Of a stretch of DNA of 46,572 nt, positions 1-46,572 are shown one piece after another (position 1 is the stretch's first letter; each line of letters begins with the position of its first letter). This DNA is from an uncultured Blautia sp. (GTDB taxonomy: Bacteria; Bacillota; Clostridia; Lachnospirales; Lachnospiraceae). The notes beneath the pieces are model-generated. The model made no database searches, was not told the origin of the DNA, and saw only the letters and a list, made by a program, of their open reading frames with translations. The stretch is taken from positions 1-46,572 of the forward strand of contig USPF01000010.1 of the NCBI GenBank assembly GCA_900556555.1, written 5' to 3'. Position numbers and translations under genes: made by a program.

Positions 1-220
1 CATGTGTTAATAATTCGTCCAGGAATTCCGGTGCCAACTGTTCATGCAGTTCTTCCGGTACATATCTTAAAGCATTTGCTACTGCCAGTTTAATTTCTCT
101 TTTGTTCAGTGTCAGCTCTCTCATTGGTGCTCTTCTGACACCTTCCTTAAAGGTTGGGTATTCTGGTAAAACTGGATCCAGTTTAATTACCATTGCATTT
201 CCGATCTCCGCATTGTTCAT
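1..220 (-). CDS. hutU: Urocanate hydratase, N-terminal part (cut by window edge)
   Basis: The 73 visible residues begin MNNAEIGNAMVIKLDP and continue with GVRRAPMREL and LRYVPEELHEQLAPEFLDEL, which I recognise as the N-terminus of the clostridial type of urocanate hydratase. The family converts urocanate to imidazolone propionate with tightly bound NAD+ in histidine degradation; the catalytic part lies outside the window. The ATG at 218-220 is preceded on the minus strand by AAAAGGAGACGATGTGAT, a good ribosome site. hutD lies upstream on the same strand but is separated by a terminator, so hutU is probably transcribed from its own promoter near 288-317. Identification rests on the N-terminus only. 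Confidence 0.8.
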   Translation of the reverse strand, partial: MNNAEIGNAMVIKLDPVLPEYPTFKEGVRRAPMRELTLNKREIKLAVANALRYVPEELHEQLAPEFLDELLTH

Positions 221-287
221 ATCACATCGTCTCCTTTTCTCTTTTTTCATGATTTTAGCATCTAGAGGGTCTAAAAAACGTCTATTG

Positions 288-317
288 ATTATAAAAAAGC
301 ACTAAAATTTACGTTAA
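288..317 (-). promoter_or_regulatory. Putative sigma-A promoter for hutU
   Basis: On the minus strand, -35 TTAACG (312-317) and -10 TATAAT (288-293) are separated by 18 bp. The -10 is consensus and the -35 is weak. The stretch 221-508 is otherwise AT-rich non-coding DNA holding this promoter, a roughly 60-nt leader and the hutD terminator. Confidence 0.5.
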
Positions 318-455
318 CTCTCTTTCTTTTTAATAGATTTTGACGTTTTTGTTTCTTGTGGTAAAGTGAAAGTGCATGAAAATCTGTTATTTTCTTTGTG
401 ATTTTGAGCCAAAAATAGGAAAAAATCACAAAAAGAATAAAAGAAACGACAAAAT

Positions 456-499
456 AAAAAATGGAGGTTCCCTTATATTTGAGGGTCACTCCATTTTTT
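456..499. terminator. Bidirectional intrinsic terminator after hutD
   Basis: AAAAAATGGAG (456-466) pairs with CTCCATTTTTT (489-499), with an inner CCCT/AGGG stem (470-473 with 482-485). T-rich arms lie on both sides. It sits directly after the hutD stop codon. Confidence 0.8.
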
Positions 500-508
500 A
501 TCCACATT

Positions 509-1090
509 TTATTTCACAGAAACTCTGCAAATTCCAAGTCCGGCCACAGACTCTGCTGTATTTTCAATCATCAGTTCTTTGCTCCAATTCTTACAGATAA
601 ACAGTTCTCCTGTTTTCACCTGCATATCCTCAATCTTTACAGTTCCTGCCGGCACATAGACAGCCAGAAGACTCTCTTCTTCCTCCGGCTTCAGCGTAAA
701 ACTTTCGCCTGGGTTTATCTGTGCTGTTTCCATCTTCCCATCTGCACCATTTTTCAGCATCAGATTGAAATCTACCACCTGTCCGAAACTAACCGTCGGA
801 ATCCCCCCATCAAAGCAGTCCACCTGAAACGGTTCCAGAGAAACTTCAACACCTTCTCCATGAATCATATCCAGATGTCCATGAAAAATAGAGAGATATC
901 TTTTTACTCCGGGAAGGCTGGTAAAATCAGAACGCTCTGCCTCTACGGTGGCACTGCTGATTCTGCACTGAAAATTGCCTTCTTTGTACACAGCATCTTC
1001 CGGATAAATATACAGTTCTGTGGTGCTTCCTCCTGACCACAGAGAAGTTTTAAATTCTTCCTGTTTTTTTACAACATATGTTTCGCTCAT
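509..1090 (-). CDS. hutD: HutD/Ves family protein
   Basis: About 193 residues with the signature LWSGGSTTELYIYPE near the N-terminus, followed by the beta-rich body (CRISSATVEAE, LSIFHGHLDMIHG, VDCFDGG) typical of the cupin-like HutD/Ves family. The biochemical role is not settled; it is often encoded with histidine utilisation genes, and hutU lies just downstream here. I place the start at the ATG at 1088-1090 because AAGGAG lies 12 nt upstream. An in-frame ATG at 1115-1117 adds nine residues but has only a weak AAAGAAA. It is divergent from citC, 163 bp apart. Confidence 0.75.
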   Translation of the reverse strand: MSETYVVKKQEEFKTSLWSGGSTTELYIYPEDAVYKEGNFQCRISSATVEAERSDFTSLPGVKRYLSIFHGHLDMIHGEGVEVSLEPFQVDCFDGGIPTVSFGQVVDFNLMLKNGADGKMETAQINPGESFTLKPEEEESLLAVYVPAGTVKIEDMQVKTGELFICKNWSKELMIENTAESVAGLGICRVSVK

Positions 1091-1191
1091 TTCTTCTAAT
1101 CGCTCCTTAACAAACATTTTCTTTATAGTAGCAAAAATCCGTCATCTAGTCCAGTACCTCTTATTTTCTTTTCCTTTATTCTTATGAAAAT

Positions 1192-1221
1192 TTGCATTAT
1201 CTGACTGGTCTATGTTAAAAT
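1192..1221 (+). promoter_or_regulatory. Promoter of citC-citXG
   Basis: -35 TTGCAT (1192-1197) and an extended -10, TGT-TAAAAT (-10 hexamer 1216-1221), with 18 bp spacing. It lies 33 bp upstream of the citC ATG. Confidence 0.6.
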
Positions 1222-1253
1222 ACTTATACAAAATAGCCAAGAAAGGAGCAATT

Positions 1254-2306
1254 ATGAGTTCTCAATCCTATTATCTTGAAGAAGGCTTCCCATTCCGCAA
1301 CCGGAAGCTGGATAAATTGAAATTATTTCTGTCAGAAAATAATCTGACTTATGATCAGCAGATTCAATATACGGTTCTTTTATGTAATGATGAAGGCAAA
1401 ATCATGGGCTGCGGTTCCCGCCATGAAAACACCTTAAAGTGCATTGCCATAGATAAAAGTCTCCAGGGGGAAGGACAACTCCAGCGTATCATCACCCAGC
1501 TTATTACCAATGCTGTGGAGCATAATATTTCTCATTTATTTTTATTTACAAAACCGGAATACAATATTGTTTTTTCTGATATGGGATTTTATCCAATTAC
1601 ACAGACAGACGATATGCTGCTGATGGAAAACCGAAAAGATGGAATTACACAGTATTTAAAAAAAGAAGCAGAACCCTACGAAAATCTTCCTGCTTCTTCC
1701 GTTGGTGCCATTGTTATGAATGCCAATCCTTTCACCAATGGACACAGGTATCTGGTAGAGACTGCTTCTAAAATCTGCGACCAGCTTCACGTATTTGTGC
1801 TGTCTGCTGATGCATCTGAATTTCCTGCTGATGTCCGTCTGGAGCTTGTGAAAAAAGGCTGCGAAGATCTGTATAACGTATATGTCCATGGAAGTTCTGA
1901 CTACCTGATTTCTCATGCCACGTTCCCTGATTATTTTCTGAAAGACAAAGCCTCCAGTTCTGAAAAGGCCGTAGAACTGGATCTGAAAATCTTTGGCAAA
2001 TACTATCAGAAAGCCTTTGGAATCACAGAGCGTTTTGTGGGCGATGAACCTTTCTCAAAAATCACAGCTCTCTATAATCAGGAAATGAAAAAGATACTTC
2101 CAGAATATGGCATTCAGGTCACAGAACTTCCCCGGTACCAGTGTGGAGGCACCATTATCAGTGCAACAACTGTACGTCAAAAATTCCTGGAGGGGAATAC
2201 CGAAGAACTCCAGGCTTTTGTCCCTTACAGTACCTACGAATATCTGATTTCTCCAAAGGGACAGGCACTTCGCAAAAAACTTTTAGAAAAACAGGAGGAA
2301 TTCTGA
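1254..2306 (+). CDS. citC: [Citrate (pro-3S)-lyase] ligase
   Basis: 350 residues. The enzyme acetylates the 2'-(5''-phosphoribosyl)-3'-dephospho-CoA group of citrate lyase acyl carrier protein using acetate and ATP, which activates the lyase. Residues 1-130 look like a GNAT-type N-terminal domain and 150-350 a nucleotidyltransferase fold with the NANPFTNGHRYL motif (His164) and a late IISATTVR segment. The ATG at 1254 is chosen because AAAGGAG lies 6 nt upstream; an in-frame ATG at 1212 lies inside the promoter. The stop overlaps the next start by one base (TGATG), so the two are coupled. The lyase subunits citD, citE and citF are not in the window. Confidence 0.9.
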   Translation: MSSQSYYLEEGFPFRNRKLDKLKLFLSENNLTYDQQIQYTVLLCNDEGKIMGCGSRHENTLKCIAIDKSLQGEGQLQRIITQLITNAVEHNISHLFLFTKPEYNIVFSDMGFYPITQTDDMLLMENRKDGITQYLKKEAEPYENLPASSVGAIVMNANPFTNGHRYLVETASKICDQLHVFVLSADASEFPADVRLELVKKGCEDLYNVYVHGSSDYLISHATFPDYFLKDKASSSEKAVELDLKIFGKYYQKAFGITERFVGDEPFSKITALYNQEMKKILPEYGIQVTELPRYQCGGTIISATTVRQKFLEGNTEELQAFVPYSTYEYLISPKGQALRKKLLEKQEEF

Positions 2307-3718
2307 TGCACACCTGCTGGACCTTAGGACCTGCCATTGCGCTTGCCGAAATCCTGGATGCCCGTGAACACCGGGCATGGATTCAGCAAGAACTTCTGCT
2401 GCAAAAACCTGCCAGCCTCTTAAGCTTCACTTTGAATATTGCCGGTCCTGTGAAAGTAACACCTTTTACCAAATGGCTGTATCACCTGGGATGCCGCCTA
2501 ATTCAAAGAGGTATTCAGAAACTTGATGGAACCATACTAGAAATGCGGGAAGAAAAGAAAGATACCGGCTGGGAAGGTTTCTTTTCCCTCTCTCTTTCAC
2601 CTGAAATCATAAAATCCTATCTGGTGGAGCAGGAACTTCAGCATCCCCTGGGGCGGTTATTTGACTTTGATGTACTCCGGCCTGACGGTTCAAAAGTATC
2701 AAGACAGGAACTTGGTTTTTCCGAACGCACCTGTCTCATTTGCGGAAATCCAGCATTTTCGTGCGGCCGTTCCAGAGCCCACAGTGCCCAGGAACTCCAG
2801 GCAAAAACCACGGAAATGATTCAAGATTTTTATATAGAAAGAATGTCTGTTCATATTGGCATGCTCATGCAGAAAGCCCTGCTTTATGAAGTAAATACCA
2901 GCTTGAAACCAGGGCTTGTAGACCGTCTGCATAACGGCTCACATAAAGATATGTGTATTGATACCTTTGTCCAAAGTGCCTATGCTCTGACTCCTTATTT
3001 CATAGAGTGTGCAAAAACAGGACTTGCATTTGAAGGCTCTGATACAGAACTTCCTAACTTATTTCTAAAGCTCCGCACCCTGGGCATACAGGCAGAATCT
3101 ACGATGCTTCAAGCCACAAAAGGGATTAACACACACAAAGGAATCATCTTCTCCGGAGGCATTTTCTGTGGGGCTGCCGGCTATGCAGCATCTGCCCACA
3201 TGGCTGACTTTAAGGATTCTAAATTCCCGGAGCTTATAGCCTCGATCTGTCAAAATATGCTTTCCGGGCTTCTGGATGATTATCAGAATATTACCCTCTC
3301 CACTGCCAGAACTCATGGCGAAAAACTATATGCCCACTATGGCATCACTGGCATCCGGGGGGAAGCTGAAAAGGGATTTCCTCATGTCCTTAAGTACGGA
3401 TTCCCTGCATTTCAAAAGGCATTAGAGACCTTATCCTCCTTAAACAAAGCGGGGCTGATTGCACTGCTTTATTACATAGGAAATGTGGAAGATACCAACT
3501 TAATCATCCGGTCTGACTATGAAACCGCAGCCAGGATTCAGCATACTCTCTCTGCTTTTTTCAAAACTGCTGAGTACGAAGAACAGCTGAAGATTCTTCC
3601 TGCTCTTGATACATTTTTTGTTTCCAGAAATATCAGTCCCGGAGGCAGTGCAGATATGTTGGCTCTTACTTATTTTCTTTGGTTTTTATCTGAAAAAAAC
3701 TGTTATTTTGAAGAATAA
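2306..3718 (+). CDS. citXG: Fused CitX-CitG: holo-citrate lyase synthase / triphosphoribosyl-dephospho-CoA synthase
   Basis: 470 residues. Residues 1-170 match CitX, which transfers the prosthetic group to the citrate lyase acyl carrier protein: GRLFDFDV (116-123), RTCLICGN (141-148) and CGRSRAHS (153-160). The rest matches CitG, which makes the prosthetic group precursor from ATP and dephospho-CoA: ALLYEVNTSLKPGLVDRLHNG and TKGINTHKGIIFSGG. The same fusion is known in other bacteria. Start ATG 2306 has AGGAGG 7 nt upstream, inside the end of citC. A strong terminator follows 14 bp after the stop, so citC-citXG forms a closed two-gene unit. Confidence 0.88.
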   Translation: MHTCWTLGPAIALAEILDAREHRAWIQQELLLQKPASLLSFTLNIAGPVKVTPFTKWLYHLGCRLIQRGIQKLDGTILEMREEKKDTGWEGFFSLSLSPEIIKSYLVEQELQHPLGRLFDFDVLRPDGSKVSRQELGFSERTCLICGNPAFSCGRSRAHSAQELQAKTTEMIQDFYIERMSVHIGMLMQKALLYEVNTSLKPGLVDRLHNGSHKDMCIDTFVQSAYALTPYFIECAKTGLAFEGSDTELPNLFLKLRTLGIQAESTMLQATKGINTHKGIIFSGGIFCGAAGYAASAHMADFKDSKFPELIASICQNMLSGLLDDYQNITLSTARTHGEKLYAHYGITGIRGEAEKGFPHVLKYGFPAFQKALETLSSLNKAGLIALLYYIGNVEDTNLIIRSDYETAARIQHTLSAFFKTAEYEEQLKILPALDTFFVSRNISPGGSADMLALTYFLWFLSEKNCYFEE

Positions 3719-3732
3719 CTATACATTCATAG

Positions 3733-3784
3733 CTATAAACTGTCAAAACATCTCCCTACTCTTTGACAGTTTATAGTTTTTTTA
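3733..3784 (+). terminator. Intrinsic terminator after citXG
   Basis: A perfect 15-bp stem, CTATAAACTGTCAAA (3733-3747) with TTTGACAGTTTATAG (3762-3776), 14-nt loop, then a T-rich tail to 3783. Confidence 0.9.
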
Positions 3785-3785
3785 T

Positions 3786-3814
3786 TTGACATCAATGAAA
3801 GTCAATGCTATAAT
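3786..3814 (+). promoter_or_regulatory. Consensus promoter of the FUSC-like gene
   Basis: -35 TTGACA (3786-3791), 17 bp spacer, -10 TATAAT (3809-3814) with an upstream TGC. Full consensus; predicted start near 3821, about 30 nt before the ATG. Confidence 0.9.
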
Positions 3815-3850
3815 CCCCCATTACTAAACAAAAATTGAAAGGACGATTTT

Positions 3851-4912
3851 ATGACATTTTATCAGGAACTTCAGTTAAATCAGGCAGGCTCCAAAGCACT
3901 CATACGGAATTCCGCAACAAACCGGGAAAAAATCCGTCATACTTGCATTTATCTTGCTAAAATTGCAATCACTATGGCTTTTTGCATGGCCTTTGTAATG
4001 GGGTTCAGTGCAATATTCGGAAATGATAACAGCATTGCCGGCGTGGTACTTTTATTATTCCTAATGGTCTTTAAAAACGCAGATTTTGGTATATGCACAA
4101 AACACTCCCTTGCTGTCATGGGTATCATTTTTGCAATACTTATGACTGGCCCAAGATTAGCCAATTCTTTCGGTCCTGTTGGCGGAATGTTCATGAATAT
4201 AGGCTGTATCTTTCTTCTGACATTTTTAAGCTGCCATAACATGCTCATGTCCAATCAGTCTACTGTAGTCCTTGGATATTTGCTTTTATATGGATACGAT
4301 GCTACCGGAAAAACCTTTGCTATGCGAAGCATTGGACTTCTTCTCGGTGCTGTTGCCACCATGATCGTATTTTACCGTGGACACAGAAACCGCAGCTACA
4401 AACGGACTATCAAGGATTTCTTCAAAGAATTCAGGCTTCATTCTTCCAGAACCAAATGGCAAATTGCACTTGCACTGGGTGTTTCTTCCATTATGTGTGC
4501 AGTAGAACTTCTCCATCTTCCCCGTTCTATGTGGGCAGGTATTGCTGCCATGTCGGTAATCCTTCCTTTTGAAAAAGATGCCAAAGGAAGAATCAAGGGA
4601 AGGATTCCAGGAAATCTTTTAGGCGGTATCGTTTTCCTGGCCCTTTATATCATGCTTCCACCTTCTTTTCTTTCTTATGCCGGAATCATCGGTGGTATCG
4701 GGGTTGGATTGTCTGCTACCTATGGATGGCAGTCTCTTTTTAATTCTTTTGGAGCTATGGCCGTGGCCACTGGGCTCATTGGACTGGAAGGTGCCATTTT
4801 CTTCCGTATTATGCACAACATCTGCGGAAGCCTGTACGGACAGTTTTTTTATAAATTCTTTGACAACTGTGTAAGTCGTTTTATGAAAAACACTTCCCCT
4901 GAAACCGTATAA
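3851..4912 (+). CDS. FUSC-like / aromatic acid exporter-type membrane protein
   Basis: 353 residues with two blocks of membrane segments (about residues 35-175 and 205-325) separated by a basic stretch (GHRNRSYKRTIKDFFKEFRLH). The second block begins with LHLPRSMWAGIAAMSVILPFEKDAKGR, typical of FUSC / aromatic acid exporter-like proteins. It lacks the long cytoplasmic region seen in larger family members. Substrate unknown. ATG 3851 is preceded by AAAGGA. It is monocistronic: own consensus promoter and a terminator directly after the stop. Confidence 0.65.
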   Translation: MTFYQELQLNQAGSKALIRNSATNREKIRHTCIYLAKIAITMAFCMAFVMGFSAIFGNDNSIAGVVLLLFLMVFKNADFGICTKHSLAVMGIIFAILMTGPRLANSFGPVGGMFMNIGCIFLLTFLSCHNMLMSNQSTVVLGYLLLYGYDATGKTFAMRSIGLLLGAVATMIVFYRGHRNRSYKRTIKDFFKEFRLHSSRTKWQIALALGVSSIMCAVELLHLPRSMWAGIAAMSVILPFEKDAKGRIKGRIPGNLLGGIVFLALYIMLPPSFLSYAGIIGGIGVGLSATYGWQSLFNSFGAMAVATGLIGLEGAIFFRIMHNICGSLYGQFFYKFFDNCVSRFMKNTSPETV

Positions 4913-4963
4913 AAAGTGGAGGGGCGGCTGGTATCCATCCAGTCGCTCCCTCCACTTTTTTAA
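4911..4963. terminator. Terminator between the FUSC-like gene and purL
   Basis: AAAAAGTGGAGGG (from 4911) pairs with CCCTCCACTTTTT (to 4960), GC-rich loop region, T run on the plus strand and A run on the other side. It can serve both convergent genes; purL ends at 5050. Confidence 0.8.
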
Positions 4964-5049
4964 TCTCCTTTTACCATAGCCTGCCACTTTCGTAATAGGC
5001 TTATGCCTCATCTTCTTGCCAGTGTAAAACCACCTTCAAATTTTATCGT

Positions 5050-8000
5050 TTATTTAAAATATTCTACACCAGATTCAAATATCTTAATATCCTGTTCTCC
5101 GTAGATATTCATAGCAACGCCATCTCCACGTCTTTCGGAGTGAGCCATCTTACCAAGTACACGGCCATCCGGGCTTGTGATACCTTCGATTGCACAGTAG
5201 GAACCGTTTACGTTCCACTCTTCATCCATTGTGATATTTCCGTTGAGATCACAGTACTGTGTAGCAACCTGACCGTTTTCAAACAATTTCTTCAGCCATT
5301 CTTCGTTTGCAACAAATCTACCTTCACCATGAGAAGCTGGGCTTGTGTAAACCTTGCCAAGTTCTGCTTTCTGTAGCCATGGGGATTTATTTGTTACTAC
5401 TTTTGTATAAACCATCTTGGAAATATGACGTCCGATTGTATTGAATGTCAGTGTAGGAGACTGTTCTGTCTGACCTACGATTTCACCATATGGAACTAAT
5501 CCAAGTTTAATCAGAGCCTGGAAACCATTACAGATACCAAGTGCAAGACCATCTCTTTCATTTAAAAGGCGCATAACAGCTTCTTTAATCTTTGCATTCT
5601 GGAATGCAGTAGCAAAGAATTTCGCAGAACCATCCGGTTCGTCACCTGCGGAGAAACCACCTGGGAACATAATCATCTGAGCCTGATCAATTGCTTTTTC
5701 AAAGGTTTCTACAGAATCACGAATGTCTGCTGCATCCAGGTTTTTAAATACTTTTGTGATTACTTTTGCACCGGCACGTTCAAATGCTTTTGTACTGTCA
5801 TACTCACAGTTTGTTCCCGGGAATACCGGAATAAATACAGTAGGCTGTGCAATCTTATGAGAACAAATATGAATCTCTTTTGTATCATATACACCCTTGT
5901 CCACATTCTTAGTTGCATCATCTGTCTCAGAACCGGAACGTGTCTTGAACACCTTCTCAAGAGGTGCTTTCCATGTTTCCAGAGCCTCTGCCATAGAAAT
6001 AGACATATCCTTATAAGTCAGAACAGGCTCTTCTAAGACTTCACCGATCACAGTGTATGTCATTGCCAGTTCTCCGACTTTATCGTGTTTTACTTCGCAG
6101 ATAATATCGCCAAATCCTGCTGTAAACAGGTCTCTCTCATCTACATTATGTTCAATCTTCACACCACGCTGGTTACCAAATGCCATCTTAGAAACTGCGG
6201 CAGCAATACCCTGACGGTCTAATGCATAAGCAGAAATAACTCTTCCCGCCTGAATATCTTCATGCAGTTTTGCATACTGTTCTTTTAATGCTTCGAAATC
6301 CGGTAAGTCGTACTCTGCTTTTGGTAAACGCAGCCATACTAATTTGCTTCCTGCTTTTTTCAGTTCCGGTGTGATCACATCTTTCTGTTTTGCCACATCC
6401 ACTGCAAAAGATACCAGTGTAGGAGGTACATCAATCTCATTAAAGGTTCCTGACATGGAATCCTTTCCGCCGATAGATGGAAGTCCAAATCCAAGCTGTG
6501 CTGCATATGCACCAAGAAGTGCTGCAAATGGCTGGCTCCAGCGGCTTGGGTCTTCTGTCATTCTTCTGAAATATTCCTGGAAGGTGAAGCGGATCTTGCT
6601 GTAATCACCACCAGCAGCTACGATTCTTGCCACAGATTCTGTCACTGCATAAACAGCTCCGTGATATGGGCTCCAGCTTGACAGATATGGGTCAAAACCA
6701 TAACTCATCATGGTAACAGTTTCTGTTTTTCCATTTAATACAGGCACTTTTGCTACCATAGTCTGTGTTTCTGTCATCTGATATTTACCACCATATGGCA
6801 TAAATACACTTCCTGCTCCGATAGAACCATCAAACATTTCTACCAGGCCTTTCTGGGAACAGGTATTTAAGTCAGCCAGTGTTTTTAACCAGCGTTCTTT
6901 TACATCACAAACTTTTGCACGGTCCAGAACATTTCCTTCTTTGTTTGGAATGTCCACGAACACATCAGTCTCCTGATGAGCACCGTTGGTATCTAAGAAT
7001 GCTCTTGATAAATCTACAATTGTTTTTCCTCTCCAGTTCATCACCAGTCTTGGGGATTCTGTGACAACAGCAACTGGAATTGCTTCTAAGTTTTCTTCTT
7101 TGGCAAATCCTAAGAATTTATCTACATCTTTTGGATCAATAACAACAGCCATACGTTCCTGAGACTCAGAAATAGCGATTTCTGTTCCGTCAAGACCAGC
7201 GTATTTCTTCGGAACCTTGTCCAGATCAATTTTCAGACCGGCTGCAAGTTCGCCGATTGCAACAGAAACACCGCCTGCACCAAAGTCGTTACACTTTTTG
7301 ATAATGCAGCTTACTTCTTCTCTTCTGAACAGTCTCTGAATCTTTCTTTCTGTAGGTGCATTACCTTTCTGCACTTCTGCACCACAGGTTTCAATGGATT
7401 CTTCTGTATGTACTTTAGAGGAACCTGTAGCACCGCCGCAGCCATCACGTCCGGTACGTCCACCTAATAAGATGATGATATCACCTGGATCAGAGTTTTC
7501 TCTGATTACCGCTCTTCTTGGAGCAGCACCTAATACCGCACCAATTTCCATACGTTTTGCAACGTAGTTTGGATGATAAATTTCTTTTACATATCCAGTA
7601 GCAAGACCAATCTGGTTACCGTAGGAAGAATATCCATGAGCTGCACCGCGAACCAGTTTCTTCTGAGGTAATTTACCTTTCATAGTTTCTTTTACAGAAA
7701 CAGTTGGGTCAGCAGCACCTGTCACACGCATAGCCTGGTAAACATAGGTACGTCCGGAAAGCGGGTCACGGATAGCTCCGCCAAGACATGTTGCAGCACC
7801 ACCAAATGGTTCAATCTCTGTTGGGTGATTATGAGTCTCGTTTTTGAAGTTAATAAGCCATTCTTCTTCTTTTCCGTCTACATCTACAGGAACAACGATG
7901 GAACAAGCATTGATTTCATCAGATTCTTCCTGATCCTGAAGTTTTCCTTCTGCTTTTAATTTCTTCATAGCCATGAGAGCCAGGTCCATCAGGCAGACAA

Positions 8001-8814
8001 ATTTGTCATCTCTGTCTTTATAGATTACCTGACGGTCAGCCAGATATTTTTCGTATGTTTTTACGATTGGTTCTTTGTAATCGCCATCTCCAAAAGTAAC
8101 ATTCTTTAACTCTGTGGAGAATGTTGTATGGCGGCAATGATCAGACCAGTATGTATCCAGAACACGAATTTCGGTCATGGATGGATCACGTTTTTCTTCG
8201 TTTTTATAATAATTCTGAATGTGAAGGAAATCTTTAAAGGTCATAGCAAGATTTAAAGAAGTATACAGTTCTTTAAGATCAGCTTCTGACATATCAGCAA
8301 AACCTTCAAAAATCTTTACATCTTCTGGTTCTTCAAAGTTTGTTACCAATGTTTCTGGTTTTACAGCGTCTGCTTCTCTGGAATCTACCGGGTTGATGCA
8401 ATGTGCTTTAATCGCTTCCAGCTCTTCCTCAGAAACATTTCCTTCAATCACATAGGTAGTTGCAGAGCGGATAATCGGATTCTCATCTTCTTTTAAAAAC
8501 TGTACGCACTGTACCGCTGAATCTGCTCTCTGGTCAAACTGTCCTGGAAGATATTCTACAGAAAATACTTTAGAACCTTCCTTCTTTTCAAATGTTTCTT
8601 TAAATAATACATCTACTGGAGGTTCAGAGAATACACAATTACATGCTTTCTCAAAAATCTCATCTGAGATATTCTCTACATCATAACGGATCAGTACACG
8701 TACTGCTTCTACGTCCTGAATTCCTAAATAGCCTTCGATTTCATGTTTTAATTCTTTCGCCTGCACTGCGAAATCTGGTTTTTTTTCAACATAGACACGT
8801 CTTACGCTGCTCAT
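5050..8814 (-). CDS. purL: Phosphoribosylformylglycinamidine synthase, large fused form (PurS-PurL-PurQ)
   Basis: 1254 residues in one chain. It converts FGAR, glutamine and ATP to FGAM, step four of IMP synthesis. An N-terminal PurS-like part is followed by the two PurM-like synthase halves (FKNETHNHPTEIEPFGGAATCLGG, DFGAGGVSVAIGELAAG) and a C-terminal class I glutamine amidotransferase with PVFPGTNCE, MFPGGFSAGDE and GICNGFQ (Cys1095), plus His1225 and Glu1227 in AHSERR. All amidotransferase residues are present, unlike the PurF paralogue at 19474. The start has AAAGGAG 7 nt upstream. It is divergent from a LysR gene, 192 bp apart. No clear promoter hexamers were found for purL. Confidence 0.95.
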   Translation of the reverse strand: MSSVRRVYVEKKPDFAVQAKELKHEIEGYLGIQDVEAVRVLIRYDVENISDEIFEKACNCVFSEPPVDVLFKETFEKKEGSKVFSVEYLPGQFDQRADSAVQCVQFLKEDENPIIRSATTYVIEGNVSEEELEAIKAHCINPVDSREADAVKPETLVTNFEEPEDVKIFEGFADMSEADLKELYTSLNLAMTFKDFLHIQNYYKNEEKRDPSMTEIRVLDTYWSDHCRHTTFSTELKNVTFGDGDYKEPIVKTYEKYLADRQVIYKDRDDKFVCLMDLALMAMKKLKAEGKLQDQEESDEINACSIVVPVDVDGKEEEWLINFKNETHNHPTEIEPFGGAATCLGGAIRDPLSGRTYVYQAMRVTGAADPTVSVKETMKGKLPQKKLVRGAAHGYSSYGNQIGLATGYVKEIYHPNYVAKRMEIGAVLGAAPRRAVIRENSDPGDIIILLGGRTGRDGCGGATGSSKVHTEESIETCGAEVQKGNAPTERKIQRLFRREEVSCIIKKCNDFGAGGVSVAIGELAAGLKIDLDKVPKKYAGLDGTEIAISESQERMAVVIDPKDVDKFLGFAKEENLEAIPVAVVTESPRLVMNWRGKTIVDLSRAFLDTNGAHQETDVFVDIPNKEGNVLDRAKVCDVKERWLKTLADLNTCSQKGLVEMFDGSIGAGSVFMPYGGKYQMTETQTMVAKVPVLNGKTETVTMMSYGFDPYLSSWSPYHGAVYAVTESVARIVAAGGDYSKIRFTFQEYFRRMTEDPSRWSQPFAALLGAYAAQLGFGLPSIGGKDSMSGTFNEIDVPPTLVSFAVDVAKQKDVITPELKKAGSKLVWLRLPKAEYDLPDFEALKEQYAKLHEDIQAGRVISAYALDRQGIAAAVSKMAFGNQRGVKIEHNVDERDLFTAGFGDIICEVKHDKVGELAMTYTVIGEVLEEPVLTYKDMSISMAEALETWKAPLEKVFKTRSGSETDDATKNVDKGVYDTKEIHICSHKIAQPTVFIPVFPGTNCEYDSTKAFERAGAKVITKVFKNLDAADIRDSVETFEKAIDQAQMIMFPGGFSAGDEPDGSAKFFATAFQNAKIKEAVMRLLNERDGLALGICNGFQALIKLGLVPYGEIVGQTEQSPTLTFNTIGRHISKMVYTKVVTNKSPWLQKAELGKVYTSPASHGEGRFVANEEWLKKLFENGQVATQYCDLNGNITMDEEWNVNGSYCAIEGITSPDGRVLGKMAHSERRGDGVAMNIYGEQDIKIFESGVEYFK

Positions 8815-8946
8815 TCCGGCTCCTTTCTGCCCTCCCTGGGCATTGGCTTTTTCTTTTTACCATTTATATGAACAGTTTAACACATGTTTCTTTATAAGTA
8901 AAATTAATATGACTAATATTTTATATAATTATACCTAATATATTTA

Positions 8947-8975
8947 TTGACTTCTTACCAGACTTCTCTTATAGT
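8947..8975 (+). promoter_or_regulatory. Promoter of the LysR-family gene
   Basis: -35 TTGACT (8947-8952), 17 bp, -10 TATAGT (8970-8975). The surrounding 8880-8946 is very AT-rich and lies between the two divergent genes, a likely site for regulator binding. Confidence 0.7.
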
Positions 8976-9006
8976 TTAAATAAGAACACTTAGAAAGGAA
9001 ACATCT

Positions 9007-9897
9007 ATGGATATCAGTTTCGAACTTTATAAAGTATTTTATCATGTTGCCACGACTCTTAGCTTCTCTGAAGCATCCAGACAACTCTATATCTCCCAGT
9101 CTGCGGTAAGCCAGTCTGTGAAATCCCTGGAACAAAAACTGGGGCATCCCCTCTTTCACCGGAGCACAAAAAAAGTCACCCTGACCCCGGAAGGAGAATC
9201 TCTTCTTCGCCATGTAGAACCAGCGGTGAACCTTTTATATGAAGGAGAAAACCAGGTTTTGAATTCCCCTTCCCTGGAAGCTCCTTTGCGCATTGGTGCC
9301 AGCGACACCATCTGCCGCTATTTTCTGGTTCCCTACTTCCAGCGCTTTCATCAGGAATTCCCAAATATCCATATAAAAGTCACCAACGCCACCTCCAAGG
9401 ATTGTGTGTCTCTTCTTCACAATAATAAGGTGGACTTTATTGTTGCAAATAGTCCCAACTCTTATTTAACAGAAAAAGATACCTCCTATGTCATTCAGGA
9501 ATTTCAGGATATTTTTGTGGCAGGCAAAAAATTCTTCGACCTGGAAGAACAGATATTATCCTTACGGGAATTAACCAAATACCCCATTCTCATGCTGGAT
9601 AAGACCAGCACTACCAGTGAATTTCTTCATCAGCTTTTTGTGAAGAACGGACTGTCTCTGACTCCTGAAGCAGAGCTTTCCAGTAATGATCTGCTGCTTG
9701 ATTTTGCCCACATAGGACTCGGAATCACGGTTGTCCCGGATTATGTGCTAAAACACCGCCAAAAAGAATTTTACCCCTTACAAATCAAAGAAACTATCCC
9801 GGCCAGAAAACTGCTGCTTGCCTATCAATCCCAGCTACTGTCTTCTCCAGCTTGTGAAAAATTTCTCCGCTATCTCCTGCCAGACATACAACTGTGA
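9007..9897 (+). CDS. LysR-family transcriptional regulator
   Basis: 296 residues. The winged helix lies at residues 1-60 (ATTLSFSEASRQLYISQSAVSQSVKSLE is the helix-turn-helix), followed by a substrate-binding domain from about residue 90 (PLRIGASDTICRYFLVPYFQRF, GLGITVVPDYVL). LysR proteins often control a divergent gene, which here is purL, but nothing in the sequence proves that target or names an inducer. The ATG at 9007 has AGAAAGGA 7 nt upstream. It is convergent with ridA, 54 bp apart. Confidence 0.9.
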   Translation: MDISFELYKVFYHVATTLSFSEASRQLYISQSAVSQSVKSLEQKLGHPLFHRSTKKVTLTPEGESLLRHVEPAVNLLYEGENQVLNSPSLEAPLRIGASDTICRYFLVPYFQRFHQEFPNIHIKVTNATSKDCVSLLHNNKVDFIVANSPNSYLTEKDTSYVIQEFQDIFVAGKKFFDLEEQILSLRELTKYPILMLDKTSTTSEFLHQLFVKNGLSLTPEAELSSNDLLLDFAHIGLGITVVPDYVLKHRQKEFYPLQIKETIPARKLLLAYQSQLLSSPACEKFLRYLLPDIQL

Positions 9898-9905
9898 ACC
9901 GAAAA

Positions 9906-9937
9906 AGAAGCCGCAACGGAATTCCATCACAGCTTCT
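9906..9937. terminator. Possible terminator between lysR and ridA
   Basis: AGAAGC (9906-9911) pairs with GCTTCT (9932-9937) around a GGAATTCC palindrome. The stem is short and the loop large; CCTATTTTTATTC follows on the plus strand. Weak. Confidence 0.35.
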
Positions 9938-9951
9938 CCTCAGACCTATTT

Positions 9952-10326
9952 TTATTCTGCTTCTGCGATTACTTCCACTTCGCAGAGCACATTCTTTGGC
10001 AATGTTTTCACAGCCACGCAGGAACGGGCTGGTTTGCCGGTAAAATATTTTGCATAGATTTCATTGAATGCAGCAAAATCACCCATATCAGACAGAAAAC
10101 AGGTGGTCTTCACTGTCTTTTCATAACTACTTCCTGCTGCTTCCAGAACAGCTGCCAGGTTCTGCATCACCTGCTCTGCCTGTTCTTCAATAGTAGTTCC
10201 CTGAATTTCTCCTGTCTTTGGATTTAAAGGAATCTGTCCTGATGTAAATACCATTCCATTTACCTTCATTGCCTGTGAATATGGGCCGATTGCTGCCGGC
10301 GCCTTGTCTGTGCTGATTACCTGCAT
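9952..10326 (-). CDS. ridA: RidA family reactive intermediate/imine deaminase
   Basis: 124 residues matching RidA/YjgF/UK114 along the full length: APAAIGPYSQAMKVNGMVFTSGQIP, EQAEQVMQNLAAVLEAAG and PARSCVAVKTLPKNVLCEVEVIAE. The Arg in ARSCV is the residue that binds the carboxylate of 2-aminoacrylate-type imines, which RidA hydrolyses to 2-keto acids and ammonia. I use the ATG at 10324-10326 because GGAGGAG lies 6 nt upstream; an upstream in-frame start would destroy that site. It has its own promoter. Confidence 0.93.
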   Translation of the reverse strand: MQVISTDKAPAAIGPYSQAMKVNGMVFTSGQIPLNPKTGEIQGTTIEEQAEQVMQNLAAVLEAAGSSYEKTVKTTCFLSDMGDFAAFNEIYAKYFTGKPARSCVAVKTLPKNVLCEVEVIAEAE

Positions 10327-10359
10327 AATACACTCCTCCAAATTTTCATAGTGGATTTC

Positions 10360-10388
10360 ATTATAATCGAAAAAACATCTGTATGCAA
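10360..10388 (-). promoter_or_regulatory. Promoter of ridA
   Basis: Minus strand: -35 TTGCAT (10383-10388), 17 bp, -10 TATAAT (10360-10365). Confidence 0.8.
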
Positions 10389-10393
10389 GTTTT

Positions 10394-12763
10394 TTAATCT
10401 GACCAAAAATCTTTCAATTTTTCTTGTACCTGAGCCACCGTACAGACCTCATATCCCTGCCATTCTGCCGGAAACAATTCCTGATATGCCCGCTGCAAAA
10501 AACGCTCATCTAAAAGCAGCACAATCCCTCTGTCCGTCTTAGTCCTGATGACTCTTCCTGCTGCCTGAAGCACCTTATTCATACCCGGATACCGGTACGC
10601 ATAGGAAAATCCCATATTTGCCTTTTCATCATAATATTCCTTCAGGATTTCCCTCTCGCTTCCAATCTGTGGAAGGCCGGTTCCCACAACAGCAGCTCCG
10701 ATTAATTTCTTTCCCGCCAGATCAATTCCTTCTGAGAAGATTCCGCCCATGACACAAAAACCGGCCAGCGTCTCCTCCCCATCTTCCTGAAACTGCTCCA
10801 GAAAGTCTTCTCTTTCCTGCTCTGTCATGGAAGGGGTCTGATACACATAACGCACCTTTGCTTTGGAATTTTCGATTTTCTCTTCCACCACCTGGCAAAT
10901 ATCCTCCATCATACGGTAAGATGGAAAAAACACCAGATAATTGCCCCTTTTTCCAAGAAGAAGCTGAACGATATATTCCGCCATTTTTTCATATTCCCCG
11001 TCATCTCTCCTGGTATATTTACTGCTCACATCCCTGGCTACCAGCAGCTTTAAATTTTCCCTTGGAAAAGGGGAACTGGCACAGATGGCATAATCATCCT
11101 TGCGCATACTGAACAGAGAACGGTAATACGGAAGCGGAAGAAATGTACCGGAAAAAAACACGGTACTTTTTCCTTTGTTCAGGCACTCCTGAAGGTTCCT
11201 CCTGGGATTGACACAGAACAGGGTCAGCAAAAATTCTCCCTGTTCTCCATAATGAGTGTAAATCACATAATTTTCATCCGTCAATTCATACATATTCAGG
11301 AAATGCCGGACTTCAAAAGAAAATTCCAGAATCTCTTTCTGAATTTTTTCCTCATGCTCCTGCTCCAGAAAATGCTCCATCTCTCCTAACAGGCTCATAA
11401 GCTGCAAAGAGAATCCACCGATATGTTCCATTACCTTATAGGTATCACATTCCCGTTTGTATTCCAAAAGATGGCGATTGCATTTTTTCAGAATTCTGGA
11501 TAGTTTCGGGCTGACTTCCTTGACGATTTTTGCTTTTTCCAGAAAATCCTCTTTGCACAGTGTTGCACTGTACATTTTACGCCCACGCTCCACCAGATTA
11601 TGTGCCTCATCAATGAGAAAAAGATAATCTCCTTTCACGCCATCTCCGAAAAAACGTTTCAAATGCACTTTGGGGTCAAAAGCATAATTATAATCGCAGA
11701 TAATGGCATCCACCCAGCTTGACACATCCAGGCACATTTCATAAGGGCACACCTGATGACGTTCTGCCTGTTCTAATAATTCTTCTCTTAGAAACGTATC
11801 TGTGCTGTTTAATAATTCAAAAACAGCATCATTTACCCGGTCAAAATGTCCTTTTGCATAAGGACACTTTTCCGGATTACATTCCATCTCCTCCAAAAGA
11901 CATAACTTTTCCTTGGCAGTAATGCTCAGGGTTTTATAAGAAAGTCCTTTACTCTTTAAGATTTCAAAGGCTTCCTCTGCCACTGTTCTGGTAATGGTTT
12001 TCGCAGTGAGATAAAAAATTTTATCTCCATAGCCTTCCCCCACAGCCCGAACAGCCGGGAACAGTGCTGCCATGGTCTTTCCAATCCCTGTAGGTGCCTG
12101 AATAAATAGCTGGCGGCCTTTTGTGATGGTATGATACACACCGGTCACCAGTTCCCTCTGCCCTTCCCTGTACGGGTAAGGAAATTCCATTCCTTCCATG
12201 GAATTTCGCCGTTTGATCCTCCTGCTGTATTGAAATTCTGCCCATTTATAATACTCTGCCAGCAAATCCAGAAACCACTTTTCCAGATATGAGAGGGTAA
12301 AGGTTTCCTGAAACCGTTTAATCTCCTCTGTCTCAATCTGGCAGTAGGTCATCTGCACCTGGATTTCCTGCTTTTTTAATGGTTTTCCATACATGTAAGC
12401 ATAACACATGGCCTGTGCTTTGTGCACTTCCACCGGTTCTTCCAGATACATCAGTTCTCTGTAAACACCTTTGATCTCATCAATCACTGTGTGTTCTTCC
12501 TCTTCTATGATTCCGTCTGCCCTGCCTTCCACACGAATAATAAATTCCTCATATTCCTGATCCCAGCTAAGGGGAACTTCCGCCCGGTAGGATGCTTTCA
12601 TCTGTTTTTGTATTTTCCTGTGTATTTTGCTGCCCTTTAGCATTGCTTCTTTGTCAGCTGCAAAACTTCTCCTGTTATCCAGATTCCCGCTTCTTAAAAT
12701 AAATTCCACCAGATTTCGGACCGAAATCCTGATGATTTCTTTTTCCTGTGTTTTCATCCCCAT
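10394..12763 (-). CDS. Fe-S type Rad3/DinG-like helicase fused to an N-terminal PD-(D/E)XK nuclease-like domain
   Basis: About 789 residues. Residues 1-180 show a PD-(D/E)XK pattern: Asp83 in EGRADGI, Asp95-Glu96-x-Lys98 in VIDEIKG and a Q-x3-Y motif (Gln117, Tyr121), as in Cas4/AddB-like nucleases. The helicase follows: Walker A APTGIGKT (223-230), DEAH (385-388), and the cysteine set C288, C295, C300, C339, C344 between them, which fits the 4Fe-4S cluster of XPD/DinG helicases; AAGRVIRTKTDRG lies near the end. Inferred role is DNA repair. The start is uncertain: ATG 12763 (AAAGGA 14 nt upstream), ATG 12793 and TTG 12802 are all in frame, and the upstream two sit beside a terminator tail. 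Confidence 0.82.
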   Translation of the reverse strand: MGMKTQEKEIIRISVRNLVEFILRSGNLDNRRSFAADKEAMLKGSKIHRKIQKQMKASYRAEVPLSWDQEYEEFIIRVEGRADGIIEEEEHTVIDEIKGVYRELMYLEEPVEVHKAQAMCYAYMYGKPLKKQEIQVQMTYCQIETEEIKRFQETFTLSYLEKWFLDLLAEYYKWAEFQYSRRIKRRNSMEGMEFPYPYREGQRELVTGVYHTITKGRQLFIQAPTGIGKTMAALFPAVRAVGEGYGDKIFYLTAKTITRTVAEEAFEILKSKGLSYKTLSITAKEKLCLLEEMECNPEKCPYAKGHFDRVNDAVFELLNSTDTFLREELLEQAERHQVCPYEMCLDVSSWVDAIICDYNYAFDPKVHLKRFFGDGVKGDYLFLIDEAHNLVERGRKMYSATLCKEDFLEKAKIVKEVSPKLSRILKKCNRHLLEYKRECDTYKVMEHIGGFSLQLMSLLGEMEHFLEQEHEEKIQKEILEFSFEVRHFLNMYELTDENYVIYTHYGEQGEFLLTLFCVNPRRNLQECLNKGKSTVFFSGTFLPLPYYRSLFSMRKDDYAICASSPFPRENLKLLVARDVSSKYTRRDDGEYEKMAEYIVQLLLGKRGNYLVFFPSYRMMEDICQVVEEKIENSKAKVRYVYQTPSMTEQEREDFLEQFQEDGEETLAGFCVMGGIFSEGIDLAGKKLIGAAVVGTGLPQIGSEREILKEYYDEKANMGFSYAYRYPGMNKVLQAAGRVIRTKTDRGIVLLLDERFLQRAYQELFPAEWQGYEVCTVAQVQEKLKDFWSD

Positions 12764-12800
12764 ATCACAACACAATTTCCTTTCATCATACATGGAAAAC

Positions 12801-12851
12801 AAAAGAAAACCGGCTCTCCTTATGTACCTATGCCGTCATAAGAAAAACCGG
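12801..12851 (-). terminator. Terminator after mrp
   Basis: On the minus strand CCGGTTTTTCTTATG (from 12851) pairs with CATAAGGAGAGCCGG (to 12810) through Watson-Crick and U-G pairs, followed by TTTTCTTTTG. The apparent AAGGAG upstream of the helicase gene is part of this stem. Confidence 0.65.
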
Positions 12852-12865
12852 TGTATGTTCTTTTT

Positions 12866-13708
12866 TTAAACCTGAGGAAGGAATTCTCCTGCTCCTGACA
12901 GATAAGTATTCAAAACACCTGCAAACTGTCCTGCATCCACTGATGCTGCAATATCAGGATCCAGAGGCATTTTCCCGATAACCGGAACCTGTACTTCTGC
13001 GGCAGCTGCATCAATCTTGCTCTCACCGAACACATAAATTTTCTTTCCGCAGTCCGGACATTTCACATAGCTGTAGTTTTCTACCAGTCCAAAAACAGGA
13101 ACCTGCATCATCTGTGCCATATTGTAGGCTTTCTTCACAATCATCTGTACCAATTCCTGTGGGGAAGATACGATCACGATTCCGTCAATAGGAAGAGACT
13201 GGAATACAGTAAGCGGTACATCTCCTGTTCCCGGAGGCATGTCTACGAAAAGATAATCCAGTTCGCCCCAGATTACATCTGTCCAGAACTGTTTTACCAT
13301 GTTTGCCAGAATCGGTCCTCTCCAGATAACCGGTGCATCTTCCTGAGGAAGTAGCAGGTTAATGGACATAACCTTAATATCATTTCCAGTCACCATCGGA
13401 TAAATTCCATTGTCATCTGCTACTGCGGAACCTTTTAATCCATACATTCTCGGAATAGACGGTCCTGTGATATCTGCATCCATGATTCCCACACGGTAAC
13501 CATGATATGCCATCTCATTAGCAAGAGAAGCCGTTACCATAGATTTTCCGACACCGCCTTTTCCGCTCACTACACCAATCACCTTTGTGATCTTAGACAG
13601 TGCATTTAAGTTTTCCTTCGGAACACCATTTCCTTTTGCATGACTGCATCCTGCACAGCTTTCTTTATCGCAGGTTTTGCTGTCGCATTGTTTCTTTTCT
13701 TCGCTCAT
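12866..13708 (-). CDS. mrp: Mrp/NBP35-family P-loop ATPase (Fe-S cluster carrier)
   Basis: 280 residues. The deviant Walker A GVVSGKGGVGKSMV (about residues 45-58), DADITGPSIPRMYGL and DYLFVDMPPGTGDVPLT are diagnostic. A short N-terminal region carries C8, C13, C18 and C21, and a CPDCGKKIYVFG zinc-ribbon-like site occurs near the C-terminus. Family members bind and transfer 4Fe-4S clusters; the ATPase role here is inferred. The ATG at 13708 has AAAGGA 10 nt upstream; longer in-frame starts lack a site. csoR lies 68 bp upstream on the same strand, probably co-transcribed. Confidence 0.9.
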   Translation of the reverse strand: MSEEKKQCDSKTCDKESCAGCSHAKGNGVPKENLNALSKITKVIGVVSGKGGVGKSMVTASLANEMAYHGYRVGIMDADITGPSIPRMYGLKGSAVADDNGIYPMVTGNDIKVMSINLLLPQEDAPVIWRGPILANMVKQFWTDVIWGELDYLFVDMPPGTGDVPLTVFQSLPIDGIVIVSSPQELVQMIVKKAYNMAQMMQVPVFGLVENYSYVKCPDCGKKIYVFGESKIDAAAAEVQVPVIGKMPLDPDIAASVDAGQFAGVLNTYLSGAGEFLPQV

Positions 13709-13776
13709 TTTTTCAGTATCCTTTCTTTTGTCATTTCTGACGAAATCTATTCTTCTGCCCAAAAGCAGAAATCAAC

Positions 13777-14115
13777 TTATTTAATAAACCGGTCAATTGC
13801 TTTGTTCAGTTCCTCCAATGCCTCATGGTCACCGCTTTCAATGGCATCTACAATACAATGCTCAATATGATCCTGAAGAATCACTTTACCTGTATTGTTA
13901 ATAGCAGCCTTCACTGCGGAAAGCTGGATCAGGACTTCGCTGCAGTCCCGGCCCTCTTCCACCATCCTGCGGATTGATTCCATATGACCGATTGCACGGG
14001 AAAGCCTGTTCAGCACAGCCTTTGTATGGGTGTGACTGTGAGTATGCCCATGATGATGCACAACGACGGTTCCATCTTCCAACACATGGGTATGTTCCTG
14101 TCCTTTTTCTTCCAT
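13777..14115 (-). CDS. csoR: CsoR-family metal-sensing repressor with a His-rich N-terminus
   Basis: 112 residues. The CsoR/RcnR/FrmR four-helix fold starts at about residue 32 (TKAVLNRLSRAIGHMESIRRMVEEGRDC). Cys58, His83 and Cys87 follow the CsoR spacing C-x24-H-x3-C, which in characterised CsoR binds Cu(I). The first 31 residues contain nine histidines around HHHGHTHSHTHT, an extension not needed for the fold. AAAGGAG lies 9 nt before the ATG. Own promoter; mrp follows. Copper is the best guess for the metal, but the His tail leaves nickel or zinc open. No copper ATPase gene is adjacent. Confidence 0.88.
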   Translation of the reverse strand: MEEKGQEHTHVLEDGTVVVHHHGHTHSHTHTKAVLNRLSRAIGHMESIRRMVEEGRDCSEVLIQLSAVKAAINNTGKVILQDHIEHCIVDAIESGDHEALEELNKAIDRFIK

Positions 14116-14145
14116 TTCTGTGTTCTCCTTTCTCGCACTCTTTTT

Positions 14146-14173
14146 ATTATATCAAACCTGCATGAAAAAGCAA
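14146..14173 (-). promoter_or_regulatory. Promoter of csoR-mrp
   Basis: Minus strand: -35 TTGCTT (14168-14173), 16 bp, -10 TATAAT (14146-14151). Confidence 0.65.
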
Positions 14174-14187
14174 CGGCAAAAAATCTC

Positions 14188-14427
14188 CTAAAACTCTGAA
14201 ATCGTTATTTTTTGATGAATTGCTGCTGTCATCACATCGAAAACCACACTGCCGTCTGCACGGTCTGTACGCTCAATCTTTAATTCCGCTTCATTTTTAA
14301 ATTTTTCCCGCACAAATGCTTCTAAATCTGCATCCTCCGGCAATTCTACTTCTTCTATAAAAATATCCCGCATCTGATTTCCCGGGCAAAGGTTCAAAAT
14401 TTCTCTGATCACTTCATATTCTTTCAT
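14188..14427 (-). CDS. Small conserved-looking protein of unknown function
   Basis: 79 residues, acidic, with no membrane segment or motif that I recognise; it has one Cys in LCPGNQMRDIFIEEVELPED and ends in AAIHQKITISEF. It is probably a real gene: AAAGGAG lies 9-10 nt before the ATG, an extended -10 promoter lies just upstream, and it fills a gap between csoR and the divergent xpt. The sequence suggests a small alpha/beta domain (alternating charged strand and helix), but no function can be given. Confidence 0.65.
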   Translation of the reverse strand: MKEYEVIREILNLCPGNQMRDIFIEEVELPEDADLEAFVREKFKNEAELKIERTDRADGSVVFDVMTAAIHQKITISEF

Positions 14428-14463
14428 ATTCTTCCTCTCCTTTACTGGACTTTATTTCTCCAT

Positions 14464-14472
14464 ATTATAGCA
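14464..14472 (-). promoter_or_regulatory. Extended -10 promoter of the 79-residue gene
   Basis: Minus strand TGC-TATAAT; -10 hexamer at 14464-14469. The -35 region is poor (CTTTTA), as is common with extended -10 promoters. Confidence 0.55.
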
Positions 14473-14520
14473 CGAAATCAAAAAAATAAAAGGATTTTCA
14501 AGGAAAAAACAAAAAATAAG

Positions 14521-14549
14521 TTGCCAAGTGTCACATTATGTCATATGAT
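14521..14549 (+). promoter_or_regulatory. Promoter of xpt
   Basis: -35 TTGCCA (14521-14526), 17 bp, -10 TATGAT (14544-14549). The leader to the ATG is about 45 nt, too short for a purine riboswitch with its expression platform. Confidence 0.6.
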
Positions 14550-14602
14550 GGTTAGTATCAAAATTTTTATCGATTCTTAGGAAAACCGGGAGGACAAAAA
14601 TT

Positions 14603-15175
14603 ATGCAGCTTTTAAAAGAGCGTATTTTAAAAGACGGAATTGTGAAACCAGGAAACGTCCTGAAAGTAGACAGTTTCTTAAATCATCAGATGGATATTCC
14701 TTTTATCAATGAAATTGGAAAAGAATTCAAACGAATCTACGCAGATGCACCAATCAATAAGATTCTCACCATTGAGGCATCCGGTATCGGCATTGCCTGT
14801 ATCGTAGCACAATACTTCAATGTACCTGTTGTTTTTGCAAAAAAATCACAGAGCGTAAATTTAGACGGTGAAATGTACACCACCAAAATTGAATCTTTTA
14901 CTCATAAAAAAGTCTATGATGTGATTCTTTCTAAAAAATTCCTGGGACCGGAAGACCATGTACTGATCATTGACGATTTTCTGGCAAACGGATGTGCCTT
15001 AAAAGGGCTGATTGAAATTGTAAAAAGCTCTGGTGCCGTTCTGGAAGGAACCGGCATTGTAATCGAAAAAGGTTTCCAGCACGGGGGTGATATGCTGCGT
15101 GAACAGGGTATCCGTGTAGAATCTCTGGCTATTATTGATTCCATGAGTGATGATTCTCTGACCTTCCGTGAATAA
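14603..15175 (+). CDS. xpt: Xanthine phosphoribosyltransferase
   Basis: 190 residues, the usual length. It salvages xanthine with PRPP to give XMP. The type I PRTase loop HVLIIDDFLANGCA is present, together with the family N-terminus MQLLKERI and LKVDSFLNHQMDI. GGGAGGAC precedes the ATG. No guanine/xanthine riboswitch is seen upstream. The ECF S-component gene follows 94 bp downstream on the same strand, with no clear terminator between; xanthine or a related base is a possible but unproven substrate for that transporter. Confidence 0.93.
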   Translation: MQLLKERILKDGIVKPGNVLKVDSFLNHQMDIPFINEIGKEFKRIYADAPINKILTIEASGIGIACIVAQYFNVPVVFAKKSQSVNLDGEMYTTKIESFTHKKVYDVILSKKFLGPEDHVLIIDDFLANGCALKGLIEIVKSSGAVLEGTGIVIEKGFQHGGDMLREQGIRVESLAIIDSMSDDSLTFRE

Positions 15176-15269
15176 AACTGGACTGGTCATTTTTATCAAA
15201 ACTGGCTCTTTCTTTCAATCCACTTTTCGTTTATAGTATGGAAAACAAAGAAAAAGGAGGAGCACTTTT

Positions 15270-15794
15270 ATGAACCACTCTACAAAAAAGATTATACTGG
15301 CAGCCCTCTTTGCAGCACTTGCCTGTGTGGCTACCATGTCCATCCGTATTCCAACCATTGGAACAGGAGGATACATTCATCCAGGTGATGCCATTGTCAT
15401 TCTCTGCGGTGTTATTCTGGGTCCAGTATGGGGTTTTCTGGCCGCAGGCATTGGTTCCTGTATGGCTGATCTTTTAGGCGGTTATTTCGTTTATGTACCG
15501 ATTACACTTATCATCAAAGGTCTGGTAGCTTTTTTCTCAGCCTTTGCTTATCAAAAACTTGCAAAATCAGAAAAAATGCGTTATGTAGGTGTTGCTGCCG
15601 GAGGTATTCTTGACATCATTCTGGTAGCAGGAGGTTATTTCCTCTGTGAATATATCATGTATGGTGCAGGTGCTGCGTCCAGCATTCCCGCAAACTTAGT
15701 CCAGGCAATCAGCGGGCTGGTGCTGTCCCTGGTACTCTACCCTATACTAATGGCCGTACCTGAAGTAAAACACATGACTTTGGCACACCATTAA
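15270..15794 (+). CDS. ECF transporter S component (substrate not assigned)
   Basis: 174 residues with about six membrane segments and the typical ECF S layout: TKKIILAALFAALACVATM at the N-terminus (the AxxxA-type helix that meets the T component), then GGYIHPGDAIVILCG and GFLAAGIGSCMADLLGGY. Such proteins capture a vitamin or base and share an energising EcfAAT module encoded elsewhere. The loop pattern resembles the pantothenate/hydroxymethylpyrimidine-like group, but substrate cannot be read from sequence. GGAGGAG lies 7 nt before the ATG. A terminator overlaps its stop. Confidence 0.8.
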   Translation: MNHSTKKIILAALFAALACVATMSIRIPTIGTGGYIHPGDAIVILCGVILGPVWGFLAAGIGSCMADLLGGYFVYVPITLIIKGLVAFFSAFAYQKLAKSEKMRYVGVAAGGILDIILVAGGYFLCEYIMYGAGAASSIPANLVQAISGLVLSLVLYPILMAVPEVKHMTLAHH

Positions 15795-15819
15795 AAAAAG
15801 AGGCTTGGCCTCTTTTTTT
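15794..15819. terminator. Bidirectional terminator between ECF S gene and acetyltransferase
   Basis: AAAAAAGAGGC and GCCTCTTTTTTT around a TTG loop. It overlaps the end of both convergent genes, whose stop codons lie in its arms. Confidence 0.85.
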
Positions 15820-16264
15820 AATGTCTCTCTTTTATCATCTGATAATACTTCAGTTCTTCATACCCCAGTTTTCCATACAGGGCAATAGCTCTCTTATTTT
15901 CATAAGTAGCTTCCAGGCGGAATCGTTTGGCATCCGGATACTCTTTTTCCACCCATGCAAATACTTCTGTCCCGTATCCCTTTCCACGGCACTGTGGTTT
16001 AAAATACAGCTCATCCAGCCAGATTGCCATTCCTCCGGCCTCATTGCTCCAGGTAATGGCTAAGAGCAGATATCCCACCACTTTGGTCTCATCTTCCAGC
16101 ATCAGGGTTCTGGAGTATTCTTTGCTCCGCAGACATTCCTGAAGAGTCGCCTCAAAATGGGCTTCCGGAACATTATGATCACAGGCAGGCCCTCCATAAA
16201 AATCTTTTGACATTTCAAAAAACTCTGCTCTATCTGTTTCTCTGATATCCCGAATCTTCAACAT
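15818..16264 (-). CDS. GNAT-family N-acetyltransferase
   Basis: 148 residues covering a full GNAT fold: acceptor N-terminus MLKIRDIRETDRAEFFEMSKDFY, the acetyl-CoA motif PQCRGKGYGTEVFAWVEKEY (R/Q-x-x-G-x-G) and a C-terminal NKRAIALYGKLGYEE. Substrate unknown. Its ATG overlaps the end of the DNA polymerase gene by 7 bp, so it is the last gene of the xth-selD-dinB operon and probably translationally coupled. Confidence 0.85.
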   Translation of the reverse strand: MLKIRDIRETDRAEFFEMSKDFYGGPACDHNVPEAHFEATLQECLRSKEYSRTLMLEDETKVVGYLLLAITWSNEAGGMAIWLDELYFKPQCRGKGYGTEVFAWVEKEYPDAKRFRLEATYENKRAIALYGKLGYEELKYYQMIKERH

Positions 16265-17481
16265 CGCTCTATTCTCTCCTTTTTCTCCCTTTTGTTATCT
16301 AAAAAAGAGGCACGCATAATGGCATTGCTGCCAAACTTCTTTCGAATCTGATCCACTGCCTGATCCATTTTCTCCATTTTTTCATAATCTGTGGTATCAA
16401 ACAGGCTCATCTGCCGCCCCCGCTCTTCCCGTGATACCTTACTGGTGTGCACACCAAGATGCCGGATAGGGCTTCCGTCCCACAACTCATCAAAAAGAAT
16501 ACATACCGTATGATAAATTTCATCCGTAATATTAGTAGGTGCCGCCATGATCCTTTGATGGGAAACCGTCTTCAATTCAAAATTCCGTATGGATACAGAA
16601 ACCACTTCTGCCCTGGTATCTGCCTTCCGCAGTCTGGATGCCACGGTCTCACACAGAGAAAGAAGCACCATCTTAGCCGTAGCCTCATCTGTTACATCAA
16701 AGGCAATGGTAGTACTGTTGCCATATCCCTTGTTTTCCTGTGCCGTTCCCTCTACCATGGATGCATCCATGCCATTGGCAAATCTCCAGATGCTTTCCCC
16801 CTGTTTTTTCAGATGATGTTTCAGCACTTCCACATCCGTACCAGCCAGTTCCCCAATGGTATAAATCCCAAGTTTTTTCAAAACCCCCGCAGTTGCCTTT
16901 CCCACAAACAGCAAGTCAGACACTGGAAGAGGCCACATTTTCTGAGGGATTTCTTCTGGAAACAAGGTATGTACCCGGTCCGGTTTTTCAAAATCCGAAG
17001 CCATTTTCGCCAGATATTTATTACTGGAAATTCCAATATTCACGGTAAATCCCAGTTCCCTGCTGATGCGGTTCTTGAGCTTATGTGCAAAAGCCACAGG
17101 TTCTCCGATCAGGTAATCCATGCCGCTCATATCCATAAATGCCTCATCAATACTGTACTGCTCCACATCCGGGCTGTATTCTCTCAGGATATTCATAAAT
17201 TGCCTGGAATATTCTTTATACATACCATGATGAGCCGGAACAATGGTAAGACCAGGACATTTTTTCAACGCATCGGTTACCGGCTCCCCTGTTTTTACTC
17301 CATAAGCCTTAGCTGACAAGGATTTCGCCAGAATAATCCCCCGTCTCTTTGTCCGGTCTCCACCTACTGCACATGGAATTTCCCTCAGATCCACTGTGCC
17401 ATTTTGCTCTTTCAGCCGGTACACAGCCTCCCAGGATAAAAAAGCACTGTTAACATCAATATGAAAAATAACTTGTTTCAC
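16258..17481 (-). CDS. dinB: Y-family DNA polymerase (DinB/Pol IV-like)
   Basis: 407 residues. IFHIDVNSAFLSWEAV carries the first catalytic Asp, and YSIDEAFMDMSG carries the SIDE motif; the helix-hairpin-helix LLFVGKATAGVLKKLGIYTIGEL and little-finger domain follow. RQMSLFD near residue 370 is a beta-clamp binding motif. It performs error-prone translesion synthesis. I use the GTG at 17479-17481 because GAGG lies 12 nt upstream (9-nt spacing from the end of GAGGCGG core is similar), giving VKQVIFHIDVN; a TTG at 17511 is also in frame. selD ends only 13 bp upstream. No LexA-type box was recognised here. Confidence 0.9.
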   Translation of the reverse strand: MKQVIFHIDVNSAFLSWEAVYRLKEQNGTVDLREIPCAVGGDRTKRRGIILAKSLSAKAYGVKTGEPVTDALKKCPGLTIVPAHHGMYKEYSRQFMNILREYSPDVEQYSIDEAFMDMSGMDYLIGEPVAFAHKLKNRISRELGFTVNIGISSNKYLAKMASDFEKPDRVHTLFPEEIPQKMWPLPVSDLLFVGKATAGVLKKLGIYTIGELAGTDVEVLKHHLKKQGESIWRFANGMDASMVEGTAQENKGYGNSTTIAFDVTDEATAKMVLLSLCETVASRLRKADTRAEVVSVSIRNFELKTVSHQRIMAAPTNITDEIYHTVCILFDELWDGSPIRHLGVHTSKVSREERGRQMSLFDTTDYEKMEKMDQAVDQIRKKFGSNAIMRASFLDNKREKKERIERC

Positions 17482-17494
17482 AACTGACCGCCTC

Positions 17495-18550
17495 TTATCT
17501 GTTTCCAACAACCTGAATGTATGTTTCCTGTTTTTCTTTTACACGTCCTATGACAGCAGCCGCAGTGGCAAGCCCTTTGTTCTCCAGTGCTGCCAGGATT
17601 TCCTCCGCATACGCTGCTTCCACACAGGCCAGAAGCCCGCCTGAGGTCTGTGGGTCGAAAATCAGGTCCTCTACTGCCTCCGAGATTCCTTTTCCCAGGC
17701 TTACCTCCTGTTTCTGATAATTCTTGTTCCTGTAAGTACCTTCCGGAACCAGCCCCATAGAAGCATACCAGAGTGCTTCCGGTAAAATCTGAAGCTTTTC
17801 TGCCTGGATTTCCAAGGTCACCTCACTGGCTCTTGCGATTTCCAGACTGTGTCCTGCCAAAGAAAATCCAGTCACATCTGTACAGCAATGAATGGGAAAT
17901 TCCGCAAACACTTCCTTTGCAATTTTATTCAGGCTGGTCATACTTGTTCTTGCTGCTTCCATTGCTTCTTCGGAAGCCATATCTGCCTTCACCGCTGTAT
18001 TAATGATACCTGTTCCCAAAGGCTTTGTAAGAATCATCACATCCCCTGGCTTTGCTCCGTAATTTTTCCAGACTTTGTCCGGGTGCACAAACCCTGTAAC
18101 TGACATGCCGTACTTCGGCTCCTCATCATTGATGGAATGACCGCCTGCCAGAACTGCACCTGCTTCCTGTACCTTGGATGCCCCTCCTGCCAGAATCGCC
18201 TCCAGTCCTTCCGGTCCTAAGCAATTTGGATAAGCCACAATATTCAGGGCCACTTTCGGTTCCCCGCCCATGGCATAAATATCACTCATAGCATTAGCAG
18301 CCGCAATCTGACCAAAGGTATACGGGTCATCTACCATAGGCGGAAAAAAATCAAGGGTCTGTATCATGGCCAAATCCTCTGTAATGCGGTACACAGCAGC
18401 ATCATCGGAGGTTTCTACTCCTACCAGCAGGTTTTCATCCTGAAATCTAGGTAATTTTCCAACTACTTCTGCAAGAATCTGAGGGCTAATCTTCGCTGCA
18501 CAGCCTGCACTTTTGGAAAGCTGTGTCAGACGTATTTCTTCTCTTGTCAC
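17495..18550 (-). CDS. selD: Selenide, water dikinase (Cys form)
   Basis: 351 residues. It makes selenophosphate from selenide and ATP. The active-site segment [13 protein letters not shown] has Cys17 (codon TGT) and Lys20; many related clostridial SelD proteins carry selenocysteine at this position, but here the codon is not TGA. ATP-binding parts [15 protein letters not shown] and DPQTSGGLL are intact. The start is the GTG at 18548-18550, with GGAGG 7 nt upstream and a 4-bp overlap (GTGA) with the xth stop. selA, selB or ybbB are not in the window, so the use of selenophosphate (Sec, selenouridine or cofactor) is not visible. Confidence 0.92.
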
Positions 18551-19302
18551 AGAGCAACCTCCACTTCCACAGGACAATGATCAGAGCCAAATACTTCTGT
18601 ATGAATCTTTGCAGAAACCAACTGTTTCTCCAATGCTTTTGATACACAGAAATAATCAATCCTCCATCCGGCATTTTTCTCTCTTGCCTTAAACCGATAG
18701 GACCACCAGGAATAAATCCCCGTTTCCTCCGGATAAAAATAACGGAACGTATCAATAAAACCAGCTTCCAAAAGTTCTGTGAATTTACCTCTCTCTTCGT
18801 CTGTAAAGCCTGCATTATGCCTGTTTGTTTTTGGATTTTTCAGGTCAATTTCCTTGTGTGCCACATTCAGGTCTCCGCAGAAAATCACCGGCTTCTTTTC
18901 ATCCAGTTTCTTTAAATACGCCCGGAAATCTTCTTCCCACTTCATCCTGTAATCCAGCCTTGCCAGTTCATTCTGGGAATTCGGTGTGTAAACCGTAACC
19001 AGATAAAAATTATCATACTCCAGGGTGATTACACGCCCTTCCTGATCATGTTCTTCTATACCGATTCCATATGCTACAGACACAGGTTCCTTCTTAGCAA
19101 AAATGGCGGTACCGGAATACCCTTTTTTCACCGCATAATTCCAGTAGCAATGATATCCTTCCGGTGCAAAATCAATCTGGCCTTCCTGAAGTTTTGTCTC
19201 CTGAAGGCAGAAAAAATCAGCGTCTTCTTTTTCAAAATATTCTGTAAAGCCTTTTTGTACACAGGCCCTGAGTCCATTGACATTCCATGAAATAAATTTC
19301 AT
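18547..19302 (-). CDS. xth: Exodeoxyribonuclease III / AP endonuclease
   Basis: 251 residues. The ExoA/XthA motifs are complete: [24 protein letters not shown] (metal-binding Glu), [18 protein letters not shown] and the terminal [10 protein letters not shown] with catalytic His. It acts at abasic sites and 3' blocked ends in base excision repair. The ATG at 19300-19302 is preceded by AAGGAG at 6 nt; a longer frame upstream has no such site. First gene of the operon xth-selD-dinB-acetyltransferase, with overlaps at nearly every junction. Confidence 0.93.
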
Positions 19303-19343
19303 TCCAATCTCCTTTTCTTGTCTATTTGCACATCTTTCCATCC

Positions 19344-19372
19344 ATTATACACTATTTTTTCTCCCTTGCGAA
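19344..19372 (-). promoter_or_regulatory. Promoter of the xth-selD-dinB operon
   Basis: Minus strand: -35 TTCGCA (19367-19372), 17 bp, -10 TATAAT (19344-19349). The inverted repeat TCCCTT-GCG-AAGGGA (19362-19376) covers the -35. Confidence 0.65.
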
Positions 19373-19396
19373 GGGAAAAAGTTGCCTGAAATGTCT

Positions 19397-19425
19397 TTAC
19401 GAATCCTTTTCCATGAGTATATAAT
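19397..19425 (+). promoter_or_regulatory. Promoter of the purF-like gene
   Basis: -35 TTACGA (19397-19402), 17 bp, -10 TATAAT (19420-19425). Divergent from the xth promoter about 25 bp away. Confidence 0.6.
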
Positions 19426-19473
19426 GGATATGTATGACGAAATCCAACGAAATACAAGAAAAGGAGAATAAAA

Positions 19474-20892
19474 ATGGGCGGAATATTTGGAGTAACCTCT
19501 AAGTCCAGTTGTACCTTGGACTTATTTTTCGGAACAGACTACCATTCTCATTTAGGTACCAGACGAGGGGGGATGGCCGTATATGGCTCTCAGGGCTTTC
19601 ATCGTTCAATTCACAACATTGAAAACACACCTTTCCGTACAAAATTTGACGGAGACTTAGATGAACTGGAAGGCACTTCCGGCATTGGCTGTATCTCAGA
19701 CAACGAGCCACAGCCTCTTATGGTTCAATCACATTTAGGAACCTTTGCTATTACCACTGTAGGAAAAATCAACAACATGGATGAGCTGGTAGACATCTCG
19801 TACAAAAACGGCTGCACACATTTCCTGGAAATGAGCGGCGGCGGCATCAATCCTACGGAAATGGTGGCATCTCTTATCAACCAGCAGGCAACGATCGTAG
19901 ACGGTATCCGCTATGCACAGGAACTGATCCAGGGTTCTATGACCCTGATGCTTCTCACACCGGATGGCATCTATGCAGCTAGAGACCGTATGGGACGCAC
20001 CCCTTTGATCATTGGGCACAAAAAAGATGCACACTGTGCTTCTTTTGAAAGTTTTGCCTATCTGAACCTTGGTTATGAGACACTGCGGGAATTAGGACCA
20101 GGAGAAATCGTATTTATCACGCCAGAAGGTGTACAGACACTCTCAGAACCATTAAATGAGATGAAAATCTGTTCTTTCCTCTGGGTATATTATGGATATC
20201 CTACTTCCACCTACGAAGGAATCAATGTAGAGACCATGCGTTATGACTGCGGAAAACAACTTGCAAAACGTGATGCCATGAGAGATGATGTAAATCCTGA
20301 TCTGGTAGCTGGAATTCCGGATTCCGGAGTCCCTCATGCAATCGGCTATGCAAATGCCTCAGGTATCCCATTTGCACGTCCTTTTATTAAATACACACCA
20401 ACCTGGCCCCGTTCCTTCATGCCTACCAGGCAGGAGCAGAGAAACCTGATTGCCAAAATGAAACTGATTCCAGTGGAAGCACTCATCAAAAACCGCAGCC
20501 TGCTGCTCATTGATGACTCTATTGTCCGCGGAACACAGCTTCGGGAAACCACAGAATTCTTATACAACAGCGGAGCAAAAGAAGTACACATCCGTCCGGC
20601 ATGCCCGCCTCTGATGTTCGGCTGTCCATACTTGAATTTCTCACGTTCCAAATCTGAGATGGATCTGATTACCAGACGGATCATCGCAGAAAGAGAAGGG
20701 GAGAATGTCAGCCGTGAAGTTCTGGATACTTATGCTGATCCAAACTCTCAGAATTACAAGGAAATGCTGGAGGAAATTGCAAAAAAACTGAATTTCACTA
20801 CCCTGCATTACCACCGGCTGGATGACCTTCTGGCTTCCATTCCACTGGAGCCATGCAAGGTATGTACTTATTGCTTTAACGGAAAGAAATAA
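19474..20892 (+). CDS. PurF-like amidophosphoribosyltransferase homologue lacking the glutaminase site
   Basis: 472 residues, full PurF length. The PRTase half is intact, with the PRPP loop LLLIDDSIVRG (344-353), and four cysteines fit the 4Fe-4S ligands of the Bacillus type (C233, C384, C461, C464). The N-terminal Ntn-hydrolase half is degenerate at its active site. The protein starts MGGIFG instead of MCGI, so the nucleophile Cys is Gly; the Arg-Tyr-x-Thr glutamine site reads CISDNEP; and the HNGN oxyanion motif reads TVGKIN. It may use free ammonia, or have another role; the general database name amidophosphoribosyltransferase should be treated with care. AAGGAG precedes the ATG. Monocistronic, with a strong terminator. 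Confidence 0.85.
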   Translation: MGGIFGVTSKSSCTLDLFFGTDYHSHLGTRRGGMAVYGSQGFHRSIHNIENTPFRTKFDGDLDELEGTSGIGCISDNEPQPLMVQSHLGTFAITTVGKINNMDELVDISYKNGCTHFLEMSGGGINPTEMVASLINQQATIVDGIRYAQELIQGSMTLMLLTPDGIYAARDRMGRTPLIIGHKKDAHCASFESFAYLNLGYETLRELGPGEIVFITPEGVQTLSEPLNEMKICSFLWVYYGYPTSTYEGINVETMRYDCGKQLAKRDAMRDDVNPDLVAGIPDSGVPHAIGYANASGIPFARPFIKYTPTWPRSFMPTRQEQRNLIAKMKLIPVEALIKNRSLLLIDDSIVRGTQLRETTEFLYNSGAKEVHIRPACPPLMFGCPYLNFSRSKSEMDLITRRIIAEREGENVSREVLDTYADPNSQNYKEMLEEIAKKLNFTTLHYHRLDDLLASIPLEPCKVCTYCFNGKK

Positions 20893-20898
20893 AACACA

Positions 20899-20949
20899 AA
20901 AAACTTCTGAAAACAGAGGAATGGTTTCCTTCTGTTTCAGAAGTTTTTT
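20899..20949 (+). terminator. Terminator of the purF-like gene
   Basis: AACTTCTGAAAACAGA and TCTGTTTCAGAAGTT arms with GGAA/TTCC inside, followed by TTTTTT. Confidence 0.88.
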
Positions 20950-20965
20950 ATCTTCTTTTTTGTTT

Positions 20966-20990
20966 TGGCATACCTTCATGCCACTTCTTT
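20966..20990 (+). terminator. Second terminator-like hairpin
   Basis: TGGCAT (20966-20971) pairs with ATGCCA (20978-20983) over a 6-nt loop, then CTTCTTTTTT. It may back up the stronger terminator just upstream. Confidence 0.5.
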
Positions 20991-21110
20991 TTTATAAAAA
21001 ATATCCCCCCCAGCTTTCACTCCTATCCCCAAAAAGCTATACCAAATCCATTCTGTAGCAGGCGAATCCCTATTTCAATATATTTTCAGTTGAAAATTCT
21101 ATTTTGTAAT

Positions 21111-21384
21111 TTTTAGCCTACCTTTTTCGGGCACGAATAGGTGGGTTTTCATTAATCCTAAAATTACACCTACTTATTTTGAAGACAAATAGGCTACTGA
21201 GCAAGATTTTCTAAATTTGGCCTATGTTTTCCTCTAGGAAAATAAGTGGAAAAATATAAATCCTGGGATTTAGCCTATTGAGCCCACAAAAGAGTAGGCT
21301 TATATGAGAAAAACATACAATTCCACCTATCAGGGTCACAAAAAAGTAGGTTGGAACGAAGAAATTGCGAAATTTAGCCTACTA
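21111..21384. repeat. 52-bp-period array of alternating RCCTAY half-sites
   Basis: CCTA cores at 21117, 21169, 21221, 21274, 21326 and 21378 (steps 52, 52, 53, 52, 52) alternate with the reverse-complement core TAGG (once TAAG) at 21138, 21190, 21243, 21295 and 21347. The distance from CCTA to TAGG is 21 or 22 bp and from TAGG to the next CCTA 31 bp, close to two and three helical turns. The left half-sites share ATTTAGCCTAY-like sequence; the DNA between is not conserved. Some neighbouring arms match each other beyond the core (TAGGTG with CACCTA; ATAGGC with GCCTAT; AGCCTA with TAGGCT). There is no ORF. Function unknown; protein-binding array or structured RNA are both possible. Confidence 0.8.
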
Positions 21385-21534
21385 TTTATTGTCTGGCTGA
21401 TAAAATCCAGAACCCTGTAAGTGCTTTCTACTGATGCCGGCATAGCTTTTTTTATGTCTTCCGAATACCAACATCACCTATGCCGTTTCTGCTCATAAAT
21501 TTCCTTTATCATTTTCTCCATTTCTATTCCCTTC
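21385..21534. other. Remainder of the purF-yitT gap: non-coding
   Basis: No ORF with a ribosome site. It holds a long-range inverted repeat, CGGCATAG (21438-21445) with CTATGCCG (21478-21485), and an ATGCCGGCAT palindrome followed by a T run. Nothing else was recognised. The region 20991-21110 before the array is AT-rich and also empty. Confidence 0.5.
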
Positions 21535-21582
21535 AAAAAAATATAACATCGGCTATATAAAAAGCATAGCCAATGTTATATC
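21535..21582 (-). terminator. Terminator of yitT
   Basis: ATATAACATCGGCTAT (21541-21556) pairs with ATAGCCAATGTTATAT (21566-21581) with one mismatch. Read on the minus strand it is followed by a T run (21535-21540). Confidence 0.85.
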
Positions 21583-21588
21583 TCTTTG

Positions 21589-22455
21589 TCAATAATTCGA
21601 TTTCTGATAAAACCTTCCAATCAAAGTATCTGTTTTCACCACATTCACAAACGCCTTGGGATCCGCCTCCATGACCCTCTGAATCAGTACCTTTGCCTCC
21701 ATAGTGGAAACCACAGAATAAATCATCTTACGTTTTTCATTAGAATACATTCCTGTAGCTGAAAACTCCGTGGCACTGTGATTGGTCACTTCTGCAATAG
21801 CCTGGTACACAGCCTCCGGCTCCTCTGTCACCACAAACAGCGTCACTTTCTTCTGAACCTGGTACAGCAGATGAATCACCTGGGTTGAGGTGTACTGGAA
21901 GATAATGGAATACAGTGCCTTATCCCATCCGAAAAGATATCCGGCAATCAGCAGGATTGCCACATTCCCTATCAGAATATAGTTCCACACATCTTTCTTT
22001 TTCTTCTCAGCAAAATAAATCGCAATAAAATCCGTTCCTCCTGTGGAAGCTCCGCCAAGAAGAGCAACGCTTATAGCAACTCCATTGATCAGTCCTCCGA
22101 AAATACAGATGAGCAGTATATCCTCTGTAATAGGAATTGCCGGAACCATATCTGTGATAAAACTGGTTGCCACGACCAAGATACTGGTAATCACTGTAAA
22201 ACGCTTTCCAATGGCTTTAAAACTAATGATTGCAGGAATCGCATTTAATGCCAGACTGATCGGGGAAAATGGAACTGTAATATCAAAAAACCTGTCACAG
22301 ATGGTCTGTATCAGCAAAGTCACTCCATTGAAACCACCCGGATACAATCCACCTGCCCGCACAAAGGTTTTGATATTGACTGCCATGATCACCGCACCAA
22401 TCAGTCCAAAGATTAACCGTTTACTTTCCTTTTTCCAATCAATTTTCTGACCCAA
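21589..22455 (-). CDS. yitT: YitT family membrane protein (DUF2179 C-terminus)
   Basis: 288 residues. About five or six membrane segments fill residues 12-195, with the family pieces KTFVRAGGLYPGGFNGVTLL and LLGGASTGGTDFIA. The last 75 residues form the cytoplasmic DUF2179 domain (VTLFVVTEEPEAVYQAI to VKTDTLIGRFYQ). Function is unknown in the literature I know. The start codon is TTG at 22453-22455, with GAGG 8 nt upstream and no better ATG nearby. It follows ddh by 26 bp on the same strand. Confidence 0.88.
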   Translation of the reverse strand: MGQKIDWKKESKRLIFGLIGAVIMAVNIKTFVRAGGLYPGGFNGVTLLIQTICDRFFDITVPFSPISLALNAIPAIISFKAIGKRFTVITSILVVATSFITDMVPAIPITEDILLICIFGGLINGVAISVALLGGASTGGTDFIAIYFAEKKKKDVWNYILIGNVAILLIAGYLFGWDKALYSIIFQYTSTQVIHLLYQVQKKVTLFVVTEEPEAVYQAIAEVTNHSATEFSATGMYSNEKRKMIYSVVSTMEAKVLIQRVMEADPKAFVNVVKTDTLIGRFYQKSNY

Positions 22456-22481
22456 TATTCTGACCTCACTTTTAAAGGGAA

Positions 22482-23468
22482 TTACAGCATATGTGCACGC
22501 AGTTCTTCCGGAGTCTGGGCACTTAAATAAGCCGGAGCCACATCAAATACGGTTTTGCAGCCTGTCTGTCCCTCTTTGCTTAAACGATATGCAGCTCTTG
22601 CATAAGCAGCAATGACAGAAGAAGTAAATTCCGGATTAGAGTCTAATTTCAGACTGTATTCAATCACATGGTCATGCTCATCTTCCCATCCTGTTTTTCC
22701 CGTACGAATCACAAATCCTCCATGTGGAAGCCCTGTATGGTTCTTTTTCATTTCTTCTTCAGAGATAAAGTGTACCGTTGTATCGTATTCATCAAAGTAG
22801 TTTGGCATTGTCTTGATCTCTGTCTCGATTTTCGCCTTGTCAGCTCCTTCTTCTGCTACCACAAACACTTCTCTTGTGTGTTTTTCTCTAGTGGTCAGTT
22901 CTGGATTTTCTCCACTTCTTACTGCATCTAACGCAGCTTCTACCGGAATGGTGTACTGTCTTGCATCTACAACTCCATCCAGTCTGCGGACTGCATCAGA
23001 ATGTCCCTGGCTCACGCCTTTTCCCCAGAATGTATAGTCCTTACCACCCGGAAGAATGGCATTTGCATACAAACGGTTCAGAGAAAACATACCCGGATCC
23101 CATCCAACAGAAATCATTGCCACATGATTTCCCTTCTTTGCAGCTTCATCCACAGCTGCAAAATGTTCCGGTATTCTGGCATGGGTATCAAAACTGTCTA
23201 CCACATTAAAATACTTTGCATACTCAGGTGTCTGTACAGGCAGGTCTGTAGCACTTCCTCCGCAGATAATCAGGACATCCAGTTCATCCTTCATTTTCAC
23301 TGCTTCATCCACATGATAGACCTTTGCTGTGTCTGTCAATATTTTTACATCTTCGGGATTACGGCGTGTAAACACGGCTTTTAACTCCATATCCGGATTG
23401 TGCTTCACTGCACATTCCACACCACGCCCAAGGTTTCCGTAACCTAAAATTCCAATTCTAATACTCAT
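22482..23468 (-). CDS. ddh: meso-Diaminopimelate dehydrogenase
   Basis: 328 residues, the usual length. It makes meso-DAP directly from tetrahydrodipicolinate with NADPH and ammonia, a one-step route to lysine and cell-wall DAP. The Rossmann motif RIGILGYGNLGRGVE opens the protein; family segments CGGSATDLPVQTPEYAKYFN, SVGWDPGMFSLNRL and WGKGVSQGHSDAVRR follow. The ATG at 23466-23468 has AGGAG 8 nt upstream; an in-frame GTG nine bases earlier is inside that site. It has its own strong promoter with a palindrome near the start point. Confidence 0.95.
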   Translation of the reverse strand: MSIRIGILGYGNLGRGVECAVKHNPDMELKAVFTRRNPEDVKILTDTAKVYHVDEAVKMKDELDVLIICGGSATDLPVQTPEYAKYFNVVDSFDTHARIPEHFAAVDEAAKKGNHVAMISVGWDPGMFSLNRLYANAILPGGKDYTFWGKGVSQGHSDAVRRLDGVVDARQYTIPVEAALDAVRSGENPELTTREKHTREVFVVAEEGADKAKIETEIKTMPNYFDEYDTTVHFISEEEMKKNHTGLPHGGFVIRTGKTGWEDEHDHVIEYSLKLDSNPEFTSSVIAAYARAAYRLSKEGQTGCKTVFDVAPAYLSAQTPEELRAHML

Positions 23469-23506
23469 GTCAAACACTCCTCGCTATCTTTGTTGAATCC
23501 ATTACT

Positions 23507-23546
23507 TTTACTTAGTAAAGTATATCAAAAAATCTGTTCTTGTCAA
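23507..23546 (-). promoter_or_regulatory. ddh promoter with overlapping palindrome
   Basis: Minus strand: -35 TTGACA (23541-23546), 16 bp, -10 TATACT (23519-23524). The 13-bp palindrome TTTACTTAGTAAA (23507-23519) directly abuts the -10 and covers the expected start point, a classic operator position. Confidence 0.75.
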
Positions 23547-23563
23547 TGCACGAATTCACCGAA

Positions 23564-24895
23564 TCAGCCGATTCCTCCATAAAAAATTCCTAAAATATAC
23601 ACAAGAACCGTAAGTCCTACAAAAAAGTATTTTGTAGCAGGCTCAAACCATGCTCCCAGCTTCTTTTCTCTTCCCATCTGCACCTGCTCTCTTGCAAAGC
23701 CTTTGGGGCAGACCCAGAAAAACATCACAGCCGCTAAAAGTGCTCCCAGTGGAATGACATAGATAGAAACCACATCCATCCACATGCTGACCATATCTCC
23801 GCTTTCAATAAAAATACCGATAATACAAGCTGCTGCCCCTACAATACCCACAGCTGCAATCCTTGAAATCCCAAACTGATTTTGCAGTGCTTCAATGGGT
23901 GTCTCAAACAAGTTCATAAGGGATGTAATGGCGGCAAACAGCACTGCAACAAAGAATACAATGGCAAACAACTGTCCAAAAGGCATCTGCTGGAACACAC
24001 TTGGCAGGGTGATAAACATCAGCGGCGGCCCCGCAGATACATCCATCCCAAAAGCAAAGACTGCCGGAATCACCACCAGGCCTGCCAGAAGTGCCGCACA
24101 GGTGTCAAAGAACGCTACATTTCTTGCACTGTAGACCACATCCGTATCTTTTGTCAGGTAGCTTCCATAAACAATGGTACCGGAACCAGCCAGAGACAGG
24201 GAAAAGAATGCCTGTCCAAGAGCAAATACCCAGGTCTTTGGATTTGCCAGATACTCCCATTTGGGAACAAACAAATACCGGTAGCCCTCTGTAACATTTC
24301 CAAGGGTAAATACCCGTATCATTAAGATTACAAAAAACACAAAGAATGCAGGCATCATAATCTTATTCATTTTTTCAATCCCTTTGGAAATTCCGAAAAT
24401 CATAATCAGGAACGTGATTCCAAGACCAAGAAAATGCCATCCCACACTGCCGAAATTACCGGCTATCTCCCCAAAATAAGCGGCTGTATCTGTAGTCTTC
24501 ATTAATCCTCCGGTAACAGCACCCCAAAGGAAGCGTAAGAACCATCCAACCACCACGGAATATCCCACTGCAATGGCAAAAGACCCAAGAACAGGAATCA
24601 TACCAAGGAGTTTTCCCCCTTTTTTCCCTCTTAATTCCATTGCTTTTCCAAAAGCCCCTAGAGGCCCTGTCTTCATGGCACGGCCAAAAGCCATCTCTCC
24701 AACAACCCCGGAAAATCCAAGGATTGCCACAAAAATAAAGTAAGGAATCAAAAAAGCAGCTCCCCCGTACTGCCCTGTCCGGTAAGGAAACATCCAGATA
24801 TTTCCCATCCCCACTGCTGAGCCGATACATGCCACAATAAACCCAAATCTGGAGCCAAAAACATCTCTCTTTGACCCTGCTTGCTCACTTTTCAT
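23564..24895 (-). CDS. Sodium-dependent transporter, NSS/SNF family
   Basis: 443 residues with about eleven membrane segments. The N-terminal GFIVACIGSAVGMGNIWMFPY contains the unwound TM1 sodium/substrate site of the LeuT family, and GGAAFLIPYFIF (TM2) and LAGSGTIVYGSYL follow. Bacterial members carry amino acids or related compounds; substrate not assigned. The ATG at 24893-24895 is preceded by GGAGGAGACAGAAT; an earlier in-frame start adds a basic stretch with no site. ddh lies 95 bp downstream and has its own promoter. Confidence 0.9.
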   Translation of the reverse strand: MKSEQAGSKRDVFGSRFGFIVACIGSAVGMGNIWMFPYRTGQYGGAAFLIPYFIFVAILGFSGVVGEMAFGRAMKTGPLGAFGKAMELRGKKGGKLLGMIPVLGSFAIAVGYSVVVGWFLRFLWGAVTGGLMKTTDTAAYFGEIAGNFGSVGWHFLGLGITFLIMIFGISKGIEKMNKIMMPAFFVFFVILMIRVFTLGNVTEGYRYLFVPKWEYLANPKTWVFALGQAFFSLSLAGSGTIVYGSYLTKDTDVVYSARNVAFFDTCAALLAGLVVIPAVFAFGMDVSAGPPLMFITLPSVFQQMPFGQLFAIVFFVAVLFAAITSLMNLFETPIEALQNQFGISRIAAVGIVGAAACIIGIFIESGDMVSMWMDVVSIYVIPLGALLAAVMFFWVCPKGFAREQVQMGREKKLGAWFEPATKYFFVGLTVLVYILGIFYGGIG

Positions 24896-24946
24896 ATTCT
24901 GTCTCCTCCTTCTGTTTCTTTCACACTTCACATCAGTATAACACAA

Positions 24947-24971
24947 GAGGCACCTCCCATGGAAGTGCCTC
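24947..24971. terminator. Palindromic hairpin between purH and the NSS gene
   Basis: GAGGCAC (24947-24953) and GTGCCTC (24965-24971), extended inside to an 11-bp stem with a 3-nt loop. The tail on the minus strand (TTGTGTTATA) is only moderately T-rich, so it may be a leaky terminator after purH or a regulatory hairpin. Confidence 0.5.
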
Positions 24972-25005
24972 CTGTTATTTTTCTCAAGTAAATTTTCAGT
25001 ATCTT

Positions 25006-26190
25006 TTAGTGATGGAACAGACGAATACCAGTAAACGCCATAACCATATTATATTTATTACAGGTATCAATCACTGCATCGTCACGCACAGAACCACCCG
25101 GCTGTGCAATATAAGTTACACCGCTCTTGTGAGCACGCTCAATGTTATCTGAGAATGGGAAAAACGCATCGGAACCTAAAATCACATCTGTCATCTTATC
25201 CAGCCATGCACGTTTTTCTTCTCTTGTGAATACAGATGGTTTTTCTGTGAAAATATTCTCCCAAGCTCCGTCAGCAAGAACATCCATATATTCCTCACCG
25301 ATGTAAACATCAATGGCATTGTCACGCTCTGCTCTTGTAATGGTATCTTTAAATGGCAGATTCAGCACTTTTTCACTCTGTCTTAACCACCAGTTATCTG
25401 CTTTCTGACCTGCAAGACGTGTACAGTGTACACGGGACTGCTGACCAGCGCCAACACCAATAGCCTGTCCGTCTTTTACAAAGCATACAGAGTTTGACTG
25501 TGTATATTTCAAAATAATGAGAGAAACTTTTAAATCTCTCTTTGCTTCTTCTGTCAGTGCTTTGTTTTCTGTTACAATATTAGAAATAAGCTCATCATTA
25601 ATTGCCAGTTCCTGACGTCCCTGCTCAAATGTGATGCCAAATACTTCCTTGTGCTCTAATGGAGCAGGAACATAATCTGGATCAATTTCAATCACATTAT
25701 AATTTCCTTTTTTCTTCTGTCCCAGGATTTCCAGAGCTTCTTCTGTATATCCCGGTGCAATGACACCGTCTGATACTTCTCTCTTAATGAGAAGGGCAGT
25801 ATCCTTATCACACACATCAGAAAGGGAAATAAAATCACCAAAAGAAGACATACGGTCAGCACCTCTTGCTCTTGCATATGCACAGGCGATTGGTGAGAAG
25901 TTTTTCCAGTCCATATCGTCAACCCAATAAATCTTTGCCAGAGTTTCTGTCAGGGGAAGACCTACTGCTGCACCTGCCGGAGATACATGCTTGAAAGAAG
26001 TTGCAGCCGGAAGCCCGGTAGCTTTCTTCAAATCTCTTACAAGCTGCCAGCCATTAAAAGCGTCTAAAAAGTTAATATATCCAGGTTTTCCTGATAAAAC
26101 CTTGATAGGCAGTTCTTCCTCATTTGCCATATAGATTCTAGACGGTTTCTGATTTGGGTTACATCCATATTTTAAAGCTAATTCTTTCAT
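25006..26190 (-). CDS. purH: Stand-alone AICAR formyltransferase (PurH C-terminal type)
   Basis: 394 residues corresponding to the transformylase half of PurH only; the cyclohydrolase half is absent. It converts AICAR to FAICAR with 10-formyl-THF. SFKHVSPAGAAVG holds the catalytic Lys-His pair; CAYARARGADRMSSFGDFI, SNSVCFVKDGQAIGVGAGQQSRVHC and a C-terminal IAQPGGSVRDDAVI match the family. The missing step is supplied by purO 20 bp upstream in the same operon. GGGAAGGG precedes the ATG. Expression is expected to depend on the ZTP riboswitch ahead of purO. Confidence 0.92.
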   Translation of the reverse strand: MKELALKYGCNPNQKPSRIYMANEEELPIKVLSGKPGYINFLDAFNGWQLVRDLKKATGLPAATSFKHVSPAGAAVGLPLTETLAKIYWVDDMDWKNFSPIACAYARARGADRMSSFGDFISLSDVCDKDTALLIKREVSDGVIAPGYTEEALEILGQKKKGNYNVIEIDPDYVPAPLEHKEVFGITFEQGRQELAINDELISNIVTENKALTEEAKRDLKVSLIILKYTQSNSVCFVKDGQAIGVGAGQQSRVHCTRLAGQKADNWWLRQSEKVLNLPFKDTITRAERDNAIDVYIGEEYMDVLADGAWENIFTEKPSVFTREEKRAWLDKMTDVILGSDAFFPFSDNIERAHKSGVTYIAQPGGSVRDDAVIDTCNKYNMVMAFTGIRLFHH

Positions 26191-26210
26191 AATTCGTTCC
26201 CTTCCCTGTT

Positions 26211-26924
26211 TTATTTATTTTTATTTACGATTCTTGTCTCATAAGTACCTGTTTCAATATCAATAAAACGTACAAATAAAGAAACTTTATTGTCTTCATT
26301 CAGACCTTCCCATACTTCTTTGGTAAAGGCATCAATGTCATTTGGGATTCCCACTAACTTCGGTTCTCCCTCAAAACTTGGAAGAGGATTTCCGTCATGC
26401 ATATAAGTGTGAATGAAATGTCCTTCTCCGGCAACAGGATTTTCGTATGCAAAGGTATAACGGTTACATGCATCTGGATTTCCATTATTGCTCTTTAAGA
26501 TAGACATTGCGTAATTATATTTTCCGTTTTCTACATGCATAACCCCAGAAATACGAGGTGTGTAGTTTGGAGCATCCGGCTCAAACTCACGGCATCTTAA
26601 AGACTGCTCAAAAGTCATCTGTTTATCCATTCCTTCATAAATGGTATCTGTCTGGTCTCCGTTTGTCACAATTGTCTTGTTTCCTAATACACGTACTGGT
26701 GCATAAATAATCAGGCTTGGGTCTACCAGTTTGGAAGGATCAAACGCCTGTGTGCGGATTCCCTGTCCTTCTTCTACAAAGACACGGTTTCTGCTGTTTT
26801 CACTTCTTCCCATGATAAAGTATGCAGCTACTGCCTTTTTCCCATCCTCTGATTTTCCCAGAACAATGCCGCGTCCTGGATAAGCATTTTCCTTTAATTC
26901 GTTTACCAGTGATAACATTTCCAT
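26211..26924 (-). CDS. purO: IMP cyclohydrolase, PurO (archaeal) type
   Basis: 237 residues. PurO closes FAICAR to IMP, the last step of purine synthesis, and is best known in archaea. It is recognised from the N-terminal NELKENAYPGRGIVLGKSEDG, YFIMGRSENSRNRVF and NGDQTDTIYEG, an Ntn-like fold. Start ATG 26922-26924: AAAGGAG lies 9 nt upstream. The reading frame stays open for a further 59 codons upstream, but that stretch is the ZTP riboswitch and leader, not protein. Directly upstream of purH, so the two together replace bifunctional PurH. Confidence 0.88.
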   Translation of the reverse strand: MEMLSLVNELKENAYPGRGIVLGKSEDGKKAVAAYFIMGRSENSRNRVFVEEGQGIRTQAFDPSKLVDPSLIIYAPVRVLGNKTIVTNGDQTDTIYEGMDKQMTFEQSLRCREFEPDAPNYTPRISGVMHVENGKYNYAMSILKSNNGNPDACNRYTFAYENPVAGEGHFIHTYMHDGNPLPSFEGEPKLVGIPNDIDAFTKEVWEGLNEDNKVSLFVRFIDIETGTYETRIVNKNK

Positions 26925-26953
26925 AGAATCATTCTCCTTTATATTTGGAATAT

Positions 26954-26969
26954 TGCACTTTTCAGTGCA
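26954..26969 (-). promoter_or_regulatory. Small GAAA-loop hairpin before the purO ribosome site
   Basis: Minus strand TGCACT-GAAA-AGTGCA, a perfect 6-bp stem with a GNRA tetraloop. It ends about 14 nt upstream of AAAGGAG. It could tune translation or stability of the purO-purH message. Confidence 0.45.
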
Positions 26970-27012
26970 GTGAATAGATACCCGGAACAGAATAAAAAGA
27001 ATGAAAGCATAC

Positions 27013-27107
27013 AAAAAAGCCCACTGCCCGAGCATATATGCCCAGACGGTCGGCTTCCCTGGCTTATACTCCCTGTGGTCATTTCCACTTCCGTCAGTCA
27101 TATAAGC
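27013..27107 (-). ncRNA. ZTP (pfl) riboswitch with intrinsic terminator, leader of purO-purH
   Basis: The minus-strand leader begins GCTTATATGACTGACGGAA and carries the invariant segment CCGACCGTCTGGGCA, both near-identical to the ZTP riboswitch of Fusobacterium ulcerans as I remember it. P1 is GCTTATA (27101-27107) with TATAAGC (27062-27068); P2 is GTGG with CCAC (27085-27088, 27075-27078). The conserved 3' part (27040-27054) is also the 5' arm of a 15-position stem with 27019-27033 (two mismatches, several G-U), followed by six U (27013-27018). Ligand binding should hold the conserved segment in the aptamer, block the terminator and allow expression when ZMP/ZTP builds up. Confidence 0.92.
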
Positions 27108-27113
27108 ACTTAA

Positions 27114-27142
27114 AACATACCATGTTAAATTTGCCTTGTCAA
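27114..27142 (-). promoter_or_regulatory. Promoter of the ZTP riboswitch-purO-purH unit
   Basis: Minus strand: -35 TTGACA (27137-27142), 17 bp, -10 TATGTT (27114-27119) preceded by TGG (extended -10). The -35 lies inside the last codons of rluA. Predicted start near 27107 coincides with the first base of riboswitch P1. Confidence 0.75.
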
Positions 27143-28063
27143 TCCTTTTTTCCTGATATCTTCCAAAAACCAGTGCTTTGGTTTATTCTCAATCACAATT
27201 CTTTTCCCTGTATAAGGCTGCTGAAAAGACACACGCTCAGCATGGAGGCCAAGCCCTGTGAAAAAGGGATTTACCTGCCCCTCACCATCATGGCCATACA
27301 GCACATCTCCCACCACAGGATGCCCCATCCATGCCATGTGAACCCTGATTTGATGGGTACGCCCGGTTGCAATCCGGCAGCGTACAAGCGAATAGAACTT
27401 GCCTTCTATCAAAAAGGTTTCCAGCACTTCATACTGTGTATCTGCTGGTTTTCCCTTTTCATCCACACACATTTTCATCTTTTCTTCCGGCATTTTTCCG
27501 ATTGGCATCTTAATCTGCCCTGTCTTTGTATGGAAACATCCCTCCACCAAAACCAGGTATTCTTTCTGAAATACGCCATCTTGTTTTTGTAAACTCAGTC
27601 TTGCCGCTGCAATCTGGTTTTTGGCGTATAACATGATTCCTGATGTATCTCTGTCCAATCGCCCTACCGGCCGCACCAGCGTCTGTTCTCCCTTTTCCAC
27701 GAAATAAGCTGCAAGCCTGTTTCCCAGAGAATCCCCGTAATGCCCCCTTCCCGGGTGACAGGGAATGCTGCCTGGTTTGTTCAGGACAATCACATCCTCA
27801 TCTTCATAGAGAATATCCAGTGTTCCTGCCCCTGGCACTACCTTTCCGGTATCTTCCCTGTCTTCATCCACACAAACCCTCAGTTCTTCTCCAAGCTGAC
27901 AGACATAGGTGGTTCTGACCTGATTACCGTTAATGGTAATGCCCCCGCTTCGGAATTTTGCCTGGCTAATCTGCTTTTTCGAAAGTTCAAGGTGTTTTTT
28001 TATCATCTTCTCCAAAACCTGGCCGTTCATTTCCTCGGTTATGGTAAGCTTCAGTTGTTTCAT
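27125..28063 (-). CDS. RluA-family pseudouridine synthase
   Basis: 312 residues. An S4-like N-terminal region (HLELSKKQISQAKFRSGGITINGNQV) is followed by the catalytic domain with the active Asp in RPVGRLDRDTSGIML and the late CRIATGRTHQIRVHMAWMGHPVVGD. Target (rRNA or tRNA position) cannot be told from sequence. I use the ATG at 28061-28063, with AGGA 7 nt upstream; a TTG five codons earlier is possible. It follows map by 18 bp, in one operon. Its 3' end contains the promoter for purO. Confidence 0.9.
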   Translation of the reverse strand: MKQLKLTITEEMNGQVLEKMIKKHLELSKKQISQAKFRSGGITINGNQVRTTYVCQLGEELRVCVDEDREDTGKVVPGAGTLDILYEDEDVIVLNKPGSIPCHPGRGHYGDSLGNRLAAYFVEKGEQTLVRPVGRLDRDTSGIMLYAKNQIAAARLSLQKQDGVFQKEYLVLVEGCFHTKTGQIKMPIGKMPEEKMKMCVDEKGKPADTQYEVLETFLIEGKFYSLVRCRIATGRTHQIRVHMAWMGHPVVGDVLYGHDGEGQVNPFFTGLGLHAERVSFQQPYTGKRIVIENKPKHWFLEDIRKKGLTRQI

Positions 28064-28081
28064 GCTCTCTTCCTGCAAATC

Positions 28082-28954
28082 CTAATAACAAATGACTTCG
28101 CAGCCTGTCTCTGTCACCAGCACCATAATTTCCCACTGTGCGGACGGAAGTCCATCTTCTGTATATACAGACCAGCCATCACTGTCATCCACATAAATTT
28201 CATGGCTTCCCATATTGATCATAGGCTCAATGGTAAACATCATCCCCGGAACCAGAAGCATTCCTGTTCCTGCCTTCTGGATATATCCCACCCAGGGATC
28301 TTCGTGGAACTCCAGACCAATTCCATGACCGCCAATTTCCCGCACAACAGAAAACCCGTTTGCATGAGCATGCTCATATACAGCCTGGCTCATATCCCCA
28401 AGAAATCCCCATGGTTTCACCTGTGCCAGACCTTTTTCCACACATTCTCTTGTCACATCCACCAGTTTCCTTTTTTCCGGACTTACCTGTCCAATACAAA
28501 ACATTCTGGAAGAATCAGAATAATATCCATCCAAAATCGTAGAGACATCCACATTCACAATATCCCCATTCTTTAACACCACATCCTCGGAAGGAATTCC
28601 GTGACAAACCTGTTCATTTACAGAAGTACACACACTCTTTGGAAATCCCTCATAATTCAGCGGTGCTGCAACTGCTCCTGCCTCTGCTGTAATTTTCGCA
28701 ACCCAGTTATCAATCTCCTGGGTAGATACACCTTCCTGAATATGCTCTGCCACATAATCAAGAATGGCAATATTAATCTTCGCACTCTCTTTGATTTTTT
28801 TAATCTGCTCCGGTGTTTTTAGAATCTCATGAGATGGAACAATAATTCCCTGATTCTCATACTGTTTTAATTTTTCATCAAAATTCCAATGACATTTCTT
28901 ATATTTTTTTCCACTGCCACACCAGCAGGGCTGATTTCTTTCTGGTAATTCCAT
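28082..28954 (-). CDS. map: Type I methionine aminopeptidase with N-terminal SEC-C zinc motif
   Basis: 290 residues. The first 25 residues (RNQPCWCGSGKKYKKCHW) form a SEC-C zinc motif, found in a subset of bacterial MetAPs and thought to help contact the ribosome or partners. The peptidase domain follows with metal ligands in NVDVSTILDGYYSDSSRMF (two Asp), REIGGHGIGLEFHEDPW (His) and MMFTIEPMI (Glu) and the final Glu in SAQWEIMVLVTE. It removes the initiator Met. AAAGGAG precedes the ATG. Together with the acetyltransferase upstream and rluA downstream it forms a tight operon. Confidence 0.95.
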   Translation of the reverse strand: MELPERNQPCWCGSGKKYKKCHWNFDEKLKQYENQGIIVPSHEILKTPEQIKKIKESAKINIAILDYVAEHIQEGVSTQEIDNWVAKITAEAGAVAAPLNYEGFPKSVCTSVNEQVCHGIPSEDVVLKNGDIVNVDVSTILDGYYSDSSRMFCIGQVSPEKRKLVDVTRECVEKGLAQVKPWGFLGDMSQAVYEHAHANGFSVVREIGGHGIGLEFHEDPWVGYIQKAGTGMLLVPGMMFTIEPMINMGSHEIYVDDSDGWSVYTEDGLPSAQWEIMVLVTETGCEVICY

Positions 28955-28968
28955 TTTGTTTCACTCCT

Positions 28969-29454
28969 TTAAACAATTCTCTGGTAGGCAATTCTCGGAG
29001 TGCCATCCTCCACATAAATAATACCACATTTCTGGAATCCATTCTTCTCAAAAACGCTCTGCATCACATAATTATCCTCATGAGTATCTCCCCTCAGGTT
29101 TCCACACTGCTGAAAACACCAGTCAAGACAAAAGGCTGCAATACCCTTTACCTTGCCTGAGGACGCCATTCTGTGCATGGTTCCATAAACTTCTTCATTT
29201 ATCCACTCACCTTCATAAATATGCTGATAAGTAGGGTCTGGCTCCATGCAGAACATAAACACTCCTGCCAGGGTTTCCTCTTCTTCGCACACATAGAGAT
29301 AGCCTTGTCTGCAATCTTCCTCCACCATTTCTTTAGAAGGATATCCAGGATTCCACTGGGTAGGATTCCCATGTTCCTTCATAAATTGTCTGGCTGTATC
29401 GTAAATCTTCATAATCTCAGAAATTTCCTGCGATTTAGCCTGTCTTATTTTCAT
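28969..29454 (-). CDS. GNAT-family N-acetyltransferase
   Basis: 161 residues. MKIRQAKSQEISEIMKIYDTARQFM is a typical GNAT start; YLYVCEEEETLAGVFMF and GIAAFCLDWCFQQCGNLRGDTHEDN supply the central sheet and acetyl-CoA site, although the R/Q-x-x-G-x-G loop is diverged; a YVMQSVFEKNGFQKCGII end follows. Substrate unknown. The ATG at 29452-29454 is preceded by GAGGA at 7-8 nt; an in-frame TTG at 29487 is less likely. First gene of the operon with map and rluA. Confidence 0.85.
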   Translation of the reverse strand: MKIRQAKSQEISEIMKIYDTARQFMKEHGNPTQWNPGYPSKEMVEEDCRQGYLYVCEEEETLAGVFMFCMEPDPTYQHIYEGEWINEEVYGTMHRMASSGKVKGIAAFCLDWCFQQCGNLRGDTHEDNYVMQSVFEKNGFQKCGIIYVEDGTPRIAYQRIV

Positions 29455-29498
29455 ACTGCTTTCCTCACACTGCTTTTTATTTTTCAACGCTAACGCTC

Positions 29499-29507
29499 AT
29501 TATATCA
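29499..29507 (-). promoter_or_regulatory. Extended -10 promoter of acetyltransferase-map-rluA
   Basis: Minus strand TGA-TATAAT, -10 hexamer 29499-29504. The -35 is weak. A small direct repeat GCGTTAGCGTT lies just downstream. Confidence 0.55.
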
Positions 29508-29622
29508 CTATTTTCCTTCTTTTTCTACTTTTTCACTTTTTGCAAATTTTCAGATATTTTATACAATTTGCCTAATCAAATTTGTCTTCTTAAATTTTTT
29601 TATTATTTTTTCTATTTTTATA

Positions 29623-29651
29623 TTGACATTTCACTTATATACTGTTATAAT
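29623..29651 (+). promoter_or_regulatory. Perfect consensus promoter of the candidate ncRNA
   Basis: -35 TTGACA (29623-29628), 17 bp, -10 TATAAT (29646-29651), in an AT-rich context. It points to the plus strand, where no protein-coding gene follows before the terminator. Confidence 0.9.
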
Positions 29652-29657
29652 TCAATC

Positions 29658-29912
29658 ATAAAATAAAACAGGGAATAAAAAATAACAGAAAGGGTTGATT
29701 CCCCCAAAAATATAATGATTTACTTCATAATATAAAAGAAAGGACGGTACGGACCACCAGAAATAGCAGCCAACTCCCAATAGAAATTTTATAAAGCAAA
29801 CTTTATTTCTATTGTACAAGAAAACAAATTTTTTAAACGAGGTAAAGTCCAATGGATAACGAAATACGTTAAAAAGGCATCATTCAAAAAAATTTCTGAA
29901 TGATGCCTTTTT
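29658..29912 (+). ncRNA. Stand-alone structured non-coding RNA candidate, about 255 nt
   Basis: A perfect sigma-A promoter ends at 29651 and a strong terminator ends at 29912, with no credible ORF between. Visible structure: GGGAAT (29671-29676) with ATTCCC (29698-29703), enclosing GGGTTGATTCCC; a hairpin CAATAGAA...ATAAAG-CAAA-CTTTAT...TTCTATTG (29778-29814) with a 5-nt bulge; and GGAC (29742-29745) able to pair with GTCC (29847-29850), closing a multi-branched fold around the unpaired-looking GGACCACCAGAAATAGCAG. Family not identified. Size and autonomous transcription make the raiA-motif RNA the first candidate to test; 6S RNA fits less well. RNase P and tmRNA signatures are absent. Confidence 0.7.
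29871..29912. terminator. Strong bidirectional terminator between ncRNA and DUF368 gene
   Basis: AAAAAGGCATCATTCA pairs perfectly with TGAATGATGCCTTTTT over a short loop. It serves the plus-strand RNA and the convergent DUF368 gene. Confidence 0.95.
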
Positions 29913-29923
29913 CATGTGCTCTT

Positions 29924-30772
29924 TTATTCTCCGCCTAATTTACTTGCTGTAAACCAGCCCAATGCAAAAGTAACTACGCCAATTCCTACCATAAGAACTG
30001 AAATACCACTCCAGTCCGTTTTCAAAAGAATTGCAATAGGTGAAGCAAGAATCAGTCCAATGATTCCATAATATGCATGGATTTCTGCCTTTGAGAAAAT
30101 AAATTCAATAATCTTTGCAATTAAAAAGATACCGATTACAACGCCGATGCCGAATGGTGCCAGAATACCAACACCTGTCATAAGCCCACCCATATCAAAT
30201 TTCACAAGTGCATCTACAAAATCATTGATTACCTTTAAAATCGTGTCATAATATCCCAGCAGCATCAGCATCATAGAACCACTGACGCCAGGAACAACCA
30301 TAGTTGCCGCTGCAATGATACCAACCCCAAACAATTTTAGCAGATTCACAAAGCCAAGACTGATATCTGCACTGGCTCCCCCTGTCTCTCCCAGAAGTGC
30401 CATTAAAATAACCACACCAAAGAAAATCAAAAACGGAATGATTTTACTCACTGTCACCTTATGACCTTTCACTTTCTTAAAAATAAAAGGAAGGCTTCCG
30501 GCAATCAGCCCGCAAAAAGCAAAATTTGTAGGAATCGGATACGTTGCTAATAAGAACTCAAACAGCCTTGACAAAGCAACAATAGCAATTCCTGCTCCTG
30601 CAAAAATAGGAATTAACAGCTTCATGCTATCTTTAAATTCACTTTTTAAATGTGTAATCGCATGAATCAGTCTGTCATACAAACCCATGGCAACCATCAT
30701 AGTTCCACCGCTAACTCCGGGAATAATGTTAGCAATACCAACCACCATACCCTGTAATATTTGTTTAATCAT
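29924..30772 (-). CDS. popT: DUF368 membrane protein (PopT-type undecaprenyl-phosphate translocase)
   Basis: 282 residues with about eight membrane segments and two internally related motifs, GIANIIPGVSGGTMMVAMGLYDRLIHAI near the start and AATMVVPGVSGSMMLMLLGYYDTIL in the middle, the hallmark of DUF368. Family members (PopT) were shown to recycle the C55-phosphate carrier lipid across the membrane for cell-wall synthesis, together with DedA-type UptA. That this protein does the same is inferred from family. AAAGGTG precedes the ATG. It lies 27 bp after degV, probably one transcript. Confidence 0.87.
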   Translation of the reverse strand: MIKQILQGMVVGIANIIPGVSGGTMMVAMGLYDRLIHAITHLKSEFKDSMKLLIPIFAGAGIAIVALSRLFEFLLATYPIPTNFAFCGLIAGSLPFIFKKVKGHKVTVSKIIPFLIFFGVVILMALLGETGGASADISLGFVNLLKLFGVGIIAAATMVVPGVSGSMMLMLLGYYDTILKVINDFVDALVKFDMGGLMTGVGILAPFGIGVVIGIFLIAKIIEFIFSKAEIHAYYGIIGLILASPIAILLKTDWSGISVLMVGIGVVTFALGWFTASKLGGE

Positions 30773-30799
30773 TTTTTCACCTTTCTTCTAATACTAGTT

Positions 30800-31687
30800 C
30801 TAAATTTCTCTCTCATCTCCCCAGAAAAACAATGCTACTGTACCAGGACCTGTGTGAGCCCCAATGACGGTACCAATGCTGTTGATTCTCACTTTTCCGT
30901 TTAAGTTTGGAAATTTTTCTTCAATCATATCAGCGACTTTCCGGGCATCTTCTTCACATGCAGAGCAGGACATAAAGCATTTTCCACTATATTCCAATCC
31001 TCCCTGGGCATGCTGCTCCATCCGCTTCACCATCTCACGGATTACCTGTTTTTTCCCTCTATACTTATTTCTTGGAATCAGCTTTCCTTCTGCATTCACA
31101 TTCATCAGCGGACAGATATTCAGTGCCTGTCCCACAAATCCAGATACCTTGGAGATTCTTCCACCCCGGATAAAGCTGGTTAAATCCGTAGAAAAGAACC
31201 AGTGATGAAGCTTATTCTTATTCTCTTCTGCCCATGCGGCATTTTCTTCCAGGCTAAGCCCTTCCTCCTGTTTATCTAAAGCAGCATCCACAAGCATTCC
31301 AAAACCAGAAGATGCAGCCAGGGAATCAATGACAACAATCTTTCTCTCCGGATATTTTTCTTCCATCTGTGTTTTTGCAATATTTGCGGAATTCACACTT
31401 CCTGAAATTCCTCCTGAAAGGGTAAAGTGTAAAATATCCTTTCCTTCTTTTAAAATCGGTTCAAAGAAATCCATGTACTGCTGTGCATTTACCTGTGCCG
31501 TGGTAGGTTCTGCCCCTTTTGAAATCCGGTCATAAAATTCTGCAAAAGGCATAGTCTTTCCCAGGTCATCCGGATACTCTACTTCATCCATCCGGTACTG
31601 GAAACAAACATAGGGAAGTTTCCGCTCTTCAAAATAAGAAGCCGGCATATCTGCAGTGGAACAGCATGTAATCTTATATTCACTCAT
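30800..31687 (-). CDS. DegV family (fatty acid-binding) protein
   Basis: 295 residues. DegV/FakB fold: KITCCSTADMPASYF at the N-terminus, HFTLSGGISGSVNSANIAKTQM, and VVIDSLAASSGFGMLV; the DLTSFIRGGRISKVSGFVG segment and late SIGTVIGAHTGPGTVALFF complete it. FakB proteins present fatty acids to FakA kinase for incorporation into phospholipid; the ligand here is unknown. The ATG at 31685-31687 is chosen because AAGGAGG lies 9 nt upstream; the frame is open 43 codons further but without a site. Confidence 0.9.
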   Translation of the reverse strand: MSEYKITCCSTADMPASYFEERKLPYVCFQYRMDEVEYPDDLGKTMPFAEFYDRISKGAEPTTAQVNAQQYMDFFEPILKEGKDILHFTLSGGISGSVNSANIAKTQMEEKYPERKIVVIDSLAASSGFGMLVDAALDKQEEGLSLEENAAWAEENKNKLHHWFFSTDLTSFIRGGRISKVSGFVGQALNICPLMNVNAEGKLIPRNKYRGKKQVIREMVKRMEQHAQGGLEYSGKCFMSCSACEEDARKVADMIEEKFPNLNGKVRINSIGTVIGAHTGPGTVALFFWGDEREI

Positions 31688-31807
31688 TACGATCATCCTC
31701 CTTACTTCCAAAAAAATAAACATCTGGCTGCCGCCAATCGTTTTTATTCTAACACTGATTTCTTTCTTTGAAAAGTAAGAAAATGGATTTCCACTTGCAT
31801 TTTTCCC

Positions 31808-31852
31808 AAAAAACAACTCTCCCCTTCATTCCACCGGAACCTCAGGGAGAGT
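31808..31852 (-). terminator. Terminator after the DUF3048 lipoprotein gene
   Basis: ACTCTCCC (31816-31823) pairs with GGGAGAGT (31845-31852); on the minus strand TGTTTTTT follows. Confidence 0.75.
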
Positions 31853-31871
31853 CTTTTCCTATTCTGCATTG

Positions 31872-32996
31872 TTATTTCATGGTTGTTTTATTGGCGTAAT
31901 TCAGGGCAATATAACTCTTTCCACGGTTAATCTTGATTTCATTTCCATTCAAGTCATAAAATCTCAAATAAGATTCCTCATTATTCTCGTCTTTTGACCA
32001 GCGGATTTCCTGAACACCGCCATTGGAAATATAATATCCCTTTGCATTTGCACCGCCGTCCCAGTCAATTTGTTTGTGTCCTACTTCATCACGCACAGAT
32101 ATCTCGGTTTCCAGCACCAGGACATTGGTAAAGGCAAGCTGTTCCCCTGTCTTTGCATCTGTCTGAGGAGTTCCGTTAATCTGTTTCAGATACAAATTTT
32201 TCTCTGCATCATAAGTAAACGTGGAAGACTGTGCTCCAAACTGAACATCCACTTGTGTGCAATCACTGCCCTCTGGTTTCAATTGTTCATCCATTCCATT
32301 AAACAGGAACGCAGCTCCTTTTTTCTCCTCTTTTAAATCCGTACGGAGACCTTTGGACTCAATATAAGAAACCAATCTGGTTCCATCAAAAAATCCCGTG
32401 TGCTCCACTGCATAGCCCTGTCCTAATTTCTCCTGATCTCTGCCAAATAAACCGCCTGTATTGGTGATTCCTTCAATCTGATCCAGATCCAGTGCTTGCA
32501 GATAATCTGCTATGGTATCATCAATACCCCAATTTACATAAAAAGCATCAAATCCCTGGGAAAGTGCCGGGAAATAATAGCGGCAGCTCCGGATAGGGCA
32601 AATCTGGGGAACTTTGGTGTAATCCCCATACAGTGCCATAAATCTGGTAGCATCTCCTTCTACCGGAATTTCAAAAATCAAATCCGCCTGGCTTACACCA
32701 TACTGAGGCATAGCTTTCTGTACATTATTCACCATAACCGCAACCGGACGTTTCCCAATGGCACCTTCTGAAAGATCACCGACTCCTGTGAGCAGATTCT
32801 GGTTCGCAGGTACCTCTTTCTGTGTCACCTCAGCTCCCTGTACGGTCTGTGACTCTTCTTTTGTTTGTTCTGCCTGCTGTTCTACTTTTTTCTTTGGTGT
32901 ATCCTCACTCTTCGGTGCCTCTTCTTTTTTGCATCCTGTTACCTGAAACAGCATCGCCATGACACCAACTGCCAGAAGAATCTTCTTATACTTCAT
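31872..32996 (-). CDS. DUF3048 domain lipoprotein (YerB-like)
   Basis: 374 residues. A lipoprotein signal peptide opens it: MKYKKILLAVGVMAMLFQVTG then Cys22 in a VTGC lipobox. A charged, low-complexity linker (about 23-65, Lys/Glu/Gln-rich) spaces the domain from the membrane. DUF3048 covers the rest: GKRPVAVMVNNVQKAMPQYGV, FEIPVEGDATRFMALYGDY and CPIRSCRYYFPALSQGFDAFYVNWG. Function unknown. GGGAGGG lies 8 nt before the ATG at 32994-32996; an in-frame extension upstream has no signal peptide. The neighbouring GH2 gene ends 70 bp upstream. Confidence 0.85.
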   Translation of the reverse strand: MKYKKILLAVGVMAMLFQVTGCKKEEAPKSEDTPKKKVEQQAEQTKEESQTVQGAEVTQKEVPANQNLLTGVGDLSEGAIGKRPVAVMVNNVQKAMPQYGVSQADLIFEIPVEGDATRFMALYGDYTKVPQICPIRSCRYYFPALSQGFDAFYVNWGIDDTIADYLQALDLDQIEGITNTGGLFGRDQEKLGQGYAVEHTGFFDGTRLVSYIESKGLRTDLKEEKKGAAFLFNGMDEQLKPEGSDCTQVDVQFGAQSSTFTYDAEKNLYLKQINGTPQTDAKTGEQLAFTNVLVLETEISVRDEVGHKQIDWDGGANAKGYYISNGGVQEIRWSKDENNEESYLRFYDLNGNEIKINRGKSYIALNYANKTTMK

Positions 32997-33066
32997 AATT
33001 TCGCCCTCCCATTTATATGGTTTATCTCTTCTTATAAGATACCACACAACAGGAGGGGTTGCAATA

Positions 33067-35295
33067 TTACTCTGGTTTCTTAATCTGGTTTAACTGTGCA
33101 TTAATTCCAAGAAGCTGTTCTTTTGTGATTTTCGCACCTGCTGTTCCCATCAGGCTGACAAGGCGAAGAACCGTGAAGCTTCCCATCATCTGCATCATAC
33201 CAGGATTTTCATCCACAGCCACATTTCCTCCCGCCATCTGCTGGAACATCTGCATAAAGAACTGCTTTCCTTCTTCAGAAGCCATAATGTCTTCCAGCTT
33301 ATCATTCAGGGAATAATAACCTTCTGGTGCATTAATATCAAACCAGTTGAGGATTGCTCCCTTTTCTTTTAAGCGGTAAGCATCATTAAAGGTTTCTACT
33401 TTACGAAGGAAGCTTTCGTCTGTCAGTTCACCTGCCACTGCCTTTAACACGGATTCTCCTTTGTTCGGCACTTCAAAATAGAAGAAATGTTCCGGACAAT
33501 TCTGTTTTCCAAGGCTTTCCCCATTTACAAAAAGCTCTACTTCCGGCTGATTGGAATATACGGTTACCTTGGTAACATCTTCCACTCTGTCTACATATCG
33601 TTTTCCACAGATATGTACAAACGGTTCATCAGACAGCCATGCCTTGTATGCATAGAAAGAATCTTTCTTATACTTTCTGTCAAAGGTTACCAGACCCTTG
33701 TGGTTCTGTCCGTTTTCTCCGCCTTCATTTCTTGCATCTGCACCGAAATCAAACATATTCCATACATGAGTTGCCCAGAGATATTTTCTGGTGAAAAGCT
33801 GTTTGATCAGTTCTTCATGGTAATATGCCTGATATTCCTCTGTGTAATCTCCCTGCTGCGGGTCAGAAGTATGCCAGTTTAATGCTTCACATCCATATTC
33901 GCTGCATCCAATCGGAATGTTTGGATATTTTTCATGAAAATTATCAAACCATGGTCCGTTCATAGAAGTATTTCCGCCGTACCATCCGAAATAATGGTTG
34001 TAAGATACGGTATCTGGAATCTGAACGTATGGATCATCAATGCTACACATGGAAATACATGCCATGGTTGTCAGTCTTGTAGGATCCATCTCATGAACCA
34101 TATTATTTAAAATCTCATGATTTTCTCTTAAATCCTCATCAGAAGCACCTTTCATAGTAATCTCATTGGACAATCCCCATACCACGATAGATGGATGATT
34201 ATAATTCTGTGTCACAAGTTCTCTCATCTGAGAAATGGTATTTTCTCTTCCGTTTGGCATATGGTTTGAAATATAAGGAATCTCAGCCCATACGACCATA
34301 CCTCTTTCATCACAAAGATCATAGAAGAACTGGTCATGCTGATAATGTGCCAGACGGATGGTAGTTGCTCCTACTTCGCAGATTAAATCCATATCTTCTG
34401 TGTGATGTTCCGGAAGCAATGCATTTCCGATACCCCAACGGTCCTGATGACGGCTGACACCTCTTAATGGATATTCTTCCCCGTTCAGGATAAATCCTCT
34501 TTCTGGGTCAATTTCATAAGTACGGCAGCCAAATCTTGTGCTGACCTGATCGGTCACTTCTTCTCCTGTTAGAAGTGTTACTTCTGCACTGTATAAATAA
34601 GGGTCTTTTCTTCCATTCCAGCGATGTACCCCTGGAATATCCAAAGTCACTTTTGTCTCGGAAACCGGTACAGTTGTCTCTGCTGTTACATTTCCTTCCT
34701 GATCAAAAATACGGTACTGCAGCTTCTGATCTTCTTTTGCATTTGTAAGGAATACCTGTACTTCTGCTTTTGCATTTTCTCCGGCAATTTCCGGTGTCAC
34801 CATCAGACCGGTTCCTCCGAAATAATCCAAATCAAAGTGAGAATCGTCCACAGCCAAAATGTTTACATCACGGTACAGACCACCGTAGAAAGTAAAGTCT
34901 GCCATCTGCGGATAGACAACATCATTTTCGCCGTTATTTACAGCAATCACCAGAAGGCTTTTGTCTTTTAACTCTTCTGTCAGATTTACTCTCCAGGTAG
35001 AATATCCTCCATCGTGGTGAGCCAGTTTTTTTCCGTCCAGATATACATCTGCTGATGCATTGGCACCTCTGATTTCTAAATAATACTGTTTTCCTTCTGG
35101 AAGCTCTGCTTTCTCAATTTCCTTTGCATAATAAGCAGTACCACGGAAATAATCATTTCCACCGTCCTGTCCGTCAATATCATTCCAGCAATGAGGTAAG
35201 TTTACCCAGTACCATCTCTCTGGCATGCTTTCCGGAACAGAAGATGCTTCTTTAGAAAATGCCCATTTTGTATTAAAATTCATAACCTGTCTCAT
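33067..35295 (-). CDS. GH2 family beta-galactosidase-like enzyme (first copy)
   Basis: 742 residues, no signal peptide, so cytoplasmic. The GH2 layout is sugar-binding jelly roll (1-155; ADVYLDGKK, TFYGGLYRDV), immunoglobulin-like domain (160-255) and TIM barrel from about 260 (PLRGVSRHQD, NHPSIVVWGLSNEI). The acid/base is Glu378 and the predicted nucleophile Glu466 in GCSEYGCE. An Ig-like DUF4982-type region follows, then an unusual helical tail (about 660-742, GYYSLNDKLEDIM onward) also present in the second copy. It probably splits beta-galactosides imported by the GPH carrier; beta-glucuronidase activity is possible. AAAAGGAG precedes the ATG; a terminator separates it from the carrier gene. 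Confidence 0.88.
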   Translation of the reverse strand: MRQVMNFNTKWAFSKEASSVPESMPERWYWVNLPHCWNDIDGQDGGNDYFRGTAYYAKEIEKAELPEGKQYYLEIRGANASADVYLDGKKLAHHDGGYSTWRVNLTEELKDKSLLVIAVNNGENDVVYPQMADFTFYGGLYRDVNILAVDDSHFDLDYFGGTGLMVTPEIAGENAKAEVQVFLTNAKEDQKLQYRIFDQEGNVTAETTVPVSETKVTLDIPGVHRWNGRKDPYLYSAEVTLLTGEEVTDQVSTRFGCRTYEIDPERGFILNGEEYPLRGVSRHQDRWGIGNALLPEHHTEDMDLICEVGATTIRLAHYQHDQFFYDLCDERGMVVWAEIPYISNHMPNGRENTISQMRELVTQNYNHPSIVVWGLSNEITMKGASDEDLRENHEILNNMVHEMDPTRLTTMACISMCSIDDPYVQIPDTVSYNHYFGWYGGNTSMNGPWFDNFHEKYPNIPIGCSEYGCEALNWHTSDPQQGDYTEEYQAYYHEELIKQLFTRKYLWATHVWNMFDFGADARNEGGENGQNHKGLVTFDRKYKKDSFYAYKAWLSDEPFVHICGKRYVDRVEDVTKVTVYSNQPEVELFVNGESLGKQNCPEHFFYFEVPNKGESVLKAVAGELTDESFLRKVETFNDAYRLKEKGAILNWFDINAPEGYYSLNDKLEDIMASEEGKQFFMQMFQQMAGGNVAVDENPGMMQMMGSFTVLRLVSLMGTAGAKITKEQLLGINAQLNQIKKPE

Positions 35296-35335
35296 TGTTT
35301 TCTCTCCTTTTCTGTTTTCTTACTTTCTATTATAT

Positions 35336-35387
35336 AGAAAATCCGGCAAAAATACAGGAGTTCCCATATAAATTCACCGGATTTTCT
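35336..35387 (-). terminator. Terminator after the GPH transporter gene
   Basis: AGAAAATCCGG (35336-35346) pairs perfectly with CCGGATTTTCT (35377-35387) over a 30-nt loop. It lies between the carrier and the first GH2 gene. Confidence 0.75.
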
Positions 35388-35412
35388 GTCTGTCACAAAG
35401 AACAGTTACCTT

Positions 35413-36807
35413 TTAGTTTTCGCCGCGGCGGCGTGCCAGTTCAGCTACATTTGCCTCTACACGTTTCTTGTTCAGAGGATAAATGAACAGTAATGCAAGT
35501 GCAACTGCAGTCAGGCCGATAATCGGTACGATACAGGAAATCTTGAAAATTCCTTCTGTTACAGCAGGGTCAAAAGCTGTTTTCGGTGTATATCCAACCA
35601 TTGACAGAAGTCCGCCGACCATACCGGAAGAAAATGCCTGTCCTAATTTTCTTGCAAAAGAATATACTGCATAAATTGTACCGTCTTCACGGATACCATT
35701 TTTCACTTCTGCATCATCAATAACGTCTGTGATCATAGCCCAGATAACGGTATTGAAGAAACCAATTCCGATAAATGCAATTACATAAAACAAAACATAT
35801 ACCCATACGTTTTCTGGATGCACGATCAGGCAGATAAGAAAGCTGATTGCACCGAATAAACAGGACACAATAGACATTTCTTTCTTACCGAATTTCGCTG
35901 CAAATTTACTTGCAAGAGGTGCACATACTGCCAGAGCAGCTAAACTAGCTAACAGAGAAACCGCTGACTGAGCACCTGTGTTTTTGTAATAGTTCGGGAA
36001 TACGAATCCTGTCATTCCCTGCATACCAAGCATTGCAAGAAGCAGAAGGATAGCTGCTACAATGATACCAAGAAGAGCACGGTTTGTAATCAGGCTCTTT
36101 CCAAGAGCAATCAGGTCAAACTTCTGATCATTTGCTGGAACCGGAACACGTTCGCGAACCAGTTTGAAGCAAAGCAGATAGCAGATGATAGCACATACAG
36201 AGAACACACCTGCAATAATGGTCATACGGCTTCCGGAAAGTACCGGATTTCCGTCTACTGTTACATAAGCAACCAGTGGTGTACCAGCTCCGATTACAAG
36301 TCCGGCCAGTGTCGCACCGATAGTTCTCCAGGTGGACAGAGATGCTCTGTCTGTAGGGTCTGAAGAAACTGCAGATGCCATAGAACCATAAGGAATATTA
36401 ATGGAAGTATAGAAAATAGAACCCCATAATAAATAAGTTACAATCAGCCATACCAGCTTAAATGCATATGGCATGTTAGCAAATCCTGACTGATAGATCA
36501 GGAAACTGGCAATTGCCACAGGACCACACATACGTTTGATCCAAGGACGGAATTTTCCGTCTTTTGTAGGTTTGGAACGGTCTACAATCTGTCCCATGGT
36601 TACATCAGTAAATGCATCTACAAAACGCGCAATCATCATTACTAACCCAACAACAGCTGCTGACATTCCCATAACGTCTGTGTAGAATTTCAACATAAAT
36701 GTTGAAGATAAAATAAATGTGAAATCATTACCGAAATCACCAAACATATAACCGATTCTGTCCTTCATTCCAAATGCAGGTACAGAAGAATTGTTTGTCT
36801 TTGCCAT
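35413..36807 (-). CDS. GPH-family sugar:cation symporter
   Basis: 464 residues, about twelve membrane segments. KDRIGYMFGDFGNDFTFILSSTFM is the typical start, and DAFTDVTMGQIVDRSKPTKDGKFRPWI the TM2-3 loop with the cation-site acidic residues of the MelB/XylP family. IFYTSINIPYGSMASAVSSDPTDRASLSTWRTIG and TVIWAMITDVIDDAEVKNGIRED follow. It is expected to import a galactoside or glucuronide for the flanking GH2 enzymes. AAAGGGAG precedes the ATG. It lies 35 bp after the second GH2 gene, one operon under the divergent AraC regulator. Confidence 0.9.
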   Translation of the reverse strand: MAKTNNSSVPAFGMKDRIGYMFGDFGNDFTFILSSTFMLKFYTDVMGMSAAVVGLVMMIARFVDAFTDVTMGQIVDRSKPTKDGKFRPWIKRMCGPVAIASFLIYQSGFANMPYAFKLVWLIVTYLLWGSIFYTSINIPYGSMASAVSSDPTDRASLSTWRTIGATLAGLVIGAGTPLVAYVTVDGNPVLSGSRMTIIAGVFSVCAIICYLLCFKLVRERVPVPANDQKFDLIALGKSLITNRALLGIIVAAILLLLAMLGMQGMTGFVFPNYYKNTGAQSAVSLLASLAALAVCAPLASKFAAKFGKKEMSIVSCLFGAISFLICLIVHPENVWVYVLFYVIAFIGIGFFNTVIWAMITDVIDDAEVKNGIREDGTIYAVYSFARKLGQAFSSGMVGGLLSMVGYTPKTAFDPAVTEGIFKISCIVPIIGLTAVALALLFIYPLNKKRVEANVAELARRRGEN

Positions 36808-36842
36808 TTAATTTTCTCCCTTTCCTCTGTTTCTAATTAAAA

Positions 36843-39110
36843 TCAAACTTTTTTGATTTTAATCAATTTACCATTAATACTTTCTACAAATCCTTCCGGT
36901 GCAAGACTTCCAGCCATATCTCCGATTCTTTCCAGAGTCATGCCTTTCATCATATCCCACATTCCTTCACCTGGAACGACCGTCATATTCATGGTCAATT
37001 TAATTGCTTTTGCAGCGATTCCGATTGCTTCCGGGCATTTTGCCAGTTCTTCCATGGTATCCTTGATGCTGTACATGCCTTCCGGGAATTCCATTGGAGC
37101 TTTTAAGTCCATATCGCCAACTGTGCTGAACCAGTTTGCAACACCTTCTGCACGTTCATTTACTTCTGGAAGTACATAGATAGCAGGTTCTTTTTCTACT
37201 TTTTCCAGAGTCATGGTATCTTTCAGATCTCCTGCCTGTGCAGTGATGATGTTGAAGCCATCTTTTAAAGCTACCGTAAATACGAATACTTTATCAGCTG
37301 TCTGCTCTTCTACTTTTTCACCGTTTAAGAATAGTGTTACAGAAGGCTGGTTGGAATATACACGGATTTCTGTAGTTTCTCCGGCACGCTGTGCATAACG
37401 TTTTCCACACAGATGAACCATTGGTTCTTTATTCCAGTATGCTTTGTAGATATAGTAGCTGTCTTTCTTAATCTTTCTGTCCATGGTCACAAGACCTTTA
37501 TTATTTCTTCCGGCTACGCCACCTTCATCACGTGCTGCACAGCCAAAGTCAAACATATTCCATACATGGCTGGACCAGATCCAAGGACGCTCATCTAATA
37601 CTTTTGCCATATGTTCATGATACAGTGCCTGATACTCTTCACTGTAGTCCTTGCATGCAGGGTTTGGTCCGTGATAAGTAATAATGCCTTCACATCCGTA
37701 CTCAGAAACACCAAGACAGATGTTTGGATGAATCTTGTGGAAGTTGTCAAGCCATGGGCCATTGTCTTCCATCTTTCCGCCGTACCATCCGAAATAATGG
37801 TTGTAGCTTTCTGTATCTGTAATATAGTGCATTGGTCCTTCAATTGGTGTCATAGATACGTGAGCAATGGTTGTCAGACGGCTTGGGTCAAGTTCTTTTG
37901 CCAGAGCGTTTAATTCTTTATGATTTTCCACTAACTGTTCGGAAATACCACCGATGAGGATTTCGTTTGAAATTCCCCAGAAACAGATAGAAGGATGATT
38001 GTAATTCTGGATGATCAGCTCTTTTAACTGGCTGATGCAGTTCTGATGAGCTTCCGGATCCTTGTTCATCACACTGATAAATGGAATTTCAGCCCATACT
38101 ACAAATCCTAATTCATCACAAGCATCATAGAAATCCTGTGAATGCTGATAATGAGCCAGACGGATAGTATTTGCACCCAGTTCTTTGATGATTCTTGCAT
38201 CTTCAAAGTGATCTTCTCTTGTCAGCGCATTTCCTTTGTATAACTGATCCTGATGACGGCTCACACCACGAAGAGGTGTCTCTACACCATTGATGATAAA
38301 TCCTTTGTTTGGATCACAGGAAAAGCTTCTTACGCCTACACGTGCTGAAATTTCATCGTATGTTTCATTTCTTCTTTCCAGTCTTGCTGTTACTGTGTAA
38401 AGATATGGTGCATCAATTTCCCATTTAGTTACTTCTGGAACATACACAGTCACTGCTGTGCTGTCTGCCGGACGGCATGCACTTGCAACTTCTTTTCCTT
38501 CTGCATCACAGATAGAATATAATACTGTAAAGTTTTCATCAGCATCTTTTACATAAGAAACAATATCAAAAGTTGCTCCACCACATTCACATGGCTTTGG
38601 TGTAACCTGGATTCCAGGACCTCCATAATACTCCAGATCAAAATGTGTGTCTGGTACGCTGATGAGATTTACTCCTCTGTACAGACCACCGTAGAAAGTA
38701 AAGTCTGCTGACTGAGGATATACGCTTTCTTTTCTCTCATTGCTGCATGCAACAACCAGAAGATTTTCTCCTTCTTCCTTGCACACTTCTGTAATGTCTG
38801 CACGGAAAGTAGAATATCCACCTTCATGATATGCAACTTCTTTTCCGTTTACATATACAGTTGCCTGCTGTCCTGCTGCCAGAAACTCTACAAATACTTT
38901 ACCGCCGCCTAAAGGCTGTTTCGGTGTTTCGAAAGTTTTTGCATACCAGTATCTACCTTTATCATAGCTTCCATTTCCGTCATGCCCGTCAACGGCATTC
39001 CATGTATGAGGAAGGTCTACGCATGTCCAATCAGTAGGCATTACTTCTGGAAGTCCTGCGTCCTGCTGGATAAATGCCCAATTTTTGTTCAAATTAATCA
39101 CATTACGCAT
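36843..39110 (-). CDS. GH2 family beta-galactosidase-like enzyme (second copy)
   Basis: 755 residues, cytoplasmic, paralogue of the GH2 protein at 33067. It has the same domain order: TFYGGLYRGVN jelly roll, Ig-like domain, TIM barrel (PLRGVSRHQDQLYKGNAL; acid/base Glu383 in FWGISNEI; predicted nucleophile Glu470 in GVSEYGCE), a C-terminal Ig-like region and the helical tail (about 665-755, GMYSIKDTMEELAKCPEA onward). The two copies may act on different linkages or chain positions. AAAAGGAG lies before the ATG. First gene of the operon; the AraC gene is divergent, 150 bp apart, and the spacer is AT-rich with TATAAT-like boxes on both strands. Confidence 0.88.
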   Translation of the reverse strand: MRNVINLNKNWAFIQQDAGLPEVMPTDWTCVDLPHTWNAVDGHDGNGSYDKGRYWYAKTFETPKQPLGGGKVFVEFLAAGQQATVYVNGKEVAYHEGGYSTFRADITEVCKEEGENLLVVACSNERKESVYPQSADFTFYGGLYRGVNLISVPDTHFDLEYYGGPGIQVTPKPCECGGATFDIVSYVKDADENFTVLYSICDAEGKEVASACRPADSTAVTVYVPEVTKWEIDAPYLYTVTARLERRNETYDEISARVGVRSFSCDPNKGFIINGVETPLRGVSRHQDQLYKGNALTREDHFEDARIIKELGANTIRLAHYQHSQDFYDACDELGFVVWAEIPFISVMNKDPEAHQNCISQLKELIIQNYNHPSICFWGISNEILIGGISEQLVENHKELNALAKELDPSRLTTIAHVSMTPIEGPMHYITDTESYNHYFGWYGGKMEDNGPWLDNFHKIHPNICLGVSEYGCEGIITYHGPNPACKDYSEEYQALYHEHMAKVLDERPWIWSSHVWNMFDFGCAARDEGGVAGRNNKGLVTMDRKIKKDSYYIYKAYWNKEPMVHLCGKRYAQRAGETTEIRVYSNQPSVTLFLNGEKVEEQTADKVFVFTVALKDGFNIITAQAGDLKDTMTLEKVEKEPAIYVLPEVNERAEGVANWFSTVGDMDLKAPMEFPEGMYSIKDTMEELAKCPEAIGIAAKAIKLTMNMTVVPGEGMWDMMKGMTLERIGDMAGSLAPEGFVESINGKLIKIKKV

Positions 39111-39260
39111 AATTTTTTCTCCTTTTCTTCGTATTTTTTCATCTTTTCGTGGATTTTTTAGACGATCTTTTGTATAATATTATATGTAGTTTTTTTGTAA
39201 AATAACAGTGATGATTTTTATTCTTTTTTGTATTATTTTCAGATTATATGAGGAAACCTT

Positions 39261-40502
39261 ATGAAAAATGAACAATGTATTGATTTAATCGAAAACATAT
39301 TACGGGCAAATTACATACCATTGTATCGTTTTACCCTTCCATGTACCAATCCTGAACAACTGGATTTGGGACTTCGCAGTTATATTTTGGGCATTCATAA
39401 CACTGTAGAGTTTTTTAATAATGCCTTTGAAAAGTTAAAACCAAAAAAAATTTATATTACTACAGACCAGTTTCTCTGTACCTTTGTTTTCCTGCTTCTT
39501 CCTGATGAAAAAACAGTGCTCCACTGCGGTCCCGTATTGTTTGAAAAGATTCAGGAAGAACGCTTTGAAGAAGTCTTTCGCAGCCTGAATCTTCCGGATA
39601 CTTACCATGATGCCTTGGAAATCTATTATCAGCAGCTTTGCTATCAGGCTTCTTACCCTATGTTTGAAAGTCTGTTTTTTGAGCTGGGAAAAAGTCTCTA
39701 TGGTCCTTCTTGTGAAATTATCCACTCCAACGCAGATTTCTTCGATCATTGGAATACTGCCTATGAAAATTGTTTGCGTGACACAGAGCATCCTTTTTCC
39801 AATATTGACATGATTGAAAAGCGCTATGAATCAGAAAACACCTTACTTCGTGCCGTCACCTCAGGTCAGGAAAGTAAAGCTATGGAATTGGCCAGCCAGT
39901 TTGGTACTCATTTTCTTCCAAAACGTACGGTCAACAATCTGCGGGATGTCAAAGACTATACCATTACCCTAAATACGCTTCTTCGAAAAGCAGCGGAACG
40001 TGCAGGCGTTCATCCCATTCACATTGATTCGTATTCCAACTGCAACATCGCCATGCTGGAAAAACTTACCTCTGTAGACCAATGTTTAACTGCACAGAGA
40101 AAAATCGTTCTAGGCTACTGCCAGATTGTAAAGGAACATCAGCAAAAATCCCACTCTCCTCTCATCCGGAGGGTACTTGCCTATGCAGAGACAGATTTAA
40201 GTGCTGACCTTACCTTAAAATCTCTTTCCGCACATTTGGGGGTAAATGCCAGTTACCTGTCCACACTATTTTCCAAAGAAATGGGCATGTCCCTGACCGA
40301 GTATGTGAATACACTCCGTATCTCCCATGCGAAAATATTGCTGGAAAATACAAATATTCCTATTAAGTCCATTGCTTCCAGATGTGGAATCGAAGATATC
40401 CATTACTTCACACGGGTGTTTAAAAAGACCTGCGGGGTGACGCCAAAAGGCTATCGGGAATCCACGCTGAAGCTGAGACAGGAAAATATTGAACCTAAGT
40501 AG
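39261..40502 (+). CDS. AraC-family transcriptional regulator
   Basis: 413 residues. The C-terminal 100 residues form the double helix-turn-helix (LTLKSLSAHLGVNASYLSTLFSKEMGMSLTEYV, then IKSIASRCGIEDIHYFTRVFKKTCGVTPKGYR). The N-terminal 300 residues are a large ligand-sensing region without a clear cupin motif (DQFLCTFVFLLLPDEKTVLHCGPVLF), a type seen beside GH operons in Lachnospiraceae. From position it probably controls the divergent GH2-GPH operon in response to a sugar. TGAGGAAA precedes the ATG. A terminator follows at once. Confidence 0.88.
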   Translation: MKNEQCIDLIENILRANYIPLYRFTLPCTNPEQLDLGLRSYILGIHNTVEFFNNAFEKLKPKKIYITTDQFLCTFVFLLLPDEKTVLHCGPVLFEKIQEERFEEVFRSLNLPDTYHDALEIYYQQLCYQASYPMFESLFFELGKSLYGPSCEIIHSNADFFDHWNTAYENCLRDTEHPFSNIDMIEKRYESENTLLRAVTSGQESKAMELASQFGTHFLPKRTVNNLRDVKDYTITLNTLLRKAAERAGVHPIHIDSYSNCNIAMLEKLTSVDQCLTAQRKIVLGYCQIVKEHQQKSHSPLIRRVLAYAETDLSADLTLKSLSAHLGVNASYLSTLFSKEMGMSLTEYVNTLRISHAKILLENTNIPIKSIASRCGIEDIHYFTRVFKKTCGVTPKGYRESTLKLRQENIEPK

Positions 40503-40535
40503 AGGGAGGTGCGGCAGTGCACCTCCCTATTTATT
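40503..40535 (+). terminator. Terminator of the araC-type gene
   Basis: AGGGAGGTGC (40503-40512) pairs perfectly with GCACCTCCCT (40519-40528), 6-nt loop, then ATTTATTT. Confidence 0.88.
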
Positions 40536-40625
40536 TCCTACATATCATAATCAATACCTATAGTCTACAATCAATCATTACCAAAGTGAAGTGGATTTTA
40601 AGCAAAACCTTCTATTCTTATCAAA

Positions 40626-40654
40626 TTGACATTCCTCTCCTATTTTGATATTAT
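40626..40654 (+). promoter_or_regulatory. Promoter of the lic operon
   Basis: -35 TTGACA (40626-40631), 17 bp, -10 TATTAT (40649-40654). Just downstream, ATGTTC-ACGAAAC-GAATAT (from about 40653) is an imperfect inverted repeat at the start point, a possible autoregulatory site for the winged-helix domain encoded by the first gene. Confidence 0.75.
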
Positions 40655-40682
40655 GTTCACGAAACGAATATGAGGTGATTTT

Positions 40683-42443
40683 ATGAACAAGCAAGACTAT
40701 GATATTTTATACACATTACAAAAACATCCTTTTACAAATCAGCGTACTTTAGCAGAGTTTTCCGGCTATTCCTTAGGTGCTGTAAACAAAACACTGAAGA
40801 ACCTTTTAAATGAGAACTATATAACTTCTGAATATCAGCTTACAAACTATGCAAAAGAGAAAGTCAACCAAAACGCACCTAAAAATGCAATTATTCTGGC
40901 CGCCGGATTTGGAATGCGGATGGTTCCCATTAATACGGAAAAGCCTAAGGCACTTTTGGAAGTAAATGGGGAAATTCTTATTGAAAGAACCATCCGCCAT
41001 CTTCATGAAGCAGGCATCACAGAAATCTATGTAGTGGTTGGTTTCATGAAAGAATGTTTTGAATATTTAATAGATGATTACGGAGTAGAACTAATTGTAA
41101 ACAGCAGCTATGCAAGAAAAAATAATCTCTACTCTATGAAACTGGTATTAGACAAACTTTCCAATACCTATATTATCCCCTGTGATATATGGTGTGCATA
41201 TAATCCGTTCCATAAAAGTGAGTTATATTCCTGGTATATGGTCAGTGACTTCATTGATGAAGACAGCATCGTACGTATTAACCGGAAAAACGAGTTAGTC
41301 ACGGTCAATGAAAATACTGACGGAAACCAAATGATTGGTATCTGCTATCTTTTGCAAAAAGACAGCAAAAAACTTCGTTCCCGCATTTTAGAACTTACGC
41401 AAAATGAAACAAATCAACATCTGTTCTGGGAAGAAGCACTTTTTGACAAAAATAAAATGAACGTCTTTGCAAAAGTAGTGCCCTCCAGTGATTTTGTAGA
41501 AATTAACACCTATGAGCAGCTAAGGGAATTAGACAGCCATTCCAACCATTTAAAATCAGATGTTATCAATCTGATTGCTCATGCATTGCAAGTATCTCCT
41601 GATAATATCTGTAATATTTCTGTATTGAAAAAAGGTATGACAAACCGCTCCTTCTTCTTTACCGTAAACGAGCAAAAATACATTATGCGTATTCCCGGAG
41701 AAGGTACCAGCCAGTTAATCAACCGAAGACAGGAAGCGGCTGTGTATCATGTAATTGATGGCAAAAACATCTGCGATGACATTGCTTATATCAATCCAGA
41801 AAACGGTTACAAAATTACAAAATTTTTAGATGGGGCCAGAGTATGCGATCCAGAAAATTCAGATGATATAAAAAAATGCATGAAACGGTTACGGGAATTT
41901 CATGAGTTAGGTTTAAATGTTGATCATGAATTTGATATCTTTGGCCAACTGAACTTTTATGAATCCTTATGGGAGGGAGTTCCTTCCGTTTATAAAGATT
42001 ATGAAAAAACAAAAGAGAAAGTTTTCTCTCTAAAACCATTTATTGATGCCCACATAAGCAAAAAAACATTAACACATATCGATGCGGTACCAGATAACTT
42101 TTTATTTGTCGAGAAAGATGGAAAAGAAGAAATCCGCTTAATTGACTGGGAATATGCCGGCATGCAAGATCCACATCTTGATATAGCAATGTTTTGCATT
42201 TATTCTCTTTATAATAAAGAGCTGGTAGACTCTTTAATTGATGCGTATTTCACAGAAGGATGCAGCCATACAATAAGAATTAAAATCTATTGTTATATTG
42301 CAGTTTGCGGGCTCTTATGGAGTAACTGGTGTGAATACAAACGAAATCTTGGTGTTGAATTTGGCGAATATTCTCTACGCCAATATCGCTATGCCAAAGA
42401 TTATTACAAGATTGTACAGGAGGAATTAAATAAATGCGAGTAG
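40683..42443 (+). CDS. Trifunctional fusion: winged helix - CTP:phosphocholine cytidylyltransferase (LicC) - choline kinase (LicA)
   Basis: 586 residues. Residues 1-60 form a winged helix (ILYTLQKHPFTNQRTLAEFSGYSLGAVNKTLKNLL). Residues 67-285 are a LicC-type nucleotidyltransferase with G75-F-G77-M-R79, Lys87-Pro88 and a metal Asp in PCDIW. Residues 290-586 are a LicA-type kinase with KKGMTNRSFFF, catalytic THIDAVPDNFL (His465, Asp467, Asn472) and IDWEYAG (Asp488). It should phosphorylate choline and then activate it to CDP-choline for attachment to surface polymers; the winged helix suggests local gene control by the enzyme itself. GAGGTGA precedes the ATG. It overlaps the next gene by 10 bp. 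The operon looks more AT-rich than its neighbours. Confidence 0.88.
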   Translation: MNKQDYDILYTLQKHPFTNQRTLAEFSGYSLGAVNKTLKNLLNENYITSEYQLTNYAKEKVNQNAPKNAIILAAGFGMRMVPINTEKPKALLEVNGEILIERTIRHLHEAGITEIYVVVGFMKECFEYLIDDYGVELIVNSSYARKNNLYSMKLVLDKLSNTYIIPCDIWCAYNPFHKSELYSWYMVSDFIDEDSIVRINRKNELVTVNENTDGNQMIGICYLLQKDSKKLRSRILELTQNETNQHLFWEEALFDKNKMNVFAKVVPSSDFVEINTYEQLRELDSHSNHLKSDVINLIAHALQVSPDNICNISVLKKGMTNRSFFFTVNEQKYIMRIPGEGTSQLINRRQEAAVYHVIDGKNICDDIAYINPENGYKITKFLDGARVCDPENSDDIKKCMKRLREFHELGLNVDHEFDIFGQLNFYESLWEGVPSVYKDYEKTKEKVFSLKPFIDAHISKKTLTHIDAVPDNFLFVEKDGKEEIRLIDWEYAGMQDPHLDIAMFCIYSLYNKELVDSLIDAYFTEGCSHTIRIKIYCYIAVCGLLWSNWCEYKRNLGVEFGEYSLRQYRYAKDYYKIVQEELNKCE

Positions 42444-43297
42444 ATAATGCTATCATTATGGCCGCTGGAACAGCAAGTAGATTTGCTCCTATTTCTTATG
42501 AAAAACCGAAAGCTCTCATCACTGTAAAAGGAGAAGTTTTAATTGAAAGACAAATCAGGCAATTAAAAGAAGCCGGAATCCATGAAATCATTGTTGTTAC
42601 CGGTTATAAAGCAGAACAGTTTGAATACCTCAGAAAAAAATTGGGTGTAACCTTAGTGCATAACCCTGAGTATCTTACTAAAAACAATCATTCCAGTATC
42701 TATGCAGTGAAAGATTATTTAAAAAATTCTTATATTTGTTCTTCCGATAATTATTTTCTACAGAATCCATTCGAAAATGAAGTAGCAAACTCCTTTTATT
42801 CCTGTGTATTCGCAAAAGGCAAGACACAAGAATGGTGTATCTCTGAAAAAAATGGATGGATTGAAAATGTAGTGGTGGGCGGAGAAGATTCCTGGGTCAT
42901 GCTCGGTCATGTATTCTGGTCAAAATCATTTTCAGGAAAATTCATTTCCATTCTTGAAGAAGAATATAACCGGCCTGAAACAGCCGATAAGCTTTGGGAA
43001 ACTATTTATATCGAGCATATCAAAGAGCTCCCATTAGCGATAAAAAAATATCCTGATGATTATATCTTCGAGTTTGACACATTGGATGAACTAAGAGAAT
43101 TTGATCTTACCTATTGGAACAATTCCGGTTCCAATATCTTAAAAAAATGTGCAGATGAATTAGGTATTGAAGAAAAAGATTTGACACAGATCAAAGCATT
43201 TAAAGACAAAGATAATGCTGCAGCAGGTTTCACCTTTTTTGCAGAAAGAAATTATAAATATTATTATAAAACAAAACAACTGGAGGTACTATCATGA
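42434..43297 (+). CDS. Second LicC-like cytidylyltransferase with a remnant kinase tail
   Basis: 287 residues. Residues 5-228 form a LicC-type nucleotidyltransferase: NAIIMAAGTASRFAPI (Gly12, Arg16), Lys24-Pro25 and the metal Asp in SSDNYF. It resembles the middle domain of the preceding gene. The last 58 residues (LGIEEKDLTQIKAFKDKDN...FTFFAERNYKYYYK) align by eye with the start of that gene's kinase domain (LQVSPDNICNISVLKKGMT...FFFTVNEQKYIMR) and then stop, so no catalytic kinase residues exist. AGGAGG lies 10 nt before the ATG, inside the previous gene. It may prefer another amino-alcohol phosphate, or act with the first enzyme. It overlaps the next gene by 4 bp. Confidence 0.85.
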   Translation: MRVDNAIIMAAGTASRFAPISYEKPKALITVKGEVLIERQIRQLKEAGIHEIIVVTGYKAEQFEYLRKKLGVTLVHNPEYLTKNNHSSIYAVKDYLKNSYICSSDNYFLQNPFENEVANSFYSCVFAKGKTQEWCISEKNGWIENVVVGGEDSWVMLGHVFWSKSFSGKFISILEEEYNRPETADKLWETIYIEHIKELPLAIKKYPDDYIFEFDTLDELREFDLTYWNNSGSNILKKCADELGIEEKDLTQIKAFKDKDNAAAGFTFFAERNYKYYYKTKQLEVLS

Positions 43298-44796
43298 AAA
43301 AGAAAATTGACTGGATGATCACCTTAGTGCCTCTGGACATGATCGGATTATTAAGCATTTTATTTTTCCTGTTCCCGAAACAGTCTAATTCCATATTAAG
43401 CCAGGTACGTTTTTTCTTTGGTGATACCATGGGCACCTTTTATATCATTGTAGGTTTAGGTATTTTTTTAGTATCCATTTACATCTGTATGTCAAAATAT
43501 GGTGATATCGTACTTGGTAAACCAGATGAAAAACCAAAATATTCCTTCTTTGCCTGGGGCAGTATGATGTTTACCTGCGGGCTTGCAGCAGATATTTTAT
43601 TTTATTCTTTTTCTGAATGGGTCATGTATGCAACAAATCCTCATATCAAAGATCTTGGAACCGTGCAAGAATGGGCCGGTGTCTTTCCGTTGTTCCATTG
43701 GAGCTTTATTCCATGGGGATTTTATCTCGTGCTTGCAGTTGCCTTTGGATTTATGCTCCATGTAAGAAAAAGAAACAAACAAAGATTTTCAGAGGCATGC
43801 CGCCCTGTACTAGGTAAACATACAGATGGCGTGTTAGGAAGAATCATTGATTTGCTGGCAGTGTTTGCATTACTGGCCGGTACAGCAACTACCTTCAGTG
43901 TAGCCACACCTTTAATGGCAACGATTATTCAAAATTTGTTTCATGTAAATATCAGCAGAACAGCCATTACAATCGCTATTATTTTAATCACCTGTGCTGT
44001 TTATACCTATTCTCTTCTTCATGGATTTAAAGGTATCAGCCTTTTGGCAAATGTCTGTATTTATTTATTCTTTGGCCTGATGCTCTTCGTACTCCTTGCA
44101 GGTGGGCAGGGACAGTATATTATTGAAACAGGAATCGAATCTTTTGGCCGGATGGTTCAAAACTTTATTGGACTCTCCACCTATATCGATCCACAGAGAA
44201 CTACTAATTTTGCTCAGGACTGGACCATTTATTACTGGGCGTATTGGATGGTATGGTGTGTGGCTGCACCATTCTTTATTGGAAATATTTCAAGAGGAAG
44301 AACCATACGTCAGACCATTCTTGGCGGTTATATTTTCGGTGTTGGCTCCACGATTATCAGTTTCATTGTCTTTGGCAATTATTCTTTGGGATTACAGACC
44401 TCTGGTGTAGCTGATTTCATTACAGAATACAGTAAAACCGGAGATTTATATGGCATGATTATTCATATTATCCAGACCATTCCATGGGCTACCGTTGTCT
44501 TAGTATGGGTTTTAATCACCATGATTGCCTTTTACGCAACCTCTTTTGATTCGATTGCCTATACCGCTTCCTGCTATAGTTATAAAGAATTAAAAGAACA
44601 CGAACATCCACATAAATCCATTCAGTTATTATGGTGTCTTTTGCTGATTCTCTTGCCGGTAGCACTGGTATTCTCCGATAGTTCTATGAGCAATATTCAG
44701 ACCGTAAGCATTATAGCGGCATTTCCGATTGGTATTATCATGGTATTGATTGTCTGGAGTTTTCTGAAGGATGCGAAGAAGTATATGGAAGAATGA
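43294..44796 (+). CDS. BCCT-family transporter (choline/betaine/carnitine type)
   Basis: 500 residues, twelve membrane segments. The BCCT signature in TM8 is complete: WTIYYWAYWMVWCVAAPFFIGNISRGRTIRQ. The aromatic residues there form the quaternary-ammonium box. FAWGSMMFTCGLAADILFYSFSEW (TM3 region) also fits. The C-terminal osmosensing tail is short, which suggests nutrient uptake rather than osmotic control. In an operon with choline kinase and cytidylyltransferases, choline is the expected substrate, replacing the LicB-type permease of classical lic loci. Start overlaps the previous stop (ATGA). A terminator follows 13 bp after the stop. Confidence 0.92.
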   Translation: MKKKIDWMITLVPLDMIGLLSILFFLFPKQSNSILSQVRFFFGDTMGTFYIIVGLGIFLVSIYICMSKYGDIVLGKPDEKPKYSFFAWGSMMFTCGLAADILFYSFSEWVMYATNPHIKDLGTVQEWAGVFPLFHWSFIPWGFYLVLAVAFGFMLHVRKRNKQRFSEACRPVLGKHTDGVLGRIIDLLAVFALLAGTATTFSVATPLMATIIQNLFHVNISRTAITIAIILITCAVYTYSLLHGFKGISLLANVCIYLFFGLMLFVLLAGGQGQYIIETGIESFGRMVQNFIGLSTYIDPQRTTNFAQDWTIYYWAYWMVWCVAAPFFIGNISRGRTIRQTILGGYIFGVGSTIISFIVFGNYSLGLQTSGVADFITEYSKTGDLYGMIIHIIQTIPWATVVLVWVLITMIAFYATSFDSIAYTASCYSYKELKEHEHPHKSIQLLWCLLLILLPVALVFSDSSMSNIQTVSIIAAFPIGIIMVLIVWSFLKDAKKYMEE

Positions 44797-44808
44797 TACA
44801 GTATTTAG

Positions 44809-44846
44809 AAAACAGCAAGTGGGCAAACGTTACCACTTGCTGTTTG
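44809..44846 (+). terminator. Terminator of the lic operon
   Basis: AAACAGCAAGTGG (44810-44822) pairs perfectly with CCACTTGCTGTTT (44833-44845), 10-nt loop. The downstream sequence is not strongly T-rich. Confidence 0.75.
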
Positions 44847-44898
44847 TAATCTGATTATTCTAGGATCACTTCTAACCGGTAGCTCCGTCGCACCGTAA

Positions 44899-44998
44899 TA
44901 TTCAAGAATTTAAAGTTCTTAGAAAAGCACTGTTATCAACTTCGACAAATATTCCTATCAAAGAAAATAGATTCATAAAAAATTTTTTCAGGTAACTT
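44899..44998 (+). pseudogene. Possible small remnant of an AraC-type helix-turn-helix
   Basis: The frame here reads LRKALLSTSTNIPIKEN before running into a stop, much like ILLENTNIPIKSIA in the AraC gene at 39261; 14 bases (ACAAATATTCCTAT) are identical. It has no start or ribosome site. It could be chance or a relic of a lost regulator. The rest of the 44847-45067 gap holds only the promoter of the next gene. Confidence 0.25.
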
Positions 44999-45004
44999 TT
45001 CTTC

Positions 45005-45033
45005 TTGTATTCTCTTATTCCTTCCCTTATAAT
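45005..45033 (+). promoter_or_regulatory. Promoter of the DUF6020-like gene
   Basis: -35 TTGTAT (45005-45010), 17 bp, -10 TATAAT (45028-45033). Confidence 0.7.
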
Positions 45034-45067
45034 AAATCTAATCAACCCAAAAGAAAGGATTACCATT

Positions 45068-46572
45068 ATGACACCATTTTTTCATGAGGCTTTCTATATG
45101 TGCCTATTTCCTATATTGATTCTAATTATACAAAGCCTATGTTTCCCTATTTCAAAAACATATTCTAAAACCATTCCCCTCCCTTGGAAAATGACTGCCC
45201 TATTTCTTTCTCTGCTTTATTTATGCATGTCATCTATAACAGAAGTCCTAAAAGAAAAACTACCTCTTATCATAAAACTTTTTCTTCTTCTTTGCTGTTT
45301 TATGTCCTGTTATCTTCTGCTTTTACGCATGGGAAACTTTTCTCCTAAGAGAAATTTTGTTCCCTTTTCATTCAGAAAAATTGGAAAAACACCTATTTAT
45401 TTGGTTATGATTCCCATTACACTATTGAGTGTTTTTATTATCTCTGGTTGCTATCCCGGTGTTTTCTCCACCGACTCTGCCAGCAACTGGAATGACGTTG
45501 CTACCAATACTTTCAGCAACTGGCACCCTGTTACCTATTTGTATACTTTAAAGATTATCCAGCGAATTTTCGGAAATCCCTTTCCCATGGTTATCCTGCA
45601 AACACTCCTCTGGCTCTTTGCCAATCAATATGCCGTGTATCTTTTGGAAAAATACACTTTCATTATGTACGGCGATATTCTGTATACAATATTCAGTATG
45701 GTTTTTATTTACAGCTACCGTGCACTTGGAAATATAGAGAAAGACACACTGTGGAACATTGCTCTTTTTTTACTCTGCCTGTTCATTTTTGATTTTATCA
45801 AATACAAGCAACCGTTCCCGCAGTATAAAATAATGGGATTTACTTTAATTGTCTGTATAGTCTGCACCATACGGCATATGGGAAACGTAATTGTTCTGAT
45901 AACCCTGCTTACGGTTCTGCTCTATGAATGGAAATCAAAATATGCTGACACAAAAAAACGAAAAAAGCAACTGTTCTTTCTCCTGGGCATGTCCATTCTG
46001 ATACCTGTATTTCTAATCAACATACTGGGCGGCCATGTTCTTCACATGATACCCAATGAAACATATGTAAAATACAGTGTCCCCATATCCATGGCTGGTG
46101 CTGTTGCCTCCAAAGAAACTTTAGACTCAAAAGATATTAATATTTTAGAAGAAATCATGCCTTTAGAAAAATGGCAGTCCTGCTATGATAAATATTATGC
46201 AGACTCCTTATCTCGAACTTGGGGAGCCATAGGCGACGATGCTTTAAAATTCAGAGATAATGACTTTCAGAAAAAAATCATTCTACTTAATGCCAAATTT
46301 TTATTCAAGTATCCTGTAACTTATCTTACTGCATACTTTGATATGACCAACATTATCTGGGAAATGGGAACACCTTCTGATGGATACGAATGGATTCCCG
46401 TCACAATTTACAGTTCTGCCTTGGATCAGTATCCGGGACTTTCAGATTTACAGATCAAATCAAATCTGTCCACCAGAATCCAGCAAAACTTTTTTGCCCA
46501 TTCTGATCAGATTCCTGGTAACCGCCAAATAATGATGCGGCCAGATATAAAATTACCCCAGCCCTTTGCGAG
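45068..46572 (+). CDS. Multi-pass membrane protein, DUF6020/glycosyltransferase-like (cut by window end)
   Basis: 501 codons are open from the ATG at 45068 to the window edge; the stop lies outside. AAAGGA lies 8 nt upstream. There are about nine membrane segments, and the first large loop contains GCYPGVFSTDSASNWNDV followed by FSNWHPVTYL, the acidic loop and WHP motif of DUF6020-type membrane glycosyltransferase-like proteins. A long outside-type loop occurs at about 325-420. It probably takes part in building a cell-surface polymer. Its place after the lic operon suggests, without proof, that this polymer could carry phosphocholine. No LicD transferase is seen in the window. Confidence 0.65.
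   Translation, partial: MTPFFHEAFYMCLFPILILIIQSLCFPISKTYSKTIPLPWKMTALFLSLLYLCMSSITEVLKEKLPLIIKLFLLLCCFMSCYLLLLRMGNFSPKRNFVPFSFRKIGKTPIYLVMIPITLLSVFIISGCYPGVFSTDSASNWNDVATNTFSNWHPVTYLYTLKIIQRIFGNPFPMVILQTLLWLFANQYAVYLLEKYTFIMYGDILYTIFSMVFIYSYRALGNIEKDTLWNIALFLLCLFIFDFIKYKQPFPQYKIMGFTLIVCIVCTIRHMGNVIVLITLLTVLLYEWKSKYADTKKRKKQLFFLLGMSILIPVFLINILGGHVLHMIPNETYVKYSVPISMAGAVASKETLDSKDINILEEIMPLEKWQSCYDKYYADSLSRTWGAIGDDALKFRDNDFQKKIILLNAKFLFKYPVTYLTAYFDMTNIIWEMGTPSDGYEWIPVTIYSSALDQYPGLSDLQIKSNLSTRIQQNFFAHSDQIPGNRQIMMRPDIKLPQPFA

Follow-up and report, generated by a model that had tools for sequence, protein, structure and literature searches.

A helix-phased array of inverted half-sites in an uncultured Blautia sp.: a probable solo array from a proposed array/nuclease system

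The stretch of DNA analyzed here, called the window (46,572 nucleotides of contig USPF01000010.1 from an uncultured Blautia sp.), carries an array of eleven alternating half-sites in the gap between two genes. Its most likely reading is that of a solo array from an array/nuclease system. We consider it probable that it is a solo copy from a family of arrays bound by a protein of ~265-275 amino acids with a nuclease domain, a reading in which binding, gene control, and nuclease-driven spread are the proposed parts. The array belongs to a large, apparently undescribed family of helix-phased DNA arrays. The features of the locus are as follows.

19474 to 20892, plus strand: flanking gene, PurF-like, with a GATase_7 domain and a phosphoribosyltransferase domain just under the cut-off
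21111 to 21384, no strand: phased array of 11 alternating half-sites with a period of 52 bp, read as a solo array
21117 to 21120, plus strand: half-site F1, core CCTA
21138 to 21141, minus strand: half-site R1, core TAGG
21169 to 21172, plus strand: half-site F2, core CCTA
21190 to 21193, minus strand: half-site R2, core TAGG
21221 to 21224, plus strand: half-site F3, core CCTA
21243 to 21246, minus strand: half-site R3, degenerate core TAAG
21274 to 21277, plus strand: half-site F4, core CCTA
21295 to 21298, minus strand: half-site R4, core TAGG
21326 to 21329, plus strand: half-site F5, core CCTA
21347 to 21350, minus strand: half-site R5, core TAGG
21378 to 21381, plus strand: half-site F6, core CCTA
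21589 to 22455, minus strand: flanking gene, YitT/DUF2179 membrane protein, convergent with the PurF-like gene

All eleven cores lie where the initial annotation had placed them, ten of them exact (CCTA or TAGG) and one TAAG. The steps from CCTA to TAGG are 21, 21, 22, 21, and 21 bp, the steps from TAGG to CCTA are 31 bp throughout, and successive CCTA cores are 52, 52, 53, 52, and 52 bp apart. The half-site had been described as RCCTAY. Its core stands, but the conserved site seems to be longer and to extend outward (for example, TTTAGCCTAY), so that half-site centers would be nearly even, ~26 bp apart. That such phased arrays might arise by chance had been raised as an objection. Chains were built from exact cores with steps of 20-22 and 30-32 bp, or of 51-54 bp across one skipped site; the longest in the window array is 10, versus 3 at most in first-order Markov copies (5000 of the 701-bp region and 200 of the whole window). 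A five-half-site pattern gave two matches in the window and none in 100 dinucleotide shuffles. As had been noted, the array sits between two genes, in a 696-bp gap, and is clear of ORFs, as none of at least 80 amino acids overlaps positions 21111-21384. The array is absent from the tandem-repeat output of TRF at score 40.

The initial annotation called for a search of related genomes for arrays with preserved spacing, and such arrays exist. A scan with the five-half-site pattern of one genome per species (84,980 species) matched 31 stretches. They come from nine genomes, most of which belong to Lachnospiraceae, and a single genome often has many: an uncultured Lachnospiraceae MAG (12), Candidatus Colinaster (7), Virgibacillus MSJ-26 (3), Pseudobutyrivibrio MZ8 (2), Eubacterium UBA3279 (2), Candidatus Scatonaster (2), and Pseudobutyrivibrio MD2005, Gracilibacillus, and Bifidobacterium (1 each). 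In the 25 of 31 stretches whose layouts were drawn, each genome has typical outward-extended half-sites, including ACTGCCTA, TGACGCCTA, GGCCTA, AGCCTAC, and ACCCCTA. The Bifidobacterium stretch, which lies inside an ORF, looks like a chance match, and the Gracilibacillus stretch has a layout different from that of the other arrays. Of 397 genomes from the family, just 2 match a shorter, four-half-site pattern; thus, the CCTA core is itself rare. We also observed intergenic tandem arrays in Gracilibacillus oryzae (L172 and L173) with a 52-bp or related period and with GATAGG and CCTATC sites that we assign to another phase.

Some arrays are evidently copies of others. In UBA3279, one solo array is an inverted copy of another; they are 84% identical over 368 bp, and on one side the identity stops at the array edge. 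The arrays of the MAG designated G003 are also copies of one another, with longer common flanks.

In three genomes, a gene adjoining an array encodes the same uncharacterised protein of ~270 amino acids, and this is the sole ORF family near arrays that is common to three genomes, the other shared families occurring in two genomes each. The linked gene is present in all six array genomes besides Virgibacillus, Gracilibacillus, and Bifidobacterium, compared with 83 of 250 in the family at large. The protein (~265-275 amino acids) is predicted to be helical in its N-terminal part, with a PD-(D/E)XK-type nuclease domain at the C-terminus. The motif SKxE..DF..EH is found in 89 of 89 genes, and the catalytic-type residues E162, D193, E208, and H209 are invariant in 77 of 77. 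Its structure was modeled with a pLDDT of 92.5. The structural relatives retrieved (I-Bth0305I, Bax1, and TnsA) resemble the C-terminal nuclease part only. The same is true of the sequence matches, which are PADLOC HEAT_CxxC_PDDEXK (three linked proteins; E values of 5.3e-6, 0.0036, and 2.8e-8) and PDC-S68, a model that has no description (1.1e-24 to 1.3e-29). For the N-terminal part, generic coiled coils reach Z scores as high as those of the nuclease matches. Foldseek gave no match to any part of the protein below an E value of 0.005. We know of no arrays associated with I-Bth0305I, Bax1, TnsA, HEAT_CxxC_PDDEXK, or PDC-S68. The protein family has at least 2868 homologues, with no Pfam domain among the 120 matches listed. 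A further genome, G444, yields sixteen matches, almost all to the nuclease part alone and in open frames of ~150-360 amino acids, which possibly represent a sister family.

A phage or plasmid element was considered and provisionally rejected: no phage DNA matches positions 20950-21590, no viral contig contains the four-half-site pattern, and no relative of the linked protein was confirmed among viral contigs. Eight plasmid records match the protein, none covering 80% of it. Three phage records match, of which MT839528.1 covers 78% at 37% identity. This last entry, a 4.2-kb faecal "Bacteriophage sp." sequence that carries no annotation, may be bacterial DNA.

Linkage of gene and array was assessed with genes collected by protein search alone, their flanks being read afterwards. 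Near-identical genes, fragments of fewer than 230 amino acids, and scores below 150 bits were dropped. A region was called periodic if, within 400 bp, a single lag between 30 and 111 accounted for at least 10 6-mer matches, and control windows came from the same loci, more than 1.5 kb away. With the array-scan genomes excluded, 46 of 60 genes have a periodic region upstream, 9 downstream, and 49 on either side, versus 15 of 462 controls. Without that exclusion, the upstream count is 58 among the 84 genes that have 300 bp or more of sequence on that side, leaving 26 with no periodic upstream region at the threshold used; the downstream count is 19 of 87. Conversely, the gene lies no more than 600 bp from the array in only 3 of the 31 scanned stretches, although contig ends cut many of these.

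The upstream periods of the 46 genes group near five, six, and seven helical turns: 51-54 bp in 22, 62-64 in 10, 73-75 in 7, 104-106 in 2 (perhaps double units), and other values in 5. Phasing at 10.5 bp gives R = 0.77 (n = 46), or 0.64 without periods of 50-55 bp (n = 24). For all 58 upstream periods, the optimum is broad, with R of 0.77-0.79 for turns of 10.3-10.8 bp, 0.71 at 10, 0.75 at 11, 0.53 at 9.5, and 0.60 at 12. The selection on geometry suggested earlier for the window array is supported: related arrays keep the spacing, and gene-linked periods lie near whole helical turns.

Half-sites vary from locus to locus, not only from genome to genome but also among the genes within a genome, and the gene-linked half-site can be used to find other arrays. 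A TACGGT half-site pattern taken from the gene-linked arrays of genomes G030, G079, and G037 was searched in seven genomes. It matches 20, 15, and 34 times, respectively, in these three, and 0, 1, 0, and 0 times in G053, G026, G241, and G164, which have other half-sites. The reversed pattern gives no match in the first three genomes and 1, 0, 2, and 0 in the other four. All 34 matches in G037 fall at nine places away from the gene. By simple ORF calls these places lie in gaps between ORFs, although two of them overlap an ORF, by 71 bp and 1 bp. Sites that are exact in both orientations are mostly spaced by 30-31 and 21-22 bp, as in the window. G079 has two solo places and one single match besides its gene-linked array. 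Both matched arrays of G030 begin at contig ends and so may be one and the same array. Thus, the gene-linked half-site predicts further arrays elsewhere in two of the three genomes, clearly so in G037.

Gene-linked and solo arrays share a half-site in other genomes also. One gene-linked array has the solo half-site in each of G001, G005, G006, and G007. No such array was found in G003 and G009 (11 loci examined), and in G356 the gene-linked array alone was matched. The half-sites of the window resemble those of UBA3279, whose nuclease gene L097 carries an array of this type upstream. In the window itself, a profile search of 379 ORFs found no member of the nuclease family (best E value of 1.3).

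Across 57 genes, half-site similarity and protein identity show no overall correlation (Spearman -0.02); in the 7 pairs above 60% protein identity, which are not independent, half-sites are clearly more alike. No constant partner gene of the nuclease was found. The upstream neighbors common to four to six nuclease loci are comEC-like, guaA, lysS, and rpsI genes and the gene before rpsI, as named from their sequences. The nuclease gene recurs just 3' of a comEC-like gene, rpsI, guaA, or lysS (L070, L091, L110, L127, and kin), in more than one clade except for rpsI. The tree requires three changes for the position downstream of the comEC-like gene, two for guaA, and three for lysS. The four genes 3' of rpsI fall in one clade with L097 (support of 100/99), although the bootstrap is not fully settled. 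The half-sites of the rpsI-linked genes nevertheless differ, with those of L091 and L137 partly alike.

We propose that the arrays serve as binding sites for this uncharacterised PD-(D/E)XK-type protein of Lachnospiraceae and their kin, whose gene usually lies directly beside the array and mostly 3' of it. Protomers would bind the inverted half-sites and, because the sites share one face of the helix, could come together as a nucleoprotein complex, through which the neighboring gene would be controlled. The nuclease may also act at the arrays, so that break and repair would copy them to other intergenic places. Solo arrays, including that of the window, would then be dispersed, non-autonomous copies or remnants left after gene decay. 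Gene decay can leave an array behind, as in G037, where a three-half-site match of another type lies 50 bp before an N-terminal gene fragment. In its strongest form, in which the nuclease binds its own phased half-sites, amplifies and spreads them, and forms with them a self-propagating pair that diverges fast in each lineage, the proposal is tentative, and we give it somewhat less than even weight. Two near relatives, G037 and G356, contain split nuclease-profile matches (G037:C11:62312-62967 and G356:C4:92793-93468) that are apparently decaying copies.

The protein might instead repress its own gene from an operator array, with solo arrays acting as decoys or regulatory sites that sequester the nuclease and with spread by ordinary duplication. 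Gene-linked arrays do lie mostly upstream, and in several (L096-L100, L111, and L097) 14 to ~85 bp separate the final half-site from the start codon, compared with 140-230 bp in L109, L114, and L115. Near-whole-turn spacing also suits cooperative binding. However, an operator is ill-suited to the 9 of 82 genes whose periodic region is solely downstream, and the genes on either side of solo arrays show every arrangement (of 15 called, 4 are convergent, 8 co-directional, and 3 divergent; in a separate count of 11, the numbers are 5, 5, and 1). We regard this alternative as possible but rather unlikely.

Chromosome-organising sites bound by another host protein, with the nuclease link secondary, would account for Virgibacillus MSJ-26. 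In this genome, six intergenic arrays (L166-L171) keep the 21/31 geometry with half-sites of the CCCCTA/TAGGGG type; the search for the linked nuclease found no homologue there, and no partner was found near the six arrays. A housekeeping binder would nonetheless be expected to keep one sequence, whereas half-sites vary between genomes and genes, and in several genomes the solo arrays match the array of one linked gene. The window locus also argues against such a role. Its closest relatives among the 397 genomes are G037 and G356 (81% DNA identity in the PurF-like gene). In G037, ~180 bp separate the matches to the PurF-like and YitT genes, and in G356 an ORF that we assign as asparaginase-like lies in the gap. 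Neither gap has an array, so the array is absent at this locus from the two nearest relatives found. Alignment of the window gap with that of G037 was not meaningful, and a match of a window ORF to locus L003 was rejected as shared synteny, being to an SNF-type transporter. We judge a chromosome-organising function to be improbable. The centromere-like element once suggested for the window array finds no support, as there are several arrays per genome.

The initial annotation left a choice between cooperative binding of protein and alternative RNA pairings. Geometry favors the former, and neighboring arms do not pair as a rule. Outside G003 (18 array pieces), F-R arms are no more alike than non-neighbors (mean of -0.08 of 8, p = 0.87), whereas in 21 pieces from G003, which are mutual copies, they are more alike (+0.53 of 8, p = 0.002). 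For all 39 pieces, the values are +0.25 for F-R (p = 0.016), an effect due to G003, and -0.36 for R-F (p = 0.0004). The arm likeness in the window array is 0.5 and 3.5 versus 2.5 and 4.0. That the arrays act as RNA or a single strand, by way of hairpins or a repeated RNA antitoxin as in type III toxin-antitoxin loci, is suggested by the repeats 5' of a nuclease gene, by the coupled arms of G003, and by the folding of the window array, which exceeds that of shuffles on both strands (z of -4.5 and -3.6), as inverted repeats would, but it is the least credible alternative, because periods of several lengths track the turns of DNA, a property that RNA has no need of, arms outside G003 are uncoupled, and a known RNA is rejected by the lack of any Rfam match at gathering score over the array.

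The preferred reading, that of arrays bound by the linked nuclease, recalls several known systems. Type III toxin-antitoxin loci (ToxIN) have tandem repeats directly 5' of a nuclease gene, as do these loci, but the present arrays consist of inverted DNA half-sites near whole turns, have solo copies, and are linked to a nuclease of ~270 amino acids with another predicted fold. BIMEs are clusters of alternating REPs and are likewise intergenic, with several units in alternating orientation. They differ from the present arrays, which have a half-site of ~10 bp and unrelated sequence, near-whole-turn spacing, and a sequence tied to the linked gene. REP/REPIN elements with RAYTs are short inverted repeats dispersed between genes, with specific enzyme genes near specific repeat groups (PMC3116915, PMC8266576). 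The arrays are similarly intergenic and dispersed, with a gene for a presumably cognate enzyme beside some copies. However, this enzyme is of predicted PD-(D/E)XK type, whereas RAYT is a Y1 transposase, and the units are helix-phased half-sites in long arrays. Y1_Tnp (PF01797) is present in 3 of 8 genomes and absent from the array genomes G001, G005, G006, G007, and G009. With no RAYT enzyme in five of the eight, the array system falls outside RAYT/REPIN, although it works in a somewhat similar way.

Judged by titles and the opening parts of abstracts, none of the openly accessible published papers covered describes these arrays with this protein. The array/nuclease system joins an unexplained repeat to a large protein family in a common group of gut bacteria. 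Different genes pair with different recognition sequences, so that co-change of nuclease and site specificity is testable, as is the way in which ordered repeats may spread in bacteria that lack a known transposase. For the source genome of the window, our reading predicts an array with TTTAGCCTA/CCACCTA-type half-sites next to a full-length gene from the rpsI-linked clade, and more solo arrays.

The sole Rfam match at gathering score in the window is a ZMP/ZTP riboswitch (RF01750, 59.7 bits) at positions 27033-27111 on the minus strand. It overlaps the listed start of the ORF at 26211-27101, whose true start codon probably lies further downstream.
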